Assembly: GCF_902702915.1 (NCBI RefSeq) | Contig: NZ_LR738849.1 | Span: 1,674,001-1,738,000, forward strand | Reading direction: 5' to 3' | From: Desulfovibrio sp. 86 | GTDB taxonomy: Bacteria > Desulfobacterota > Desulfovibrionia > Desulfovibrionales > Desulfovibrionaceae | DNA: 64,000 nucleotides | Shown: positions 1-64,000 of the stretch, piece after piece | How positions within the stretch are numbered: position 1 is the first letter of the stretch | How the letters are laid out: each line of letters opens with the position of its first letter | Notes under the pieces: generated by a model | Told to the model about the DNA's origin: nothing | Databases searched by the model: none | What the model saw: only the letters and a program-made list of their open reading frames with translations | Program-made: the position numbers and the translations under genes

Positions 1-3000
1 GCCACCATGGCGGTCTGCGGAGCGTTTGCGTCCTCGTCGTCGGACTCGTTCTCTGGCTCGGCTATGACGGCCTCGGCCGTGGCGTCCTCGGATTCGGGCA
101 ACGCAATCTCGTTTTCGGGCGCTACGGGCTGGCCGGATTCGCGCATCTGGTCGGTCATGTCCATAAGCTGCGGCAAGGCCGAGAAGTCGGGCAGGCGTGA
201 GGCTTCGCCACTGGCGGTCTTCCACTGGGTAGCCTCGCCAAAGAGGTCGGGCAGGATGGAAGAAGAGGCTTCGGGCCGGAAGGCGTCGCCATCCGGCGCG
301 TCGCCCGCGTCGTCATAGGCAGCGTGGACTGGGGCCGCGTGGCTGCCAGCGTCCGGCGTCTCCGTTGCGCTGGCGTCACCTTCTGGCGCGGCCTCTGCTG
401 CGCCCCCTGCTGCGTTGTCAGGCAGGGCGAACCCGGCCTCTTCAAACAGTTCGCGCACGGTGAGGGCAAAGGCCGCCCGTTCCACAGGCTCCAGCAGAGC
501 GTGGGTGTATCCGGATTCCGCCAGGGCGTCCCAGCGGCTGTCGTCCGCAGTGATGGCCAGGGCCTTGAAAAAGGGCAGGCCAGCCTCAAGGGCCTGATTT
601 TTGAAGCGCTCCAGCACATCGGCTTGGGCAGGCCCGTCCATGGGGGAGTACACCACCAAGAGAAGGGCCGGGGTTTCCCTGTTCAGTTCCAGAGCCTCGC
701 GCATGGTGCGGGCCTCTGTGCTTTGCAGGCCAAGGGCCTCTGTCATGTGGGCCAGATCCTGCCGTTCCACGGCCCTGTCGGCCACAATGGCCACGTGGGC
801 CTGACGCGCTTCCGGCGCTGCGGCCTCGTGCTCCAGCGGCTTGAGCCGCAGGGTAAAGGAAATGGTCGTGCCCTGGGGGCCGCATTCAACATTGAGGTAG
901 CAGTTGTTGGTTCCGGCCAGCTCCCAGGCCCGCGTCACGGCGAGCGTGGAGCGGTTGCGCGGGGGCAGGCCCGTGCCGGTATCCGTTACCGTAAACAGCA
1001 GGTGGCCGGGGTCCGCGCTTTCGGGCACACGCCGCGCCGAAAGATGCACGGCCCCGCGCGAGGTGGCGCGCACGGCGCTTTCCAGCAGCATGCAGAGGGT
1101 TTCGCGCAGGGCTTGCGCCTGCCCTTCGTACATGTGGCCGAGTTGGGGCGGCATGTACCAGGCGAGGCCAATGCCGGCATTTTCGGCCGTGGCGCTGACG
1201 GCGTCGTGGGCCTCACGCACCAGATGCTGGAGGTTGAAAGAACTGCGGGTTTCGCCAATGAGGCTCTGTTCCAGAGTTTTGCCAGGATTATCGATCACAT
1301 GGGCCAGATCGGATGCGGCCTTGAGCATGTTTTCGGCATGCTGGCGCACTGCCGGGGGCAGGGCGCAGTTGCCCAGAGCAGCGCCTTCGCGCATGAGGCG
1401 ATCAAGGGGCGCGCGCAGGGCGTTTTCCCACAGGCAGGGATCAGCGCCGCCAAAGCCGGAGCCTCCGTTGGTGGCGGAAGCGCCGGACTGCTGGCGTGCA
1501 GTAGCCGCGCCGTCCCAGGACGTTTCCGCCGACGTTTCCGCCCCCTGAGGCGCGCGCAGGGGCGCGTTTTCCGGCGACCGGTTCCAGGCATTGCCGCCAG
1601 TGGGATTCGTGGGCGGCAGCAGGCGCAGATTGGGGTCGTCCAGTGGTTGATCGAGGTTTATGGCCCCGTCTTCCATCATAAGGGCCGCGCCATTACCGGA
1701 AAAATCTGGAGAAAAATCGGGCATGGCTGGGCCGCCGAGCCCGCCAAGTCCGCCAAAACCATCTGGGCCGGGCAGCGAACCGTCTTTTTTGCCCTTCTTT
1801 CGTCCGCGTTCGTTAGCGCCGCTCTGGGCCATGTCGCGCGGCGCGCCCGTGCCCGCGATGATCAGGGCGCTCAAGGCCGTGCCCCACAGGGGGGCCGAAG
1901 CCATGAGGTTGGCGGCGTAGCCGCTGTCCAGTCCCATAACTCCGGCGGTCACGAAGAGCGGCGGCAGCAGGCAGCCCAGCAGAAAGCGCCGTGCCCCGCC
2001 AAGGCCCATGATGGCGCCGCCAATGGCGCTGGGCACAAAGATCAGGGTGCACATGGGCCACAGGGCCAGATAGCGTATGATCCAGCCGAAGCCGGGCAGG
2101 AGAGGCAGCAGCGCCAGGGCCGCTCCCGGCAGGGAGAGCAGCACGAACTGCGCGTCCAGAAGGCGTGAACGCTGCTTGGCGCGCAAAAGATGGCGGCCCA
2201 CGTGGGGCAGCAGCATGAGGGCCACGCCGGGACTGAGCACGGCGGCGGCCTCCATCATGGTGATGCGGCCCGAGCCGTAGGCGGGCATGCCCATGACGGC
2301 CTGCGCCAGGGCAGCGGCCACGTACAGGGCCGTCCACACGCGCCACTGGCCTTTCTCGGAAAGGCCGCGCAAAAGGCAGAGCAGCATGACCACGGCCAGG
2401 GCCAGAATGGCCGCTGTGCCCGAAAGGCTGCCCCAGTTGTTGGCGGCATCCTGCGGGGTGCGCAGCATGGGCTCAAACCACAGGCCGGGCAGGCCGTCCA
2501 GGCGTATGTAGCAGGTCAGGGGTTCGCTGGTTGCCTCGGGCAGCAAAAGCACGGCGCGCTGCGTCGGGACAATTTCCCGCCACTCCACGCTGTCCGTGAG
2601 GGGATTGGCGTGCGGTTCATAAAGAACAGGCCCTTCGGGCACGCTGGAACCCATGTCCAGCAGCATGGCTCCGGCCTTTGCGCCCTGCGGCAGGGGCGCA
2701 AGGGTAAAGCGCAGCCACATGATCCCCACGGCGCGGGGAAGGTTTTTCATTTGCAGGGGCTGAAAGGCGCTGGCATTGGCGGGGCTTGCCACCTCTTCCA
2801 CGTCCATGGTCCCTGTCTGGTCGATGAAGTATTGAAGCTTGGGCAAGAGCGGCGCGTTGGGCGTCAGCAGAAGGGGAGGCACCATGACTTTTTGCGCGCT
2901 CACAGGCGGCGGCGAAAGAAGCGCCTCTGTGGGCGCGGCCCTGAGCGCTCCCGGCAGCGCGGCCAGGACAATCAGGCACAGAAACGTGGCGCAGAAGCGT

Positions 3001-3083
3001 GCAGCCGCGCCGTGACCACGTCGGGACTGGCGCGCATCGGCGAGGTTTTTGCCGGAATGGAGGCCGGTGGGAGTATGTGTCAT
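1..3083 (-). CDS. 7TM sensor protein with degenerate histidine kinase core and receiver-like domain (C-terminus beyond window)
   Basis: The minus frame is open from ATG at 3083 to the window edge (1027 codons, no stop seen). A signal-peptide-like N-terminus (hydrophobic stretch ending ALRAAP) leads into a probable periplasmic sensing domain. Roughly residues 200-410 form a run of about seven membrane segments, the layout of 7TMR-DISM receptors. A low-complexity linker follows, then a dimerisation-like helix reading ENALRAPLDRL. Aligned with the usual SHELRTPLN, the phospho-accepting His is Asn554. The ATPase region keeps a G1-like box (TDTGTGL, Asp701) but has a poor N-box. A receiver-like domain at about 762-880 has no Asp at the phosphorylation site (VVYSPMDG). 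The tail is acidic and Ala-rich. Start choice: AGGCGG lies just upstream of the ATG. I infer a signalling scaffold or pseudokinase, not an active kinase. Ligand unknown. Confidence 0.75.
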   Translation of the reverse strand, partial: MTHTPTGLHSGKNLADARQSRRGHGAAARFCATFLCLIVLAALPGALRAAPTEALLSPPPVSAQKVMVPPLLLTPNAPLLPKLQYFIDQTGTMDVEEVASPANASAFQPLQMKNLPRAVGIMWLRFTLAPLPQGAKAGAMLLDMGSSVPEGPVLYEPHANPLTDSVEWREIVPTQRAVLLLPEATSEPLTCYIRLDGLPGLWFEPMLRTPQDAANNWGSLSGTAAILALAVVMLLCLLRGLSEKGQWRVWTALYVAAALAQAVMGMPAYGSGRITMMEAAAVLSPGVALMLLPHVGRHLLRAKQRSRLLDAQFVLLSLPGAALALLPLLPGFGWIIRYLALWPMCTLIFVPSAIGGAIMGLGGARRFLLGCLLPPLFVTAGVMGLDSGYAANLMASAPLWGTALSALIIAGTGAPRDMAQSGANERGRKKGKKDGSLPGPDGFGGLGGLGGPAMPDFSPDFSGNGAALMMEDGAINLDQPLDDPNLRLLPPTNPTGGNAWNRSPENAPLRAPQGAETSAETSWDGAATARQQSGASATNGGSGFGGADPCLWENALRAPLDRLMREGAALGNCALPPAVRQHAENMLKAASDLAHVIDNPGKTLEQSLIGETRSSFNLQHLVREAHDAVSATAENAGIGLAWYMPPQLGHMYEGQAQALRETLCMLLESAVRATSRGAVHLSARRVPESADPGHLLFTVTDTGTGLPPRNRSTLAVTRAWELAGTNNCYLNVECGPQGTTISFTLRLKPLEHEAAAPEARQAHVAIVADRAVERQDLAHMTEALGLQSTEARTMREALELNRETPALLLVVYSPMDGPAQADVLERFKNQALEAGLPFFKALAITADDSRWDALAESGYTHALLEPVERAAFALTVRELFEEAGFALPDNAAGGAAEAAPEGDASATETPDAGSHAAPVHAAYDDAGDAPDGDAFRPEASSSILPDLFGEATQWKTASGEASRLPDFSALPQLMDMTDQMRESGQPVAPENEIALPESEDATAEAVIAEPENESDDEDANAPQTAMV

Positions 3084-3179
3084 GGTAATTCCGCCTATAT
3101 CCTCTGGCTGTATGCGACCATGCCCCGCAAGGACATGTTTTGAAGCTGGCGCGCGGCAGCGCGCCACGACTTCAGCTTT

Positions 3180-3305
3180 AGAGCGTGTAACACTTGAAAT
3201 GCTCGCGGACGGCAGGCAAAAGCCTGCCTGCGCGCGTTTAGCGGCAAGGATTTTCTTGAAAAATCCTTGCGGAGCAGTCAACGCACTTCATTGGCAGACT
3301 GCTCT
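3180..3305. repeat. Dispersed palindromic repeat, family B (long form 3)
   Basis: About 126 bp that matches, end to end, the element at 43432-43559 read on the opposite strand. Shared blocks include GAAATGCTCGCG, the inverted pair GGCAGGCAAAAGCCTGCC, and AAGGATTTTC facing its own complement. It fills much of the 440 bp gap between the sensor gene and the TPR gene. Confidence 0.75.
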
Positions 3306-3318
3306 GGATCAGATTTAC

Positions 3319-3392
3319 GGAAGCGCTGATTAAAGAGCCTCCTGAAAACGCGAAGCAAGTCCGCCAAACGGAAAACATCAGCGTTTCCTTAC
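3319..3392. repeat. Internally deleted copy of repeat family A
   Basis: This 74 bp element keeps both ends of family A (GGAAGCGCTGATTAAAGAG at the left, CCAAACGG then ATCAGCGTTTCC at the right). It lacks the central ~70 bp that holds the long A/T-rich inverted arms in other copies. It looks like a deletion derivative, as seen in non-autonomous elements. Confidence 0.8.
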
Positions 3393-3526
3393 ATATCAAA
3401 GCTGTCCTTCTGCCGAAAAATGTGCTTTCCGGCAGAATCCACGCCGTATTGCGGCGCGTTGCGCTCACGTGCAGCGTCAGGGCATGCACTCTTTTTAACG
3501 GTGCACTGCTTCAAGGTGAAACTGCT

Positions 3527-4318
3527 TTAATGCAAATGCTGTATCAGTTCGGAAACGGGTTTGCCGTCCGGCGCGCGCGCGCCGGGGTTCACCTTCAGCA
3601 GGCGCTTCCAGGCGATTTCGGCCTCGTCCTTGCGCTTGAGGTCATAATACAGCACGACGCCCTCGTTAAACATGGCGTTTTCAAGGTCGGGCTGCAGGGA
3701 CGACGCCTTGCGAAAGCTCGCCACGGCCTTGTCGAACTGGCCCAGTTCGCGCTGCATGATGCCCAGATCAGTGAGCACAAGGGCGTTGTCGGGCGCAATG
3801 GACAGGGAACGCTCGTAGGCGGAGACGGCCTTTTGCGCCTGCGCCGTGTCAAAATAGAGATTGCCCAGGCTGGCCCAGCGCGATGCGTCGCGGGGATTGT
3901 CCAGCAGGGATTTTTCCAGTTCGCCTATGCGCGCGGACAGTTCGGGCGTCACTTGCGGCATGCTGGCCTGCGGCGCGGGGCGTGAGCCTTCGGGAGCCTG
4001 TGCGGGAACCTGCGCGCCGGGCGCGGCGGCCTGCTGCGGGGGCATGGGCTGCTGGGCGGAACCGTGCAGCATGGATGGGATCAGGCTGCCCACATACAGG
4101 CCCAGCACCAATGCCAGCGCCACGCCCATGATAAAGGTGCCCTTGCGTACCATGCCAGCGGGGGCAGCGTCCTGCTGTTCCTGGGGGACGTGTGCCGTGG
4201 GGGCTGCCTGGGGCGCGGGACGTGTGCCGGGCAGGGGCGCGCTGGACGTAATTTGTGCGGGGGCCTGCTCTTGCGCAGTGCCGGGGGAACTCTTGCTCTT
4301 GCTTTTACGACGGGCCAT
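3527..4318 (-). CDS. Membrane-anchored TPR protein of the cytochrome c maturation cluster
   Basis: 263 residues from ATG 4318, chosen because AAGAGG sits five bases upstream; an in-frame start six codons earlier is less likely. A basic N-terminus and a Pro/Ala/Gln-rich stretch precede one membrane segment (about residues 60-80, GTFIMGVALALVLGLYVGSL). A second Pro/Gln-rich linker leads to three or four TPR units (about 130-255), e.g. ASRWASLGNLYFDTAQ and ALVLTDLGIMQREL. TPR domains in CcmI/CcmH/NrfG proteins hold apocytochromes or haem-lyase partners in the periplasm. The gene follows another TPR gene at the end of the ccm cluster, across a 520 bp gap with repeats, so it may be transcribed separately. 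Its role in apocytochrome handling is inferred from position and fold. Confidence 0.75.
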   Translation of the reverse strand: MARRKSKSKSSPGTAQEQAPAQITSSAPLPGTRPAPQAAPTAHVPQEQQDAAPAGMVRKGTFIMGVALALVLGLYVGSLIPSMLHGSAQQPMPPQQAAAPGAQVPAQAPEGSRPAPQASMPQVTPELSARIGELEKSLLDNPRDASRWASLGNLYFDTAQAQKAVSAYERSLSIAPDNALVLTDLGIMQRELGQFDKAVASFRKASSLQPDLENAMFNEGVVLYYDLKRKDEAEIAWKRLLKVNPGARAPDGKPVSELIQHLH

Positions 4319-4573
4319 GAAAACCTCTTGGAGCATTTGCGCCGGAAACGGCTGTTCCCGGTGCGTAGCTGACGCCAGTTGGGCGGTTGGGTCGCATGAA
4401 AATATGCCTGGGCCAAAGCGGCGGCGAATACAGGCGGTATTTTTGCCGGGTGGGCGATGTCATTGCGGCTTCAGGACCACAATAGTTGCAATAAAAGGTA
4501 CAACCAGTAAAAAAAAGAGGCAAGCCCGCAGCTTCTGTATACGCTGGGGGCCTGCCCATAGTTGTGCGTCGGA

Positions 4574-4711
4574 ATCAGATCAACTTCGCAATGTTTTGCA
4601 TTTCAATGTGTCATTCTGCCAAAATGCGCTTTTCGGCTGAGTCCACGCCGCTTGCGTTTCAGGTGTTAAACGCTCTGAGCGGTCAACAATTTTCAAAAGC
4701 AAAATGCTCTC
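4574..4711. repeat. Degenerate copy of repeat family B (long form 1)
   Basis: Recognisable blocks shared with 25870-26020 and 60961-61112 are an AGATCAACTT-like start, GCATTTCAA, TCATTCTGCC, a GCGCTTTTCGGCTGA core, TCCACGCC, and a CAAAATGCTCT end. Many substitutions suggest an old copy. It lies between the two TPR genes. Confidence 0.65.
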
Positions 4712-4787
4712 CATGTCCGGTATGCCGGGCATGCCGGGTGGCGGTTTTTCAGCCCGTGCGCATTTTCAGCCTGTGCGCAGGCGCAGC

Positions 4788-4842
4788 GCCAAAGGAAATA
4801 ACTGCGCGTTTCCAGGAGGCTCTTTAATCAGCGCTTCTCTTA
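4788..4842. repeat. Half copy of repeat family A abutting a stop codon
   Basis: Only the right-hand arm of family A is present: AACTGCGCGTTTCCAGGAGG, then CTCTTTAATCAGCGCTTC. On the minus strand it starts directly after the stop codon (4845-4843) of the upstream TPR gene. The other half is missing or unrecognisable. Confidence 0.7.
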
Positions 4843-5538
4843 CTATTTGGTTTTGTTGGCAGGGGCCGAGGGTTTGGCGGCCTTGTCGGCGCTTTTGCCC
4901 TTGGCGTTTTCACCCGCAGCCGGAGCTGCCTTGGCGGGTGCGGCCGTGGCATTCTGGCCGGGCTGCGGCGCTTTTTCCAGTTCCTGCGTGATGGCCGCCT
5001 TGAGTTCATCGGAAGCCTTGGGGTCATGAAGACCGGCCGTCAGATGCTCTATGCCCTTGGCGGGATTTTCAAGAAAATAGATGTACAGCACGCCCAGGCT
5101 GTAGCGCACGGAGGCTTCGTCCTTGATGGCGAGCACCTTTTCCAGCGCTTCGGCGGCTTCCTTGTTGCGCCCCTGGTTGTGCATGATGACGCCAAGCAGG
5201 TACAGGGGCTTGGAGTTGCCCGCATCCAGCGTGATGGCCCGCTGTGCAAAGGTTTCAGCCGCGTCCCAGTTCTGCGCGCCGATGAGGTGCTCCACCAGGT
5301 GGATCATGGCGGTGCTGTCATTGGGGTTTTCCGCGATCTGGCGCATGAGCTTGCCGATCTGCTGGGCGTCGTCTTGCTGCCCGCCCGCCTGGGCAGCCGG
5401 GCCGGGCCGCCGCTGCTCGGTGAGGCCGGGACTTTCAAAACGCTCCTTGAGCGAAGAGACAAGCATGGTCACAAGGCCCAGGGCCAGCAAGAGAATAAGC
5501 GCGCGCGAAGACGTGGTGCGCTTGGAACTGTCAGTCAT
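4843..5538 (-). CDS. TPR protein with N-terminal membrane anchor, ccm cluster
   Basis: 231 residues from ATG 5538 (GGGAG upstream). A short basic N-terminus (MTDSSKRT) precedes one membrane segment (about residues 12-30, ALILLLALGLVTMLV). TPR units then run from about 65 to 185 (WDAAETFAQRAITLD, NKEAAEALEKVLAI). The tail is Ala/Lys/Pro-rich. The start overlaps the end of ccmD by eight bases, which indicates translational coupling and membership of the ccm operon. It resembles the TPR part of CcmH/CcmI. With no ccmG or ccmH in the cluster, it is a natural candidate to present apocytochrome to CcmF. That function is inference; the TPR fold and membrane anchor are visible. Confidence 0.8.
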   Translation of the reverse strand: MTDSSKRTTSSRALILLLALGLVTMLVSSLKERFESPGLTEQRRPGPAAQAGGQQDDAQQIGKLMRQIAENPNDSTAMIHLVEHLIGAQNWDAAETFAQRAITLDAGNSKPLYLLGVIMHNQGRNKEAAEALEKVLAIKDEASVRYSLGVLYIYFLENPAKGIEHLTAGLHDPKASDELKAAITQELEKAPQPGQNATAAPAKAAPAAGENAKGKSADKAAKPSAPANKTK

Positions 5539-5668
5539 GATTGATAATCTCCCATTGGGCCAGACGTGCGGTAAGGGCGCGCTGGCGCGCTCCCATAAAG
5601 GCCAGGTACGCGCCAAGGCCAATCCACACGGCGGCATTGGCCATGATAATCCAGGTCAGGGTATCCAT
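5531..5668 (-). CDS. ccmD: CcmD, haem exporter small membrane subunit
   Basis: A 45-residue ORF, MDTLTWIIMANAAVWIGLGA and onward, preceded by a strong GGAGG six bases before the ATG. It has one membrane helix (about residues 5-26), then a positively charged cytoplasmic tail (ARQRALTARLAQWE). Size, topology and position directly downstream of ccmC are those of CcmD, which helps release holo-CcmE from the CcmABC complex. Its stop codon overlaps the start of the downstream TPR gene. Confidence 0.88.
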   Translation of the reverse strand: MDTLTWIIMANAAVWIGLGAYLAFMGARQRALTARLAQWEIINHD

Positions 5669-5740
5669 ATATCCTCCGGGGAAGGCCCGAACCCGCGTCC
5701 GCGCAGCGCTGGCTGGCGCGGCATCCTGCGGGCCGCGCGG

Positions 5741-6433
5741 TTACAGTCCTTCTTGCATCAGTCTGTTCTGCTGCAGCGCGTCGAGGCGCGCGGCCAGGTC
5801 CAGCTGGCGTTTACGAATCCACACCAGCCCGGCCCACAACAGACCGAAAGAAATTACGCAGGCTATGACCGTGAGGCGCATTTCCGGTTCCAGACCGCCG
5901 CCCTTGTTGCCGAACACGGCAGGATGGATGGAGCGCCAGATGCGGGCGGACAAAAACACCAGGGGCACGTCCAGAAAGGCCACAACGCCCACCACCGCGC
6001 AGACCACGTTGCGGCGTTGCTGCGGCAGATCGAGGCCGCGCAGCACAAGGTAGCCCGCATAGATGAACCACATGATGAGGGTAGTCGTGAGGCGTGGGTC
6101 CCACGTCCACCAGACGCCCCACGAGCGGCGCGCCCACAGCATGCCCGTCACAAGGGCGAGCCCGCTCAGTAGCACGCCTGTTTCGGCGGCGGCGGCGCAC
6201 AGCCGGTCTGCAGCGGGATTGCGACGCCACAGATAGGCTATCGAACCCAGAAAGACCACAAAAAAGCTCATAAGCGCCCACCATGCCAGAGGCAGATGAA
6301 CGTAAAAAATTTTTTGCGGCAGCCCCAGAGTCTGCTCCACAGGGGCATAGGCATAGATAAGCCACTGGCAGGCGGCGAAAGCCAGGCCGCCCAGAAGGGC
6401 CAGCAACTGCGGCAGGGCAGAAAATTTGGGCAT
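5741..6433 (-). CDS. ccmC: CcmC, haem handling protein of cytochrome c maturation
   Basis: 230 residues, six predicted membrane segments. The periplasmic tryptophan-rich WWD motif reads WGVWWTWDPRLT (residues 105-116). The flanking haem-ligand histidines of this family are present at His46 (VHLPLAW) and His170 (SIHPAVFG). CcmC binds haem at the outer face of the membrane and hands it to CcmE. The start codon overlaps the ccmB stop (TAATG). No sign of truncation. Confidence 0.95.
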   Translation of the reverse strand: MPKFSALPQLLALLGGLAFAACQWLIYAYAPVEQTLGLPQKIFYVHLPLAWWALMSFFVVFLGSIAYLWRRNPAADRLCAAAAETGVLLSGLALVTGMLWARRSWGVWWTWDPRLTTTLIMWFIYAGYLVLRGLDLPQQRRNVVCAVVGVVAFLDVPLVFLSARIWRSIHPAVFGNKGGGLEPEMRLTVIACVISFGLLWAGLVWIRKRQLDLAARLDALQQNRLMQEGL

Positions 6434-7110
6434 TATTCGTCTCCCGCGTAGATATGGCCGAACAGCAGCAGGCCGGCTCCCAAAAATACGGCGTCAAAGG
6501 CCGCCGCCACCCCAAGCCACATGCCGGGGCCGTCGGCGCTGGGCGCGCCAAGGGCTTGCGCGCCCACGCTTATGCCCGCCAGCAGGAGGGGCGTCAGCAA
6601 GGGAAAAAGCACAATGCTCAGCAGCGATTCGCGCGCGGCCTGACCCTGAGCCAGAGCGCCCAGCAGGGAACCCATGGCGCACATGCCCACGTCCGTGAGG
6701 GCCAGGGCGGCCAGGGCCTGCGGCAGGGGGCCGCCCAGTTCCTGCCCGAGAAAGATCACGCCCGCAGGCAAAAAAACGATCTGGGCCAAAAGCAGTAAAA
6801 TCAGCCCGGCGCAGCCCTTGCCAAGCCACACGGCCTGGATGGGCGCAGAGCAGAGCAGCAGGCCCAGGCGGGAGTTGTTGGCCTCTTCAAGCGCGTACAG
6901 CTGGTTGAAGATCAGCACCTGACAAAAGGCGGAACTGAGCCAGAACACGGCAGCCGCGCTCTGCGGCGTCATGCGTTCGCCCACGCCCTGCGACAGGCTG
7001 AAAACAAAAAGCAGCAGCAGGCCGAGCAGCAAGGCCTGCACAAGACCGCTGCCACGCGCCAGCGTCAGGGAAAGGTCCTTGCGGGCCATGGCCAGGGTCA
7101 GGCGCAGCAC
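6433..7110 (-). CDS. ccmB: CcmB, membrane subunit of the CcmAB haem ABC complex
   Basis: 225 residues, about six membrane segments, basic N-terminus (MLRLTLAMARKDL). The family landmark FNQLYALEEANN is present near residue 70. It pairs with the ATPase CcmA; the complex drives release of haem-loaded CcmE. The gene overlaps ccmA by 13 bases at its start and ccmC by one base at its end, so these genes are tightly coupled. Confidence 0.93.
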   Translation of the reverse strand: MLRLTLAMARKDLSLTLARGSGLVQALLLGLLLLFVFSLSQGVGERMTPQSAAAVFWLSSAFCQVLIFNQLYALEEANNSRLGLLLCSAPIQAVWLGKGCAGLILLLLAQIVFLPAGVIFLGQELGGPLPQALAALALTDVGMCAMGSLLGALAQGQAARESLLSIVLFPLLTPLLLAGISVGAQALGAPSADGPGMWLGVAAAFDAVFLGAGLLLFGHIYAGDE

Positions 7111-8009
7111 TGCGGGCCTCCCTGCGACGCATCGCCGTTTGTGCCGGAATTTTCAGCGCTGCAGGCTTTTTCCTGCCCACATTCGTGTCGGCTGGCCTGC
7201 CCGCTGTCGTGTCTGCCTTCATGTGCGCTGTCCGGCGGATTCTCGCTTGCGTCGTGCGCCATTGCGGCAGCGGCTTTTGCAGCGTCATTGTCCGCAGTGT
7301 TAGCCGGGGCATTGCCCGAGGCACTGTCCGTGGCGGCGTCCGTGGCTTTATCTGGGGCGGCGGTTGCGCCCGCCGGCCTGTAGCCAGCGGGTGGCCCGTC
7401 ATAGGCCAGTCTGCGTCCGTCCAGAGCCAGCAGGCGATCCGCCAGAGGCGCGTCGCCCGCAAGATCATGGCTGATAAGGATGACGCAGGCATCGCGCGAC
7501 CGGGCTTCAGCCACTTCACGGCGCAAGAGGGCCAGGGAACTGGCGTCAAGGCCGGTGCCCGGCTCGTCCAGCAGCAGCAGGCTCGGCTCCTGCATGAGGA
7601 TGCGGGCCAGGTTCAGACGCTGCGCCATGCCGCGAGAAAAGACCCCGGCCCGTTCCTGCGCGTGCGCTTCAAGCCCCACGCGCTCAAGGGCGGCCATGAT
7701 ATCCTTGCGCGAAAGCGCAAGGCCGCAGGCGTCGCGCCAGAAGGCGAGATTCTCCATGGCCGTAAGACCGGGATACAGAAACGTGGCGTGCCCGAGATAG
7801 CCCACGCGGACGTTGTCCGCCAGCCTGGCTTCACCCGCGCTGGGGCGCGAAAGCCCCGCCATGACGCGCATGAGCGTGCTTTTGCCCGCGCCGTTGCCCC
7901 CCACCAGCAGGGAAACGCTGCCGGGCGCAAAAGCGCAGCTCACATCCTTGAAGATGACCTTGACCCCGTAGGTCTTGGCAACGCGCACAAGCTGCAGCAC
8001 TGGCGGCAC
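7098..8009 (-). CDS. ccmA: CcmA, ABC ATPase of cytochrome c maturation, with long C-terminal extension
   Basis: 303 residues, against about 200-210 for typical CcmA. Walker A is GGNGAGKST (37-45), the signature is FSRGMAQR, Walker B is LLLLDEP, and the H-loop is LISHD. The ABC domain ends near residue 205. The remaining ~95 residues are Ala/Asp/Asn/Ser-rich with scattered His and Cys (HECGQEKACS, ending GPQCCA) and look disordered. The tail overlaps the ccmB start. ATP hydrolysis by CcmAB releases holo-CcmE from CcmCD. Function of the extension is unknown; its His/Cys content could bind metal, which is inference. Confidence 0.92.
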   Translation of the reverse strand: MPPVLQLVRVAKTYGVKVIFKDVSCAFAPGSVSLLVGGNGAGKSTLMRVMAGLSRPSAGEARLADNVRVGYLGHATFLYPGLTAMENLAFWRDACGLALSRKDIMAALERVGLEAHAQERAGVFSRGMAQRLNLARILMQEPSLLLLDEPGTGLDASSLALLRREVAEARSRDACVILISHDLAGDAPLADRLLALDGRRLAYDGPPAGYRPAGATAAPDKATDAATDSASGNAPANTADNDAAKAAAAMAHDASENPPDSAHEGRHDSGQASRHECGQEKACSAENSGTNGDASQGGPQCCA

Positions 8010-8018
8010 TCCGGCGGA

Positions 8019-10034
8019 CTAGGCCGATTTGTTCCTGCCTGCGGAGCTGGCGCTGGCTGCGCCCCTGGTCTCTCCGCTTTCATCTCCGTCCATGTCCCCA
8101 TCAAGGTCTTCGTCCATGCCCTGGGCCAGTTCTGCGGCCTCGGCGGCGCTGGCCTGCTTGCGGCGGCGCAGGCCCACAAGGGGCACAAGGCTCATGATAG
8201 CGCCGCCAATCCACAGCCAGTTGACCAGGGGTTCCACGCTGAGTTTCACCACAACGTGCGAATCTTCGTCCAGACCCAGCAGCGAAGCGTAAATTTCGTT
8301 GCCCAGGCTGGGGATCACGTCAACCTCGGAAAACTGCATGCTGCCGAACTTTTCGTAAACGCGGCGTTCCGGGGCCACAATGCCGAGATCCTTGCCGTCC
8401 TTGTCCATAACGCGGATGCGGGCGGCGATATAATCGTAGCCGGGGCGCTCGCCTTCATTGAGTTCCAGCAGGGTCGCCGTGTAGCCAGCCAGCGTCTGCG
8501 ACTGCCCCACGGTGAGGTGCAGGTCGCGTTCCTGTTTGTACGGGCCGGAAAAGGCAATGCCCAGAGCCATGAGCGCCATGCCCAGGTGCGCGCCGAGCGC
8601 GCCCAGGGTGTTGGGCTGCCGACGCACGGCCTTGTCGGCCAGTTGAAAGAGCATTCCCGTAACGATGGCGATGGCCGAAGCCGCGCCCAGCAATGCCGTG
8701 GGCTGGCGATAGCCCATAAACCAGATGGCCGCGCCGCTGGCCACAAAAACGCCCAAGATGCTGAAGAAGGCCGTTTTGTTGCGCAGGCCGCCGCCCCAGC
8801 CAAGCCAGGGGCAGGTGGCCATCATGAGCATGAGCACTGCGCCCAGGGGCAGGCAGACGCGGTTGTAGAAGTTGGCGTCCAGCCCGCGCGGGGCCGAGGC
8901 CCAGAGTTTGCTGATCACAGGCCACATGGTGGCCACGAGAATGATGGCCGCCAGGGCCAGCAGCACCCAGGCCACCAGAGTGAGGAAGCCTTCACGGCTG
9001 TCCAGCCCGGACAGGGGGCGGCCCTGCTTGGGGGCCATAAGTGGCACCCAGAGGGAAACCACAAGCCCGGCGAGGACGAACCAGGTGAGGGGCGTGCCCA
9101 CGCCGCCGTCGCCAAAGGCGTGCACAGAGTCAATAATGCCGCTGCGCACAAGGTAGGTGGCAAAAAAAGCCGAAACCGTGGTCAGGGCCATCATGGCCAC
9201 GTTGACGCGGCCGAGCTTGTTGCGGCGGTCTTCGATAATCAGAGTGTGCAGGGCGGCCGAGCCGATGAGCCAGGGAATGAGAGAGGCGTTTTCCACAGGG
9301 TCCCATGCCCAGTAGCCGCCCCAACCGAGTTCCATATAGGCCCACCACGCGCCAAGCACGATGCCGGAGGTCAGGAACAGCCAGGCCAAAATGATGGCCG
9401 GGCGCGAAATGCGGTACCACGCGCCTTCAACGGAGGCCCGGCCCGAAAGCGCCTGGGCCAGGGCAAGGCAGGCCGGGATGGTAAAGCCGCCGTATCCAAG
9501 GAACAGCAGCGGCGGGTGGATGATCATGCCGGGGTTCTGGAGCAGGGGGTTCAGGCCGCTGCCGTCCGCCGGGGCGGGACTTTGCAGCATGAAGGGATTG
9601 CTCCAGCTCGTAAGGATAAGGGCAAAAAAGCCCATGATGGCATAAAAAAACGTCCAGTACCACAGGCGGGTGGAGCCGCTCAGCTTCTTGAACGCGCGCG
9701 TACAGGCGAAAAGGGAGCCGCTGAGGGCGACGGCCAGCGCCCAGAAGAGCATGGAGCCGGGCTGTCCGGCCCAAAAGGCCGTCAGCCGGTAAAAGACCGG
9801 CAGGATGCGGTCGGTATAGCTGGCCACATACTGCACCTGAAAATCAAACCAGAACAGGGCGTGCAGCAGGATGGCGGAGGCGATCAGCAGCGCGCCGCTG
9901 ATCACGACATGGGCTTTTTCAACAATACGCAGGGAGTCTTCGCGTCCTTGCCACAATTGCAGCAGGGCCAGGCCGCCGCCGCCCAGAGAGGCGAGCAGGG
10001 TCAACAGAAGGAGGGCAAAGGCAAAAACGTACAT
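8019..10034 (-). CDS. ccmF: CcmF, haem lyase core protein
   Basis: 671 residues from ATG 10034, chosen for AAGGAGT upstream and because the protein then starts with a membrane helix (MYVFAFALLLLTL). More than a dozen membrane segments. The WWD motif WGGYWAWDPVEN lies at residues 238-249, and HPPLLFLGY is conserved. A periplasmic domain near 520-620 precedes a last helix and an acidic tail (DEDLDGDMDGDESGE). CcmF takes haem from CcmE and attaches it to apocytochrome. No ccmG or ccmH is present nearby, so CcmF probably works with the downstream TPR proteins. The acidic tail is not a usual CcmF feature. Confidence 0.95.
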   Translation of the reverse strand: MYVFAFALLLLTLLASLGGGGLALLQLWQGREDSLRIVEKAHVVISGALLIASAILLHALFWFDFQVQYVASYTDRILPVFYRLTAFWAGQPGSMLFWALAVALSGSLFACTRAFKKLSGSTRLWYWTFFYAIMGFFALILTSWSNPFMLQSPAPADGSGLNPLLQNPGMIIHPPLLFLGYGGFTIPACLALAQALSGRASVEGAWYRISRPAIILAWLFLTSGIVLGAWWAYMELGWGGYWAWDPVENASLIPWLIGSAALHTLIIEDRRNKLGRVNVAMMALTTVSAFFATYLVRSGIIDSVHAFGDGGVGTPLTWFVLAGLVVSLWVPLMAPKQGRPLSGLDSREGFLTLVAWVLLALAAIILVATMWPVISKLWASAPRGLDANFYNRVCLPLGAVLMLMMATCPWLGWGGGLRNKTAFFSILGVFVASGAAIWFMGYRQPTALLGAASAIAIVTGMLFQLADKAVRRQPNTLGALGAHLGMALMALGIAFSGPYKQERDLHLTVGQSQTLAGYTATLLELNEGERPGYDYIAARIRVMDKDGKDLGIVAPERRVYEKFGSMQFSEVDVIPSLGNEIYASLLGLDEDSHVVVKLSVEPLVNWLWIGGAIMSLVPLVGLRRRKQASAAEAAELAQGMDEDLDGDMDGDESGETRGAASASSAGRNKSA

Positions 10035-10156
10035 GGGACTCCTTTTACAAGGCCCTGAGGCCGTAATGCGGGGCCGCGCGCTTCCGTTCACGGAAGGGCT
10101 GGCCCCATGCGCTTACTCTCCGGCACTGCGCCGGGCCTGAAAGCTGCAGCGTTGCG

Positions 10157-10570
10157 TCAGCTTTGGCGGTTTTCTTTCTGGTATTTGGAAGGGCACTTGG
10201 TCATCAGCGTTTTGGCCACGAAGCTGCCCTGGGCGTCCAGGCCGCCCTCAACGATGACTTCCGCGCCCGCCTTGAAGGTGTCGGGCACAGTGCCGCTGTA
10301 CCGGACGGCTATGGTCTGGCTGGCATTGTCCTTGTCTTCAAGCAGAAAATTGACGCCGGAGCCGGACGCGCCTTTTTCAATGCCGTCAGCCGCCACCGTG
10401 CCGAAAAGCCGGGCGGCGGTCAGTTTGTCTGGCGTGGAGGCTCTGGCTTCGGAAACATTAAGAAAATACACGCTGTTTTCCGAAAAGCCCGAATAGGCCA
10501 GATAGCCGACGCCGCCAAGAAAAAGCAGCAGGGCGACTATATAGATGCCGGTGTTTTTTTTGCGGGCCAT
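10157..10570 (-). CDS. ccmE: CcmE, periplasmic haem chaperone, cysteine variant
   Basis: 137 residues from ATG 10570 (GAGG upstream). The N-terminal membrane anchor (about residues 8-26) is followed by an OB-fold periplasmic domain (VNFLLEDKD, VRYSGTVPDTF, GAEVIVEGG). Classical CcmE binds haem covalently through His in HxxxY. Here the site is CPSKY (Cys126, Tyr130). The CxxxY type is known from archaea and Desulfovibrio and goes with loss of CcmG and CcmH, as found here. It is the first gene of the ccm operon, with ccmF 122 bases downstream. Confidence 0.93.
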   Translation of the reverse strand: MARKKNTGIYIVALLLFLGGVGYLAYSGFSENSVYFLNVSEARASTPDKLTAARLFGTVAADGIEKGASGSGVNFLLEDKDNASQTIAVRYSGTVPDTFKAGAEVIVEGGLDAQGSFVAKTLMTKCPSKYQKENRQS

Positions 10571-11049
10571 GATTACCTCATTCCTGCGGTATACGCGCTT
10601 GAACACAGGGCGGAACGCGCCGTGGACGGCGTGTCGCGCGCGTGAAAGTGTGACCCGTGGTTTTGGGTCGTCATACGCGTCTGTACGGGAAACAACCTAG
10701 ACCATTTCCGCGCGCCTGACAAGATGAGAATAATTATTGTTAGAGGGGCGAAGCAGGGTGCGGCGCGGATTTTGTGATCGTGGCACAGCGGGGGACTACC
10801 CTTTATTCCCCATCATGTGACTAGGTAAGTGGCTAATTACTTGAGACAAAAGCCGTGGCTGACGGCCCGGCGGGTCACAAGGGAATGCGCCGCAGCGGCC
10901 CGAAGGGCAGCCTGTGCGACAGTTTGGGCGAATGTTGACTGAAAGAAACTTTTTTTACGGGGGGGCTTGGGCGCGCCGGTTTTGCTGTGCGGTGGATTGC
11001 TGTGGCTGCTACTGTAGCGGTCGCGTGAAGCAATATTAATGAACAAAGG

Positions 11050-11109
11050 TTTTAGGGGGTGGGGGTGTGGGGGAGGAGACCCTTTTGCAAAAGGGTCCCT
11101 CCCCCACAA
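11050..11109. repeat. GC-rich hairpin cassette, family C
   Basis: The core is GGGGGAGGAGACCC facing GGGTCCCTCCCCC around a TTTTGCAAAA loop, followed on the minus strand by a CCCCCACCCCC run and CTAAAAC. It lies directly 3' of ppx and could act as its terminator. Five more copies occur in the window. Confidence 0.8.
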
Positions 11110-11116
11110 AAAGTCT

Positions 11117-12052
11117 TCAGGGGATATCCCTAAATGAGGGTGCAGGGGGCTGGCGGGCCTGCTCGGCTCCGCCGTAGAAGCACATGTGTCTGACCATGCC
11201 GTCCACGAGGCCCACCTTGGGGATGATGAACCTGCCCGCGCCTGACCTGGCCGCCACTGTGAGAAATATCTCCAGCGCGGGCACGATGACGTCCGCCCTG
11301 TACTGGTTGAGGCGGTAGCGCGCCATGCGGTCGGCATAGGGCAGGTTGCGCAGGTCTTCGTACAGGGCTTGCAGTTCTGCGCGGCTGGCGGGTTTGCCCT
11401 CTTTTTTGTCCAGCAGCTTGGCGGCCTTGTTGATGTTGCCGCCAGAGGCGATGATCTGGCGCGGCTTGTAGGTTTCGGCCATGCGCGCCAGGTGGGCGTC
11501 AAGGCGCAGCCATTCCTCCGGCGCAACAACCTGGGCCAGCATGCGCAGCGTGCCCACCTGAAAGGACTGGGCCTCCAACAGGGTGTTGTTTTTCACGGCG
11601 ATGATTTCGGTGCTGCCGCCGCCCACGTCCACATAGAGCGCGGTTTCGTCCGGTTCTGTCCAGGCGGAGAAGGTATTGGCCTCAAAGAGGATTTCTGCCT
11701 CCTCCACACCGGAGATGATGGAAATCTCAAGCCCTGTGGCGCGGCTCACGCTGCTGATGAGGGCCGGGCCGTTGGCGGCGTCGCGCATGGCGCTGGTGGC
11801 GCAGATGCGGTAGTGATCCACGCCGTAGGCCCGCATGAGGTGCACAAAGGCCGTCATGGCTTCGAGAAACATGTGCTGTCTGGCGTCGGAGATGCGGCCG
11901 CTGGTGAAAACGTCGGCTCCAAGGCGTACGGGGATGCGCAGGTAGGCGCTTTTTTTGACGGGCTTGTCCGGCCCCAGCTCAGAAACGTCGCTGATAAGGC
12001 AGCGGATGGCATTGGATCCCACGTCCATGGCGGCAACGGTGTGCAGTTTCAT
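11117..12052 (-). CDS. Ppx/GppA-family phosphatase
   Basis: 311 residues. The actin-like ATPase fold motifs are visible: MDVGSNAIRCLISDV at the N-terminus, CATSAMRDAAN near residue 85, and the phosphate-binding loop VDVGGGSTEI near 142. It lacks the C-terminal HD-like domain of long E. coli Ppx, so it is the short form. Such enzymes hydrolyse polyphosphate or pppGpp; which one cannot be read from sequence. The start codon lies one base after the ppk stop (TAAGATG), so the polyphosphate kinase and this phosphatase are co-transcribed and probably coupled. That context favours exopolyphosphatase. Confidence 0.88.
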   Translation of the reverse strand: MKLHTVAAMDVGSNAIRCLISDVSELGPDKPVKKSAYLRIPVRLGADVFTSGRISDARQHMFLEAMTAFVHLMRAYGVDHYRICATSAMRDAANGPALISSVSRATGLEISIISGVEEAEILFEANTFSAWTEPDETALYVDVGGGSTEIIAVKNNTLLEAQSFQVGTLRMLAQVVAPEEWLRLDAHLARMAETYKPRQIIASGGNINKAAKLLDKKEGKPASRAELQALYEDLRNLPYADRMARYRLNQYRADVIVPALEIFLTVAARSGAGRFIIPKVGLVDGMVRHMCFYGGAEQARQPPAPSFRDIP

Positions 12053-12053
12053 C

Positions 12054-14222
12054 TTACTCTCCGCAGGCGGCTGGAGTGCCCGTAGCGGCAGGCGCTGCAG
12101 CGGGGACGGAGTATGGCGCCATGGAGGCGGGCGCTGTCTGGTGCACCGGTTTTACGCCGCCATGCAGGTGGGCCTTGTGGCGGTAATAGTCGTGCAGCAT
12201 GGTCTGCGACCGGCAGGGAATGGAGGCAAGCCCCGAATGATAGCTGTTGGCGCAGGTGTCGGCAAGCACGCGGGCCTTGATGTTGTCCGACCACTGGATG
12301 GCAAAGATGTCCCTGAGGGTCTGGGCCAGTTGCGGGCAGTATATGGGGGCGGCCACCTCAAGCCTTCTGTCGAGGTTTCTGGGCATCCAGTCCGCGCTGG
12401 AAATAAAGACCTTTTCCGCGTCATTGTTGCAGAAGATGATGATTCTGGCGTGTTCCAAAAATTTGTCCACGATGCTGATGGCCCAGATGTTCTCGCTGAG
12501 GCCGGGCTGCTGGGGTTTTAAGCAGCACGCGCCGCGCACGATAAGGCGCACCTCCACCCCGGCCTTGCCCGCCCTGTAGAGCAGGTTGATCATGCTCTCG
12601 TCGGTCAGGCTGTTGAGTTTGGCGTAGATGTAGGCCGGTTTGCCCGCGCGGGCATTGCGTATTTCCGCCTCGATATGCCGCGAAAAAACGCTGCGCATGT
12701 TGTGCGGGGCCACCACCAGATCCTTGCTGACCATGGGCTTGTGCGAGGCCCCAAGAAAATTGAAAATGCTGCGCGCGTCCTCGGCAAGGCGCTGGTTGGC
12801 GCTCAGCAGGCCCACGTCGCTGTAGAGCCGGGCCGTGTCCTCATTGAAATTGCCTGTGCCTATGTAGACATAGCCCGTTTTTTTACGGCCCTCGGTACGT
12901 TCAACCAGCAGGAGCTTGCTGTGTACCTTGAGGTCCCGCAGCCCGTGAATGATACATACGCCCGCCTGGTGCAGGATGTCGATGGTCCTGACGTTGCGCT
13001 CCTCGTCAAAGCGGGCCATGAGCTCCACGAATACCGTGACCTTCTTGCCGTTCTGGGCAGCGTTGACCAGGGCGTTGATGACGCGCGAATGGTCGGCCGT
13101 GCGGTACAGGCTTATGGAAATATCCGTGACCTTGGGGTCAATGGCGGCCTCGCAGAGAAAATCCACCACATGATTGAAGGTGTGGTAGGGAAAGTGCAGC
13201 AGGATGTCCTTTTTCTTCACTACCTTGAGAATGCTGGAAAAGGGTTTGATGTCCGGGTGTTCCAGCGGCGGCATGACGCGGTTTTCAAGGTCGGGGCGCA
13301 CGCGGGGAAAGTTCATGAGGCTGCGCATCATGTGGTAGCGCGCGCCGGGGTCAAGCTCGCCGCTCTTGAGGTGGAGCTTTGACGCCAGCAGGTTCAGCAG
13401 GTCCTGGGGCATGGCCTGGTCATAGATGAGCCGCACAGGACGGCCGCGCAGCCTGTGTTCCAGCCCTTCTTCCATTTTTTCAATGAGGCTTTTGGACACG
13501 TCGTCGTCAAGGGTCAGCTCCGCGTCGCGCATGACCTTGAAGGTATAGGCCGAAATGGCGTCGTAGTTGAACATGAAAAAGATGTCGTTGAGGCAAAGGC
13601 GGATGATGTCGTCCACAAAGATGATGTCGCTGCACCCGGCTGGCGAGGGCATTTCAACAAAGCGCGGGCACTCGGCGTTGACCGGAATGCGCAGTATGGC
13701 ATAGCGGTTCTTGTTGCCGCTGGCGGGCTGCATTTTGACGGCGTGGTATATGTGACTGTCCTGAAGAAAGGGCAGGTTGGCGCTCTTGGTCAGCATGAGG
13801 GGAACCAGCTGCGGATTGATGACCTGGGCGAAATAGTCGCGGCAAAATTTTTCCTGCCCAGGGGTGAGCTGAGTTTCGTTGCGCACCCGTATGCCCTGCT
13901 CCTGCATGGCGGCAACGATGCTTTTATACGTTTCGCGGAAGGCGGCCTGCCCTTTGGCCACGCTGCTGTTGACGCGTTGCAGGGCCTCCTGCGGGCTGAG
14001 GCCGCCCATGAGCAGTATTTTTCCGGGTTCGCGGCTGCGTGAAAGACGCGCCAGCGAGGCCACGCGCACCTTGATAAATTCGTCCTGATTGCTGGAGAAA
14101 ATACCCAGAAAGCGCAGCCGCTGCACGAGAGGATTGGACGGGTCGCGGGCTTCCTGCAGTATGCGCTCGTTAAAGCACAACCAGCTCAACTCCCTGTTGT
14201 TCATCTTGCCACTGTCTTTCAT
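12054..14222 (-). CDS. ppk: Polyphosphate kinase 1
   Basis: 722 residues. ATG 14222 is chosen because GGAGC lies upstream; an in-frame GTG seven codons earlier is possible. The N-terminal helical domain starts NRELSWLCFNERILQEA with SSNQDEFIKVRV. The two phospholipase D-like halves carry DISISLYRTADHS, the phospho-His region VHSKLLLVER, and YIGTGNFNEDTARLYSD. All are standard for PPK1, which polymerises the gamma-phosphate of ATP into polyphosphate. It is the first gene of the ppk-ppx pair. The C-terminus has about 30 extra Pro/Ala-rich residues. Confidence 0.95.
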   Translation of the reverse strand: MKDSGKMNNRELSWLCFNERILQEARDPSNPLVQRLRFLGIFSSNQDEFIKVRVASLARLSRSREPGKILLMGGLSPQEALQRVNSSVAKGQAAFRETYKSIVAAMQEQGIRVRNETQLTPGQEKFCRDYFAQVINPQLVPLMLTKSANLPFLQDSHIYHAVKMQPASGNKNRYAILRIPVNAECPRFVEMPSPAGCSDIIFVDDIIRLCLNDIFFMFNYDAISAYTFKVMRDAELTLDDDVSKSLIEKMEEGLEHRLRGRPVRLIYDQAMPQDLLNLLASKLHLKSGELDPGARYHMMRSLMNFPRVRPDLENRVMPPLEHPDIKPFSSILKVVKKKDILLHFPYHTFNHVVDFLCEAAIDPKVTDISISLYRTADHSRVINALVNAAQNGKKVTVFVELMARFDEERNVRTIDILHQAGVCIIHGLRDLKVHSKLLLVERTEGRKKTGYVYIGTGNFNEDTARLYSDVGLLSANQRLAEDARSIFNFLGASHKPMVSKDLVVAPHNMRSVFSRHIEAEIRNARAGKPAYIYAKLNSLTDESMINLLYRAGKAGVEVRLIVRGACCLKPQQPGLSENIWAISIVDKFLEHARIIIFCNNDAEKVFISSADWMPRNLDRRLEVAAPIYCPQLAQTLRDIFAIQWSDNIKARVLADTCANSYHSGLASIPCRSQTMLHDYYRHKAHLHGGVKPVHQTAPASMAPYSVPAAAPAATGTPAACGE

Positions 14223-14371
14223 GATCAAAGCTCCAGGCTCCACAATATGTTATGGTATGCCTGTGCATGTAGCACCCCTGTGTGAAGAACATGTGACAAA
14301 AGGAACGCAAGTTTATTTTTGCGCCTTTGCGAGGGCGGTTTCGCAGCGATCTTGCCTGATCGTCTGAGGGC

Positions 14372-14518
14372 ATGAGTAAAAAAAGAGCAGATGCCTTCGG
14401 CCCCGTCCTTCGGAAGCTCAGACCTGAAAGAAAGCTCACTCAAGGCCAGCTCAACGAGATGGTTGTGGGCCTTATCCAAGGATTCAAGCGGAGCACTCTG
14501 ATTTATTCAGCGGGATAA
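14372..14518 (+). pseudogene. 48-codon remnant of an XRE-type regulator
   Basis: ATG 14372, preceded by GAGGG, opens a 48-residue frame. Its first 30 residues (ending KLTQGQLNE) match the first helices of XRE/Cro-type HTH domains (F-G-x-x-L-R-x-L-R-x-x-R-x-L-T-Q-x-x-L). The similarity then stops, and the frame ends after SAG with no second half of the HTH. I read it as a truncated regulator gene in the gap between ppk and the tRNA. A functional micropeptide is possible but less likely. Confidence 0.5.
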
Positions 14519-14554
14519 TAGCGGAATAAGAGCGGGATAAAACGGCTATGGAAC

Positions 14555-14589
14555 GAAAAAAGCCCTTACGGCTCGTCTCCGTAAGGGCT
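14555..14589 (-). terminator. Rho-independent terminator of the initiator tRNA
   Basis: On the minus strand a 10-bp stem (AGCCCTTACG pairing with CGTAAGGGCT) is followed by a run of T. It begins 10 bases after the tRNA CCA end. Confidence 0.9.
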
Positions 14590-14598
14590 AAAAAAATC

Positions 14599-14675
<77 letters not shown>

Positions 14676-14706
14676 ACACGGCAACAGTGTGTTGTTGCGA
14701 AACAGA

Positions 14707-14735
14707 TAAGTAGTCCTTTGGTAGCAAAGTGTCAA
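14707..14735 (-). promoter_or_regulatory. Sigma-70 type promoter of the initiator tRNA
   Basis: On the minus strand TTGACA (14735-14730), a 17-base spacer, and TACTTA (14712-14707). Transcription would start about 25 bases before the mature tRNA 5' end. Confidence 0.75.
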
Positions 14736-14759
14736 GCACAATCGCAAAATAATTTTTGT

Positions 14760-15590
14760 GCGTTATAAATATCAGGCAGATAGGCGGGCAGTTTGGCGCG
14801 CGCCGGGCAGGCCCGCGCAGGACGCAAACGCTCCTACCGACACGGTGCCCCCCCCACACAGCGCACCCTGCCCGCATGGCGCACTCCGTCCCATTCATCG
14901 CGCCCCGTGTATCGCGCCCTGTTCATCGAGTTTGGCGCACCCCGTTTGTCATTCCCCGCCCGGGCACCCCCTATCTGCGCACAGTGTATTGGGCGCGCAT
15001 CCTGCCGGGAGCAGTCTATCCCCCAACACGTCAGCACAGGCATGACCCCCAAGCAAGGCTCCTGAATAATTATCCCCAATGCTTGCAGGCGTTCGCTTCA
15101 ATCACATGGCAGCACTGGAAGCCTGAGGGCACGCATTCGCTTCGTGCGTCCGCCACGCTGCCGCCAGGGCCATGTTAAAGCGGGCTTGCTCCAGGGCAAA
15201 GGCCGTGCCGCTTTTTACGAACAACAGCTTTCATAATTTTTATTCGTAATATTAGTATATTAGACATGATAGGAACAGTGTTTACGGGGCGTTCCGACCA
15301 TCAACGACAATGGGTATGAAATATCTCCGGCTTCGAGGCGTGGACGGGGTGGGCGTGAATTACCGTTTCAGCGTGGCTATAAGGAACATTGAATATCGTA
15401 TAAATATTAAATGAAATTATTATGTTAATCAGTTTACGCACAAAGGGGACGAGCAGTTGCCTGCATCCGCGCACATGGGTGACACGCTGGCAAGACGCGC
15501 AAGCAACACACGCTGGCAAGGCACACCCCAAGGCACGCTGACAACAGGGCGGTGGCTTTTGGTTTGCCAGACAACGTTGCGCATCACGCA
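14760..15590. other. Gene-poor stretch, no convincing gene
   Basis: Open frames here are short, overlap each other and show no family resemblance. Composition shifts within the stretch. It is GC-rich with many CGC/CCCGCC runs to about 15180, then clearly A/T-rich from about 15230 to 15440, with runs such as ATAATTTTTATTCG. Direct repeats of GCACACGCTGGCAAG type occur near 15485-15540 (CGCTGGCAAGACGC and CGCTGGCAAGGCAC). It may hold decayed or transferred DNA. Confidence 0.5.
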
Positions 15591-15591
15591 G

Positions 15592-15629
15592 AAAAAAGCG
15601 CGCCCGCCTGAATGTTCAGGCGGGCGCGC
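15592..15629 (-). terminator. Strong terminator downstream of the MFS gene
   Basis: A perfect 15-bp stem (GCGCGCCCGCCTGAA with its complement) with a two-base loop, followed on the minus strand by six T. It lies 220 bases 3' of the MFS stop codon. Confidence 0.85.
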
Positions 15630-15849
15630 TGTGCGTCAGTGCAAAAATCACTGCTTGTGGAGGGGATGTTCAGCCAGATGCGCTATGCATCGCACTCTGG
15701 CCGTTTCTGGCTGCCAGAGCGGGGGGCTGGTCAGGCCGTTTTCATGCCGTCAGTGGTGACAGCCAAGGCGGCCAACTCAGGCGACAACCGAGCGGCCAAT
15801 CCCGGCAGTCAGTCCCGGCAGTCAGTCCGCTCCATTGCAGGCTGTGACA

Positions 15850-17100
15850 TTATGCCGCCGTGCGAGCTTTTTTCTTTTCTTCAGTCTTTCGCAGGGTAAA
15901 GGCAAATATGGCGCCCACCAAGGCCACCACAGCCAGGCACTGGAAGGTGCGCGGCAGGCCGTAATTGTCGGCCACCCAGCCGAGCACAGGCGCGAACACG
16001 CCGCCCAGGCTCGTGGCCAGGCCCAGCGTCACGCCAGAGGCAAAGCCGATATTTCGGGCAAGGTACGTCTGCCCAAGCACGACCAGCGAACTGAAGGGCA
16101 CGTAGAGAACAAAGCCCAGCAGCGGCAGCATGGCATAGGCGGCGTAAAGATTGGGCATCAGGCTGAAAGCCAGCACAACGGGCGTGACCAGGGCGAATGC
16201 CAGGCGCACGATGGCCCGGAAGCCATATTTGTCGGCCAGAACGCCGCCAAGTATGTTGCTCATGACGCCGAACGTGCAGAAGACGGTCAGGGCCACGGCT
16301 CCGGCGGCCTTGCTCTGGCCAAAACCGCTCACCCAGTACAGGGGAATAAAGGTGTTAAAACCGATAAAAAGGATGGAGCGGGTAATGATGGCTCCGGTGA
16401 GCTTTGAAAATTCGCGCCAGTTATTTGGCAGCGCGGCATCTTCGCCGGGTTTTGCCTTGCCGTCTGTGGTCTGGGCGGGCTGCGCATCTTTAGCGCCCTT
16501 GGGTTGCCCGTAGGCCGCCTCAGCGGTTCGTTGCGCCGCCGCCGCCGCTTCGGGCGCGACCATGCGCATGATGAGCAGCAGAAGAATAGAGGCCATGACC
16601 GTAGCCAGCAGGCCGAAGATGGCCATGCCCGGCATGCCGAACATGCTCAGAAAAAATGTGGCCAGCAGGGGGCCTACCACAAAGCCCGCGTTGCCGCCGA
16701 TGGAAAAAATGCTCATGCCCGTGCCCTTGCTTTCGCCGGACACCTTGTTGGCAAAACGCGCGCCTTCGGGATGAAAGAGCGCCGCGCCCACGCCGCTGAC
16801 GCCAATGGCCGCGAAAATGGCCCAGTAGCTGGACATGAAGCCAACGGCAGTCAGGCCGACGCCCGCCAGAAGCACGCCCAGCGGAATAAGCCAGGGCTTG
16901 GAGAGCTTGTCCGCCATGAGGCCGAAGAGCGGCTGAATGATGGACGAAAGGCAGGAGTATGCGAACATCAGCCCGCCCGTGGCCTGATACGACAGTCCGT
17001 AATGTGTGCGCAAAAAGGGCAGAACAGCGGGGAGAGCCCCGCCGTTTACGTCGCAGGACAGATGCCCCAGTGACACAAGTGATATCTTTTTTTTGTCCAT
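15850..17100 (-). CDS. MFS exporter of the fosmidomycin-resistance (Fsr) type
   Basis: 416 residues with 12 predicted membrane segments and a central hydrophilic loop (about 205-245, Ala/Gln/Lys-rich). The N-terminal block GHLSCDVNGGALPAVLPFL matches the start of Fsr-like major facilitator proteins, and FHPEGARFANKVSGESKGTG in loop 4-5 is typical of the same subfamily. It probably exports a small compound by proton exchange; the substrate cannot be read. It stands alone, with a terminator downstream and a repeat upstream of its promoter region. Confidence 0.82.
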   Translation of the reverse strand: MDKKKISLVSLGHLSCDVNGGALPAVLPFLRTHYGLSYQATGGLMFAYSCLSSIIQPLFGLMADKLSKPWLIPLGVLLAGVGLTAVGFMSSYWAIFAAIGVSGVGAALFHPEGARFANKVSGESKGTGMSIFSIGGNAGFVVGPLLATFFLSMFGMPGMAIFGLLATVMASILLLLIMRMVAPEAAAAAQRTAEAAYGQPKGAKDAQPAQTTDGKAKPGEDAALPNNWREFSKLTGAIITRSILFIGFNTFIPLYWVSGFGQSKAAGAVALTVFCTFGVMSNILGGVLADKYGFRAIVRLAFALVTPVVLAFSLMPNLYAAYAMLPLLGFVLYVPFSSLVVLGQTYLARNIGFASGVTLGLATSLGGVFAPVLGWVADNYGLPRTFQCLAVVALVGAIFAFTLRKTEEKKKARTAA

Positions 17101-17201
17101 CGGCGCAACCTACACTAATATCACAGTAAAACCAAGGAGGGGCCCGCGTAAAATTTTATACAATCATGCATATTGGTTGAAATAAATGGGCTGCATTTTT
17201 T

Positions 17202-17358
17202 AAGGAAACGCAGATGTATTCCGCTTGGCGGACGTGCTTCACTTTTTTTGAAACAGTCGAGGTCGGAAGAGTCCACTCCTGCTTCAAAAAAAGAGCGCGC
17301 CTTGCCAAACGAAACAACTGCGCGTTTCCGGGAGCCTCTTTAACCAGTGCTTCCTTAA
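17202..17358. repeat. Repeat family A, full copy
   Basis: About 157 bp, in the orientation opposite to the copies at 32853, 36660, 45055 and 55894. It has inverted ends (AGGAAACGCAGAT and its near-complement at AACCAGTGCTTCCTT), inner arms GCTTGGCGGA and CCTTGCCAAACGAA, and a central long stem built from CTTTTTTTGAAACAG and TGCTTCAAAAAAAG. Confidence 0.85.
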
Positions 17359-17470
17359 CTGCAATGCGCCTTGCCCGCAGGCGTCTTTGCCGCAGAGCCG
17401 CAGCGTGGTTGTGCCAGCCTGTGCGCCGTTGACGCGCTTGCCCCCCTCGCATAATCATGAACGCAACAGT

Positions 17471-17962
17471 ATGAACATCTGTAACTTCAACGCCCAGCCC
17501 ACGCCAGCCCGAACTCCGGCGGATTACGCGGCCTGCGCGGATATCTGGCTGGAGGCGTCCCTGCTGGCGCACGACTTTGTAGACCCGGCGCTGTGGACTG
17601 CGCAGCGTGAAGCCATGGCGCGGCACTATCTGCCCGCATCGCAGGTGACGCTTTTTCGGCATGCTGACCGCCCCATTGCCTTTGCCGCCGTGTGCAGACC
17701 TGACGACGAAGACCTGCTTGCCGCGCTTTTCGTGGCTCCGGCCTTCTGGCGCAAGGGATTCGGCAGCGCGCTTCTGCGGCATGTGCAGCGTGGACGTGCC
17801 CGGCTGCGGCTTGATGTGTACCGCGCCAATACAGGGGCGCTGGCATTTTACCAAAGCATGGGCTTTGCGCCTGTGGGCGAAAGCCTCTGCGGTCACACCG
17901 GGCAGCCGCAAATAGCTATGCTGTGGACAGCGCCCGCACTGCCGCAGGAGAAAGGTTTATAG
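17471..17962 (+). CDS. GNAT-family N-acetyltransferase
   Basis: 163 residues from ATG 17471. The acetyl-CoA loop is VAPAFWRKGFGSALL (R-x-x-G-x-G/A type). The C-terminal part, LDVYRANTGALAFYQSMGF, is the standard GNAT ending in which the Tyr acts as general acid. No clear ribosome site precedes the ATG. A TTGACG/ATAATC promoter-like pair at 17429-17456 would start transcription within about 10 bases of the ATG, so a nearly leaderless message is possible. The substrate is unknown; YjaB/AAC-like small GNATs are the nearest type. A 32-codon ORF and asparaginase follow directly. Confidence 0.85.
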   Translation: MNICNFNAQPTPARTPADYAACADIWLEASLLAHDFVDPALWTAQREAMARHYLPASQVTLFRHADRPIAFAAVCRPDDEDLLAALFVAPAFWRKGFGSALLRHVQRGRARLRLDVYRANTGALAFYQSMGFAPVGESLCGHTGQPQIAMLWTAPALPQEKGL

Positions 17963-17963
17963 G

Positions 17964-18062
17964 ATGAAGATACAGAGAATCGAAACGCGCAAAGCCGTCA
18001 ATGTTGCGCACGACACCTCGCCTCGAGGCGTGGAAGCCCCGGCGCAACGGGAGTTCGCATGA
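17964..18062 (+). CDS. Candidate 32-residue coupling ORF between GNAT and asparaginase
   Basis: ATG 17964 lies two bases after the GNAT stop. The frame runs through MKIQRIETRKAVNVAHD to TGA at 18062, and its TGA overlaps the asparaginase ATG (ATGA at 18059-18062). The peptide is basic at first and resembles nothing I know. Such placement is typical of a translational coupling leader, but a frame of 32 codons can also arise by chance. Confidence 0.35.
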   Translation: MKIQRIETRKAVNVAHDTSPRGVEAPAQREFA

Positions 18063-19120
18063 GTCCTAGCCCACGTGTGAATGCCAATTGTTCTGAATCC
18101 GGCGCGTTGCCCCAGGTGGCCCTGCTGGCCACGGGAGGCACCATTGCCGGGGTGGCGGACACCCCCCTGGAGCAGATAAGCTATCAGGCCGGCGTGCTGT
18201 CCGTGGAGTGCATGCTGGAAAGCCTGCCCGGCATTGAGGGGGTGGCGCGTATCGCCAGCCGCCAGTGCGGCAACCTGCCCAGCGAGGACATGCGCCCCTG
18301 CCACTGGGCCAAACTTGGGCGCGACTGCGCCCAGGCCCTTGAAGACGAAACCATGTGCGGTGTTGTGCTTACCCACGGCACCGACACCCTTGAAGAATCG
18401 GCCTTCTATCTGCACCTGACCATGAGCAGTCCCAAGCCTGTGGTGCTCACGGGGGCCATGCGTCCGGCCACCTCTCTCAGCGCGGACGGCCCCATCAATA
18501 TAAGGGACGCCGTGGCCGTGGCCGCCTGCCCGCAGGCGCGGGGGCGCGGGGCGCTTATCGTCATGAACGGGCGCATCATTTCGGCCCGCACGGCGGTCAA
18601 GGCCGGAACGCTGGATGTGGAAGCCTTTCGCGCTCTGGAATCCGGCCTGCTTGGGCGCGTAATCAATGGGCGGCCCGTCTTCTATCACAGCGGTGAGGAC
18701 GGCCCTGTCCTGGCCGGAACCTACGCCGCCCATGCCGGACAGGACCATCTGCCGCGCGTGGATGTGCTGTACGCCTGCGCGGGCATGCCGCTGGACGCCA
18801 CGCTCTTTTCTCTGGAGCGCTCGTCCGGGCTGGTCGTTGCGGGCATGGGCAACGGCTCCATGCCGTCAGATATCCGCAAGGCCCTGAATATGGCCGTCAA
18901 GGAGGGCAAACCCGTGGTGCGCGCCAGCCGCACGGGGGGCGCTCCGGTGACGGATCTTGAAGAATATGCGGCGTTCATCGCGTCGGGCATGCTTTCAACG
19001 CCCAAGGCGCGGGTGCTGCTCATGCTGGCCCTGGCCGAGGCAGAACGTCAGGGGGCGCGCGACCCGGAAGCGCGGATGGCCAGCGTGCGCCGCGCCTTCA
19101 CGCACTGCCGCGAGGTATAA
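18059..19120 (+). CDS. L-asparaginase
   Basis: 353 residues. Both catalytic signatures are present: LLATGGTIAG (nucleophile Thr28) and LTHGTDTLEESAF near residue 103. Also GAMRPATSLSADGP and GMGNGSMP, as in bacterial type I/II asparaginases. It hydrolyses asparagine to aspartate and ammonia. No signal peptide is visible (the N-terminus is Ser/Pro/Asn-rich and polar), so the enzyme appears cytoplasmic. GGGAG lies seven bases before the ATG. The gene probably shares a transcript with the GNAT gene upstream. Confidence 0.93.
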   Translation: MSPSPRVNANCSESGALPQVALLATGGTIAGVADTPLEQISYQAGVLSVECMLESLPGIEGVARIASRQCGNLPSEDMRPCHWAKLGRDCAQALEDETMCGVVLTHGTDTLEESAFYLHLTMSSPKPVVLTGAMRPATSLSADGPINIRDAVAVAACPQARGRGALIVMNGRIISARTAVKAGTLDVEAFRALESGLLGRVINGRPVFYHSGEDGPVLAGTYAAHAGQDHLPRVDVLYACAGMPLDATLFSLERSSGLVVAGMGNGSMPSDIRKALNMAVKEGKPVVRASRTGGAPVTDLEEYAAFIASGMLSTPKARVLLMLALAEAERQGARDPEARMASVRRAFTHCREV

Positions 19121-19305
19121 TGATCAAGCCTTGCCTGCGGGGCGTAAAAGAAGCACAATCGCCCATTGTTTTTGGAGCCGGGCACCAAGGCTCCCGCGTT
19201 GGAACGGCTGCCGCGAAGATCAGCGCCGCTGTGCCGTCGCGCCATCGCGCGCCGTGACGAGCGTGTTTTGAACAGTGAGATGGCACGTTCGCAACGTGAA
19301 TCCGC

Positions 19306-19458
19306 TCTAGAGCAATTTCACTTTGAAATTGCTCTGGCGGCTGCGTGAGCAGACGTCCGCCGCAGAGGCGTAAGCGCAATTTATTTGCGCTGTTACGCGC
19401 CGAAGCGGGCGTCTTGGAAGCATTGAGAATGGGTATTCTCAATGCAAAAATGCTCTAG
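19306..19458. repeat. Repeat family B (long form 2)
   Basis: About 153 bp bounded by CTCTAGAGCAATTT and AATGCTCTAG. The interior has several stem-loops: AGCAATTTCACTTTGAAATTGCT, a GCAATTTATTTGC piece, and TTGAGAATGGGTATTCTCAA. It is nearly the same as 32706-32855. It lies just upstream of the PaaK-type gene and ends about 20 bases before its start. Confidence 0.8.
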
Positions 19459-19478
19459 CCTGAAGGAGCCGCAGAAGC

Positions 19479-20759
19479 ATGTCCTACCGCTTCATTCCCC
19501 AGCTTGATGATGCAGATATCCGCCGCCAGCAGGAAGAAGGCTTGGCTAACACCCTGGCCCGCGTCTGGAATTCCCCCCAGTATGCCGGCAAGCTTCGCGC
19601 CTGTGGACTCAAGCCCGGCGACCAGATCGGGCTGGACGACCTTGCCCGCCTGCCCACGGTGGACGTGGACGACCTGCGCGAGGGCTATCCCCTGCCCCTG
19701 CTCTGCGTTCCGCCCACCGATGTGGTGCGTATCCACGCCTCCAGCGGCACCACCGGCAAGCGCAAAATTTTGGCCTATACCGCCACGGATGTGGACACAT
19801 TCAATTTGCAGATGGCCCGCTGCTATGAACTGGCCGGGCTTACGGCTGAAGACCGCATGCAGATCGCCGTGGGCTATGGCCTCTGGACGGCGGGCGTGGG
19901 CTTTCAGGGCGGCAGCGAAAAGCTTGGCATGCTGACCGTGCCCGTGGGGCCGGGCAACCTTGAGATGCACCTGCAACTTTTGCAAGACCTCGAGACCACC
20001 TGTTTCGGGGCAACAGCATCCATGGCCCTGCTGCTGGCCGAAGAAGTGGAACGGGCGGACCTGGGCAAAAAAATCAAGCTGCGCAGGATGATCTGCGGTT
20101 CCGAAGCGCGTAGCGAAAAAATGCGCCAGACCATTGAAAGCAAGCTGGGGCTGGAAGGCTGCTACGACATCGCGGGCATGACCGAAATGTACGGCCCCGG
20201 CACGGCCATTGACTGTGACGCGCACGAGGGCCTGCACTACTGGGCCGACCTCTTCATCATCGAAGTGCTTGATCCCGTCACCCTGCAGCCCGTTGCCGAA
20301 GGCGAAGTGGGCGAAATGGTGGTCACCAGCCTGCGCAAGGAGGCCGTGCCCCTGCTGCGCTACCGCACCCACGACCTCTGCCGCCTGCTGCCGGGCCGGT
20401 GTTCCTGCGGGCTGAACATGCCCAGGCACGACCGCATCCTTGGCCGCTCCGACGACATGCTCATCTACCGGGGCGTCAACATTTACCCCGGTCAGTATAT
20501 GGCCGTCATAGGCGAATTTACGGAACTCGGCGGCGAATACCAGGTGGAGCTCACGCGCGACGACCGTGGTCTTGACCATCTGACCCTTACAGTGGAGCGC
20601 GCCCAGGGCGTTGGCAGCGGCAATGACGCCGCACTGACGCAGGCTCTGGAACACCGGCTGCACAAGGCCATACTGGCCCGCATGCAGGTGACTGTGGTGG
20701 ACTACGCCACATTGCCGCGCACGTTCAGCAAGTCGCGGCGTGTTGTGGACAAGCGCTGA
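19479..20759 (+). CDS. Phenylacetate-CoA ligase family enzyme (PaaK type)
   Basis: 426 residues. The adenylate-forming P-loop reads IHASSGTTGKRK (about residue 88), with GMTEMYGPG at A5 and LGRSDDMLIYRGVNIYPGQ at A8, followed by the small C-terminal domain of PaaK. Two Cys pairs near residue 308 (CRLLPGRCSCG) match the zinc-binding element of this family. It activates an aromatic acid with CoA through an acyl-adenylate. Many Desulfovibrio genomes carry such paralogs next to unrelated genes, so the natural acid is uncertain. GAAGGAG lies upstream. A family B repeat sits immediately 5'. Confidence 0.85.
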   Translation: MSYRFIPQLDDADIRRQQEEGLANTLARVWNSPQYAGKLRACGLKPGDQIGLDDLARLPTVDVDDLREGYPLPLLCVPPTDVVRIHASSGTTGKRKILAYTATDVDTFNLQMARCYELAGLTAEDRMQIAVGYGLWTAGVGFQGGSEKLGMLTVPVGPGNLEMHLQLLQDLETTCFGATASMALLLAEEVERADLGKKIKLRRMICGSEARSEKMRQTIESKLGLEGCYDIAGMTEMYGPGTAIDCDAHEGLHYWADLFIIEVLDPVTLQPVAEGEVGEMVVTSLRKEAVPLLRYRTHDLCRLLPGRCSCGLNMPRHDRILGRSDDMLIYRGVNIYPGQYMAVIGEFTELGGEYQVELTRDDRGLDHLTLTVERAQGVGSGNDAALTQALEHRLHKAILARMQVTVVDYATLPRTFSKSRRVVDKR

Positions 20760-20813
20760 CACGGGTTCGCGCAGTGGTCAGAGTGCTATTGGAGCAGATT
20801 ACGAGTAAAATGC

Positions 20814-20876
20814 TTTGTGGGGGAGGGACCCTTTTGTAAAAGGGTCTCCTCCCCCACGCCCCCACCCCCTAAAACA
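20814..20876. repeat. GC-rich hairpin cassette, family C
   Basis: TTTGTGGGGGAGGGACCC, TTTTGTAAAA loop, GGGTCTCCTCCCCC, then CCCCCACCCCC and TAAAAC. It is 55 bases 3' of the PaaK-type gene and may terminate it. A family B-like stub (GAGCAGATTACGAGTAAAATGC) directly precedes it. Confidence 0.8.
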
Positions 20877-20956
20877 TTTATTGTTTTTTTGTAGCGCAGG
20901 GATTGCCCCTGTTGCCTTCATTGCCCTCACTGCTTCCATTCTTTCCATTGATCAGC

Positions 20957-20994
20957 GCCTCCGAAACCGTCCGGTTTGGGAGGCAGTATTTTTT
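20957..20994 (+). terminator. Rho-independent terminator
   Basis: The stem GCCTCCGAAACCG pairs with CGGTTTGGGAGGC around a short loop, and AGTATTTTTT follows. It lies 200 bases downstream of the PaaK-type gene and insulates the adhesin gene from it. Confidence 0.75.
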
Positions 20995-21352
20995 CAGGGC
21001 TGGCGCGCCTGGCGTTTTTCTGCAGGAGGCATGGCGGCAGGGATCACGTATGTGGGCTGTTCGCTGTTATGCCGCAGCCGCCAGCTCGTGCGCCCATGGC
21101 CGCACGCAAGGGGCCGCACGCAAGGGGCCGCGCCGGGGCACTGTGAAAGCCTGTATATTCTTTTTATTTTTAGGAACATATGTCCAGTATCGTCCAGTGG
21201 AAAGAACCCAGGTATGATGCTGTGCCAATGCCGCGCGAATACAATCTTTTGAAAATATATGATCCTGTATAAAAGTATAAGATGCCAGTATATATCGAAG
21301 CGGTTCATCCGCGCGATAGAGTGGATCTTGCTCCAAAGGCTCCACTTGATGC

Positions 21353-21380
21353 TTGACAAATAATACTAGAACACTATTAT
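21353..21380 (+). promoter_or_regulatory. Near-consensus sigma-70 promoter of the large surface protein
   Basis: TTGACA at 21353-21358, a 16-base spacer, TATTAT at 21375-21380, in A/T-rich DNA. The predicted start leaves a leader of about 270 nt before ATG 21656, long enough for folded regulatory RNA. Confidence 0.7.
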
Positions 21381-21655
21381 TAAGCTGTGAGTAAGTCACG
21401 CGGCCTGCCCTTGAGGTCGCTCCCCCTGCCTTATTTGGCTTTTATAAGCCCGGCAAATGGCTTTCAAGCTTTTGTCTGTTCTATTTTCCCAATAAATATC
21501 TTTAAAATACACGTGGTTGCCCTGCGGCACCTTGCGGCGGCTTTCGCTTTGGCGAAGTGCGCACGCAACGGCCTGCCGGGCTCCGGGGCAGATTTGGCCT
21601 TTGCGCCAGCCTGTACTCTGTCAGGCCCTGCCCGGATACATTTCAGGAGTTTGTT

Positions 21656-24600
21656 ATGGCGAATATTCATCTTACCCGTCCGCAGTTCGGACAGCAGACC
21701 GCGATCACCAATGCTGCGGAAGACAGCATTGTTCTGGATTTCCCCACCACTGACGCCACGCTGGGCCGCGAAGGCGACGCCCTGACCTTTACGTTTGAGG
21801 ACGGCGCAAAAATTCGTCTTGACGGTTTTTATACCGACTATACCAGTGAAAATACGCCCGATTTTATCGTGGATGGGCAAATGGTTTCCGGCAAGGATTT
21901 TTTCAGCGCCCTGGGGCAGGACGATCTCATGCCCGCAGCCGGGCCAACGGCCGCCACGCGCAATGCACATTATACGGAACATGCCGATTCCAGCCTTGAT
22001 TCGGGTATTGACCATCTTGGCGGTCTGGACTGGAGCATGCAGACAGCCAGCGTCGCTCAGGACACGCTGGCCACGGACAGCCAGCTTGGCCGCGATGACG
22101 GCGGCCAGGGGCCGGACGTGCCCGGAACCGGTGGCGGCGGTGGCGGCACCTCCCCCGCCTACCATGCGCGCCTTGTGGTGGGTAGTGATGCCAGTCAGTC
22201 CATGGTGTTTCAGGCCATTGACGAAAACGGCAACCTTGTCACGGACGCCAGCCAGGTGAGTCTGGCCTTTGCGGGCGGCTCTTCGGCCTATTTCAACGCC
22301 CCGGTCATCGACCCCGTCACCGGCCTTGTCACCATTACGCTTACGGCGGCGGGGCAGGCCGCTCTGGCCGCTGGCGAAAAGTTTGACTCCGTGCTTGAAG
22401 TGACCGTGGGTGGAAAGACCTACAATATGGAACTGCTGGGCAATGACAGTTCCTCCTACGACTCTGCGCAGCGCGAAGCTGAAACAGACCTTGGCGGCCC
22501 CCTCAAGGGCGAATGGTACGACTCGCACGGCAAGAATGTTAATGGAGAAAAAATCACGATGGGCGGCGAGGGCTACAACAGCGTTGTTGTGGAAAACACC
22601 ACGGCTTCCGGCAATGCCTATGGCGCACTCAATACGGACATCACCTTTGCGCATGACGCCGCGGGCAAGATAGACGTTTCCGCCAGGGCCGAAAACGGCA
22701 ATGCCTACGGTACCTCCGCATATGGCAGAGTTGGCGGTGGGACCATCACCATTGACGCCGGAACAAAGGGCGATGTGAACATGGGCGCGACAGCGGACGG
22801 TGGATCGAGCATGGCCCTGATCACCGGAGGCGACAAGGACGGCAGCGGCAATTTTTACCAGGCGACAGCCAATGTGCACGGCAAGGACATAACCTTCACG
22901 GCTGGAGCCAATGAAAAGACCGCCGCAGGCATATGGGGGGCCGGCAAGTCCACCGTGAACGTGCAGGCCGAGGGCGACGTGAACTTCTCCAGTTCCGTCA
23001 CGGGCGGCACTGTCAATTATATGGCGACTGCTGTGTATACCAAGGAACAGGCCACCGTGAATATCAGCGGGCAGAACGTCAGCGGTGAAACCAATGCCTA
23101 TGCGGGCAGCGGAGCGGATGGCACGGTAATGAGCAGCGTGTTCCGCACCACGGCGGGTACGGCCATCAATATCGACACCGCCAGCGACGGCAAGTTCAGC
23201 GCCACGGCCTATCAGGAAACATCGCCTTACGACAGTCCCTACACCGGCGTTTCCTGGACAGGCGGCCGGGCGGCGGGCTTTACCTCCCTGGGGCTTGCGG
23301 CCTCCGGCAACCTGAATCAGGCCGGTCAGGGCGGCAAGTCGGCCATCAATATCAACGCGGGCGATGTGGACATCTCCGCCACGGTGGACGCCGCATCCCC
23401 CAAGGGCACGGCCGCTGCCATCTATGCGGGCTATGGCGGCGACGTCAAAATCAATACATCGGGCAGTGACAATGAGCTGAACATCACGGCCGATGCGCCC
23501 AGTTGGGGCGTCAGCATTTTCTCCACCAACTACGGTACGACTACCATCAATACCGGAGACGGGGATGATGTCATCAACCTCAACGCCTCTGCCCACAACG
23601 GCGCTGCGGCCATCGGTCTTGCCACGCAGGCAAGCGGCCAGACGATCATCAACGGCGGCAACGGCAATGACACGCTGAACATTAACGCCACCTTCACAGG
23701 CACCCATACGCTTTCCACCGACTACATGGATACCAAGGCAGGAGCCTTTGGCATGAATGCGGCCTGGGGCGGGGCAGTCAACAAGATTACCAATGTCAAT
23801 AACGTGAATATTACCGCCGATGCCAGCGGCAGTGATGATGGCTGGGCTTACGGCATGTATACACGTGATGGTTGGGGGGCTTCTACCCAAAACATCATTG
23901 AAAATACAGACAGCGCCATCACGGTGGTCATCACGGCCAAGGCCGGAACCGCCGGGCAGGCCTATGCCATGTATGGCAATGCGGGCGGCATCAATCTTAT
24001 CCAGGGCGGCAGCCGTGCAGGGGATACACACGGCGACAGTGTCACCCTCAATGGAGATATTGGCGGCTATATCAATACCGTTAATACTGGCAGCGGCGAT
24101 GACCACATCGAAATCAACGGCAACCTGCGCAGCGGAACAAACACCTTCAACATGGGCGACGGCAACGACCTCTTCACGTTGAACGGCAATATCGCGGGCG
24201 GCACAAACAAGATTGTGATGGGCACTGGTGATAGCCACGTAAATATCCACGGAGATGTTACCGGCGGCACCACCAGCATCAGCCTTGGCGCTGGCGACGA
24301 CGTCGTGACCATTGACGGCCATGTGCAGGGCAAGCTCAGCATCACCGGCGGCGACGGCTATGATCTGCTGGTGCTCAAGGCCGACTCCTACGCCGACTTT
24401 ATCGCCAAGTACGACACCTGGCTGCAAAACAACCTGAGCTCCATTGACGTTGAAGGAATTCACGTGAGCGTCAACGGCCTGAGCGCCGCTGACCAGGCAG
24501 ATCTGCACGCTTACCTGAACAGCGGCCATTTCAACGGCTATGACGTCACGTATTCTGACAGCACCGTGCCCTTCTCGGCTGCCATGGCTGACGATTTGCC

Positions 24601-24772
24601 CGACGGCTACCGCGAGGCGGGGCTTTCACACCACGGCGATCACGACGGCGGTTCCGGGCATTCTGGCGGCGACGCTTCTTCCGTCAGCCAGGACGCGCAC
24701 TCGGACAACACCGGCGACGATATGACCGTACTGGCGGCGCAGCACCAGATACACTCCGAGTTCGGCGGTTAG
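21656..24772 (+). CDS. Large RTX-like repeat surface protein, probable type I secretion substrate
   Basis: 1038 residues from ATG 21656 (AGGAG seven bases upstream); earlier in-frame starts would translate leader DNA. There is no signal peptide. The N-terminal ~100 residues (VLDFPTTDATLGREGDALTF, KIRLDGFYTDY, VDGQMVSGKDFFSAL, then PAAGP) are of the kind heading large Desulfovibrio type I secreted adhesins. A Gly linker (about 157-164) leads to a Gly/Asn/Asp-rich beta repeat region. Calcium-binding-like nonapeptides occur late in the protein: TGDGDDVIN, GGNGNDTLN, TGSGDDHIE, MGDGNDLFT, LGAGDDVVT, GGDGYDLLV. The C-terminus is His/Asp/Gly-rich. There are no cysteines. No ABC exporter or TolC gene is in the window. 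Its stop codon TAG is the first three bases of a repeat. Confidence 0.82.
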   Translation: MANIHLTRPQFGQQTAITNAAEDSIVLDFPTTDATLGREGDALTFTFEDGAKIRLDGFYTDYTSENTPDFIVDGQMVSGKDFFSALGQDDLMPAAGPTAATRNAHYTEHADSSLDSGIDHLGGLDWSMQTASVAQDTLATDSQLGRDDGGQGPDVPGTGGGGGGTSPAYHARLVVGSDASQSMVFQAIDENGNLVTDASQVSLAFAGGSSAYFNAPVIDPVTGLVTITLTAAGQAALAAGEKFDSVLEVTVGGKTYNMELLGNDSSSYDSAQREAETDLGGPLKGEWYDSHGKNVNGEKITMGGEGYNSVVVENTTASGNAYGALNTDITFAHDAAGKIDVSARAENGNAYGTSAYGRVGGGTITIDAGTKGDVNMGATADGGSSMALITGGDKDGSGNFYQATANVHGKDITFTAGANEKTAAGIWGAGKSTVNVQAEGDVNFSSSVTGGTVNYMATAVYTKEQATVNISGQNVSGETNAYAGSGADGTVMSSVFRTTAGTAINIDTASDGKFSATAYQETSPYDSPYTGVSWTGGRAAGFTSLGLAASGNLNQAGQGGKSAININAGDVDISATVDAASPKGTAAAIYAGYGGDVKINTSGSDNELNITADAPSWGVSIFSTNYGTTTINTGDGDDVINLNASAHNGAAAIGLATQASGQTIINGGNGNDTLNINATFTGTHTLSTDYMDTKAGAFGMNAAWGGAVNKITNVNNVNITADASGSDDGWAYGMYTRDGWGASTQNIIENTDSAITVVITAKAGTAGQAYAMYGNAGGINLIQGGSRAGDTHGDSVTLNGDIGGYINTVNTGSGDDHIEINGNLRSGTNTFNMGDGNDLFTLNGNIAGGTNKIVMGTGDSHVNIHGDVTGGTTSISLGAGDDVVTIDGHVQGKLSITGGDGYDLLVLKADSYADFIAKYDTWLQNNLSSIDVEGIHVSVNGLSAADQADLHAYLNSGHFNGYDVTYSDSTVPFSAAMADDLPDGYREAGLSHHGDHDGGSGHSGGDASSVSQDAHSDNTGDDMTVLAAQHQIHSEFGG

Positions 24773-24807
24773 AGCAGTTTACGAATGAAATGAGTTAAAT
24801 GCTCTAG
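24770..24807. repeat. Short form of repeat family B containing a stop codon
   Basis: A 38-bp element bounded by TAGAGCA and its exact complement TGCTCTA, with GTTTACGAATGAAATGAG inside. The first TAG is the stop codon of the surface protein gene. Confidence 0.8.
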
Positions 24808-24840
24808 GATTGAAGTTTTTTGTGGGTGGGGCTGGAGCGC

Positions 24841-24903
24841 TTTGTGGGGGAGGGACCCTTTTGCAAAAGGGTCTCCTCCCCCACGCCCCCACCCCCTAAA
24901 ACT
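24841..24903. repeat. GC-rich hairpin cassette, family C
   Basis: Same cassette and orientation as 20814-20876, with GGGGGAGGGACCC pairing with GGGTCTCCTCCCCC around TTTTGCAAAA. It is 3' of the surface protein gene, directly after a family B element. Confidence 0.8.
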
Positions 24904-25024
24904 CTTGTCGTACAAGGTGCTTCCTGGTTGGAAGCGGGGGGCCAGCGGCAGAGTCTTCCAGACATCACACCGTTTCAAGGTGCACCTGCTCTGGGCAGCA
25001 ACTGCCGCCTTGGCATAATGGGGA

Positions 25025-25058
25025 CCGCCGCTCTGGTATATCCGGGGCGGCGGTTTTT
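25025..25058 (+). terminator. Rho-independent terminator
   Basis: CCGCCGC pairs with GCGGCGG across a loop of about 14 bases, and TTTTT follows. It lies about 250 bases after the surface protein gene and before the membrane protein gene. Confidence 0.7.
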
Positions 25059-25302
25059 GCGTGCTGGAACATCTTACCTTTGAAAAAAATGCAAGGGCGC
25101 AGGTAAACAGCGGTTATGCGGCCACGGCGGGCATCTGCCCCCGTAGCCGCCAGATCCCCTGCAAAACGCGATCGCTCTGCGTGAATATCACGCCTCTCCC
25201 CGCTGGGCGCTTGCCCGCGAAGTTGCGTCATGCAATTATGTGACAGCGCGCCTCGTTGCGCCGACACCCTTTTTGCGCCAACACCCTTTTTTCGGAGACG
25301 CC

Positions 25303-25872
25303 ATGCCCACAGGCAACATGCTGAAGCCCTGGCCGCTTCTGGCCGGATATATCTGTCTGTCTGGCGGCGCGTTTGCCCTGTGGGTACCCATACTCGGCCT
25401 GCTGCCTCTGCCTGTGCTTCCCTGCGCCTTTGTGGCGCGGCGTATAGCCATGGCGCGTCAGGACATTGTGGCCGCAGAGCACGCACGCTGGCAGCTGCGT
25501 ACGTTCTGGCTGCTTTTTTTACTGCTGGTGACCTTGATGGGACTGTTTGCGGCCGTGGGCATTGTTTTCAGCGAGGCTGCGGTTCTGGACCTCGTGGAGG
25601 GCATAGGCGACGCCTACAGCGCCAACCAGATAGACATGGGCGTGGTGCTGGAACGGTTCTGGGCCATTGGCGAAATCCGCTATTTTACCTGGGCGGGCCT
25701 GCTTTGGCTGGTTCTGGCGCAGGTGTGGCCTCTCAAGCGCATTCTCCAGGGCATATGGGCGCTGTTTGCGGGATGCGTCCCCACAGGGCCCGGGCGTGGC
25801 GTAAAATGTCTTGCCCTTGTTGTGGCCTTTGCCGTGCAGGGGGGCATACTGGCCTTTATACTGGGCACCTAG
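25303..25872 (+). CDS. Membrane protein of unknown function
   Basis: 189 residues from ATG 25303 (CGGAG upstream). Four hydrophobic segments are visible: about 8-33 (LLAGYICLSGGAFALWVPIL), 66-88 (FWLLFLLLVTLMGLFAAVGI), 125-145 (YFTWAGLLWLVLAQVWPLK), and 168-186 (CLALVVAFAVQGGILAFIL). Between the second and third lies a soluble acidic loop of about 35 residues. I recognise no family. Its stop codon TAG (25870-25872) is the first three bases of a family B repeat. There is no evident operon partner. Confidence 0.7.
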   Translation: MPTGNMLKPWPLLAGYICLSGGAFALWVPILGLLPLPVLPCAFVARRIAMARQDIVAAEHARWQLRTFWLLFLLLVTLMGLFAAVGIVFSEAAVLDLVEGIGDAYSANQIDMGVVLERFWAIGEIRYFTWAGLLWLVLAQVWPLKRILQGIWALFAGCVPTGPGRGVKCLALVVAFAVQGGILAFILGT

Positions 25873-26020
25873 AGCAGATCAACTTTGAAATGAGAAGCAT
25901 TTCAAATTTTCATTCAGCCGAAAAATGCGATTCGCGGCTGAATCCACGCCACGTTGTGGCGCGCTGCACGAAAGTGCAGCGTTAGAGCATTTATACTTTC
26001 TCAAAGGTAAAATGCTCTAG
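25870..26020. repeat. Repeat family B (long form 1)
   Basis: About 151 bp bounded by TAGAGCAGAT and AAATGCTCTAG, almost identical to 60961-61112. Interior stem-loops are GAAATGAGAAGCATTTC, CAGCCGAAAAATGCG with GCGGCTG, CCACGTTGTGG and CTGCACGAAAGTGCAG. It overlaps the stop codon of the upstream gene. Confidence 0.88.
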
Positions 26021-26094
26021 GCCGGAAGCCCGCTCGTCATGCGGCGCGGGCTTTTGCATCCATTGGCGCTCTGTCGTTGCGGCGCCACACTGTT

Positions 26095-26871
26095 TCAGTT
26101 TGACGAGGTTTCGCGGTGGGCGTCGTCCTTGACCTGCCGCATGTAGTTGTACACGGTGTAAATGGACACGCGCATGGCCTTGGCCAGATACTGCACCATT
26201 CCCTTGATGAGAAAAGCCCCTTCTTCATCCATGATGCGCACAAAGTTGAGTTTTTCTTCCCGCGTCATGGTGGCGGGATGCTTGCCCGCCCGCCGTATGG
26301 CCGTCTCGATGATGGCGTCGCTGGTTTCGCCAAGGCAGGAGGGGAAGGCCTCGCTCATCTCCTTGCCGGGGGCGTTTTCAAAGCGCAGCAGGGCATGCAG
26401 CACACCCTGAAAGCGCTCCAGATCCGTCAGGTCAAAGTGTATGCACACAGCCCCGATGACCTCGCCCTCACTGGTGCGCAAAAAACTGATGGATGACTTG
26501 AGCGTCTGCCCTGAAGGCGTTGTGGCGGCATAGGCTATGATGTCCTGCACATTGTCGCCGCCCTGACGCCACGCCTTGGTGACCATATTGGTGGCCGGAG
26601 CGCCCACATTGCGCCCGGTAAGGGAACCTTCGATGTGGATGATGGAGTGCTCAAGGTCGCTGAAGTCGTGTACCGCCACTTCGCAAAAAGGCCCCAGCGT
26701 TCGGGCCACCATACCGGCCATGCGTTTGGCGTTGGCAAAGATGGCCTGGGTTTCCGCCATGCGGCAATGGGTTTTTTCCACATCCTGTGAATAGATGCGG
26801 GCGCTTCTGGTGGTACGGCGGGGGGCGGCAGCGGGCCGCGGTGGAGATATCTTGCGACTTTGCTTGGGCAT
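26095..26871 (-). CDS. YheO/DauR-like transcriptional regulator
   Basis: 258 residues from ATG 26871 (GGGAGG upstream). After a basic N-terminal stretch, residues about 45-160 form the YheO-type PAS domain (LGPFCEVAVHDFSDLEHSI, TLKSSISFLR, GAVCIHFDLTD). The C-terminal HTH of the DauR/YheO family spans about 205-250 (REEKLNFVRIMDEEGAFLIK, VSIYTVYNYMRQ). These regulators usually sense small metabolites and control amino acid or cofactor genes. It is a single gene; the target is unknown. A/T-rich DNA upstream (26925-26995) probably carries its promoter. Confidence 0.88.
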   Translation of the reverse strand: MPKQSRKISPPRPAAAPRRTTRSARIYSQDVEKTHCRMAETQAIFANAKRMAGMVARTLGPFCEVAVHDFSDLEHSIIHIEGSLTGRNVGAPATNMVTKAWRQGGDNVQDIIAYAATTPSGQTLKSSISFLRTSEGEVIGAVCIHFDLTDLERFQGVLHALLRFENAPGKEMSEAFPSCLGETSDAIIETAIRRAGKHPATMTREEKLNFVRIMDEEGAFLIKGMVQYLAKAMRVSIYTVYNYMRQVKDDAHRETSSN

Positions 26872-27111
26872 GTGGGCCTCCCGTGGGTCACAGCTGCTCA
26901 TCATGTCCGACAGCGGTGCTTTGCTATAGAATTTTATGTAGGCTACATGAAAAAAACACTATTGTGTACCCCCAGACTCCGCAAAAAAACGATAAAAACC
27001 GGTGATACGCGGCGTAAAACGCCGTATCGGGAGATTCCGGGGCGGGCTGACCCAAGGCTCTGGAAAAACGTGGGGACTGCGCCGGAAGGCCATGGCGTGG
27101 GGGCGGATAAA

Positions 27112-27137
27112 ACAAAAGCCACCCGCACGCGGGTGGC
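27112..27137 (-). terminator. Terminator downstream of cbiK
   Basis: GCCACCCGC pairs with GCGGGTGGC around a two-base loop, and on the minus strand TTTTGTTTT follows. It is about 80 bases 3' of the cbiK stop. Confidence 0.75.
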
Positions 27138-27219
27138 TCAAAGGCGTAAAGGTACCGTTCCTGTGTGATGCGGCTGTGCGGCCCCATCGTGCATGCGGAA
27201 AAAGTGCTTTTGCGGGGCT

Positions 27220-28140
27220 TTACGGCTTTTTGGGTTCCTTGGTCAGGTCGTCGGTGCTGTCCTTGGCGTGGCGCACAAGAATGGCGGCAGCGCCGGGGGT
27301 TTCGCCAAGGCCTTTGATGTGGGTGTCAACCTTGATGCCGGCCTTTTTAAGCTGGGAAGCCCAGGAGTCGTCCTCGTCGCCTGCAAGGTCGTTGCGGGCA
27401 TGGTCGCCAGCCACCAGCATGAGGGGGGCGATGACGACGTGCTTGACCTTGGCGGCCTTGAGTTCCTTGAGCAGGTCTTCAATGCTGCGCGCGCCTTCCA
27501 CCGTGGCCATATGGATGTTTTTGTCCGTGGCCGTGAAAACAGCGCGCACGCCTTCAAAGGCCAGGTCTGCGCGGCCATGGCTCTGGCCGTGGCCCATGAG
27601 CACAAGGGCGGTGTTTTTGCCGCGCTGGCTTTTGGTGTCGGCCAGAATGGCGGCCAGAAGTTCCTGGGCGTCAGGCTTGGACTCAAGCATGGGGCGGCCC
27701 ATAAAAACAGCCTCAAAGCGGCCGGGGTTCTTGCTCACGTCAAGCAGCACGGCCCGCTCAAGCTCGGTAAATTCTTCACCGGCCAGAACATGCAGGGACT
27801 GCACGCGCACAACCTTTACGCCGTCCTTGGCCAGTTGGGCCATGCCGTCGCTGATGCTGCCCACAGGATGTCCCTGTGCGGCCAGTTTTTTACGAATGAT
27901 CTGTGATGTGTAGGCCCAGACCACAGGCGCGCCGGGAAAGGCTTTTTTAAATTCCGCGTCCACAGCCTTGAAGGCGGGCTGGGCTTCGGGAACGCTGGTG
28001 CCGAAGGCCACCAGCAAAATGCCTTCCTTGGGGGCAGCGGCATCTGTGGCGTAGCTTGTGCCGTGCACGGCAAGCGCCGCCAGCAGCAGCAGGACGAAAA
28101 GCAGCGGGCGAAGCCCGACGTGTGACAGGATGCGCGGCAT
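27220..28140 (-). CDS. cbiK: Periplasmic sirohydrochlorin chelatase, CbiK(P) type
   Basis: 306 residues from ATG 28140 (GAGGAGG upstream). A clear signal peptide (LRPLLFVLLLLAALAVHGTSYA) precedes the chelatase fold. Landmarks are LLVAFGTSVPEAQ, VVWAYTSQIIRKKL, the metal-site His in LVLMGHGQSHG, and the second His in LVAGDHARNDLAG. CbiK inserts cobalt or iron into sirohydrochlorin; the exported Desulfovibrio form is known, binds haem and is proposed to serve metal or haem traffic outside the cytoplasm. A cobalamin riboswitch lies in the leader, which supports a link to cobalt or corrinoid supply. No other cob genes are adjacent. Confidence 0.93.
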   Translation of the reverse strand: MPRILSHVGLRPLLFVLLLLAALAVHGTSYATDAAAPKEGILLVAFGTSVPEAQPAFKAVDAEFKKAFPGAPVVWAYTSQIIRKKLAAQGHPVGSISDGMAQLAKDGVKVVRVQSLHVLAGEEFTELERAVLLDVSKNPGRFEAVFMGRPMLESKPDAQELLAAILADTKSQRGKNTALVLMGHGQSHGRADLAFEGVRAVFTATDKNIHMATVEGARSIEDLLKELKAAKVKHVVIAPLMLVAGDHARNDLAGDEDDSWASQLKKAGIKVDTHIKGLGETPGAAAILVRHAKDSTDDLTKEPKKP

Positions 28141-28261
28141 GGCAACCTCCTCAATATCGCGTTGAAAGGTTCGCAAAAGGGCTGTGGCCCCGGCGGGTGT
28201 TCGGACTTGAGGGCTGTGTGGCCGCAGGGCCAGCGCCTTGGTTTCGCCTTCACCGCTTGCG

Positions 28262-28388
28262 CGATTGGCTGTCAAACGCCGCCCATCCTGAGCAGGCGAA
28301 AAGAAACCTTGTCCCCTCTTACCGCAGCGCGACTGTTTTCGACTTGCACGAAATTCCCCGCCAAAGGGATACAGGACAACAGGGCGCG
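28262..28388 (-). promoter_or_regulatory. Cobalamin riboswitch upstream of cbiK
   Basis: On the minus strand the core reads GGGGAATTTCGTGCAAGTCG, then ACAGTCGCGCTGCGGTAAG, then CTCAGGATGGGCGG. These correspond to the family blocks GGGAA..GGTG.AA.TCC, a CNGCGC.ACTG..GTAA-type block, and the terminal GTCAGGATACC.GCC. Their order and spacing fit. A further ~120 bases before the cbiK ATG can hold the expression platform, which I could not fold. Confidence 0.75.
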
Positions 28389-28488
28389 TCAAATGTCAAG
28401 GAGGGCGGGAGGTTGCGCCAGCCGCCACATGAGGTCCTGCACAGGGGCAGCAGCGCGGCCTTCTTGGCCGTTCAGGCCGTATTTTTCC

Positions 28489-28517
28489 TTGTTCTTCCGG
28501 CAAATTTCTGCTACATA
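28489..28517 (+). promoter_or_regulatory. Possible rpsA promoter
   Basis: TTGTTC, a 17-base spacer, TACATA. Transcription would begin about 40 bases before ATG 28565. Plausible but not consensus. Confidence 0.45.
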
Positions 28518-28564
28518 TGCGACCTCCCTTTGAAAAAGGGAAATCATGTTTGGAGGCTGGACAT

Positions 28565-30277
28565 ATGGCAGGCTTGGAAACCGGGCACGAAACCGAAATG
28601 AATTTCGAGAGTGCTCTCGAAAACTACCTCACTTCCGATTTTGGCGACCTTGAAGAAGGCTCTATCACCAAGGGCGAAATCGTTCGCGTGGACGAAGACA
28701 ATGTGCTGGTGGACGTGAACTTCAAGTCCGAGGGGCAGATTCCCGCGGCTGAATTTCGCGATGCTGCCGGCAACATGGTCGTTGCCGTGGGCGACAAGGT
28801 GGACGTGTACGTTGTTCGCAAGAACGAAAACGACGGCACCATTACCCTTTCTTTTGAAAAGGCCAAACGCATGCAGGTTTTCGACCAGCTCGAAGACGTG
28901 CAGGAAAACAACAGGGTCATCACGGGCCACATCGTACGCCGCATCAAGGGCGGGTACACCGTGGACATCGGCGGAGTCGAGGCATTTTTGCCCGGTTCTC
29001 ATGTGGATCTGCGTCCCGTGCCGGACATGGACGCCCTGGTCAACCAGGAGTTCGAATTCCGCGTGCTCAAGATCAACCGCCGCCGCAGCAATGTCATTGT
29101 TTCGCGCCGCGTGCTGCTTGAAGAAGAACGCGATTCCAAGCGCCAGGATCTGCTGCGCACCCTCGAAGAAAATCAGACTGTGCAGGGCAAGGCCAAGAAC
29201 ATCACCGAATACGGCGTGTTCGTTGACCTGGGCGGCCTCGACGGCCTGCTGCACATCACCGATATGAGCTGGAAGCGCATTCGCCATCCCAAGGAAATGA
29301 TCACCATCGGTCAGGAACTGACCCTGAAGGTGCTTTCCTTTGACCGCGAAAACAACAAGGTTTCCCTGGGCCTCAAGCAGCTTGTGCCCGATCCGTGGCA
29401 GGATATTTCCGCCCGCTTCCCCGAAGGCGCCAAGTGCACCGGTAAGGTCACCAACCTCGTTGACTACGGCGCGTTTGTTGAACTGGAAGCCGGCGTTGAA
29501 GGTCTTGTGCACATTTCTGAAATGTCCTGGACCCGCAAACTGCGTCATCCTTCCCAGATGGTTCACACCGGCGACGAAGTCGAAGTGGTCATCCTGGGCG
29601 TTGACGGCGACAAAAAGCGCATCAGCCTCGGCATGAAGCAGGTTCGTCCCAACCCCTGGGAACTGGTGGCCGAACGCTATCCCGAAGGCACCATCCTTGA
29701 GGGCGTCATCAAGAACATCACCGAATTCGGCATGTTCATCGGCATTGAAGACGGCATCGACGGCCTCATCCACGTGTCCGACATTTCCTGGACCAAGAAG
29801 GTTCGCCATCCCAACGAAATATACAAGGTCGGCGACACCGTGCAGGCCAAGGTGCTGACCGTTGACCAGGAAAGCGAAAAGTTCACCCTGGGCGTCAAGC
29901 AGCTGGTGGACGATCCCTGGGGCCACGTGCCCACCACCTACCCCGTGGGCTGCACCATCAAGGGAACCGTGACCAACATCACCGACTTCGGCCTCTTTGT
30001 TGAAGTGGAAGAAGGCATTGAAGGCCTGGTGCATGTTTCCGAGCTGTCCAGCAAGAAGGTCAAGACCCCGGCTGAAATCTACAAGGAAGGCCAGGAAATC
30101 CAGGCCAAGGTCATCCACGTCAGCGCTGAAGAGCGCCGCCTTGGCTTGTCCATCAAGCAGATTCAGGAAGTGGAAGAACGCCGCAAGCCCAAGGAATTCC
30201 ATTCCGGGCCGCAGGAATCCGGACAGAGCCTGGGCGACCTGCTCAAGCAGAAGTTCGAAGAGAGCGAGAACGGCTAG
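28565..30277 (+). CDS. rpsA: 30S ribosomal protein S1
   Basis: 570 residues from ATG 28565, with GGAGG nine bases upstream. Six S1 RNA-binding domains follow in tandem. Repeated landmarks are GVFVDLGGLDGLLHITDMSW, GAFVELEAGVEGLVHISEMSW, GMFIGIEDGIDGLIHVSDISW and GLFVEVEEGIEGLVHVSELS. S1 binds mRNA on the small subunit and is needed to load messages with weak ribosome sites. The length is typical of six-domain S1. An alternative start at the later Met (MNFESAL) would shorten it by 11 residues. A terminator follows, so the gene appears monocistronic. Confidence 0.96.
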   Translation: MAGLETGHETEMNFESALENYLTSDFGDLEEGSITKGEIVRVDEDNVLVDVNFKSEGQIPAAEFRDAAGNMVVAVGDKVDVYVVRKNENDGTITLSFEKAKRMQVFDQLEDVQENNRVITGHIVRRIKGGYTVDIGGVEAFLPGSHVDLRPVPDMDALVNQEFEFRVLKINRRRSNVIVSRRVLLEEERDSKRQDLLRTLEENQTVQGKAKNITEYGVFVDLGGLDGLLHITDMSWKRIRHPKEMITIGQELTLKVLSFDRENNKVSLGLKQLVPDPWQDISARFPEGAKCTGKVTNLVDYGAFVELEAGVEGLVHISEMSWTRKLRHPSQMVHTGDEVEVVILGVDGDKKRISLGMKQVRPNPWELVAERYPEGTILEGVIKNITEFGMFIGIEDGIDGLIHVSDISWTKKVRHPNEIYKVGDTVQAKVLTVDQESEKFTLGVKQLVDDPWGHVPTTYPVGCTIKGTVTNITDFGLFVEVEEGIEGLVHVSELSSKKVKTPAEIYKEGQEIQAKVIHVSAEERRLGLSIKQIQEVEERRKPKEFHSGPQESGQSLGDLLKQKFEESENG

Positions 30278-30299
30278 TCCGTTTGAGAGCAAGCATCAA

Positions 30300-30327
30300 G
30301 GGCGCTTCCAGTGGGAGCGCCCTTTTT
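30300..30327 (+). terminator. Terminator of rpsA
   Basis: GGGCGCT pairs with AGCGCCC and TTTTT follows, 23 bases after the rpsA stop. Confidence 0.88.
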
Positions 30328-30479
30328 GCATCATCGGATTATCGGAACACCAGCGGCGGACGGCGGCCGTTTGGCGCTGCGCCTGAACGCATCGCATATG
30401 GCATTGTAACGCAATTGCCACATGAATTTCCTCGTACAAAAAGTCGTGACACAAAAGCCCGCAGCCTGGATGAAACGTT

Positions 30480-31397
30480 ATGGATAATGTTACAGTGTTC
30501 GACATGAGTATGGTGCTGGATCTGCTACCCAACGCCATATTTATCAAAGACGAGAATCTGCGCTTTGTTTTTGTGAACACGGCCTATGAAAAAATGTTCG
30601 GCGCGCAGCGAGAGGACGTTTTGGGAAAGTCCGTGCTGGAAGTGGCCTATTTGCCGGAAGAAGAACGCAAGATGTATCAGGCCGATGACCTGGCCACCCT
30701 CGAGACCCAGGTGTTCAAGCACTATATTTCCAGTTACAGGTTCGCCGACGGCAAGATGCACACCTGCCTGCACTGGAGTGGCGGCTTTACGGGCGCAAAC
30801 AACGTGCGCGGTTTCCTCGGGGTGATTGTGGACATCACGGAGCAGAGCCGCACCATCGGCACGCTGCGCAGCCAGCTGAACTCGATGCTCAACAGGGTCA
30901 GGCTGGCGGACGAGAGAAGTCTGAAAGATTCGCTCACCCAGTTGCGGACCAGAAAATATCTCGACCTTGTGCTGGACAGGTACGCCAAGGTGGAAAAGCG
31001 GCCATTCTGCTGTGTCATGCTGGACGTGGACAGGTTCAAGGACATCAACGATACCTTCGGGCATCTGGCTGGCGACAGCGTGCTCAGGGAGGTGGGGGCG
31101 GCCATCCGCCAGTGTGCGCACCGCGATGACATAATCTGTCGTTATGGCGGGGACGAATTTGTGATTCTGCTGCCCAACCGCGGCCTCAAAAATGCCGTGC
31201 CCACGGCGGAAAAAATACGCAACGCTGTGGCAGCAAATGTGTTCAGGCCGGACGGCAAGCCCGTGAGCGTGAGCCTGGGCTGTAGCGAGCACAGCGGCCA
31301 TGGCGACGGCCTGCAAACCCTGCACGAGGCGGACAAGGCGCTGTACGCGGCAAAGCAGGCTGGCCGTAACCGTGTCTGTGCCGGACTTGAGTGGTGA
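30480..31397 (+). CDS. PAS-GGDEF diguanylate cyclase
   Basis: 305 residues. A PAS domain spans about residues 8-125 (LLPNAIFIKDENLRFVFVNT, FGAQREDVLGKS, GVIVDITEQSR). A short helical linker leads to a GGDEF domain (DSLTQLRTRKYLD, MLDVDRFKDINDTFGH, active loop YGGDEF at 222-227). All catalytic residues for making cyclic di-GMP are present. The inhibitory I-site, RxxD five residues before the active loop, reads HRDD here, so product feedback is probably absent. The ATG at 30480 has only a weak GGATG upstream; Met at 30504 is an alternative start. No transmembrane segment is visible, so the enzyme is cytoplasmic. Confidence 0.92.
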   Translation: MDNVTVFDMSMVLDLLPNAIFIKDENLRFVFVNTAYEKMFGAQREDVLGKSVLEVAYLPEEERKMYQADDLATLETQVFKHYISSYRFADGKMHTCLHWSGGFTGANNVRGFLGVIVDITEQSRTIGTLRSQLNSMLNRVRLADERSLKDSLTQLRTRKYLDLVLDRYAKVEKRPFCCVMLDVDRFKDINDTFGHLAGDSVLREVGAAIRQCAHRDDIICRYGGDEFVILLPNRGLKNAVPTAEKIRNAVAANVFRPDGKPVSVSLGCSEHSGHGDGLQTLHEADKALYAAKQAGRNRVCAGLEW

Positions 31398-31463
31398 CAT
31401 GGCATGAGGGGCGCGCATGCGGCAGCATGGCGGTCATTCTGAACAGCGGTATATTCCCTATAT

Positions 31464-31499
31464 AAAAACCGCCCGGCTTGTCTGAAGCCGGGCGGTTTT
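31464..31499. terminator. Bidirectional terminator
   Basis: CCGCCCGGCTT pairs with AAGCCGGGCGG, flanked by AAAA on the left and TTTT on the right. It serves the GGDEF gene from the left and the exported-protein gene from the right. Confidence 0.88.
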
Positions 31500-31520
31500 C
31501 GTATACCTTGGTAAACCGCC

Positions 31521-32006
31521 CTATTCGGGGAACAGGATTCTTTTCAGAAACGTGTCGATCTTGTCGTCATTACCGGTGATGGAGTCATACGCGGTTTGCA
31601 GCGAGGCGGGCCATTCCTTGTCGCTGGCGTCGCTCATGAACATGATGAGGTAGTCATGGTCGGCCACCACATCCACGTTCATGAGCATGCCGTTGCTGGT
31701 GGCGGTGAAGGTCCAGCCGCCGTCCTCGGAAGGTTCGGGCGTGCCGCCCTTCATCTGCCGCGAAAGCTTGGCTGCAAAATCCTTGTCGGAAAGGTTGCCA
31801 GCCTCGCCCTTGGTGTACAGGGCAATGGAAAAGAAGGCTTCTTTCGAGGCCGTTACGGTCACGACGCCGTCTTTTTCCTGAGTGGTGCAGCCGGCGGGCA
31901 CATCTATGCTGAAATGGGCGAACTTCACTTCCTTGGCCTGCGCGGGCAGGGCCAGGGCCAAAAGAACCAGACAGTAAACGGGGAACATGAGAAACTTTTT
32001 CAGCAT
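31521..32006 (-). CDS. Exported small protein, paralog of the neighbour at 32117
   Basis: 161 residues from ATG 32006 with AGGAGG upstream. A signal peptide (LKKFLMFPVYCLVLLALALPAQA) is followed by a mature protein of about 138 residues: VKFAHFSIDVPAGCTTQEKDG, FFSIALYTKGEAGNL, SRQMKGGTPEPSEDGGWTF, and a C-terminal FLKRILF. The same plan appears in the next gene (IPDSCNFMTRDGALF, FFTINVTDRAKDVTL, SRSLKGGPVSKVGEDGYGF, LLHKIL), so the two arose by duplication. One Cys is shared near mature residue 18. No known function; periplasmic location is inferred from the signal peptide. Confidence 0.82.
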   Translation of the reverse strand: MLKKFLMFPVYCLVLLALALPAQAKEVKFAHFSIDVPAGCTTQEKDGVVTVTASKEAFFSIALYTKGEAGNLSDKDFAAKLSRQMKGGTPEPSEDGGWTFTATSNGMLMNVDVVADHDYLIMFMSDASDKEWPASLQTAYDSITGNDDKIDTFLKRILFPE

Positions 32007-32116
32007 TTTGTCCTCCTGAAAAACGGGCATTGCTGGGCAAGCTTTGTCACGCTGTCCGGTATTTGTCCATTAAAAAATATGGCTGTGAAAATTTAGTAAA
32101 TATGGTGAGTTATGCG

Positions 32117-32599
32117 CTATCTTGCCGTAAGGATTTTGTGCAGCAGGGGGGTCAGTTCGGGCGTCTTGCCCTTCACCGAGGCGTAGGCGCTGCTGAGGTC
32201 CTCGGGCCATTGTGCCTTGTTCAGGTCGGTGAACAGCTCCACCACGTGCGCTGCATCAGCCATGACAAGCACATCAAAGGGCACCATGGCGATTTTTACC
32301 GTAAAGCCATAGCCGTCTTCTCCCACTTTGCTGACAGGCCCGCCCTTGAGACTGCGGGACAGGTTCTCGGCGTGTTGCTGCAGCGTAACATCCTTGGCGC
32401 GGTCGGTTACGTTAATGGTGAAAAAATGGTCTTCATCGTCAAGCACAAAGAGCGCGCCGTCCCGCGTCATAAAGTTGCAGGAGTCAGGAATGTCAGCGGT
32501 CACAAAGGCCAGGTCATAGGGCTTGGCATGGGCTGGGGCCGCGACAAAGGCCAGACTCAGGGCCAGCAGCAAAAAGGTCAGGAAACGCTGGTGCGGCAT
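32117..32599 (-). CDS. Exported small protein, paralog of the neighbour at 31521
   Basis: 160 residues from ATG 32599 (CGGAG upstream). Signal peptide MPHQRFLTFLLLALSLAFVA ending AHA, then a mature part resembling the 31521 product along its length. The 110-base gap between the two genes and shared orientation suggest one transcript ending at the bidirectional terminator. The fold reads as alternating beta strands with one amphipathic helix. Function unknown. Confidence 0.82.
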   Translation of the reverse strand: MPHQRFLTFLLLALSLAFVAAPAHAKPYDLAFVTADIPDSCNFMTRDGALFVLDDEDHFFTINVTDRAKDVTLQQHAENLSRSLKGGPVSKVGEDGYGFTVKIAMVPFDVLVMADAAHVVELFTDLNKAQWPEDLSSAYASVKGKTPELTPLLHKILTAR

Positions 32600-32705
32600 A
32601 CTATGTTCTCCGGGTAGGAACGGGCGGGCACGGCCCATGGCGGATTTGTGTCCGCCATGGGCCTGTTGCGCCGCCTTGATAAACGTGCAGGTAAGGAAAC
32701 GCTGA

Positions 32706-32855
32706 TCAGAGCAATTCAATTTTTAAATTGTTCTGGCGGCAGCGTGAGCAGACGTTCGCTACGGAGGCGTAAGCGCAGTTTATCTCGCGGTTAAACGCCG
32801 AAGTGAGCGTGCCTCAAACGTTGAGAATGCACATGCTCAACGTTAATCTGCCCTA
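32706..32855. repeat. Repeat family B (long form 2) fused to a family A copy
   Basis: About 150 bp matching 19306-19458: an AGAGCAATT start, GGCGGCAGCGTGAGCAGACG, AGGCGTAAGCGCA, and TTGAGAATGCACATGCTCAA at the end. It runs straight into the family A copy at 32853 with no spacer. Confidence 0.8.
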
Positions 32856-32994
32856 AAGAGCCTCTTGGAAACGCGCAGTTGTTTCGTTTGGCAAGGCGCG
32901 ATCTTTTTTTGAAGCAGGAGTGGACTCTTCTGTCCTCGACTGTTTCAAAAAAAGTGAAGCAACGCCGCCAAACGGAATAAATCAGCGTTTCCCT
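32853..32994. repeat. Repeat family A, full copy, overlapping the SppA stop codon
   Basis: 142 bp: TAAAGAGCCTC, GGAAACGCGCAGTTG, TTTCGTTTGGCAAGGCGCG, the long A/T stem (TTTTTTTGAAGCAG facing CTGTTTCAAAAAAAG), GCCGCCAAACGGAATAAATC and AGCGTTTCC. Its right end touches the stop codon (32995-32993) of the peptidase gene. Confidence 0.87.
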
Positions 32995-34159
32995 AAAACT
33001 GGTATAAAAAGGCCGGAGTACGCAGGTCGGTCTGGCCGCCGTTGCCGTGAAGGCCCACAAGGGCCGCCAGCCCGCCGATGGCGTCCACATCCACGCCAAG
33101 CATGGCCGTGAGGCCACGTCCCAGCCAGTTGCCTTCCTTGGGTCGGGTCAGCAGTTTGCGGTCAACGGGCACGCCCGTCTTCTGCGCCAGCCAGCGCTGG
33201 GCCTGCTCGCGGCCGCCCATTTCGTCCACAAGGCCGAGCCTGAGCGCTTCCTGCCCGGTATAGACCTTGCCGTTGGCCAGCTTGACGACCTGATCGCGCG
33301 GCATGTTGCGGCCCTGGGCCACAATGTCCACAAACTGGGTGTACATGTCGTTGAGCACGCCCTGAAAATAGGTGCGCTGTTCGGGCGTCATGGGCCGCAT
33401 GTAGGAGGCGGCGTCCTTGTACGCGCCAACCACAAGGGTTTCCTGCCCCACGCCCACCTTGTCCATAAGGCCCTGAAGCTGGGGCACGTCCATGCGCACG
33501 CCAATGGAACCCGTCACCGTGGAGGGGTTGGCGAAAACGCGCTGCCCGGCCATGCTGACCATGAGCCCGCCGGACGCCGCCATGGAGCCCATGCTGACGG
33601 CCACGGGCATTTTTTGCGCCACCGCTTTCAGGGCGTCATAGATTTCCTGCGAGGCCGCCGCGCCGCCGCCGGGGGAATCCACACGCACAAGGATGCCCTT
33701 GACGGAAGGATTCTGCGCCACCTTGCGCAGCCATTCCAGGGTGGGTTCAGCGGAGAGTATGGGGCCGTTCACCGAAACAAGGGCGATGCGGCCGCCGCCC
33801 GTGAAGGAAGTTCCATCATCGCTTGCCTTGACCATAAGGCCGCCGATCAGGGCAAGGACCAGCAGGATGCCGCCCCAGAACACTATGGGGCGCCGTTTGC
33901 GGAAGGGGCGGCGCAGCAGGGTCTTCCATACTTCCGCCGGGATCTGGGCCAGGGGGCAGGCGGTGGCGCAACCCGCCTGCGTGAACTGCTGGCCGGACTG
34001 CTGGGCAGCTTGTTGCATGGGCTGCCCGGCGTCCTGCGCAGCGCCATTGCGGCCACTGCGGTCATTACCGCCGTTGTCGTCGTTGCCACCGTTGGTGGAA
34101 GGGCTTGGAGTCCCAATCATGGACAGGGGCTCGTCATAGGAAAATTCTTTATCACTCAC
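32993..34159 (-). CDS. sppA: Signal peptide peptidase, SppA type (short form)
   Basis: 388 residues. A Gln/Asn/Gly-rich cytoplasmic N-terminus (1-80) contains CATAC. One membrane segment spans 92-109. The serine-protease domain follows: VRVDSPGGGAAASQE, catalytic Ser196 in GSMAASGGLMVS, and catalytic Lys248 in VVGAYKDA, the Ser-Lys dyad of the SppA/SohB family. It degrades signal peptides left in the membrane. It is half the size of E. coli SppA, as in most bacteria. The Asn/Gln-rich tail before the membrane helix is unusual. The acyl-CoA synthetase gene ends 57 bases upstream. Confidence 0.9.
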   Translation of the reverse strand: MSDKEFSYDEPLSMIGTPSPSTNGGNDDNGGNDRSGRNGAAQDAGQPMQQAAQQSGQQFTQAGCATACPLAQIPAEVWKTLLRRPFRKRRPIVFWGGILLVLALIGGLMVKASDDGTSFTGGGRIALVSVNGPILSAEPTLEWLRKVAQNPSVKGILVRVDSPGGGAAASQEIYDALKAVAQKMPVAVSMGSMAASGGLMVSMAGQRVFANPSTVTGSIGVRMDVPQLQGLMDKVGVGQETLVVGAYKDAASYMRPMTPEQRTYFQGVLNDMYTQFVDIVAQGRNMPRDQVVKLANGKVYTGQEALRLGLVDEMGGREQAQRWLAQKTGVPVDRKLLTRPKEGNWLGRGLTAMLGVDVDAIGGLAALVGLHGNGGQTDLRTPAFLYQF

Positions 34160-34216
34160 GTTGTAATCCTTTGCGGAGGGGCCAGTGCCCCAGGTGCAGT
34201 TGCGGGCGCACAGCGC

Positions 34217-35902
34217 CTACAATTTGGGCTGCATGGGTTCGGGCCACAGCTCGGCCGCCTGCTCACGCAGTTTGTATTTTTGTATTTTGCCGCTGGCCGT
34301 AAGGGGAAAGCCAGAAATCATGGCAACATACTTTGGAATTTTGAACCAGGCTATCTTGCCCCGGCAGAACGCGCGCACGTCTTCCGGCTGTATCTCGACG
34401 CCCGGACGGGGAATGATGAAGGCCGCCACTTCTTCGCCATACTTGAAGCTGGGCACGGCGACCACCTGCACGTCCAGAACGCCGGGCATGGACAGAAGGT
34501 ATTCTTCCACTTCGCGGGGATACACGTTTTCGCCGCCGCGGATGATCATGTCCTTGATGCGCCCTGTGATGCGCAGATAGCCTTCATCGTCCATCACGCC
34601 CAGGTCGCCGGAGTGCAGCCAGCCCTCGGGGCTGACGGTTCTGGCCGTATCCTCTGGCATATTGTAGTAGCCCTTCATGACATTATAGCCCCGGCAAAGG
34701 ATTTCTCCAACCTGACCGCGCGGCAGCTCCTCGCAGGTTTCAGGGTTCGCCACGCGCACCTCGATGCCCGGCATGGCGCAGCCCACGGTTTCGCAGCGCT
34801 GCGCAAGGCTGTCGTGCATGTCGGACTGGGTCATGACCGGCGAGCCTTCGGTCAGGCCGTAACAGATGGTGATCTCCTTCATGTTCATGTCGTCAATGAC
34901 GCGGCGCATGAGGGGTTCGGGGCAGATGGACCCTGCCATGATGCCCGTGCGCAGGCTGGACATGTCAAAGCGGTGAAAGAGCTTGTGTTCCAGTTCGGCC
35001 AGAAACATGGTTGGCACGCCGTAGAGGGCGGTGCAGCGCTCGGCGTCAACGGCGGCCAGCACCTTGAGCGGGTTGAAGGACTCAAGGATGACCATGGTGG
35101 CCCCGTGATTGACGCAGGCCGAAACACCGAGCACACAGCCAAAGCAGTGGAAGAGCGGCACGGGCAGGCACACGCGGTCATTGGGGCCGAAGTTCTGGTG
35201 GCGGCCTATCCAGTAGCCGTTGAGGCCCACGCCCACATGGGTGAGCATGACCCCGCGCGGAAAACCCGTGGTGCCCGACGTGTACTGCATGTTGATGACG
35301 TCCCAGGGGTGCAGCGAATCCTGCCGGGCCTGGTATTCCTCATCATCCACCATGACGGACAGGGAAAGGATTTCGGGCACGGAATACATGCCCCTGTGCT
35401 TCTCCATGCCCAGAAAGCAGACGCGCTTGAGGTGGGGCAGGCTTTTGCACACGAACGACTGGCGCGCCTGCACGCGCAGTTCGGGCGCGATGCGGTACAG
35501 TGTGTCCAGATAGTCGTGGTCTCGCACACTGTCGATAAGAAAGAGATTTTCGCATTCCGAATGGGTGAGCAGGTAGCGCAGTTCGTGTTCGCGGTAGTTG
35601 GTGTTTACCGTGATGAGTATGGCGCCGATCTTGGCGGTGGCAAACTGCAGGGCGACCCAGTAGGGCACGTTGGTGGCCCATACCGCCACCTTTTCGCCCT
35701 TTTGCACCCCAAGGGCCATGAGTCCCTTGGCAAAGCGGTCAACAATCTCGCCAAACTCCCGCCAGGTCTGACGAAAGTCGCGGTCGGCGTACACAACCGC
35801 CTCATTGTCGGGGAAGCGGCTTATGGTGTGATCAAGAATCTGCCCCAGTGTCCATTCGCGTAATTCGAACTGGGCCTGACGCTGGCGAACTTTTTCTTCC
35901 AT
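34217..35902 (-). CDS. Acyl-CoA synthetase (AMP-binding family)
   Basis: 561 residues. The P-loop reads YTSGTTGFPRGVMLTH (about residue 203). Others are PLFHCFGCVLGV, YGLTEGSPV (A5), WLHSGDLGVMDDEGYLRITG (A7-A8) and GRIKDMIIRGGENVYPREVEE. The C-terminal catalytic Lys lies in LTASGKIQKYKL. This is the full medium- or long-chain acyl-CoA synthetase layout, close to FadD-like/AMP-ligase 2 proteins. It activates a carboxylic acid with ATP and CoA in the cytoplasm. The XRE-cupin regulator gene ends 57 bases upstream on the same strand; this pairing of regulator and acyl-CoA synthetase suggests direct control. The chain length of the substrate is not readable. Confidence 0.92.
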   Translation of the reverse strand: MEEKVRQRQAQFELREWTLGQILDHTISRFPDNEAVVYADRDFRQTWREFGEIVDRFAKGLMALGVQKGEKVAVWATNVPYWVALQFATAKIGAILITVNTNYREHELRYLLTHSECENLFLIDSVRDHDYLDTLYRIAPELRVQARQSFVCKSLPHLKRVCFLGMEKHRGMYSVPEILSLSVMVDDEEYQARQDSLHPWDVINMQYTSGTTGFPRGVMLTHVGVGLNGYWIGRHQNFGPNDRVCLPVPLFHCFGCVLGVSACVNHGATMVILESFNPLKVLAAVDAERCTALYGVPTMFLAELEHKLFHRFDMSSLRTGIMAGSICPEPLMRRVIDDMNMKEITICYGLTEGSPVMTQSDMHDSLAQRCETVGCAMPGIEVRVANPETCEELPRGQVGEILCRGYNVMKGYYNMPEDTARTVSPEGWLHSGDLGVMDDEGYLRITGRIKDMIIRGGENVYPREVEEYLLSMPGVLDVQVVAVPSFKYGEEVAAFIIPRPGVEIQPEDVRAFCRGKIAWFKIPKYVAMISGFPLTASGKIQKYKLREQAAELWPEPMQPKL

Positions 35903-35959
35903 ACTGTCTCCTGTGATGCGCGTGCGGCAAGTGGTCGGGCGGAAATATTTCAGTTGATC

Positions 35960-36529
35960 CTACGAGTTGTAGGTCACGGCCAGAATTTCCACCGGCTCGT
36001 CACCCGCCGCGCCCACAAAGTGGGGCACGATGGAATTGTAGTAGATGGTTTCGCCGGGTTTCAGCACGTAGTTTTCGCGTCCGTAGACCACAAGCAGCGT
36101 GCCCTTGAGGACAAATATGAACTCTTCGCCCTGGTGCGAGCTGGTTTTGCGTTCACCGGCGTCAGGGAAAATGCGGATGTGGAAGGGCTCCATGTTGCGG
36201 TCGTTCTTGCCCTTGCCCAGGGGCTGATAGGTATAGCTCGGGCGGGGGATGCTGCCGGTGTGCAGGGCTTCTCCGCCTTCACAGTCATTGTTGATGCAGG
36301 CAATGATGGGGTCGCGGGTAAACTGGTCGTCCAAAAATGTTCCCAGGCGCACGCCAAGGGCGCGGGCCACCTTTTGCAAGGGGCCGATGCTGGGGTAGAT
36401 GGCATCGTTTTCCAGCTTTTGCAGGTAGTTCTGGTCAAGGCCGGTATCCCGGGCCAGTGTTTCAAGGTCAAGCTCGCGTTCTTCACGGAATGACCGTATG
36501 CGGGAACCAATGGTACGGGTAGAGGGCAT
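35960..36529 (-). CDS. XRE-family regulator with C-terminal cupin domain
   Basis: 189 residues. The HTH spans about 8-62 (IGSRIRSFREERELDLETLA, DQNYLQKLENDAIYPSIGPL). A cupin barrel spans about 110-187 (EPFHIRIFPDAG, HQGEEFIFVLKGTLLVVYG, LKPGETIYYNSIVPHFVGAA) with the metal-site pattern His...Glu...His. Such proteins sense a small ligand through the cupin and repress or activate neighbouring genes. It leads an operon with the acyl-CoA synthetase, so a fatty acid or acyl-CoA signal is plausible, though inferred. A family A repeat lies upstream. Confidence 0.92.
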   Translation of the reverse strand: MPSTRTIGSRIRSFREERELDLETLARDTGLDQNYLQKLENDAIYPSIGPLQKVARALGVRLGTFLDDQFTRDPIIACINNDCEGGEALHTGSIPRPSYTYQPLGKGKNDRNMEPFHIRIFPDAGERKTSSHQGEEFIFVLKGTLLVVYGRENYVLKPGETIYYNSIVPHFVGAAGDEPVEILAVTYNS

Positions 36530-36659
36530 GGCGGGCTCCTGACTGTGACCCGGCCAGGATGCGTTGGTGCGCTGGTTTTCCGGGCGGGTTTTTCTGAGGT
36601 GGTTGAAACGTCAATATGGGGCTCAACCTAGCTAAAAGCTGTCTCGCCCGCAAGTCTGG

Positions 36660-36812
36660 GAAGCACGGATTAAAGAGCCTCCTGGAAACGCGCAGTTATT
36701 TCGTTTGGCAAGGCGCGAACTTTTTTTGAAGCAGGAGTGGACTCTTCCGTCCTCGGCTGTTTCAAAAAAAGTGAAGCAACGCAGCCAAACGGAATAAATC
36801 AGCGTTTCCCTT
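36660..36812. repeat. Repeat family A, full copy
   Basis: About 153 bp from GAAGCACGGATTAAAGAG through TTTCGTTTGGCAAGGCGCG, the long A/T stem, and GCCAAACGGAATAAATC to AGCGTTTCCC. It lies between the divergent regulator and hypF genes, so it is in the promoter zone of both. Confidence 0.87.
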
Positions 36813-36876
36813 GGTATCACTGCGGCTGCCGGGGCATCCCTGCTGACAGGGCGGCATTTGTGCGATACTGTGCCGC

Positions 36877-39693
36877 ATGAACGAAAAATGCACAGTACGG
36901 CGGGCTTTTGTGGCTTCCGGGCAGGTACAGGGCGTTGGCTTTCGCCCCTTTGTCTACAGGCTCGCGCACGAGGGCGGCCTCACGGGAACCGTGGGCAACA
37001 CCTCGGAAGGCGTGCGCATGGAAGTGCAGGGCCTTGAGCAAGAGGTGCGCCGTTTTGGCCAGCGCCTGCGGGCGGAGCTTCCCCCTCTGGCCCGTCTTAC
37101 CGGCCTGAAAGAGGAAGATCTGCCAATTGTGCGGCAGGAGGACGCCTTTGCCATTGTGCAGAGCAGCGGCCACGCCGGGCACAGCGTGCTGGTCAGCCCG
37201 GATGTGGGCGTGTGCGCCGACTGCCTGGCGGACATGGCTGATCCGCAAAATCCGCGTTACAACTATCCTTTCACCAACTGCACCAACTGCGGCCCGCGCT
37301 ATACCATCACCCGTTCCATTCCGTACGACAGGGCAGTCACGTCCATGAGCTGCTTTCCCCTGTGCCCGCGCTGCGCGGCGGAGTATGCGAACCCGGCGGA
37401 CAGGCGCTTTCATGCCCAGCCTGTGGCCTGCCCGGTCTGCGGGCCGACGCTCTGGTTTGTAAGCAAAGAAGACGCGGCGGCAGGGCGTACCTGTCCGCAA
37501 TGGGCCAGCGCGCAGTCGGGCGGCTTGCAGGCAGTCAGGCCGCAGTCGGCCAGCGTGCAGTCGGGCGGCGTGCAGCCAGAAGGGCCGCAGTCGGCCCTCT
37601 CGCAGTCGGGCGGCGTGCAGTCAACCAGCGCACAGTTGGCGCGCCCGCAGTCAGTCAGCCCGTGTTCCGCTGGCGGGTCGGGATCTGCCCCGCAGCAGGA
37701 TTGCGCGCAGGACAAGGAAACTTTGGCGCGCCTTGCCCTGGAGCGTTCGGGCCAGGTGCTGCTTGACGGCGGCATTCTGGCCATCAAGGGGCTCGGCGGC
37801 TTTCAGCTCGCCTGTGATGCCCGCAACGCCCAGGCCGTGGCGCTCTTGCGGCAGCGCAAAACCCGTCCGCACAAGCCGCTGGCGCTCATGGCCGGCGATC
37901 TTGCGATCGTCCGTTCCCTCTGTGATCTCACGCCGGAGCATGAAGCCCTGCTTGTGAGCCCGGAAAAGCCCATTGTGCTCTGTCCGCGCCGTCAGCAAGG
38001 CGAAGCGCCCTCACTGCCGCCGCAGGTGGCCCCGGATACGCGGCAGGTGGGATTCATGCTGCCCAACACCCCCCTGCACAGCGTGCTTTTTGACTGGCTG
38101 GCCGCCCGCGCGCCGCAGCCGCCCGTTCTGGTCATGACCTCGGCCAATGCGGGGGGCGAGCCCATCTGTCTTGGCAACAGGGAGGCGCTTGAGCGCTTGC
38201 CACACCTCGCGGACGCCTGGCTGCTGCACGACCGGGATATTCTGGTGCGTGTTGACGACAGCGTCATCACCCTGCAGCCGCACGCAGATCCGGCAGCGGT
38301 CGCCGCCCTTCCCGGCGCATCGCGGTCGGACAGGGGCGAACCGCTTTTTTACCGCCGCGCGCGGGGCTATGTGCCGCGCCCCGTGTTTCTGGCTGACAAC
38401 CGGGCAACGGCAGGCACGGAAGCTGCGGCGGCTGCGGTTGACGCGGCTGCTACGTCGGCTGACGGCCCAGACCCTGCCTGCGTTCTTGGCACAGGAGCCG
38501 AGCTCAAGGCCACGGTCTGCATCACGCGCGGGCAGGAAGCCTTTGTGGGGCAGCATGTGGGTGATCTGGAAAACCCGTCGGTTATGGCTTTTTACGAAGA
38601 GGTGGTCACGCATCTGGAAAAGCTGCTGGAGGTTCGCCCCCAGGCCCTTGTCTGCGACCTGCACCCCGACTTTCTTTCCACGCGCTATGCCGAAGCCCGC
38701 GCCGCGCGCGAGGGTCTGCCCCTGTGGCGTTTGCAGCATCACGCGGCCCACGCCGCCGCTGTTCTGGCCGAAAACGCCTGTTTCAGTCCTGCTCTGGCTT
38801 TGTGTCTGGACGGCACGGGCCTTGGCGACGACGGCACGGTCTGGGGCGGCGAACTGCTTGTTATGGATCTTGGCAAGCCGGAATGGCGGCGGTTGGGGCG
38901 GCTCTCCCCCTTCGCCCTGCCGGGAGGGGACGCCGCCGTGCGCGAACCGTGGCGCATAGCCCAGGGCCTGATAATCCAGAGCCTGGCAACCCCGACCCTG
39001 AAAGGCCAGGCTGCGGAATACGGTCATCAGGATGCAGCCAGCGCGCTGGCTGGCGCGCCGTGGCTGCCGGAGCATGCTTTGGCATCCCGCGCCGTGGGGG
39101 AAATGCTGGCGCGCGGCATTAATTGCCCCGCCACTTCCAGTTGCGGGCGGCTGTTTGACGCCGTGGCGGCGCAGACCGGCCTGTGCCTGACCACCACCTA
39201 TGAAGGACAGGCGGCCATACGACTGGAGGATGCGGCCAACAGGGCGCAAGGCCCGCTGGGGGCCGTGCTGGCCGGTCGCGCGCCCATGGCGGACATGCGC
39301 AAGATTCCGGGCATGATCTGGCCCGTGGGCGTGACGGAACGCGACGGCCTGCTGGAACTGGACAGCGCCGGACTTTTTGCCAGCGTAGCGCAGGGCCTTG
39401 CGCGCGGCATGCCCGTGGCCGAGGCGGCAGGGCGTTTTCATCTCAGTCTGGCGGAAGCTCTGGCGGTCATGGCGGGCAGGGCCGCCACATCGCTTGGCGT
39501 CACCACCGTGGGCCTCAGCGGCGGCGTCATGCAAAACGCCATTATGGCGCGGCTGCTGCCTCAGGCCCTGAACCATATGGGGCTGAAAGCGCTCACCCAT
39601 CATGAATTGCCGCCCGGAGACGGCGGCCTGTCCCTGGGGCAGGCCGTGTGGGGCAGAAGAATGCTGGCCGCCGCGCGCAGCACGGCCTGTTAG
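36877..39693 (+). CDS. hypF: HypF, carbamoyltransferase for [NiFe] hydrogenase maturation
   Basis: 938 residues, against about 750-780 usually. Acylphosphatase domain: about 8-95 (VQGVGFRPFVYRLA). Two zinc fingers: CADC/CTNCGPR and CPRC/CPVCG between about 110 and 190. YrdC-like domain: about 290-490 (AIKGLGGFQLACDA, KTRPHKPLALM). Kae1-like domain: about 540-930 (CDLHPDFLSTRYA, LQHHAAHAAAVL, LDGTGLGDDGTVWGG). HypF makes carbamoyl-AMP and passes the carbamoyl group to HypE for the cyanide ligands. An extra low-complexity block (about 210-268) of Gln/Ser/Gly separates the zinc and YrdC domains and is encoded by 45-bp DNA repeats. Another Ala-rich insert sits near 510-530. Confidence 0.95.
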   Translation: MNEKCTVRRAFVASGQVQGVGFRPFVYRLAHEGGLTGTVGNTSEGVRMEVQGLEQEVRRFGQRLRAELPPLARLTGLKEEDLPIVRQEDAFAIVQSSGHAGHSVLVSPDVGVCADCLADMADPQNPRYNYPFTNCTNCGPRYTITRSIPYDRAVTSMSCFPLCPRCAAEYANPADRRFHAQPVACPVCGPTLWFVSKEDAAAGRTCPQWASAQSGGLQAVRPQSASVQSGGVQPEGPQSALSQSGGVQSTSAQLARPQSVSPCSAGGSGSAPQQDCAQDKETLARLALERSGQVLLDGGILAIKGLGGFQLACDARNAQAVALLRQRKTRPHKPLALMAGDLAIVRSLCDLTPEHEALLVSPEKPIVLCPRRQQGEAPSLPPQVAPDTRQVGFMLPNTPLHSVLFDWLAARAPQPPVLVMTSANAGGEPICLGNREALERLPHLADAWLLHDRDILVRVDDSVITLQPHADPAAVAALPGASRSDRGEPLFYRRARGYVPRPVFLADNRATAGTEAAAAAVDAAATSADGPDPACVLGTGAELKATVCITRGQEAFVGQHVGDLENPSVMAFYEEVVTHLEKLLEVRPQALVCDLHPDFLSTRYAEARAAREGLPLWRLQHHAAHAAAVLAENACFSPALALCLDGTGLGDDGTVWGGELLVMDLGKPEWRRLGRLSPFALPGGDAAVREPWRIAQGLIIQSLATPTLKGQAAEYGHQDAASALAGAPWLPEHALASRAVGEMLARGINCPATSSCGRLFDAVAAQTGLCLTTTYEGQAAIRLEDAANRAQGPLGAVLAGRAPMADMRKIPGMIWPVGVTERDGLLELDSAGLFASVAQGLARGMPVAEAAGRFHLSLAEALAVMAGRAATSLGVTTVGLSGGVMQNAIMARLLPQALNHMGLKALTHHELPPGDGGLSLGQAVWGRRMLAAARSTAC
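37511..37645 (+). repeat. 45-bp tandem repeats inside hypF
   Basis: CGCAGTCGGGCGGC-type blocks start at about 37511, 37556 and 37601, exactly 45 bp apart, and each encodes a 15-residue unit holding QSGG and PQSA. The repeat is in frame, so copy-number change would lengthen or shorten the linker without breaking the gene. Confidence 0.75.
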
Positions 39694-39713
39694 GGTAGTG
39701 TTATTGTAAAATG

Positions 39714-39749
39714 CTTTGCGGGGGAGGGACCCTCCCCCTGAAACTTTTA
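39714..39749. repeat. Shortened family C hairpin
   Basis: TTTGCGGGGGAGGGACCC followed at once by TCCCCCTGAAAC; the TTTTGCAAAA loop and distal arm are missing. It is 20 bases 3' of hypF. Confidence 0.6.
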
Positions 39750-39877
39750 TTGTAGCTTATAGGGGACAATGAGGGATTTGCTCTGGAGCGGGGGCAAAGC
39801 ATCACGCAGTCCGCCAAATTGCAATCAGTGACGTGCGGGAGGCCGTGAGGCGCGGCTGTTTTGCCGCCTGAATCGGG

Positions 39878-41347
39878 CTACCTGAAACCGGCCACAGCCC
39901 GCCCGTTCTTGAGGGCCACACGCCCCAGGGGCAGATCGCGCCACCACAGGGCGGCCTCGCGCCCCTGAAGTCCCGTCTGGCGGCTCTGCCCGCTGAGCAG
40001 GGCGCTGATGTCATTGAGATCTTCCAGCACAAGGCTTGAGGCCGCGTCCGGCTCTTCGGGCATCAGGGTTCGCAGGCGCGGGGCTGCGTCCAGCCTGCCG
40101 CCGCAAAGTTTGCCCAGCAGCGCTCCCTGCCATATGCAGTTCTGCGGCAAAAGGGCCGCAGCCTGGGACGGGATGAAGCGCACGTGATCGCCGTACAGCA
40201 CGGCCTGGCCAGGGGGCAGCAGGGCCGGATCGCACGTGGGCCCGGCGAGACAGTCCGGCGGCAGGGGCTGCCCTAATGTCTGGCCCAAAGCCTGGCCCAA
40301 CGTCTGGCCCAAAGCCTGGCCCGACGATTGTCGGGACGCGCGGCCAGCCCTTTTGCGCCCAAAACGCGAAGAACCGGAAAATTCGGAGTCCCATACAGAC
40401 CTTGGGGAAACCCCGTCCGCGCTGCCGGATGCGGCGGCTGGCCCGCCGAGAGGCCCGCTGTCCGTGTTGCCCTGTGCGCTGCCTGCTCCGCTGCCCTGTG
40501 TGCCGCCTGTTCCGCCGTCGGGCATGGCGCCGGGCTTGCGCAAACGGGCCACATAAAATCCCTGGGCCTGGGAGCGTGCGCCGTCCACCCGCAGGGTGCC
40601 CTCGCCGCCGGGCAGTTCTTCCCAGACAAAGCCGGGGATGGGCGCAAGATGCTCGCGCACAAGGCCCAGTTCTTCTTCGGCAAAGCGTACCTGGTCTTCG
40701 TTTTCAGCCACATTGGTCGTGCAGGTCGAGTAGACGAGGCTCCCGCCGGGAGCCAGCAAATGCGCGGCATGGCGCAGCAGGCGCTGTTGCAGCGTGGTGA
40801 GGCTGTCCAGCTTGTCCCCTTGCCAGAGTTTGAGCACCTGCGGGTGCTTTTCGGCCGTGCCCCAGCCGGAGCAGGGAGGATCAAGCAGGATGGCGTTCCA
40901 CGAAGCGGGGTGCAGGGGCAGGGCGTCGCCGCTGTAGAGGCAGGTTCCCGCCTGGATCAAATTGCACTGGTGCAGGTTGGCGCGCAGCGTGCCGAGGCGT
41001 GTGGGCGAGGGTTCGTTGCCCAGCACAAAGCCTGTGCGCCCCACAAGTTGCGCCAGAAAGCCCGTCTTGCTGCCGGGGCTCGCGCACATGTCCAGCACCG
41101 AGGCTCCCATGGTCGGGGCCAGGGCCACAGGGGGCAGCATGGACGAACGGTCCTGAATGTAAATATAGCCAAAAAAAGCCGCCAGCGAACTGCCCAGTGG
41201 GCGCGGTTCGGCCAGCAGGCGGCGGCACAGGGGAGAAAAAGGCTCAGGTTCGAATTCGTACCCCTGGGCGCGCAGCAAGGCCTCCACGGCTGTGGTATGC
41301 CTATGCTCACAAACAATACGGAATGAACGGGCGGCGGGTTTGGACAT
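39878..41347 (-). CDS. rRNA m5C methyltransferase, RsmF/NOL1-NOP2-Sun type
   Basis: 489 residues from ATG 41347, the start that gives a normal N-terminus (SKPAARSFRIVCEH); upstream in-frame Mets would add an unrelated extension. The SAM-binding motif is VLDMCASPGSKTGFLAQ (about 134). The two conserved cysteines lie in LLDPPCSGWG and VYSTCTTNVAENEDQ. The C-terminal part (about 400-489) resembles the RsmF extra domain that contacts rRNA. Between them lies a linker of about 100 residues rich in Gly/Ser/Gln with a GQALGQTL tandem (340-362). It methylates a cytosine in rRNA; RsmF makes m5C1407 of 16S rRNA, but the exact target here is not proven. Confidence 0.85.
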   Translation of the reverse strand: MSKPAARSFRIVCEHRHTTAVEALLRAQGYEFEPEPFSPLCRRLLAEPRPLGSSLAAFFGYIYIQDRSSMLPPVALAPTMGASVLDMCASPGSKTGFLAQLVGRTGFVLGNEPSPTRLGTLRANLHQCNLIQAGTCLYSGDALPLHPASWNAILLDPPCSGWGTAEKHPQVLKLWQGDKLDSLTTLQQRLLRHAAHLLAPGGSLVYSTCTTNVAENEDQVRFAEEELGLVREHLAPIPGFVWEELPGGEGTLRVDGARSQAQGFYVARLRKPGAMPDGGTGGTQGSGAGSAQGNTDSGPLGGPAAASGSADGVSPRSVWDSEFSGSSRFGRKRAGRASRQSSGQALGQTLGQALGQTLGQPLPPDCLAGPTCDPALLPPGQAVLYGDHVRFIPSQAAALLPQNCIWQGALLGKLCGGRLDAAPRLRTLMPEEPDAASSLVLEDLNDISALLSGQSRQTGLQGREAALWWRDLPLGRVALKNGRAVAGFR

Positions 41348-41426
41348 GGCGGCATAGTATGGGCAGGCTGTCAGGGCCGCAAGAGCTTTTTGCCGGAAAA
41401 TCCGTGCGGACGGCATTTTCAAGATA

Positions 41427-41455
41427 TTGCGCGGCGCGTCAACTGCGGGTATAGT
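41427..41455 (+). promoter_or_regulatory. Possible promoter for the FG-GAP protein gene
   Basis: TTGCGC, 17-base spacer, TATAGT. It lies about 290 bases before ATG 41752 in an otherwise empty 400-base gap. The -10 box is good and the -35 box is weak. Confidence 0.4.
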
Positions 41456-41751
41456 GCGCCCGTGTGGCATCCATGCGGTGTCACGCCATCCGCGCCCGGC
41501 GCGGGTGAGCCCCGTGGGCCTGTTCGCTGCCGGATTTTTACGGCGGGCGACGACCCCAGGAAACCTGATCATCGGTTTTTTTGCATTTCAGGCGTCATTA
41601 CAGCCCTTGCTATGGGCGTATGGCAGCCCTGCGCCGATTTTTGCGACGCGCTACGCCCAGAAACGGTCTTGCACACCGTACGTAAAAGCCGCCCTGATCG
41701 GAGCTTCCTTTACTTTATCGGGTATCTGGCAAGATACCCAAGGAGAACGGA

Positions 41752-43434
41752 ATGAAATTTGCCATGCGACTGACTTTTGCGGTCTGCCTCGCGCTGCTCG
41801 CCGCCGGGTTGACTCCCACGGCGCAGGCTGCAGCCAAGAGTGCCGTGGTGCTGCCTTTCACGGTGAACGCGCCGCAAAGCTACGCCTATCTTTCCAAGGC
41901 CGTTCCGGCCACCATTCAGGGCCGTCTGAACCGCCCCGGCGTGCTCGATGTGCGTCCTGTCCAGGGCAAGGCCTCTTCGCAGGCCGAAGCCAGCAAGATT
42001 ATGCACTCCTCCGGCGCGGACAACGCCATATGGGGGTCAGTCAATGTGGTTGGCAATGACTGCACCATTGAAGTCAACAGTGTGGACAAAGCCGGAAAAA
42101 CCTGGAGCAAGACGGCCCAGAGTCCCGTGAGCGGCCTGACGGGCGCTGTGCAGAACCTGAGCGCCGCCCTGGGCCAGGAAGTGTTCGGCATAGCCGGCGT
42201 TCGCGCCCCCGGCACTACGGCGGCCTCCGGCCCCCGTGGCACGGTGGCTCCCGGCGGCGACATCATCACCAATGAAACGGGACAGCAGCAGGTGTACCTG
42301 AACCCGCAGTTCCGTTATCAGGGCTCAGGTTCCGGCGACGGTTCGCGTCTGCGCAGCCAGCGTCTGCCCTACACCATGGTGGGCATGCTGGTGGGCGACT
42401 TTAACGGCGACGGCAAGAACGAAATCTGCGTGATGAGCGACAACCACCTGCGCATCTATTCCTGGGACGGCGCAAGCCAGCTCAAGCTGCTGGGTGAAAC
42501 CCTTGTTTCGCGTTCCAACCAGAACTTCTCCATGCGGGCCATGGACCTCAACCGTGACGGCGCCATGGATATTGTGGTTACCACCGTCGAAAACGAAAGC
42601 AACCGTCCCTACAGCTATTTCTTCAGCTTCAAGGGCAACAAGTTCACCCAGGTGGCGGAGCGCATCCCCTACTACGTAAGCGTGCTGCGCGTGCCGCCCA
42701 CCTTTGCGCCCACCCTCGTGGGGCAGAGCTGGGATTCGCTCAAGCTTTTTGCCCCCGGCGTCTACACCATGGTGAAGACCAACGGCAAATACTCCTTCGG
42801 TTCCCGGCTTGACCTGCCCACAGGAGCCACGGTCTTTAACGTGACATGGCTGCCCGGCGGCAAGGCCGGCAAGGGCGAGCAGCTTATCATGCTGACTGAC
42901 GACGAGCGCCTCAAAGTCTTCCAGGGCAATGGCAACACGCTCATCCATACCACCATGGAACGCTTCTCCGGCTCGGCCACCGGCATGGATCACTACAAGG
43001 GCATGCCCGGCCTCGGCGTGGACAAGAACTACCAGTTGCCCAGCAAGTACTATGCGCCCATGAATCTCATCGCTGCCGACATCGGCCACACGGGCGAATA
43101 CACCCTGCTGATCAACAAACCCATATCCACGGCTTCGCAGATATTCGACCGCTACCGCTACTTCCCGCAGGGCGAAATTCACGCTCTGTACTGGGACGGC
43201 GTGGGCCTCGGCCTCAAGTGGAAGACGCGCCGCATCCGTGGTTCCGTGGCTGCTGTGGATCTGGCTGACGCCACCAACAACGGCACCCTTGATCTTGTGG
43301 TGGGACTGAACACCTCGCCGGACCTCGGCGTGGGCAGCCGCCAGTGCCTGATCACGGCCTATCCGCTGGACGTTTCGGCCACGGATCCCAATGTGCCGGC
43401 TGACATGAGCGACTTTGAAGTGAGCCCCAATTAG
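41752..43434 (+). CDS. Exported FG-GAP/VCBS repeat protein
   Basis: 560 residues, AAGGAGAACGGA directly upstream of ATG 41752. A signal peptide (RLTFAVCLALLAAGLTPTAQA) precedes a domain of about 130 residues (VVLPFTVNAPQSYAYLSKAV, NAIWGSVNVVGNDCTIEVN) that resembles the flexible N-terminal lobe of TolB- or CsgG-like periplasmic proteins. Residues about 210-540 hold beta-propeller repeats of FG-GAP type: VGDFNGDGKNEICV, AMDLNRDGAMDIVV, AVDLADATNNGTLDLVVG, with Asp-rich loops that may bind calcium. I infer a periplasmic or surface protein with unknown partner. Its stop codon TAG is the start of a family B repeat. Confidence 0.8.
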   Translation: MKFAMRLTFAVCLALLAAGLTPTAQAAAKSAVVLPFTVNAPQSYAYLSKAVPATIQGRLNRPGVLDVRPVQGKASSQAEASKIMHSSGADNAIWGSVNVVGNDCTIEVNSVDKAGKTWSKTAQSPVSGLTGAVQNLSAALGQEVFGIAGVRAPGTTAASGPRGTVAPGGDIITNETGQQQVYLNPQFRYQGSGSGDGSRLRSQRLPYTMVGMLVGDFNGDGKNEICVMSDNHLRIYSWDGASQLKLLGETLVSRSNQNFSMRAMDLNRDGAMDIVVTTVENESNRPYSYFFSFKGNKFTQVAERIPYYVSVLRVPPTFAPTLVGQSWDSLKLFAPGVYTMVKTNGKYSFGSRLDLPTGATVFNVTWLPGGKAGKGEQLIMLTDDERLKVFQGNGNTLIHTTMERFSGSATGMDHYKGMPGLGVDKNYQLPSKYYAPMNLIAADIGHTGEYTLLINKPISTASQIFDRYRYFPQGEIHALYWDGVGLGLKWKTRRIRGSVAAVDLADATNNGTLDLVVGLNTSPDLGVGSRQCLITAYPLDVSATDPNVPADMSDFEVSPN

Positions 43435-43559
43435 AGCAGTTTGCGAACACAATGAATTAACTGCTCGGCAAGGATTTTCCTGAAAATCCTTGCCGCGAAA
43501 TGCGAGCAGGCAGGTTTTTGTCTGCCATACGCGAGCATTTCAAGCGTCAAATGCTCTAG
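43432..43559. repeat. Repeat family B (long form 3) containing a stop codon
   Basis: 128 bp bounded by TAGAGCAGTTTGCG and CAAATGCTCTA. Stem-loops inside: GCAAGGATTTTCCTGAAAATCC-type inversion and GGCAGGTTTTTGTCTGCC. It is the reverse of 3180-3305. The first TAG is the stop codon of the FG-GAP gene. Confidence 0.85.
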
Positions 43560-43567
43560 ATAACGTC

Positions 43568-43609
43568 GGGCGCGGACAGCCCGCCGCAGAACGCGTGGGC
43601 TGTCCGCCC
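43568..43609 (+). promoter_or_regulatory. Hairpin in the purD leader
   Basis: GGGCGCGGACAGCCC pairs with GGGCTGTCCGCCC (one bulge), loop of about 14 bases. It directly precedes a terminator-like hairpin and could be part of an attenuator. I see no known purine aptamer core. Confidence 0.5.
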
Positions 43610-43612
43610 CTG

Positions 43613-43645
43613 GCAAAGCCCCCTTTTAGGGGCTTTGCTTTTTCA
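43613..43645 (+). terminator. Terminator hairpin 24 bases before the purD start
   Basis: GCAAAGCCCC pairs with GGGGCTTTGC around a short loop, and TTTTT follows. The space to ATG 43669 is too short for a promoter plus ribosome site, so purD transcripts must read through it or be controlled by it. Confidence 0.8.
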
Positions 43646-43668
43646 TCAGTACACGGCAAGGAGACGGC

Positions 43669-44955
43669 ATGCGCATCCTGGTGATTGGTTCCGGTGGGCG
43701 GGAACACGCCCTGGTCTGGAAATTCATGCAAAGCCCCGGCGTGAAGGCGGTCTTCGCAGCGCCCGGCAACGGGGGAACCAGCAGAGAGGGCGCGGTCAAT
43801 GTGCCTGTACCTGTTGACGACCTGGACGGGCTGGTGGCCCTGGCGCGCAAAGAAAACATCGATCTTGTGATGCCCGGCCCCGAACTTCCTCTGACTCTGG
43901 GCATTACCGACCGCATGCGCGAAGCGGGCATAGCCTGTTTCGGCCCCGACAGTTACGGCGCAAAGCTCGAAGGCAGCAAGGCCTTTGCCAAGGAAATCAT
44001 GGCCAGGGCCCAGGTGCCCACGGCGCACAGCGCCGTGTTCAGCGATGCGGAAATGGCCAAAAATCATGTGGCCAAAGTGGGCGGGCCCCTGGTGGTCAAG
44101 GCCGACGGCCTGGCCGCGGGCAAGGGCGTCATCATGGCGACCGACTCTCAGGAAGCCCTGCAGGCCATTGACGACATCATGAGCGCCAGGGCCTTTGGCT
44201 CCGCTGGCGATCTTGTGGTGCTGGAAGAATGGCTTGTGGGTGAGGAAGCCTCCTTCCTGTGCCTGTGCGATGGCGAACGCGCCGTGCCGCTGCCCTCGGC
44301 CCAGGACCACAAGCGTGTTTTCGACAATGACGAAGGCCCCAATACCGGAGGCATGGGCGCGTACAGCCCCGCCCCCGTCCTGCCCGACGACATGCTGGAG
44401 GAAATGGCCGACCTCACCGTGCGGCCCATCCTGCGCGAGCTTGCCAAGGACGGCCACCCCTTTGTGGGCGTGCTGTATGCCGGGCTGATGATGACCGCCG
44501 ACGGCCCCAAGGTGCTGGAGTACAACGTGCGCTTTGGCGACCCGGAATGCCAGCCCATGCTCATGCGGCTTGAAGGCGATCTGCCCCGTATCATGCTGGA
44601 CGGCATTGCTGGCAAGCTTGACCCCACCAGTATCGGGCAAAGCGCCAAGACGGCTCTGGGCGTGGTCATGACCGCAGAAGGCTACCCCGGCGCGTACACA
44701 AAGGGGGTGCCCATTACCGGCATCAGCGAAGCGGACGCGCTGCCCGGCGTAAAGGTTTTTCACGGCGGCACGACCATCAGGGACGGCGCGCTGGTGTCCA
44801 GCGGCGGCCGCGTGCTTTGCGTGACGGCGCTGGGTGATGACCTTGAGGACGCGCAAAGGGCCGCCTATGCGGGCGTTGAGAAGATTCGCATGGATGGCGG
44901 CTTTTACCGCAAGGACATAGGGCAGAAGGGCATCAACCGGCTGAAAGGCAAATAG
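43669..44955 (+). CDS. purD: Phosphoribosylamine-glycine ligase (GARS)
   Basis: 428 residues, AAGGAG before ATG 43669. The N-domain starts MRILVIGSGGREHALVWK. GPELPLTLGI and YGAKLEGSKAFAKE follow, then the ATP-grasp part with KADGLAAGKGV, EEWLVGEEASFL, DNDEGPNTGGMGAYSPAP and EYNVRFGDPECQ (metal ligands). It joins glycine to phosphoribosylamine, step two of purine synthesis. purE follows 278 bases downstream across a family A repeat. The leader carries a terminator hairpin. Confidence 0.97.
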   Translation: MRILVIGSGGREHALVWKFMQSPGVKAVFAAPGNGGTSREGAVNVPVPVDDLDGLVALARKENIDLVMPGPELPLTLGITDRMREAGIACFGPDSYGAKLEGSKAFAKEIMARAQVPTAHSAVFSDAEMAKNHVAKVGGPLVVKADGLAAGKGVIMATDSQEALQAIDDIMSARAFGSAGDLVVLEEWLVGEEASFLCLCDGERAVPLPSAQDHKRVFDNDEGPNTGGMGAYSPAPVLPDDMLEEMADLTVRPILRELAKDGHPFVGVLYAGLMMTADGPKVLEYNVRFGDPECQPMLMRLEGDLPRIMLDGIAGKLDPTSIGQSAKTALGVVMTAEGYPGAYTKGVPITGISEADALPGVKVFHGGTTIRDGALVSSGGRVLCVTALGDDLEDAQRAAYAGVEKIRMDGGFYRKDIGQKGINRLKGK

Positions 44956-45054
44956 GTCCGCAGCCAGCAGCACGTTCACACGGAGCGCCTTCATGCCGAA
45001 GCGCTCTGGAGCGTTTTACCTTTGAAAAAGTGTAAACGCGCTAAGAAAACAGTG

Positions 45055-45192
45055 AGTAAAGAGCCTCCTGGAAACGCGTAGTTGTTTCGTTTGGCAAGGC
45101 GCGATCTTTTTTCAAGCAGGAGTGGACTCTTTCGTCCTCTGTTTCAAAAAAAGTGAAGCAAGTCCGCCAACCGGAATAAATCAGCGTTTCCC
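45055..45192. repeat. Repeat family A, full copy between purD and purE
   Basis: 138 bp from AGTAAAGAGCCTCCTGG to CAGCGTTTCCCT. One central arm is shortened (CTTTTTTCAAGCAGG; GTCCTCTGTTTC lacks the GACT present elsewhere). It probably lies inside the pur transcript as a folded spacer. Confidence 0.85.
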
Positions 45193-45233
45193 TGGATTAC
45201 CCCCGGCCCAGAGCCGGATTCAGAGGATACGAC

Positions 45234-45731
45234 ATGGCGCAAGTAGTCATATTGATGGGTTCGCAGTCTGATGAAGACAAGGTCAGCCCCTGTGTTGAAG
45301 TGCTGAAAAGCCTGGGTGTAAGCTGTGTCATTACGGTCAGTTCCGCCCACCGCACCCCTGAACGCACGGAAAGGCTGGTGAGCGAGCACGAAGCCGCAGG
45401 CGCACAGGTATTTATCTGCGCGGCGGGCATGGCGGCGCATCTGGCCGGGGCCGTGGCCGCGCGCACCACGCGCCCTGTCATAGGCATTCCCGTGTCCAGC
45501 GTGGCCCTTGGCGGCATGGACGCCCTGCTGGCCACTGTGCAGATGCCCCCAGGATTCCCCGTGGCCACCGTGGCTCTGGACAAGGCCGGAGCGCGCAACG
45601 CCGCCTGGCTTGCCGCCCAGATTCTGGCTCTGACGGATCCTGCCCTTGCCGACAGGATCAAGGCCGCCCGCGCGAAAATGCGGGACGACGTGGAAAAGGC
45701 CGGCGAAGAAATCACCCGCAAATACGCCTGA
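45234..45731 (+). CDS. purE: N5-carboxyaminoimidazole ribonucleotide mutase
   Basis: 165 residues. MGSQSDEDKV near the N-terminus, SSAHRTPERT (catalytic His), the AAGMAAHLAGAVAARTTRPV loop, and PVSSVALGGMDALLATVQMP are the class I PurE signature. It moves the carboxylate of N5-CAIR to make CAIR. The mutase form normally needs PurK; none is visible in the window. The ATG at 45234 follows AGAGGATACGAC. It lies on the same strand as purD. Confidence 0.96.
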   Translation: MAQVVILMGSQSDEDKVSPCVEVLKSLGVSCVITVSSAHRTPERTERLVSEHEAAGAQVFICAAGMAAHLAGAVAARTTRPVIGIPVSSVALGGMDALLATVQMPPGFPVATVALDKAGARNAAWLAAQILALTDPALADRIKAARAKMRDDVEKAGEEITRKYA

Positions 45732-45759
45732 GCCGCAGCGCCGCAGGGCGTTGCAATGC

Positions 45760-45821
45760 TTTGTGGGGGAGGGACCCTTTTGCAAAAGGGTCCCTCCCCC
45801 ACGCCCCCACCCCCTAAAACT
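45760..45821. repeat. GC-rich hairpin cassette, family C
   Basis: Perfect stem GGGGGAGGGACCC with GGGTCCCTCCCCC around TTTTGCAAAA, then CCCCCACCCCC and TAAAAC. It is 30 bases 3' of purE and probably terminates it. Confidence 0.82.
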
Positions 45822-45837
45822 CTTAGTATGTTTTAGA

Positions 45838-45998
45838 GCATTTTACCTTAATTGGTTACACGACATCCAAGTGGAAGAACCGCTGTCGCTATCCGTAGCG
45901 ATGCTGTCCTGCCCCGTAAGGCGGCCCCGCCAACGGTTCAGACAAGCCCGCAGGAGCGGGCAACGGTTACTGCAAAGATGGCTATTCTCAATGCAAAA
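45838..45998. repeat. Decayed family B element
   Basis: Starts AGAGCATTTTACC and ends ATTCTCAATGCAAAAAGGCTCTA, as in long form 2. The middle has different short inversions (CGCTATCCGTAGCG and CCCGCAGGAGCGGG). The gap between purE and the zinc-ribbon gene holds nothing else that I can recognise. Confidence 0.55.
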
Positions 45999-46102
45999 AG
46001 GCTCTAAAAGACCGGGGCCGCCTGCACGGATGAGGCTGGCGTCTGGGAGCCCACTGCGGGGCATGCGGCCCGGTGAAAAAATAAAAAGGCCTTCGGAAAA
46101 AT

Positions 46103-46136
46103 AAAAAGGCCGCCGGGCACATGAACCGGCGGCCTT
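46103..46136 (-). terminator. Terminator of the zinc-ribbon gene
   Basis: On the minus strand AAGGCCGCCGG pairs with CCGGCGGCCTT, followed by TTTTTATTTTT. It begins about 45 bases after the stop at 46183. Confidence 0.88.
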
Positions 46137-46182
46137 GCTTCAGGGCAGGTGGGGTAAAACCCGCCCCTTGTCTACGCATTGT

Positions 46183-46488
46183 TTACGCATTGCCGAAATA
46201 GGGCGGACGGCGCGTCTGCGCGTCGCCACTGACGCGGAAAATCTGGACAGTGTAGTGTCCTGTGCCGCCGCACGTGGGGCAGGCGTCCGTCACCAGCAGG
46301 CAGGACGCGTCCAGTTCCAGCGGGTCAATGCCCGCAATGCCGAGAATATGTGTGGCCTTGCCCTGCTCCCACATAACCGGCGAACCACAACGTCCGCATT
46401 CCACATAAAGAAGTTCAGGGTCATAACCCTTGCCCACAAGGGGGCCGCGCAGCGGTTCGGCAATGGCCTTGAGCGTATTGTTATGCAT
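46183..46488 (-). CDS. Small zinc-ribbon protein of unknown function
   Basis: 101 residues from ATG 46488, with GGGAGGG upstream; longer in-frame starts overlap mutL and are unlikely. Two CxxC pairs, CGRCG (about residue 31) and CPTCGG (about 74), could form one rubredoxin-like or zinc-ribbon knuckle. Between them is a hydrophobic strand region (VMWEQGKATHILGIAGIDPL). It ends RRPPYFGNA. I do not recognise a family. It is divergent from mutL and has its own terminator. Confidence 0.75.
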   Translation of the reverse strand: MHNNTLKAIAEPLRGPLVGKGYDPELLYVECGRCGSPVMWEQGKATHILGIAGIDPLELDASCLLVTDACPTCGGTGHYTVQIFRVSGDAQTRRPPYFGNA

Positions 46489-46680
46489 TATTCCCTCCCG
46501 CAGGCCCCGGCGCACTTTGGCCGCGCGTATGGTCGCGGTTGCGGCACGTCCTTTAAGCCTTACCTTCCATAGATAAGCACCTCTGGCTGCAAGGCAAGTC
46601 CTGTGGCGCACCCGGGCCCTGTTTTTTCTCGCGTGGCGCTGCAGCTTGCCATGCGCCAAACGGCCGATTAGAGTGGAACC

Positions 46681-48876
46681 ATGTCTGAAAATAAACGTCA
46701 TATACGTCTGCTGCCGCCTGAGCTGCGCAACCAGATCGCCGCTGGCGAAGTGGTTGAACGGCCCGCCAGCGTGTTGAAGGAACTGGTGGAAAACAGCCTG
46801 GACGCCCAGGCCAACCAGATAGATGTTTGCCTTGAAAACGGCGGCCAAAGCCGCATCAGCGTGCAGGATGACGGTTGCGGCATCCCCGCTGAAGACCTGG
46901 AACTGGCCGTTACCCGTCACGCCACCAGCAAGATTGCCTGCCTTGAAGATCTGGAGCGCATCCTGTCCTACGGATTTCGTGGCGAGGCTTTGCCGAGCAT
47001 AGCCTCGGTGTCGCGTTTTTCCATTACCTCCGCCCATGCCGGGGAGGACGGGAATGTGACGGCGCACCGGGTGGAAGTGGAACACGGCCTGCTTAAAAGT
47101 TCTGGCCCGGCGGCCCTGCACAGGGGCACTCTGGTGGAGGTGCGCGACCTTTTTTCCAATATACCAGCTCGCCTGAAATTTTTAAAGACCCCCTCCACGG
47201 AGTTCAAGCGCGCTCAGGACTGGCTGGCCCGTCTGGCGCTCACCCGGCCCGAGGTGGGCTTCAGCCTGCATTCGGGCGAGCGCGAGGCCCTGCGTTTTCT
47301 GCCGGGGCAGACCCTTGCCGGGCGTCTCGGCATCCTGTGGCCACGGCTTGTGGTGGACGCCCTGCGCCCCTTTGACGGCCAGAGGCACGGCATACGCGCT
47401 CACGGTCTGGCGGCCCTGCCCAATGTGAGCCAGCCGCGCGGCGACCGCATCCTGCTCTACGTCAACGGGCGCTCCGTCACGGACAAACGCCTGCTGGCCG
47501 CCGTGCGCGAAGCCTACAAGGGGCGCATGACCAGCCGTGACTATCCGCAGATCGTGCTTTTTGTGGAAATGGACCCGGCGGAGGTGGACGTCAACGTGCA
47601 CCCGGCCAAGAGCGAAGTGCGCTTCAGGGACGAATCCGCAGTTTTTTCCGCAGTGCTGCACGCAGTTCAGGCCGCGCTTGTCACGTCCTTTGACGTGGCC
47701 GACGCCGCCTGGCATGACGCTGGCGCGGCGTCTGCGGGCACGGCCTTTATGGGCGGGACGGATCACGCTGCCGGGGAATCCGCTACGGAATCCACGGGCG
47801 CTGTCACGCGGCCCATGGGCTTCTGGGGGCGGCTCGACAATCCCCCCCTTGTGGAGCGCCCGGAACGGGACAGCCTCGCGGATGCGGGCCCATGGCAGGC
47901 CAGCGCGCCTGCAGCCACGGCCTCCGCCGCAGCCCACACCGCATATGCCCAGAACCCGCCCCACGGCTTCGGCCAGGGGGACATGCCTGCCCACATGCCT
48001 GCCCAGATGGACGGGCCAGCCAGCCAGTACGGCCACAATCAAGGCTGGGAGCAGGCGAACGGGGCACAGTCGCCCCCAGGCCCGGAACACGGAGCGCAAC
48101 CCTTGGGCGTGGCAACGCAGGGCCATGCGCAAAGCGGGGAACAGTCGAGTCCCGCCGGGGTGTTTGTGCGCCCCGAAGGCGTGGACGCCCATGGAAGTAT
48201 GGCGGAAGCCAGCGCGCCCTATGGCTCTGGCCTGAATGCCGAAATCTCTGGCCCGGACGCCGCCGCGCGCGCGGCCGAATCGTATGCCGATGGCGAAAGC
48301 GTGCGGGATCGTCAGCCCCTGCGCGTGGAAAATGTGGAGTATCTGGGCCAGGTGGCCGACACCTACCTTGTGCTGCGCGACAGGGCCGGAGCATTGCTTT
48401 TGCTGGATCAGCACGCTGCCCACGAGCGCATACTCTATGCCCGCATGCGCAAGGGCGCTTTTGCGGGGTCGGGTCAGTTGCTGGCCTTGCCGCTGGAAAT
48501 GTCCCTGCACCCGGCAGAGCGCGAACGGCTTTTTGATTTGAGGTCCACGCTGGAATCCCTTGGGTTTGTGCTCGAAACCACGGCCAGCGGGCTTGAGGTC
48601 AGGGGCATGCCGCCTGTTCTTTCGCGGGCCGAGGCCAGGGACTTTCTGCGTGAAGCGCTGGCGGGCCGCAAGGACGATCTGGCGGACATGTTCATATCCA
48701 TGTCCTGCAAGGCTGCCATCAAGGCCGGGCAGCGCCTCACCGACGACGAAGCCGCCGGGCTGCTGCGTCAGTGGCTGGCCACCGACGCCAGGGAGTATTG
48801 CCCACACGGCCGCCCCTGCATCCTGCGCTGGGACGCCACGGAGCTGGAAAAGCTGTTCAAGCGGAGGCAATCGTGA
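46681..48876 (+). CDS. mutL: DNA mismatch repair protein MutL
   Basis: 731 residues. The GHKL ATPase half has IAAGEVVERPASVLKEL, ENSLDAQAN, DDGCGIP, TRHATSKI and YGFRGEALPSIA. Residues about 335-545 form a long Ala/Gly/His/Gln-rich linker. The C-terminal half has DQHAAHERILYA (576-587), SCKAAIKAG (Cys676) and CPHGRP (707-712). The endonuclease consensus DQHAx2Ex4E keeps Asp, His and the first Glu (582), but the last Glu is Ala587. The zinc-site Cys and His motifs are intact, so activity cannot be decided by eye. MutL couples mismatch recognition by MutS to strand removal. No mutS or mutH is in the window. Confidence 0.95.
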   Translation: MSENKRHIRLLPPELRNQIAAGEVVERPASVLKELVENSLDAQANQIDVCLENGGQSRISVQDDGCGIPAEDLELAVTRHATSKIACLEDLERILSYGFRGEALPSIASVSRFSITSAHAGEDGNVTAHRVEVEHGLLKSSGPAALHRGTLVEVRDLFSNIPARLKFLKTPSTEFKRAQDWLARLALTRPEVGFSLHSGEREALRFLPGQTLAGRLGILWPRLVVDALRPFDGQRHGIRAHGLAALPNVSQPRGDRILLYVNGRSVTDKRLLAAVREAYKGRMTSRDYPQIVLFVEMDPAEVDVNVHPAKSEVRFRDESAVFSAVLHAVQAALVTSFDVADAAWHDAGAASAGTAFMGGTDHAAGESATESTGAVTRPMGFWGRLDNPPLVERPERDSLADAGPWQASAPAATASAAAHTAYAQNPPHGFGQGDMPAHMPAQMDGPASQYGHNQGWEQANGAQSPPGPEHGAQPLGVATQGHAQSGEQSSPAGVFVRPEGVDAHGSMAEASAPYGSGLNAEISGPDAAARAAESYADGESVRDRQPLRVENVEYLGQVADTYLVLRDRAGALLLLDQHAAHERILYARMRKGAFAGSGQLLALPLEMSLHPAERERLFDLRSTLESLGFVLETTASGLEVRGMPPVLSRAEARDFLREALAGRKDDLADMFISMSCKAAIKAGQRLTDDEAAGLLRQWLATDAREYCPHGRPCILRWDATELEKLFKRRQS

Positions 48877-49059
48877 TGTGGCGTGGTTGCGCGTGAACTT
48901 TGAGCGTGTTCGTAACGAGCAAAATACGCCCTGACATAAAGCGTGGCTGGCATTTGGCTTGAAGGATGCCTGAAACCCCGGCGCAATAACATTGACGCCT
49001 CAAGCTGCATATATTCGCCAATCCGGCTTTTCGTGAAGCCTGCAGTCTGGAGAGTTCTT

Positions 49060-49536
49060 ATGGAAAAGAAATATTGGCTCCTGAAGTCCGAGCCTGGGTG
49101 CTATTCCATCGACGATCTTGCGGCCGAGCCGGAACAGATCACCTGCTGGAGCGGCGTGCGCAACTATCAGGCGCGCAACTTTCTGCGGGATCAGATGTCT
49201 GTGGGCGATATGGTCATTTTTTATCACAGCGTCACGGACCCCTCGGCCATGGGCGTGGCCTGTGTGGTCAGGGCCGGCTACCCCGACCCCACCGCCTGGG
49301 AACCGGAAGACGAGCATTTTGATCCCAAATCAACGCCCGAAAGGCCGCTCTGGTATGCGGTGGATGTGCGCTTTGTCAAAAAATTCGCCAATGCCGTGCC
49401 GCTCAAGGCCATGCGCATGGATCCCGCCCTGGCGGGGATGGAATTGCTGCGCAAGGGGTCGAGGCTTTCGGTTATGCCCGTGAGCAAAGAAGAATTTGAG
49501 ATTGTTTGCAGAATGGGGGACCCGCTGGGCGCGTAG
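49060..49536 (+). CDS. EVE domain protein
   Basis: 158 residues from ATG 49060 (CTGGAGAG upstream). The EVE fold motifs are clear: KYWLLKSEPGCYSIDDL at the start, WSGVRNYQARNFLRDQMSVGD, then VIFYHSVTDPSAMGVACVVR and DPKSTPERPLWYAVDVRF. EVE domains bind modified bases in DNA or RNA. The protein is the small stand-alone type (thymocyte nuclear protein 1-like) common in bacteria. No restriction or methylase gene is adjacent. It follows mutL in the same direction after 180 bases. Confidence 0.93.
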   Translation: MEKKYWLLKSEPGCYSIDDLAAEPEQITCWSGVRNYQARNFLRDQMSVGDMVIFYHSVTDPSAMGVACVVRAGYPDPTAWEPEDEHFDPKSTPERPLWYAVDVRFVKKFANAVPLKAMRMDPALAGMELLRKGSRLSVMPVSKEEFEIVCRMGDPLGA

Positions 49537-49540
49537 TAGG

Positions 49541-49590
49541 GGCGCTGGCCGTTCAGGCTGTCAGCGCCTTTTGGGGCGCGCCTTTTTGAG
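49541..49590 (+). terminator. Terminator of the EVE gene
   Basis: GGCGCTG pairs with CAGCGCC across a ~14-base loop, then TTTT. A second GGGGCGCGCC/TTTTT follows at once. Confidence 0.7.
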
Positions 49591-49599
49591 GGGAAAGGC

Positions 49600-50086
49600 A
49601 TATTTTTGCCGTCGTCGGAAACGTTTTCGACGCTTACCTATGAAAATTTGCTTAAATCTATAAGTAAACGCGCTGAAATTGTTAAAAAATGTAATGTTAT
49701 ACGGGGAGTACAGTCAGAAGATTGCTCAGAATTTTATTTTCTGACATGCTTTGCCCACTTTCCAATCACAAGCGAAAAATAGTGTCGCCCGTCGGATATG
49801 GACGACATGCCATTTTCGATGTCATTTCTGGCTGCGATTCATATCCATTGTTTTTTTGGGGTGTCAAATCTTGCAACGACACTATCCAGCGTGAAAAAGC
49901 AGAACGCTTTCATTCAAAATCAGTAACACAATATGGGGGCAGATTTGCGGGTCATATTCGCGCACGAGATAGGTGCCGCGTAGTTAAAACCTGATCTGGC
50001 AGGCATTAACACAGCAGAATTCTTATTTGACGTGCGCTTGCAACTAAAGTGTTCCAAAATGATGTTTTCATCTGAGAGAAATTACC
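49600..50086. other. A/T-rich gap upstream of the autotransporter, no gene seen
   Basis: Composition is clearly lower in GC than the surroundings (e.g. 49660-49740 and 49840-49940). One 90-codon frame (49722-49994) has no family resemblance and I do not accept it. The stretch probably carries the promoter and leader of the autotransporter gene. No consensus promoter is convincing. Confidence 0.5.
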
Positions 50087-52288
50087 ATGTTGCATCATAA
50101 GCTGCACGTCTTGCCACTTGTTTTTGCGGCTCTGCTCTTTCTGTTGCCGCTGCATGGTCTGGCCGCCACTGTGGAGTATAGTTCTGGAACGCATCTTTAC
50201 CTTATCGGCAACCCTGTCAATGCGGGGGACAGCGCTGGCATGGGCGGCCAGGACGACCCCAACGCGCTTGTCAACAATGCCAATGCTTCCGGCAATACCG
50301 TGACCGTAGCGGGCGGTATGGTAAATTTGATCATCAGCGGCGGCTGTTATATTGATAAATATCGCACAGATGTTGTGGCCAACGACAACCGGGTGGACAT
50401 CACAAATTTCACAGGAGGAGAGAACACTCGGGTTTATGGCGGATCTGCCTGGTCTATGGCAAATACCAGCGGCATCACCGTCACAACCACGGGCAATAAT
50501 GTAACCGTCAGGGGGGGGAGGTTCTACAGCATTTTCGGCGGCTTTGCTTCCACCCTTTACGGCTTTGCTCTGTCTGGCGGCAACAGGGTGCATGTTACCG
50601 GCGCCAATGTGGATTTCATTAGTGGCGGCGAAGCCCATACAAGGGGTACGGAGGCCATAGCCGCGGGAAATGAGGCGATTGTCATAGACAGCACGGTCAC
50701 CAAGGACATTTATGGCGGCTTTGCTTTTGCCCCTGTTGGCACCGCCATTGCTATGGGCAATAGCGTAATCCTCAGCGGCGGCGCGGTAAGCGGCGATATC
50801 TATGGCGGCGTTAGCGCACTTTCTGTTGGCGCCGGCGTGGGCGGTTCGGCCACGGGCAACAGCGTGACCATCAGCGGCGCTCCCAACCTGGCAAACAGCA
50901 AACTTTACGGCGGCATTGTCAGAAATGGAACAGACCCTCTTGAGGTTAGATACGGAGATGCCTTCAGCGGCAACACCCTGAATATAAAAACATCGGGCCT
51001 GACTGTGCAGGGCCTGTACAATTTTCAGAATATCAACTTCTACCTGCCCTCCTCCCTGGCGGCGGGGGATACCGCACTCACCACGACCGGCGAGGCGCGT
51101 CTTTCTGAAAACGACGGTGGCACAGGCAGAAAGGCCACAATCAACGTGGGTGTTGCGGGCGGTGCCGCACCGCTAAAAAATGGGGACCAAGTGGTGCTCA
51201 TCAACGCCGGAACGCTGACCGGCACACCCGCCAACAGCACGGTCAACAGTCAGGGCGTGACCCTGCGTTATAGTTTCGACATTCTGACTCAGGGCAATAA
51301 ATTGCTGGGCACTGTCACCTCTTCCAGCGTGAACCCGCAAGCTAAAGCTCTGTCAGAAGGATTTATTGGCGGCATGGCCATGACGTTGCAAGGAGCGGAT
51401 CTCGCGGCGGGCAAGGGTATGGAATCTGCCGTGCAGGCCTCTTCCGGTGCGGGTGAGAGCGGGTTTGCCGGGTTCGGCGCGCTTTCTGGCGGTTCACTTC
51501 GCTTCAACACCGGCTCTCATATGGACATGAGGAGCCTGTCTCTGCTCACTGGCCTTGCCTGGGGCGTTGATTGTACCCTTGGACGTTTTACAGCGGGTCC
51601 TTTTTTCGAGTACGGCAATGGCTCGTACAATACCGCCAACTCCTTCAGCAATGCCGCTGACGTGGACGGCAACGGCAACACGCACTATTTGGGCGGTGGC
51701 CTGCTGGCCCGTATGGATTTCACATCCACTGGCCCCGGTCATTTTTATACCGAAGCCAGCGGGCGCGCAGGATCGATACACAATAAATACGACAGCTCAG
51801 ACCTGCGCGACGCCACCGGGCGCGAGGCGGAGTATGACAGCGACACGCCGTACTACGGGCTGCATCTGGGCGCAGGCTATATATGGAACATTACTGACGC
51901 TGCCAGTCTTGACCTCTATGGCAAGTACTTTTGGACGCGGCAGACGGGCGATTCCATCAGTCTGTCCACTGGCGACCCCATTGATTTTGATGATGTGTAC
52001 TCCAGCCGTCTGCGGTTTGGTTCTCGCTTCGCCTATCTGGTAAATGAATATGTCAGCCCCTACGCTGGTGTTGCCTGGGAACATGAATTCGACGGCAAGG
52101 CCCGCGCCTCCACCAATGGCTTCAATATGCAAGCCCCATCCATGCGCGGTGATACCGGCATCGGTGAGTTGGGCCTGTTGCTCAAGCCCTCCCAAACGCT
52201 GCCCCTTTCCTTTGACCTCGGCGTGCAGGGGTATACGGGCAAAAGAGAGGGTGTGACAGGCAGCCTGCAGGCCAAGTGGGAGTTTTGA
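50087..52288 (+). CDS. Autotransporter with C-terminal beta-barrel
   Basis: 733 residues. A signal peptide (HVLPLVFAALLFLLPLHGLAA) is followed by a passenger of about 400 residues built of beta-helix-like repeats: YGG and SGG turns recur (DIYGGFAFAPVG, DIYGGVSALSVG, LYGGIVRNG, FISGGEAH), with NxVxVxGG strands. The barrel occupies about 475-733 (GLAWGVDCTLGRFTAGPFFE, HYLGGGLLARMDF, YYGLHLGAGYIWN, RLRFGSRFAYL, PYAGVAWEHEFDGKA, LDLGVQGYTGKREG) and ends with the outer membrane Phe (KWEF). It is secreted by the type V route; the passenger's target is unknown. Single gene in an A/T-rich setting. Confidence 0.9.
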   Translation: MLHHKLHVLPLVFAALLFLLPLHGLAATVEYSSGTHLYLIGNPVNAGDSAGMGGQDDPNALVNNANASGNTVTVAGGMVNLIISGGCYIDKYRTDVVANDNRVDITNFTGGENTRVYGGSAWSMANTSGITVTTTGNNVTVRGGRFYSIFGGFASTLYGFALSGGNRVHVTGANVDFISGGEAHTRGTEAIAAGNEAIVIDSTVTKDIYGGFAFAPVGTAIAMGNSVILSGGAVSGDIYGGVSALSVGAGVGGSATGNSVTISGAPNLANSKLYGGIVRNGTDPLEVRYGDAFSGNTLNIKTSGLTVQGLYNFQNINFYLPSSLAAGDTALTTTGEARLSENDGGTGRKATINVGVAGGAAPLKNGDQVVLINAGTLTGTPANSTVNSQGVTLRYSFDILTQGNKLLGTVTSSSVNPQAKALSEGFIGGMAMTLQGADLAAGKGMESAVQASSGAGESGFAGFGALSGGSLRFNTGSHMDMRSLSLLTGLAWGVDCTLGRFTAGPFFEYGNGSYNTANSFSNAADVDGNGNTHYLGGGLLARMDFTSTGPGHFYTEASGRAGSIHNKYDSSDLRDATGREAEYDSDTPYYGLHLGAGYIWNITDAASLDLYGKYFWTRQTGDSISLSTGDPIDFDDVYSSRLRFGSRFAYLVNEYVSPYAGVAWEHEFDGKARASTNGFNMQAPSMRGDTGIGELGLLLKPSQTLPLSFDLGVQGYTGKREGVTGSLQAKWEF

Positions 52289-52912
52289 AGATAAACAGCA
52301 GCAGCTGCCAAAATCTATAATGGACTGTCCTTTGAGAGGGGATTTTTGTGCCCTGCGGGCACGGGAGCTTTCTCATTATTAGTGTTTTGGCCGCCTGCGC
52401 GGCGTGCGGCAAGGCGGGGCCGGTTATGGGGCTGCGCCCCCTTCTCAGCCCCCCTTGCATCCCCCCCGAAGCACCCCGCTGGGGTTTTCCAGCTTCCGAC
52501 ATTTCGCGAGGGTTGCGCGGCTGCTGCTCCGGGAGTTTCCTCGCTCCGCTCGGCGATCTCCCTGCGCGCCGCGCAATGCCAGCGTGCGACTTCGCGCTGC
52601 ATGCGAGTTTTCATGTCAGGGCATGTTCACCGAAGGCAGGAGGCCGTCGCATTGGCTGCGGGAAGTCTCAGGAATGGCGGCTGGTTGATGGGGAAAAGTA
52701 CGTTGTGGGCGTGCGCCTTCACGCTGCATGGGAGAGCGTGCAAAAGGCGTCAAGCCACGATCGTGCGCCGATGCTGTGCGGAATGCTGATGTGAATGCTT
52801 CACTGTGAGCGGCAGCGAGCTGAAATAATTACATAACATCATGAAGTTGTTCTATCATGCAGACGATGTTGTTTTCATTGTTGGAAACCTCGAATAAAGG
52901 CATCAATTTCTC
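52289..52912. other. 620-base gap without a convincing gene
   Basis: Frames from about 52346 to 52794 overlap in all three phases and contain only Arg/Ala/Pro-rich shadow-like protein. GC-rich inverted runs such as GGGGCTGCGCCCC occur near 52430. The last 100 bases (52810-52912) are A/T-rich and probably carry the promoter of the AraC-type gene. Confidence 0.5.
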
Positions 52913-53671
52913 ATGAACGGCATTGCGTATTACTACACAGATTCAGCCAAGGTAGAGCTCATCCTTACCAATGGTGCGCTCCGTCGCTATCCCTGGCATA
53001 TGCATACGCAGCATTGGACGGTCGGCGTCGTGAGCTCTGGAACCGTAACGGTAACGACAGAGACCGGCCTCAAAAAGTTGAGCGGCGGTGAACAGTTCTT
53101 CATACGGCCGTATGAGCCGCACAGTCTGGTTGTGGCTGCGGAAAGTTCGCTGTCTGTTTTTTGTGCTGAAAACAGGAATATGTTTTCAGAAAGAAAGGAC
53201 ATTTTTCAGGAGATTGTGTGTCGATTGCCCTCCCTGCAGAAGCAGGGTGGTTCACTCATACGACAATTGGATACTTGTTTGGAGAGCATGCTCTCCGCAG
53301 AAAAGGATCACACACCTTTATTGGATAAATGTGACTCCCTTCTTTATCGGTCTGTTCGGGCTGTGGTTTCTGTCGTGCTGGAAAATCCCGATAAGTTTGT
53401 TTCCATCAGGCAAATGGCTGCATACGCCGGGTACAGCCAGTGGCATTTCTTGCGCGCCTTTCAAAAGGTTACCAGCATGACGCCGCATGCGTTTCAGCTT
53501 CTTTGCCGCTTACGTCTGCTGCGCAGTATGCTGCGGGCGGACACGGAAAGCGCTGCCGCTGCCGCATCCGCCGGTTTTACCGACCAGAGCCATATGCATA
53601 AGGTCTTCAAGCACCATCACGGTATGACTCCCGGGCAATTCAAGCGGGCCAGCTTCAGGCTGGGACTGTGA
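52913..53671 (+). CDS. AraC-family transcriptional regulator
   Basis: 252 residues. An N-terminal cupin-like sensing part (about 20-90: YPWHMHTQHWTVGVVSSGTV, LSGGEQFFIRPYEPHSL) is followed by a helical linker. Two HTH units lie at about 160-250 (SIRQMAAYAGYSQWHFLRAF, MTPHAFQLLCRLRLLRSML, AAASAGFTDQSHMHKVFKHH, MTPGQFKR). The layout is the standard one-component sensor. Its 3' end overlaps by 17 bases the 3' end of the convergent cupin gene. Likely targets are the autotransporter upstream or the cupin gene, by position only. Confidence 0.93.
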   Translation: MNGIAYYYTDSAKVELILTNGALRRYPWHMHTQHWTVGVVSSGTVTVTTETGLKKLSGGEQFFIRPYEPHSLVVAAESSLSVFCAENRNMFSERKDIFQEIVCRLPSLQKQGGSLIRQLDTCLESMLSAEKDHTPLLDKCDSLLYRSVRAVVSVVLENPDKFVSIRQMAAYAGYSQWHFLRAFQKVTSMTPHAFQLLCRLRLLRSMLRADTESAAAAASAGFTDQSHMHKVFKHHHGMTPGQFKRASFRLGL

Positions 53672-54044
53672 TGAATTTGGCAAAAAGGTAGAGCCCTTCT
53701 TCGCCAGCTCTCACTTCGTGTTGCTCATCCCTGGGAATAATGGCCATCACGCCAGGGATGTAATGAATTTCCCCCGTCTCTGTCTGGCAGGTTCCGCTTC
53801 CCCTGATAATCTCGTGCAGTTCGATGCTGTTGGGATGCGTGTGCATCCCGATTTTATGGTTCGGCTTGATGCGCACAAGATGACACGTGAACAAGCCAGC
53901 CGTTTGTGCCGGTGTCACAATGTTTTTTAAGGATACTCCGGCAAAATCTTTGTGCTCGTTCCAGGGGCAAAGGCCGATATCCATCTGCTTTCCGGATTCA
54001 GCCAGCATTCCTGTTTCAAACTCATGAAATAAATTCTTTTCCAT
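53655..54044 (-). CDS. Small cupin protein
   Basis: 129 residues. The cupin core reads GMHTHPNSIELHEIIRGSG, the first metal motif with two His and a Glu, followed by IPGVMAIIPRDEQHEV with the last His. This is a single-domain cupin that could bind a metal and act as a small enzyme or sensor. It overlaps the AraC-type gene tail to tail by 17 bases. AGGAGG lies about eight bases upstream of the ATG. Substrate unknown. Confidence 0.87.
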   Translation of the reverse strand: MEKNLFHEFETGMLAESGKQMDIGLCPWNEHKDFAGVSLKNIVTPAQTAGLFTCHLVRIKPNHKIGMHTHPNSIELHEIIRGSGTCQTETGEIHYIPGVMAIIPRDEQHEVRAGEEGLYLFAKFITVPA

Positions 54045-54341
54045 AGCATGCCTCCTTGCGATAAACGGTATGGAGGCACAATAGGCAGTCAGCGCAAAAG
54101 CCTATTGTAAAAAATTGCTTTTTTCCAAAAAACAGAAATTGCTTGCCAGCAAAAATGCTTTGCCAGCCGGTACGCAAAAGAACCTCAGCCCTGCTCTGGC
54201 GCGGTTTGCCCTTGCAAATGTTCGGCTGCCCAATGACGCTGACGGGTTGTGATGCGGATGGAGTATGCCGCCGCTGGATCATGAGGAGAAGGGATTATAA
54301 TGCAGACAGGTTATGATGCTTTTGCCTTATGATTTCGCAGG

Positions 54342-55610
54342 TTATGGCGATGGCTTGCCGCCTTTTTCGGGTTTTTTCTCCACCCCGTCGCCCTTGCCGT
54401 TATTCACGCGCTCCGGCGCGTCTTCCTGACGGGCAAGGGTAAAGAGGCGGCCCCGCTGCACGGCCTGTCTGCCGAATTTTTCGCGCAGGTTGTCCAGAGC
54501 GGCGTCCAGTTTTTGTCTTTTGGCCTCAACCTGCGGGTCAAGGTTCTGCCCGGCGGCCTTGCCCGCGCCCGGCAGAAAAAGCTGGTTGGCGGGCGCGTCA
54601 AAGCCCGACACGCCAAGCCCGATGAGGCGCACCGGCTGCGGCAGGGGCAGTTCGGCCAGCAGGCGGCATCCTGTCTCGAATATGGTTTCCGTGGCGTTGA
54701 CGGGTTCTTCCAGCGTGCGCGAGCGCGTGATCTGCTTGAAATCGCAGAACTTCACCTTGAGGGTAATGGTGCGGCCCTTGTAGCCGTGCCTGCGCAGGGA
54801 GGCCCCCACGCGCTCGGCATGGGCCATGAGCATGCGCTGCAGGAACGTCCTGTCCCGCGTGTCCTGCGCAAAGGTGCATTCCGCGCTTTCGCTCTTGGCG
54901 GCGCGCTCGGTCTCCACCTTGCGGCTGTCGCGCCCGTGAACGCGCTCATAGAGCACAGCGCCCCATTTGCCGAAGCGACGTTCCATAACTTCCGGGCTGA
55001 AACGGCGCAACTGCCCCACGGTTTTGATGCCAAGGTCTTGCAGGCTCTGCACCATGCGCTTGCCGACTCCGGGAATCTTGCCCACGGGCAGGGCGCACAA
55101 AAAGGCGTCCACGTCTTCGGGGTACAGTATGAACACGCCGTCAGGCTTGTTCACCTCAGAGCATATCTTGGCCAGAAATTTTACCGGAGCCGCGCCCACC
55201 GAGCAGGTCAGGCCGCCCGTGACTTCCTCGATACGGGCCTTAATGGCTGCCACCAGTTCTTCCAGCGGGCCAAAAAGCCGCTCAAGGCCTGTGGCGTCCA
55301 CATAGGCCTCGTCCACGCTGGCTGGCTCCACAAGGGGGGAGAAATCCCGCAGGGCGTCCATGATGGCGTGGGAGAGTTCGCTGTATCGCGGGTAGCGCCC
55401 GCGCACGATGATTGCCTGCGGGCACAGCCGCCGCGCCACCACCATAGGCATGGCCGAATGCACGCCAAAGGCCCGCGCCTCGTAGGAACAGGTGGAAACC
55501 ACGCCCCTGTCGCTGCTGCCGCCCACAATGACGGGCTTGCCCCGCAGGTCGGGGTCGTCCATTTGCTCCACCGAAGCGAAGAAGGCGTCCATATCAATAT
55601 GAATAATCAT
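54342..55610 (-). CDS. dinB: DNA polymerase IV (Y family)
   Basis: 422 residues. Catalytic palm motifs are MIIHIDMDAFFASVEQ (Asp6, Asp8), VVSTCSYEARAFGV (steric gate region) and EPASVDEAYVDATG (Asp/Glu pair). The thumb helix-hairpin-helix is LPVGKIPGVGKRMVQ. The little-finger domain is KGRTITLKVKFCDFKQITRSRT. A Lys/Gly/Glu-rich tail of about 40 residues follows and has no clear beta-clamp motif. It copies damaged DNA with low fidelity. It stands alone; no LexA box is convincing upstream. Confidence 0.95.
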   Translation of the reverse strand: MIIHIDMDAFFASVEQMDDPDLRGKPVIVGGSSDRGVVSTCSYEARAFGVHSAMPMVVARRLCPQAIIVRGRYPRYSELSHAIMDALRDFSPLVEPASVDEAYVDATGLERLFGPLEELVAAIKARIEEVTGGLTCSVGAAPVKFLAKICSEVNKPDGVFILYPEDVDAFLCALPVGKIPGVGKRMVQSLQDLGIKTVGQLRRFSPEVMERRFGKWGAVLYERVHGRDSRKVETERAAKSESAECTFAQDTRDRTFLQRMLMAHAERVGASLRRHGYKGRTITLKVKFCDFKQITRSRTLEEPVNATETIFETGCRLLAELPLPQPVRLIGLGVSGFDAPANQLFLPGAGKAAGQNLDPQVEAKRQKLDAALDNLREKFGRQAVQRGRLFTLARQEDAPERVNNGKGDGVEKKPEKGGKPSP

Positions 55611-55802
55611 GGCGGCGGCCCTGGGGGCTGTTTACGAATGAAATGAGTTAACGACTGCTTGTGGGATACTTGAGGGTAGCACGGGGCGGCCAGACAGGGC
55701 AAACGCCGGGCAAGGGGCGTCGCGCGCGCCAGGCTGCAGGCAGGGCTGCACTTGTGGTTCAGTTCCGAAGGCCCTTCGCACCATGCCAGAATATACCAAG
55801 AA

Positions 55803-55863
55803 TTTTAGGGGGAGGGGGTGTGGGGGAGGGACCCTTTTGCAAAAGGGTCCCTCCCCCACAAAG
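55803..55863. repeat. GC-rich hairpin cassette, family C
   Basis: The same cassette in reverse orientation: TTTTAGGGGGAGGGGG, then GGGGGAGGGACCC, TTTTGCAAAA, GGGTCCCTCCCCC. It is 30 bases from a family A copy. Confidence 0.82.
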
Positions 55864-55893
55864 GATTCAAGAATACAATGAGGTCTGTACCTA

Positions 55894-56046
55894 AGGAAGC
55901 ACTGATTAAAGATCCTCCTGGAAACGCGCAGTTATTTCGTTTGGCAAGGCGCGATATTTTTTTGAAGCAGGAGTGGACTCTTCCGTCCTCGACTGTTTCA
56001 AAAAAAGTGAAGCAAGTCCGCCAAACGGAATAAATCAGCGTTTCCT
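55894..56046. repeat. Repeat family A, full copy, abutting the antiporter stop codon
   Basis: About 153 bp from GGAAGCACTGATTAAAG to AATAAATCAGCGTTTCC with the full central stem. GGAAGCACTGATT at one end is the near-exact complement of AATCAGCGTTTCC at the other. The antiporter stop (56049-56047) touches its right end. Confidence 0.9.
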
Positions 56047-57735
56047 TTAGTCCAGCTTGAGGCGAACCCTTTCAAGCTCCGTCTGCACAAAGGCTTCCGG
56101 CGAACCAAGGTAGCGCAGCAGATATTCGGACATGCCCAGCGCCACTTCGCGTTCGCCGCTGAACACGGCGGTAACGCCCTGCTGGCGCAGCTTGCGCGCG
56201 TCGCGCGCAAAGGACGTGTGCACAAGGATGCGCACATCGGGGTTGACGGCGCTGGCAATGGCCGCCACATCCGAGGCCGGTATGCTGGGCGTGGTCAAAA
56301 GCAGGGCTTCGGCCCTTTCAAGGCCGGCCTCGCGCAGCACCTCGGCCTGGCTGGCGTCGCCGTGAATGATGGGCAGGCCCTTGCCGCGTTCCTTGCGCAC
56401 GGTGTCGATGTTCATTTCCACCACCACGGGCGTGATGCCGCTCTCGCGCAAAATGCTGCAACAGCTCCGGCCCACGGGGCCGTAACCGATGATCACAACA
56501 TGGGGCTTGCCGTCATCCGCTGTTGTGACGGGCGGGCTTTCTGCGGGTGCGCCGTTTTTGCGTTTACCCTCGATCCAGCGCGCCACGCTTTCAAGCTTGC
56601 GGAAAATCAAGGGGTTCAGCGTAATGGAAATCATGGCCGCCGGAATGATGGCATTGTTGACCCTGGCGTCAAAAATGCCGAGGCTGATGCCCATGGCAGC
56701 GAGAATAAAGGAAAATTCGCCGATCTGCGAGAGCGAGGCCGAAACAGCCAGGCCCAGCCGCAAGGGCTTGCGAAACAGGGTGGTCATGACCAGCGCGCCC
56801 AGAGGCTTGACCACCATGATGACAAAGAGAGTTACGAGCATGAGGGGCCAGTCCGTAAGCAGGGCCACGGGATCAAAGAGCATGCCCACTGAAACGAAAA
56901 AGAGCACCGCAAAGGCGTCGCGCAGGGGCAGGGCCTCTGCGGCGGCGCGCGCGCTGAACTCGGACTGTCCCACCACCATGCCCGCCAGAAAAGCCCCCAG
57001 GGCCATGCTGGCGTCAAAGACGTAGGCGGCCGCCACGGCGATGCCGAGGGCCAGGGCTATGACGGCCAGGGTAAAGAGGTCGCGCGTGCCCGTGCGGGCC
57101 ACATAGCCCAGAAACAGGGGGATAAGCTTCTGCCCCACAATGAGGGTAAAGGCCGTAAGCCCGGCCAGTTTGAGCAGGGTGAAGCCAAGGGCGCTCCAGA
57201 ATTCGCCGCCGGGGCTGAGCACGGCGGGCAGCAGCACCAGCAGCAGGATGGTGAAGATGTCCTCCACCACCAGCCAGCCCAGGGCCACGTGCCCCGTATG
57301 GGTGTGGAGCTGGTGATTGTCGGTGAGAACGCGGGTGAGCACCACGGTGCTTGCCACGGATATGGCCATGCCGAAGATGGCCGAGGACATCAGGGAAAAG
57401 CCGAAGAAATAGTGCAGCAAGACCATACTGGCCAGGGTGGCGGCGGAAATCTGCACGGCAGCGCCGCTGAGGGCTATGGTCCCCACGGCCAGAAGATCCT
57501 TGAGGTGAAAGTGCAGGCCCACGCCGAACATGAGCAAAATGACGCCGATTTCAGCGCATTGGGCCGCCGTGGAGGCGTCGGCCTCGAATCCGGGCGAATA
57601 CGGCCCCACCAGAATGCCTGCCAGCAGATAGCCCACAAGCGGCGAAAGGCGCAGCTTCTGGGTGATGAAGCCCAGGACCATGGCTGCGGAAAGGCCGCCC
57701 GCAAGGGTCAGTATCAGGTCAGTCTGGTGTTCCAC
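56047..57735 (-). CDS. Monovalent cation:proton antiporter with TrkA-N domain (KefB/YbaL type)
   Basis: 562 residues. About 12 membrane segments (1-385) carry CPA2 family motifs: LGFITQKLRLSPLVGYLLAG, MFGVGLHFHLKDL, GWLVVEDIFTILLL and ASLSQIGEFSFILA. From about residue 412 a Rossmann RCK_N domain (HVVIIGYGPVGRSC, VVEMNIDTV, HGDASQAEVL) binds a nucleotide and gates transport. The C-terminal TrkA-C domain is missing. It probably exchanges K+ or Na+ for H+ in the inner membrane. It is last in the operon with hom, the ATP-grasp gene and yjbQ, three bases after yjbQ. Confidence 0.92.
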   Translation of the reverse strand: MEHQTDLILTLAGGLSAAMVLGFITQKLRLSPLVGYLLAGILVGPYSPGFEADASTAAQCAEIGVILLMFGVGLHFHLKDLLAVGTIALSGAAVQISAATLASMVLLHYFFGFSLMSSAIFGMAISVASTVVLTRVLTDNHQLHTHTGHVALGWLVVEDIFTILLLVLLPAVLSPGGEFWSALGFTLLKLAGLTAFTLIVGQKLIPLFLGYVARTGTRDLFTLAVIALALGIAVAAAYVFDASMALGAFLAGMVVGQSEFSARAAAEALPLRDAFAVLFFVSVGMLFDPVALLTDWPLMLVTLFVIMVVKPLGALVMTTLFRKPLRLGLAVSASLSQIGEFSFILAAMGISLGIFDARVNNAIIPAAMISITLNPLIFRKLESVARWIEGKRKNGAPAESPPVTTADDGKPHVVIIGYGPVGRSCCSILRESGITPVVVEMNIDTVRKERGKGLPIIHGDASQAEVLREAGLERAEALLLTTPSIPASDVAAIASAVNPDVRILVHTSFARDARKLRQQGVTAVFSGEREVALGMSEYLLRYLGSPEAFVQTELERVRLKLD

Positions 57736-57738
57736 GGC

Positions 57739-58155
57739 TTACTCCTCCTGGCCGGCCAGCCATTGCAGCCAGATGTTGCGGCGGCGCGGGCCGTCGCCTT
57801 CGCACAGATAGACGGACTGCCACGTGCCGAGGCAGAGTTCGCCGTTTTCCACAAAAAGGGTCAGTGAGGGGCCGTGCAGGGTGGCCTTGATGTGGGCGTC
57901 GCTGTTGCCTTCGGCGTGGTGATAGTCGCCAAGACGGGGAACAAGCCCGTTGAAGAAGGCCAGCATGTCGCGGCGCACGTCGGGGTCTGCCCCTTCGTTG
58001 ATGGTGAGGCCGCAGGTCGTATGCGGGCAGAAGAGCGCCAGCACGCCGTTGCGCCAGCCTTTTTCAATGGCGTTGCGGCGCACCACGCTACGCAGTTGCG
58101 AGGTTATGTCGCGCATGTCGCTGCGGCTTGTGGTCTCAAATTCCAGACTGAGCAC
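57739..58155 (-). CDS. YjbQ family protein (UPF0047)
   Basis: 138 residues. The family signature FCPHTTCGLTINEGADPDVRRDM is visible (His, Thr, Asn and Asp of the conserved pocket), with HAEGNSDAHIKATLHGPS and ELCLGTWQSVYLCEGDGPR later. The fold is a small beta-alpha sandwich. Members can complement thiamin phosphate synthase weakly; their true role is unsettled. The gene lies 18 bases after the ATP-grasp gene and three before the antiporter. Confidence 0.93.
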   Translation of the reverse strand: MLSLEFETTSRSDMRDITSQLRSVVRRNAIEKGWRNGVLALFCPHTTCGLTINEGADPDVRRDMLAFFNGLVPRLGDYHHAEGNSDAHIKATLHGPSLTLFVENGELCLGTWQSVYLCEGDGPRRRNIWLQWLAGQEE

Positions 58156-58173
58156 AACCGCCTCCTTGAGGGG

Positions 58174-59418
58174 TCAGATTAGGGCAAATTCCAGCAGGTC
58201 GGACTGGACGATGCTGTCCAGCTCTTCCCGCCGGTTTTCGGGAGTTTCGGTAAACAGAAAGCCGAACAGGCCATACCGGGTATAGTCGTTGCGGCGCAGG
58301 CAGAGCACCTTTGCAAATCGTTGCGCCAGAGCCTCGTAGTCAAAGTCGCGTATGGGCGGGCAGTTGGCGGGCTTGCCCAGCGCCATGAGGGTATACAGCT
58401 TGCCTTCCCTGCCTTTGAGGATGCTGTTCCAGTCCGGTTTCGCGCCTTCAAGAAAGCAGCCGTAGGAATGGAAGCCCCAGGCGAAAAGGCTGACGTCCGT
58501 ACTGCACCAGCCGGCAAAGCGCAGGGGGTTGAACTCGATGGGCAGGATGCGCCCGGACGCGTGGCGGCGCAGTTCCACGTGCGCCGGAAAGTTGCGCAGG
58601 CCCAGCAGGGCGTTGACCCTGTTGAACCAGTCCTCAAATCCCGCCAGACGTTCGTGGATGATGCTCGCGCTGGTGTAGTAGAGGCGATCGCTCACGTCGT
58701 CGTCGCCGGTGAACTCGTGCCGCAGGATATTGCAGACCACGGCCTGTCCGTCCTGGTCAAAGTATACATCCACGGCGTATTCATCGCCATCAATATATTC
58801 TTCCAGCAGCCAGTCGTTGCCGTCAACCACCGATTGCGGGTACTGCGCGGCCCAGCGCTCCGCTTCTGCGGCAATGGCGCTTTTGGCGGCATGCCAGTCC
58901 TGGGCGTTGCCGATGCGGTAGACCCCAAGGCTGAAAAATCCCACGGCGGGCTTGAGCACGCAGGGGGTGCACAGGGCTTCGAAGGGCAGGGCCTGCATTT
59001 CTGCAAGGCTGAGGCGGCGGTAGTAATAGTCCGGGTCCAGCGGGCGCAGCAGTTCGCGGGTAAGCGCCTTGTTCTTGAGCTTGGCAATGGCCTCGGCCAG
59101 GGCAGGGGAGCAGTGCTCCGTCACCCAGGCCAGGGAATTTTCGGAGCAGGTGTACAGGCGGGGGGGGACTGCCGCGCCCTGAGCCTGACCGTGAGCCTGG
59201 CCCTGAATCTGGTTCTGACCGTGGTCATAATCCTGGCCCTGTCCGCGCAGCATGGCGGCAAAACGGTCTTCGGGCACGAGGTTGAGCGCCTGCCTGCCCT
59301 GCATTTTCAGTTCTGTGGAACAGGCCCGCGCCATGTAGTTGTCGAGTACCGGTTCCTGCCGGGCTGCCGTGTAGGCCAGCAGCTCCGGCGAAACATAGGG
59401 TTGGTCGAGAATGATCAT
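58174..59418 (-). CDS. ATP-grasp enzyme of unknown substrate
   Basis: 414 residues. ATP-grasp landmarks are CVLKPAVGFFSLGVYRI (lysine and glycine-rich loop), WLLEEYIDGDEYAVDVYFD, HVELRRHASGRILPIEFNPLRFAG (metal-binding Glu and Asn), and a C-terminal lobe. Residues about 60-82 form a Gln/Gly-rich run (GQNQIQGQAHGQAQG). The enzyme should join a carboxylate to an amine or thiol using ATP; the substrate is unknown. Its ATG overlaps the hom stop by four bases (ATGA), so it is coupled to homoserine synthesis genes. Link to amino acid metabolism is by context only. Confidence 0.85.
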   Translation of the reverse strand: MIILDQPYVSPELLAYTAARQEPVLDNYMARACSTELKMQGRQALNLVPEDRFAAMLRGQGQDYDHGQNQIQGQAHGQAQGAAVPPRLYTCSENSLAWVTEHCSPALAEAIAKLKNKALTRELLRPLDPDYYYRRLSLAEMQALPFEALCTPCVLKPAVGFFSLGVYRIGNAQDWHAAKSAIAAEAERWAAQYPQSVVDGNDWLLEEYIDGDEYAVDVYFDQDGQAVVCNILRHEFTGDDDVSDRLYYTSASIIHERLAGFEDWFNRVNALLGLRNFPAHVELRRHASGRILPIEFNPLRFAGWCSTDVSLFAWGFHSYGCFLEGAKPDWNSILKGREGKLYTLMALGKPANCPPIRDFDYEALAQRFAKVLCLRRNDYTRYGLFGFLFTETPENRREELDSIVQSDLLEFALI

Positions 59419-60764
59419 TCGCCGCCCAGCACGCGGAAGTACACCGCGGGTTCCTTGAGCAGGCCAGCGTCAAGCGTGCGCTGCAGGGCGTCGCTCATGG
59501 CCTGGGCCGTTGTTTCGTGCGTCATGAAGACCAGGGGCACGCCCTGACCTTCGTCGGATTTCTGGATGACCTGGGCCATGCTGATGCCCTCGGCGGCCAT
59601 GCAGCCCGAAAGGTCGCGCAGCACGCCGGGGGCGTCCTGCACCATCACGCGCACGTAGTAGCACGAGCGCCATTCCTCGGGCGGCACAATGGCGGCCTTG
59701 GGCAGTTCCTTGCTCACAAAGCCGGTGTTGTTGGGGCGTTCATCGCGAGCGACGGCCAGCAGGTCGGCCAGCACGGCCCCGGCGGTGGGCATGTCGCCCG
59801 CGCCGCGCCCGTGGAAGAAGAGCGGGCCGGAGGCGTTGGCGTCCACGCGTACGGCATTGTATGCGCCGCCCACGCGCGCCAGCAGATATTTGTGGTAGAC
59901 AAGGGCGGGAAAAACCCCGGCTTCGAGGCGTACCGGCCCGTCGCCGCAGTCCTTGGCGCCGGCCTTTTCTTCGGGACAGGGCGCCTGGCGCACCTGGCCG
60001 ATGAGCTTGATGCGGTAGCCGAATTCGCGGGCCAGCCGGATGTCCAGGGCCGAAAGGCCACGGATGCCGCGCACAGAGAGGGCCGTGTAGGGATAGTGCA
60101 CCCCGTAGGCCAGGCGGATGAGCAAAATGAGCTTGTGCGCCGCGTCGTGCCCGTCGATGTCCAGGGTGGGATCGGCCTCGGCGTAGCCCAGGTGCTGGGC
60201 CTGCTTGAGGGCCACGTCAAAATCCAGACCGTTGGAGGTCATTTCGGACAGGATATAGTTGCTCGTGCCGTTGAGAATGCCCATGAGGGACTGGATGCGG
60301 TTGCCCGTGAGGCTTTCCTTGAGGGCTTCCACAATGGGCACGGCTCCGGCCACGCTGGCCTCGTAGCGCAGGATGCGCTTCTTGCGGTCAGCCTTCTGGA
60401 ACAGCGCAAGGCCTTCCTCGGCCAGCAGGGCCTTGTTGGCGGTGACAATGTGCTTGCCCTGGTCAAGAGCGCGGTCAATGAGGTCACGGGCATGGTCAAT
60501 GCCGCCCATAAGCTCCACCAGCACGTCGATTTCGGGATCGTCCGTAAGGTCGCGGGGATTGGTGGTCAGTTCCGCCCCATCGGGCAGGGGGATGCTGCGC
60601 GCCTTCTTGGCATTGCGCACCAGAACCTTCTTGAGCAGGATGTCCCGACCGGAGCGGCGGCGGATGAGATCCGCGTTTTCCTCGATCAGGCGTACCAGGC
60701 CGCCGCCCACTGTGCCGAATCCGGCCAGGCCCACTACCAGTGGCTTGTCGCTGTTCTTGGTCAT
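59415..60764 (-). CDS. hom: Homoserine dehydrogenase
   Basis: 449 residues from ATG 60764 (CGGAG upstream). The NAD(P) loop is VGLAGFGTVGGGLVRL. VELMGGIDHARDLI, TANKALLAEEG, YEASVAGAVPIVEAL and GILNGTSNYILSEM follow. The catalytic Lys region is LGYAEADPTLDIDGHDAAHKL. A C-terminal ACT domain (about 355-449: VRVMVQDAPGVLRDLSGCMA) gives feedback control, usually by threonine. It reduces aspartate semialdehyde to homoserine. First gene of a four-gene operon with the ATP-grasp enzyme, yjbQ and antiporter. Confidence 0.96.
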   Translation of the reverse strand: MTKNSDKPLVVGLAGFGTVGGGLVRLIEENADLIRRRSGRDILLKKVLVRNAKKARSIPLPDGAELTTNPRDLTDDPEIDVLVELMGGIDHARDLIDRALDQGKHIVTANKALLAEEGLALFQKADRKKRILRYEASVAGAVPIVEALKESLTGNRIQSLMGILNGTSNYILSEMTSNGLDFDVALKQAQHLGYAEADPTLDIDGHDAAHKLILLIRLAYGVHYPYTALSVRGIRGLSALDIRLAREFGYRIKLIGQVRQAPCPEEKAGAKDCGDGPVRLEAGVFPALVYHKYLLARVGGAYNAVRVDANASGPLFFHGRGAGDMPTAGAVLADLLAVARDERPNNTGFVSKELPKAAIVPPEEWRSCYYVRVMVQDAPGVLRDLSGCMAAEGISMAQVIQKSDEGQGVPLVFMTHETTAQAMSDALQRTLDAGLLKEPAVYFRVLGGE

Positions 60765-60960
60765 GATTTCTCCGAAAGTGCCCGGTAGCAAAGCCGCAAC
60801 TGATAAGGCATAAGGCACCGGTTTTGACAGAGGCCGGGCAAGCCCGGCCTCCGCGTTTCTATTCTTCTACGTTATGCGCCAACAGTTCTCAATAGCTGAA
60901 GGCGCGGAACAGGCGTGTCAAAAACACTGGCAATGTCTGTGTTGCGCGGCAATCTGACTT

Positions 60961-61112
60961 TAGAGCAGATTAACTTTGAAATGCTTCACATTTCAAAGTT
61001 TTCATTCAGCCGAAAAATGCGATTTTCGGCTGAATCCACGCCACGTTGTGGCGCGCTGCACTTTCGTGCAGCGTTAGAGCATTTACACTTTTTCAAAGGT
61101 AAAATGCTCTAG
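60961..61112. repeat. Repeat family B (long form 1), overlapping the alaC stop codon
   Basis: 152 bp nearly identical to 25870-26020, bounded by TAGAGCAGAT and AAATGCTCTAG. Its last CTAG contains the stop codon (61111-61109) of the minus-strand aminotransferase gene. Stem-loops include TCAGCCGAAAAATGCG with its partner and CCACGTTGTGG. Confidence 0.88.
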
Positions 61113-62290
61113 TCGGCTGTGCCAGACAAAAGCTTGCGCATGCTGCTGACGGCCTGTCGCGTGCGGTGTTCGTTTTCAATAAGGGCAAAGCGCACGTATT
61201 CGTCGCCGTAAGAGCCGAAGCCAAGACCCGGCGAAACGGCCACGTGGGCTTCGGTGAGCAGCAGCTTGGAAAACTCCACGGAGCCCATCTTGCGGAAGGC
61301 TTCGGGGATGCGCGCCCAGACGAACATGGTGGCCTTGGGTGAAGGCACTTCCCAGCCGATGCGGTTGAGGCCATCGATAAGGCGGTCGCGCCGTTCCCTG
61401 TAGACGTCGCAGATGTTCTGCACGCAGTCTTCCGGGCCGTTGAGGGCCACGGTGGCGGCTATCTGCACGGGCTGGAAGATGCCGTAGTCAAGATAGCTCT
61501 TGATGCGGCCCAGCGCGTGGATGAGGTGCTTGTTGCCCATGCAGAAGCCCACGCGCCAGCCGGGCATGGAGTAGCTTTTGGACAGGGTGTAGAATTCCAC
61601 GCCCACGTCCTTGGCGCCTTTTGCCTGAAGAAAGCTCGGGGCCTTGTAGCCGTCGAAAACAAGGTCGGCGTAGGCCAGGTCATGGATGACCCAGATGTTG
61701 TTTGCCTTGGCGAATTCCACAATCTTTTCAAAAAAGGCCAGATCCGTCACCTCTGTGGTGGGATTGTGCGGATAGCAGAGAAAAAGCAGCTTGGGCTTGG
61801 GCCAGGCCTGACGGGTGGCGGTCTCAAGGTCTTCAAAAAAATCCCTGCCGGGGCCGATGGGCACGCTGCGCACATCCGCGCCCGCAATGATGGGGGCGTA
61901 TTTGTGTATGGGGTAGGTGGGGTCGGGCGCGAGCACCACGTCGCCGGGCTCAAGCATGGCCAGCGAAAGGTGGGCGAGGCCTTCCTTGGAGCCCATGGTC
62001 ACAATGGCTTCGCTTTCCGGGTCAAGGTCCACGTCAAAGTGGCGCTTGTAGCGGTCACAGACGGCCTTGCGCAGGTTGGGTATGCCGCGCGAAAGGGAAT
62101 AGCGGTGGTTGACGGGCTTGAGTGCTGCCTCTGCGAGCTTTTCCACAATGGGTGCGGGCGTGGGGATGTCCGGATTGCCCATGCTGAAGTCCACGATGTC
62201 GATGTTCTGCCGACGAAGCCGCATCTTGAGATCTCCCACCACGGCGAAAACGTAGGGGGGTAGGCGGCGAATGCGTGAAAACTCTTCCAT
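61109..62290 (-). CDS. alaC: Pyridoxal phosphate aminotransferase, AlaC type
   Basis: 393 residues from ATG 62290 (GGGAG upstream). Very close in wording to E. coli Ala[67 protein letters not shown] and [18 protein letters not shown]. The PLP lysine is in [14 protein letters not shown], and the substrate-carboxylate Arg is near the end ([17 protein letters not shown]). It makes alanine from pyruvate and glutamate. It is separated from hom by a family B repeat and 345 bases, so it is probably an independent unit. Confidence 0.92.
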
Positions 62291-62363
62291 TGTCTTGCTC
62301 CCAGAGCATATTGAGTGTCCCGTCAAAGGCAAAAGCGCCCTTGGCGGCGCGGCGGGCGGTCAG

Positions 62364-62393
62364 CTAGAGCATTTCATCCGTAAACTGCTCTAG
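62364..62393. repeat. Short form of repeat family B
   Basis: A 30-bp palindrome-bounded element: CTAGAGCA at one end and TGCTCTAG at the other, with TTTCATCCGTAAAC inside. It lies in the gap between alaC and mtnA. The rest of that gap (62291-62667) shows no gene. Confidence 0.75.
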
Positions 62394-62667
62394 TCGCTCT
62401 GCCGCGCAAGGGTGAAAAAAAACCGTGTCAGCTGCGCCTGAAGCGCAGCCACAGCGGACGCCACAGGCGTTCCTCACAGTGTCTATGCAGCATAGCCAGC
62501 GAAAAGCCGGTTTGTAAAGCTTCTGTATGGGATAATCAGCCAAATGCCCCGCCTTTCACAGGGTTATGCCGCGTAAAAAAGAAATGCGCCCCTGGCGATG
62601 AACCCGGCGCTCTTTGCTTTCAGCCCGTTGTGGTGTAATCTGACCTCAAGTATGCCCGGAGGAACGC

Positions 62668-63786
62668 ATGGACGACCATATCCGTTTTGACCACCAAACC
62701 CTTGAGTTGCACCTGCTGGATCAGCGCTTTCTGCCCGAGCAGGAGTCGGACTTTGTGTGCCGGACAGCGCAGGACGTCATCAGCGCGCTGCAGACCATGG
62801 TGGTGCGCGGCGCGCCCGCCATCGGCGTGACGGCGGCCTGGGGCTGCGTGCTGGCCCTCAAGGAGGCTCAGGGGCCGGACTGGGCCGCCAGGCTTGAGCT
62901 GGGCATGGAGCGCATAGCCGCCGCCAGGCCCACAGCCGTGAACCTGCGCTGGGGCGTGGACCGCATGCGCAACAAGTGGCGATCCTTTGGCGGTGCCAAG
63001 ATTGATCAGCCAGCCCTGCTTACGGCCTTTATTCATGAAGCCCAGTCCATGCAGAATGAGGATGTGGCCATTTGCAAGGCTTTGGGCCGCCACGGGGCAA
63101 CCTGCATCAATGACGGCGACTGCGTGCTCACCCACTGCAATGCCGGGGCCCTGGCCACGGCGGGCTATGGCACGGCCCTTGGCGTTATCCGCGCGGCGGC
63201 CGAGTCGGGCAAAAAGATCAGCGTTATTGCCGACGAAACCCGCCCTTTTCTTCAGGGCGCGCGTCTCACCGCCTGGGAACTGGCGCGTGACGGCATTCCC
63301 GTAACCGTGGCCTGCGACAATGCCTGCGCCCTGCTCATGAGCAAGGGGCTGGTGCAGCGCGTGGTGGTGGGCGCTGACCGCATCGCCGCCAACGGCGATA
63401 CGGCCAACAAGATCGGCACCTTTGGCGTGGCCCTGCTGGCCAGACATTTTCATATTCCTTTCTATGTGGCGGCGCCCCTGTCCACCATTGATGCGGCCAC
63501 GCCCGACGGCTCGGGCATTCCCATAGAGCAGCGCCCGGACAGGGAAGTGACGCACGTGGGCGAAACACGCCTGTGCCCCAAGGACGTCCCTGTATTCAAT
63601 TATGCCTTTGACGTGACCCCTGCGGAATATCTCTCCGGCATCATTACTGAAAAAGGCGTATTGCTCCCGCCGTACGGGCTGTCCATCTGGGCCGCGCTCA
63701 ATGACCTGAGCACCGGCCGCAGCGCGGGCATCGCCGGGGCAGAGCCGGAAAACGGGGGCAGTGACGCTGCGCCCGGCAGGAGCTAG
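62668..63786 (+). CDS. mtnA: Methylthioribose-1-phosphate isomerase
   Basis: 372 residues, CCGGAGG before ATG 62668. Signatures are [33 protein letters not shown] (catalytic Cys), [16 protein letters not shown] and [20 protein letters not shown] (catalytic Asp). This is the MtnA member of the eIF2B-like isomerase family. It converts 5-methylthioribose-1-phosphate to the ribulose form in methionine salvage. About 20 extra residues at the end are Gly/Pro/Glu-rich. Another gene begins four bases after the stop. Confidence 0.95.
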
Positions 63787-63790
63787 ACGC

Positions 63791-64000
63791 ATGAAGGAAC
63801 TCATCCTCGTCGTCGGCCCCGGTCAGCCGGACCTTGGCCCCTGCCAGGACGCCAGCGGCGAACAATCCCGACAGACCGTCATGCAGTGGGAGGGCTGGGA
63901 GCCGCCCAGGGGGCACGTTTCATTGCCTGCCCTTCTGCGCGCCGACCTTGAAGCCATCCGCGCGGAGCATGCGGCCTGGGCCTATGATCTGGGGCGGCTG
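63791..64000 (+). CDS. N-terminal part of an unrecognised gene (cut by the window end)
   Basis: ATG 63791 lies four bases after the mtnA stop, so the gene is probably co-transcribed with it. The visible 70 residues start MKELILVVGPGQPDLGPCQD and go on to LPALLRADLEAIRAEHAAWAYDLGRL. The first strand (ELILVVGPG) is hydrophobic and not a Walker A. I recognise no family from this piece. The stop lies outside the window. Confidence 0.65.
   Translation, partial: MKELILVVGPGQPDLGPCQDASGEQSRQTVMQWEGWEPPRGHVSLPALLRADLEAIRAEHAAWAYDLGRL

Follow-up and report, generated by a model that had tools for sequence, protein, structure and literature searches.

What is the non-coding repeat at 55895-56045 (plus strand) of the DNA analyzed here, and why does it lie one base from the end of a gene? 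The window, as the whole 64-kb stretch is called below, comprises bases 1,674,001-1,738,000 of the host genome (G000), a single contig of 3.46 Mb. The nearest named relative, Desulfovibrio sp. MES5, has DNA about 93% identical over the longest common stretches. A preliminary description, made from the letters of the window, listed seven copies of the repeat and likened it to a MITE or a BIME-like element mobilized in trans. It added that conservation of the copies at the same loci would point to a structural RNA instead. The answer proposed here is that the repeat probably belongs to a structure-conserved, stop-codon-seeking MITE superfamily. In other words, it would be a non-autonomous DNA transposon of about 151 bp, with a body folded as a single long hairpin. 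The usual definition of a MITE rests on ends that stay constant, with an interior free to vary. This one is unusual in being set precisely, and in a preferred direction, on stop codons, and in having a core fold whose conservation reaches far past the ends. No description of the element was found in the open-licence literature searched, which is not proof that it is unpublished.

Anatomy and Fold of the Element

The standard copy is 151 bp long, has no evident coding capacity and is usually flanked by YTAR-like tetranucleotides. Like a MITE it has terminal inverted repeats (GGAAGCRCTGATT and AATCAGCGTTTCC), and its ends can also be written GGAAGCRCTGATTA. The preliminary description was right that the ends are inverted, but they are not a simple pair. 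The left end bears the terminal motif twice, an outer one and a second one 25 bp further in, and in the main hairpin the partner of the right end is the inner motif, not the outer. Bases 1-25 contain the outer end motif and the next 126 form one long hairpin on either strand. In the named copy, 55895-55919 (+) is the outer left segment, which holds the outer terminal repeat GGAAGCACTGATT and is not part of the main hairpin; the 126-nt hairpin spans 55920-56045 (+). The hairpin consists of an outer stem, a first internal loop, an inner stem, a second internal loop and the tip GGAC-TCTTCC-GTCC, in that order. In the first internal loop an AAGG side lies opposite a side with ACGC-type letters, which reads GCAAGTCC in the named copy and GCAACGCC in the consensus. 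The fold beats each of 200 shuffles on both strands (plus strand z -7.0 as RNA and -4.8 as DNA, minus strand z -5.5 as RNA).

Two candidate identities were dropped. One is a known Rfam RNA family. At the gathering score, Rfam finds nothing in the window but a tRNA and a cobalamin riboswitch (at 14602-14675 and 28175-28398, respectively, both on the minus strand). Six order-level loci, searched at E up to 1, give four microRNA-family matches, all of them in one locus (L171) and below the gathering score, and seven phylum-level loci give no match at E up to 0.1. The second is an intrinsic terminator. A stem followed by a T run is absent inside the element at the two copies scanned.

Copies in the Window

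All seven copies listed earlier are real, and their coordinates have been refined. The named copy, a full one of 151 bp, is preceded by CTAA (55891-55894), which reads as a YTAR target, and is followed by TTTA (56046-56049), which differs from the left flank. The TTTA contains the TAA stop codon (56049-56047, minus strand) of a Na+/H+ exchanger-type gene (56047-57735), one base from the element. A copy without the outer left end (32844-32992, +) has its right end against the TAG stop codon (32993-32995) of an S49-peptidase gene (32993-34159, -). A full copy at 36659-36809 (+) separates two divergent genes, 35960-36529 (-) and hypF (36877-39693, +), and faces the 5' side of each. Another, of 147 bp (45045-45191, +), has a purD-like gene (43669-44955, +) on one side and a purE-like gene (45234-45731, +) on the other. 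A further full copy (17204-17354, -) is bordered by an exact TTAA duplication at 17200-17203 and 17355-17358. The left half of a copy occupies about 4780-4837 (-).

The remaining copy (3319-3388, +) is short. It had been taken for a 74-bp deletion derivative that keeps both ends, one sign of a MITE. It is 70 bp long with TTAC on both sides, and the relative G093 has a full-length element at the orthologous site with identical TTAC flanks. Judging from this comparison, the short copy is a local internal deletion that occurred in place and not a mobile short form. Therefore, the argument from deletion derivatives to a MITE fails.

The window has other repeats of its own. A second dispersed family (TTAGAGCA...TGCTCTAA) is present at 24769, 25904, 43431, 60961 and elsewhere, and near 6403 of locus L245 it lies directly inside a left-end motif of the element. 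Intergenic GTGGGGGAGGGACCCTTTTGCAAAAGGGTC hairpins are repeated at 11038, 20812, 24839, 45758 and 55790. Within hypF, repeats with a 15-bp period (37495-37674) separate the zinc-finger and YrdC-like parts.

Copy Number and Mobility

The family proved to be far larger than the window. With up to two mismatches allowed, the 19-mer TTTCGTTTGGCAAGGCGCG occurs at 110 sites of the host genome, 55 on each strand, whereas its backward control occurs at none. The window and 91 further loci of the same genome account for 105 located hits, one of which (L031) is the edge of the copy in L117. Statistics on the ends use 82 of the 105, the other 23 having been set aside because an end is lost, diverged or cut off. 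These 82 full copies average 94.4% to the consensus.

Both flanks have the consensus YTAR, and the target-site duplications sought after the preliminary description are 4 bp long. Identical 4-bp flanks are found in 28 of the 82 copies, compared with a mean of 6.8 and a maximum of 15 in 2000 shuffles; the other 54 do not have an identical pair. Agreement between the flanks peaks at the two variable positions of YTAR (57 and 62 of 82, about 33 expected).

Empty sites have also been found in sister genomes, for two copies in a 6-kb stretch of G000 (L085). Copy 1 is missing from both G093 and G055, where the empty site reads CAAG; in G000 the two flanks of the copy read CAAG and CTAG. Copy 2 is missing from G055, which has a single AAAA where G000 has AAAA twice; in G093 it is present with its left part missing. 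Copy 3 is common to G000 and G093. At the site of the named copy, a relative that is 85% identical (L033) has no element, in a spacer that is otherwise rearranged.

The occurrence of the element is patchy. Sites matching the right-end pattern number 116 in G000, 125 in G093, 260 in G118, 73 in G128, 48 in G055, 29 in G045, 22 in G119, five in G133, three in G285 and one in G043. This makes 10 of the 17 genomes tested, and six of the seven without the pattern belong to the same genus. Within the family, BLAST detects the element in 11 genomes out of 288, one of them G000 itself. It is clear that the element moves as a unit, duplicates a 4-bp YTAR target and has been mobile recently. With its target duplications, empty sites, about 110 dispersed copies and patchy distribution, it behaves as the MITE first proposed.

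Placement and Direction at Stop Codons

Each end of a copy was tested for a coding stretch heading to it, with at least 30 codons and a codon-usage score of at least 15 (based on window genes). At the right end, the three bases immediately outside the element are the stop codon of a convergent gene in 29 of 82 copies. The left end lies exactly at a stop codon in three of 82, a direction bias with p 3e-6. Altogether 32 of 82 copies are at a stop codon (p 2e-8) compared with an expectation of about 14%, which is the share of stop codons among YTAR sites outside coding DNA (11 of 78 in the window) and rests on 40 approximate gene calls from one window, one of them with a wrong end. For at least 50 of the 82, neither end coincides exactly with a stop codon. 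Within the window, two of the five long copies (32844 and 55895) are at a stop codon or one base off. Those at 17204, 36659 and 45045 are not, the second being placed between divergent genes and the third before the purE-like gene.

Similar placement is seen in relatives from the order. There, a convergent coding stretch was required to have at least 40 codons, a score of at least 12 and its end within 40 nt. Such a stop lies within 40 nt of the right end in 41 of 53 copies and of the left end in 11 of 53, although several of these are orthologous sites and not independent. The 53 are what is left of 62 copies after removal of nine near-duplicates, tandem or doubtful ones. At phylum-level loci, judged by open frames of at least 100 codons with no coding score, the stop-codon placement is less regular.

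The element therefore prefers gene ends, with its right end on a convergent stop codon in about one-third of copies. YTAR holds TAA or TAG on both strands, so its duplication restores the stop codon and the reading frame is not lengthened. What if the bias arose because badly placed copies are lost with age? This idea is weakened by the highest-scoring third of copies by profile, which is equally biased (right end at a stop in nine of 27, left end in one of 27). Indeed, the right-end share does not change with score (9/27, 12/27, and 8/28 in the three thirds). Selection that acts fast could still have caused the direction bias.

A Core Conserved Across the Order and the Phylum

The next question is how far the fold extends beyond the family of near-identical copies. 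An alignment of eighteen diverged copies (A1) has changes on both sides in 20 of 37 pairs, and 94.9% of its cells are paired, compared with 42-51% when the alignment is slid. Applied to 348 genomes of the order, the covariance model built from it (R1) has matches in 103 with a cutoff of E 1e-3 and in 55 with a cutoff of E 1e-10, counts that take in the genomes used to build the model. In all, 62 order-level copies were read (17, then 45). Most share ...GGCAAGGAAGA...[stem]...GCAGGGAGTGTACTCTTAGGTACTCGACCGGA...[stem]...TCTGACGCAGCC... and differ in their stems. Fitting 38 sequences to R1, which favours the structure of that model, gave alignment A4, with double changes in 34 of 37 pairs and 93% of cells paired. 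Its model (R2), run with an E cutoff of 1e-6 against 395 genomes sampled over the phylum, matches 58, which represent 31 of 245 genera, and 47 of these 58 genomes fall outside the family of the window. Alignment A5 adds phylum-level copies and has 34 rows, of which two are wrong-strand; here, too, double changes are seen in 34 of 37 pairs, with 91% of cells paired. Slid controls over the three alignments have 37-51% of cells paired.

Some of these scores reflect shape alone. Read on its wrong strand, a true copy is still a hairpin but its loops are wrong, and in that form it can reach 64 bits with R1 and 48 bits with R2, so weak model matches are doubtful. Estimated from the listed bits and E values, these levels correspond to E of about 2e-10 (R1) and 4e-9 (R2) per whole genome. 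The best match is weaker than that in 48 of the 103 order genomes (E >1e-10) and in 10 of the 58 phylum genomes (E >4e-9). The loops provide another line of support. CAAGG on the 5' side and an ACGC-type loop on the 3' side are present in 35 of 38 order-level copies and their reverse complements in one of 38, a count that omits 24 of the 62 copies (mostly near-duplicates and copies of the element type, at least two of the 24 being without CAAGG). Among phylum-level copies the loops are present in 20 of 21 and the reverse complements in none of 21. These motifs were defined after the sequences had been viewed and are also inside the models, which makes them support and not an independent test.

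The ends tell a different story. Copies from another family of the order (found in G325 and others) are nearly identical to one another; they start AGTTTCC and end GAAAACT, and have 4-bp duplications of their own, the flanks being identical in eight of nine copies read by eye. Other phylum members start GAGACCTTTGAAAAA. In G240 the end is GGAAGTACTGATTAA and the stems are very different, with an exact CTAG duplication at one of two copies. The core (stems of set length, two internal loops and a tip hairpin) is thus conserved by paired changes in relatives across the order and the phylum. What changes around it is the sequence of the stems, the terminal repeats and the target sites. A folded core that recurs with rewritten stems suggests that the shape itself is under selection.

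Some hairpins of the wider family were met along the way. In a 77% relative, the exchanger gene that adjoins the named copy is likewise followed by a hairpin of this family, though a far-diverged one (L055, about 4796-4932). Old-type hairpins stand in tandem in L214 (893-1288) and in G050 (C1:14624-15385), three and five in a row, respectively.

What if the hairpin core is itself the unit of selection? In this scenario it would be a phylum-wide mobile structured nucleic acid, the bacterial counterpart of a SINE or of an attC site. A dedicated protein would read both loops, and several unrelated transposon ends (YTAR/GGAAGC, AGTTTTCATCCGG and GAGACCTTTGAAAAA) would carry it. It would be steered to stop codons directionally, by sensing either the end of translation or a folded single strand. 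This is an enticing idea that we put forward tentatively, as a possibility with the odds against it.

Selection on Resident Copies

It is one thing for a fold to persist between lineages and another for each copy to be maintained. Within G000, departures from pairing comprise 97 G.T, 117 A.C, 124 others and 23 positions changed on both sides and still paired. Resident copies thus decay almost freely, with little regard to pairing, and most are not under structural selection. Between lineages, on the strand as written, G.T exceeds A.C by 40:11 in A1 and by 76:28 in A4, although two conserved positions supply 41 of the 76.

One old copy is different. It lies at the stop codon of a leuD-like gene, between this and leuB and 3' of a leuC-like gene. 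R2 matches it in G036, G038, G040, G058, G059 and G078, i.e., at six of the 29 loci searched. Over these six genomes the copy is 91.2% identical, compared with 72.2% for third positions of leuD and 77.2% for the next 80 nt; in G058 the inner stem is altered on both sides. This copy is more conserved than its surroundings, so at least one old copy, that at leuD, is now kept in place by selection. The preliminary description had set same-locus conservation against mobility. In part this applies to an older relative, the one at leuD, and the mobile and structural readings are both partly right.

Could the element be primarily a cis-acting mRNA element (a 3'-end stabilizer, an RNase III substrate or an insulator against re-initiation) for which spread by transposition is secondary? 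A position directly 3' of stop codons in a fixed direction would make sense for such an element, as would the copy conserved inside the leuD-leuB pair of six genomes. However, the distribution is patchy, with the right-end pattern absent from six genomes of the genus, and even at leuD the copy is matched at so few of the loci searched. Moreover, the excess of G.T over A.C is on the strand opposite the leuD mRNA, with the reservation that two positions give 41 of the 76. This explanation is unlikely.

A plain MITE would be an internal-deletion derivative of an IS, moved in trans, whose fold is an unselected by-product of long inverted repeats. MITE-type ends, target duplications and empty sites are what it predicts, and the decay of pairing inside G000 is about neutral. 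Nevertheless, compensated stems and constant loops over an order and a phylum are unexpected of a by-product, as is a core retained while the terminal repeats differ. Template-switching repair in palindromes could imitate some of the covariation but hardly the conserved loops, and at leuD the loops have been conserved at a single site since before the hosts diverged. We consider this explanation quite unlikely.

Search for a Transposase and a Source

The preliminary description called for an IS or RAYT/TnpA-REP transposase with matching ends, and none was found in the three families searched (PF01609, PF05598 and Y1, PF01797). The one PF01609 gene of G000 is flanked by different terminal repeats of its own. 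Nine PF01609 places in eight relatives include none with element ends on both sides; two of them (L078 and L080) have one end-like motif nearby. PF05598, searched in 11 genomes, gave none. A scan for the ends over 339 sequences (1.3 Mb) found no clear autonomous copy. Outside profile matches it returned six places: L078, L080, two G240 elements and two with another repeat beside the end. As for a source outside the chromosome, plasmids (three queries) and phages (one query) have no similar DNA at E 0.01, the exact 19-mer is absent from viral contigs and the named contigs L034-L054 have no R2 match.

The IS5 group, which has a 4-bp YTAR target and a GGAA... end, resembles the element in both respects. 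The YTAR duplication is thus common to the element, the IS5 group and the MITEs of that group. However, no IS5-type transposase with the ends of the element was found (PF01609 in nine genomes, PF05598 in 11).

The BIME/RAYT alternative fared no better. It holds that the element is of the REP/BIME type and is moved by a Y1 (RAYT) transposase. To our knowledge, REP/BIME elements make no target duplication, and in this the 4-bp duplication of the present element differs. REPs, too, occur no more than 20 bp from the 3' ends of genes, and their GTAG ends are a frequent source of a TAG stop (PMC3733652). REP/BIME units (GTAG, CGTC) lie near gene 3' ends and may supply the stop codon (PMC3733652). 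Such units have 20-40 bp, with a Y1 transposase for the GTAG kind, whereas the present element has 151 bp and different terminal repeats. G000 has six Y1 matches. One (L024, gene at C1:33578-33934) lies about 0.9 kb from a copy at C1:32530-32685, which is single and not a flanking pair, and its proximity is probably due to chance. Across 16 genomes, one of 30 Y1 loci carries a copy, cut by the locus edge. All this makes such a mover highly improbable. Three Y1 transposase genes stand in tandem in G000 (C1:972806-974568), at a spacing of 703 bp.

Equally improbable is an attC-like recombination site. Such a site, lying after the stop codon of a cassette gene, would serve a structure-specific recombinase as a folded single strand, and it would suit the place, the direction, the variable stems with constant unpaired bases and the G.T strand bias. 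However, the 4-bp duplications and two empty sites show that the hairpin was inserted alone.

Comparison with Known Systems

Is there a precedent for such an element? YPAL is reported to insert closely downstream of stop codons (De Gregorio 2006), and here 29 of 82 right ends lie exactly at a stop. According to PMC2229807, YPAL (RU-2) of Yersinia is a palindromic mobile repeat of about 168 bp with target duplications and empty sites, co-expressed with upstream genes. Its inverted repeats are internal and its duplications range from 3 to 26 bp (PMC2229807), whereas the present element has terminal repeats and a 4-bp YTAR duplication. Also unlike YPAL, this duplication often falls exactly on the stop codon and the core is conserved beyond one family. 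YPAL and REPs are nevertheless precedents for placement at 3' ends.

ERIC, RUP and Correia/NEMIS are mobile repeats of about 100-160 bp with terminal repeats, target duplications and long stem-loops, as summarized in part of PMC2229807. Their termini are 5'-TA-3' in that summary, instead of YTAR as here, and it makes no mention of phylum-wide conserved loops, which the present element has. Sequencing-resistant strong hairpins at coding-region junctions have been described for Desulfovibrio ND132 and D. africanus, some of them alike and suggested to be terminators (PMC3409199, in the section concerned). They are likened to the element by description only and may or may not belong to the present family. 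The ribosome termination structure (RTS) is a general folding signal, whereas the present element is a homologous mobile element.

Implications

Under the favoured reading, a stop-codon-seeking MITE with a conserved structure, a transposase resident elsewhere or since lost would move the element in trans. Its loops would be read by a protein, either one of the host's or one belonging to the transposition machinery, and the fold would be kept for that reason. A hairpin right behind a stop codon might be harmless or even useful in the mRNA, by protecting the 3' end or by isolating the next gene.

A stop-codon target is a simple route to harmlessness, since the target site, which each insertion duplicates, has a stop codon on either strand. 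Should the direction bias be due to targeting, not selection, the transposition machinery must connect with the end of transcription or translation. Covariance models of the element would aid the annotation of intergenic regions in these bacteria. Finally, the interior fold of this element outlasts its ends and stems, both of which are rewritten, so that the old question of whether folding matters to a MITE becomes directly testable.
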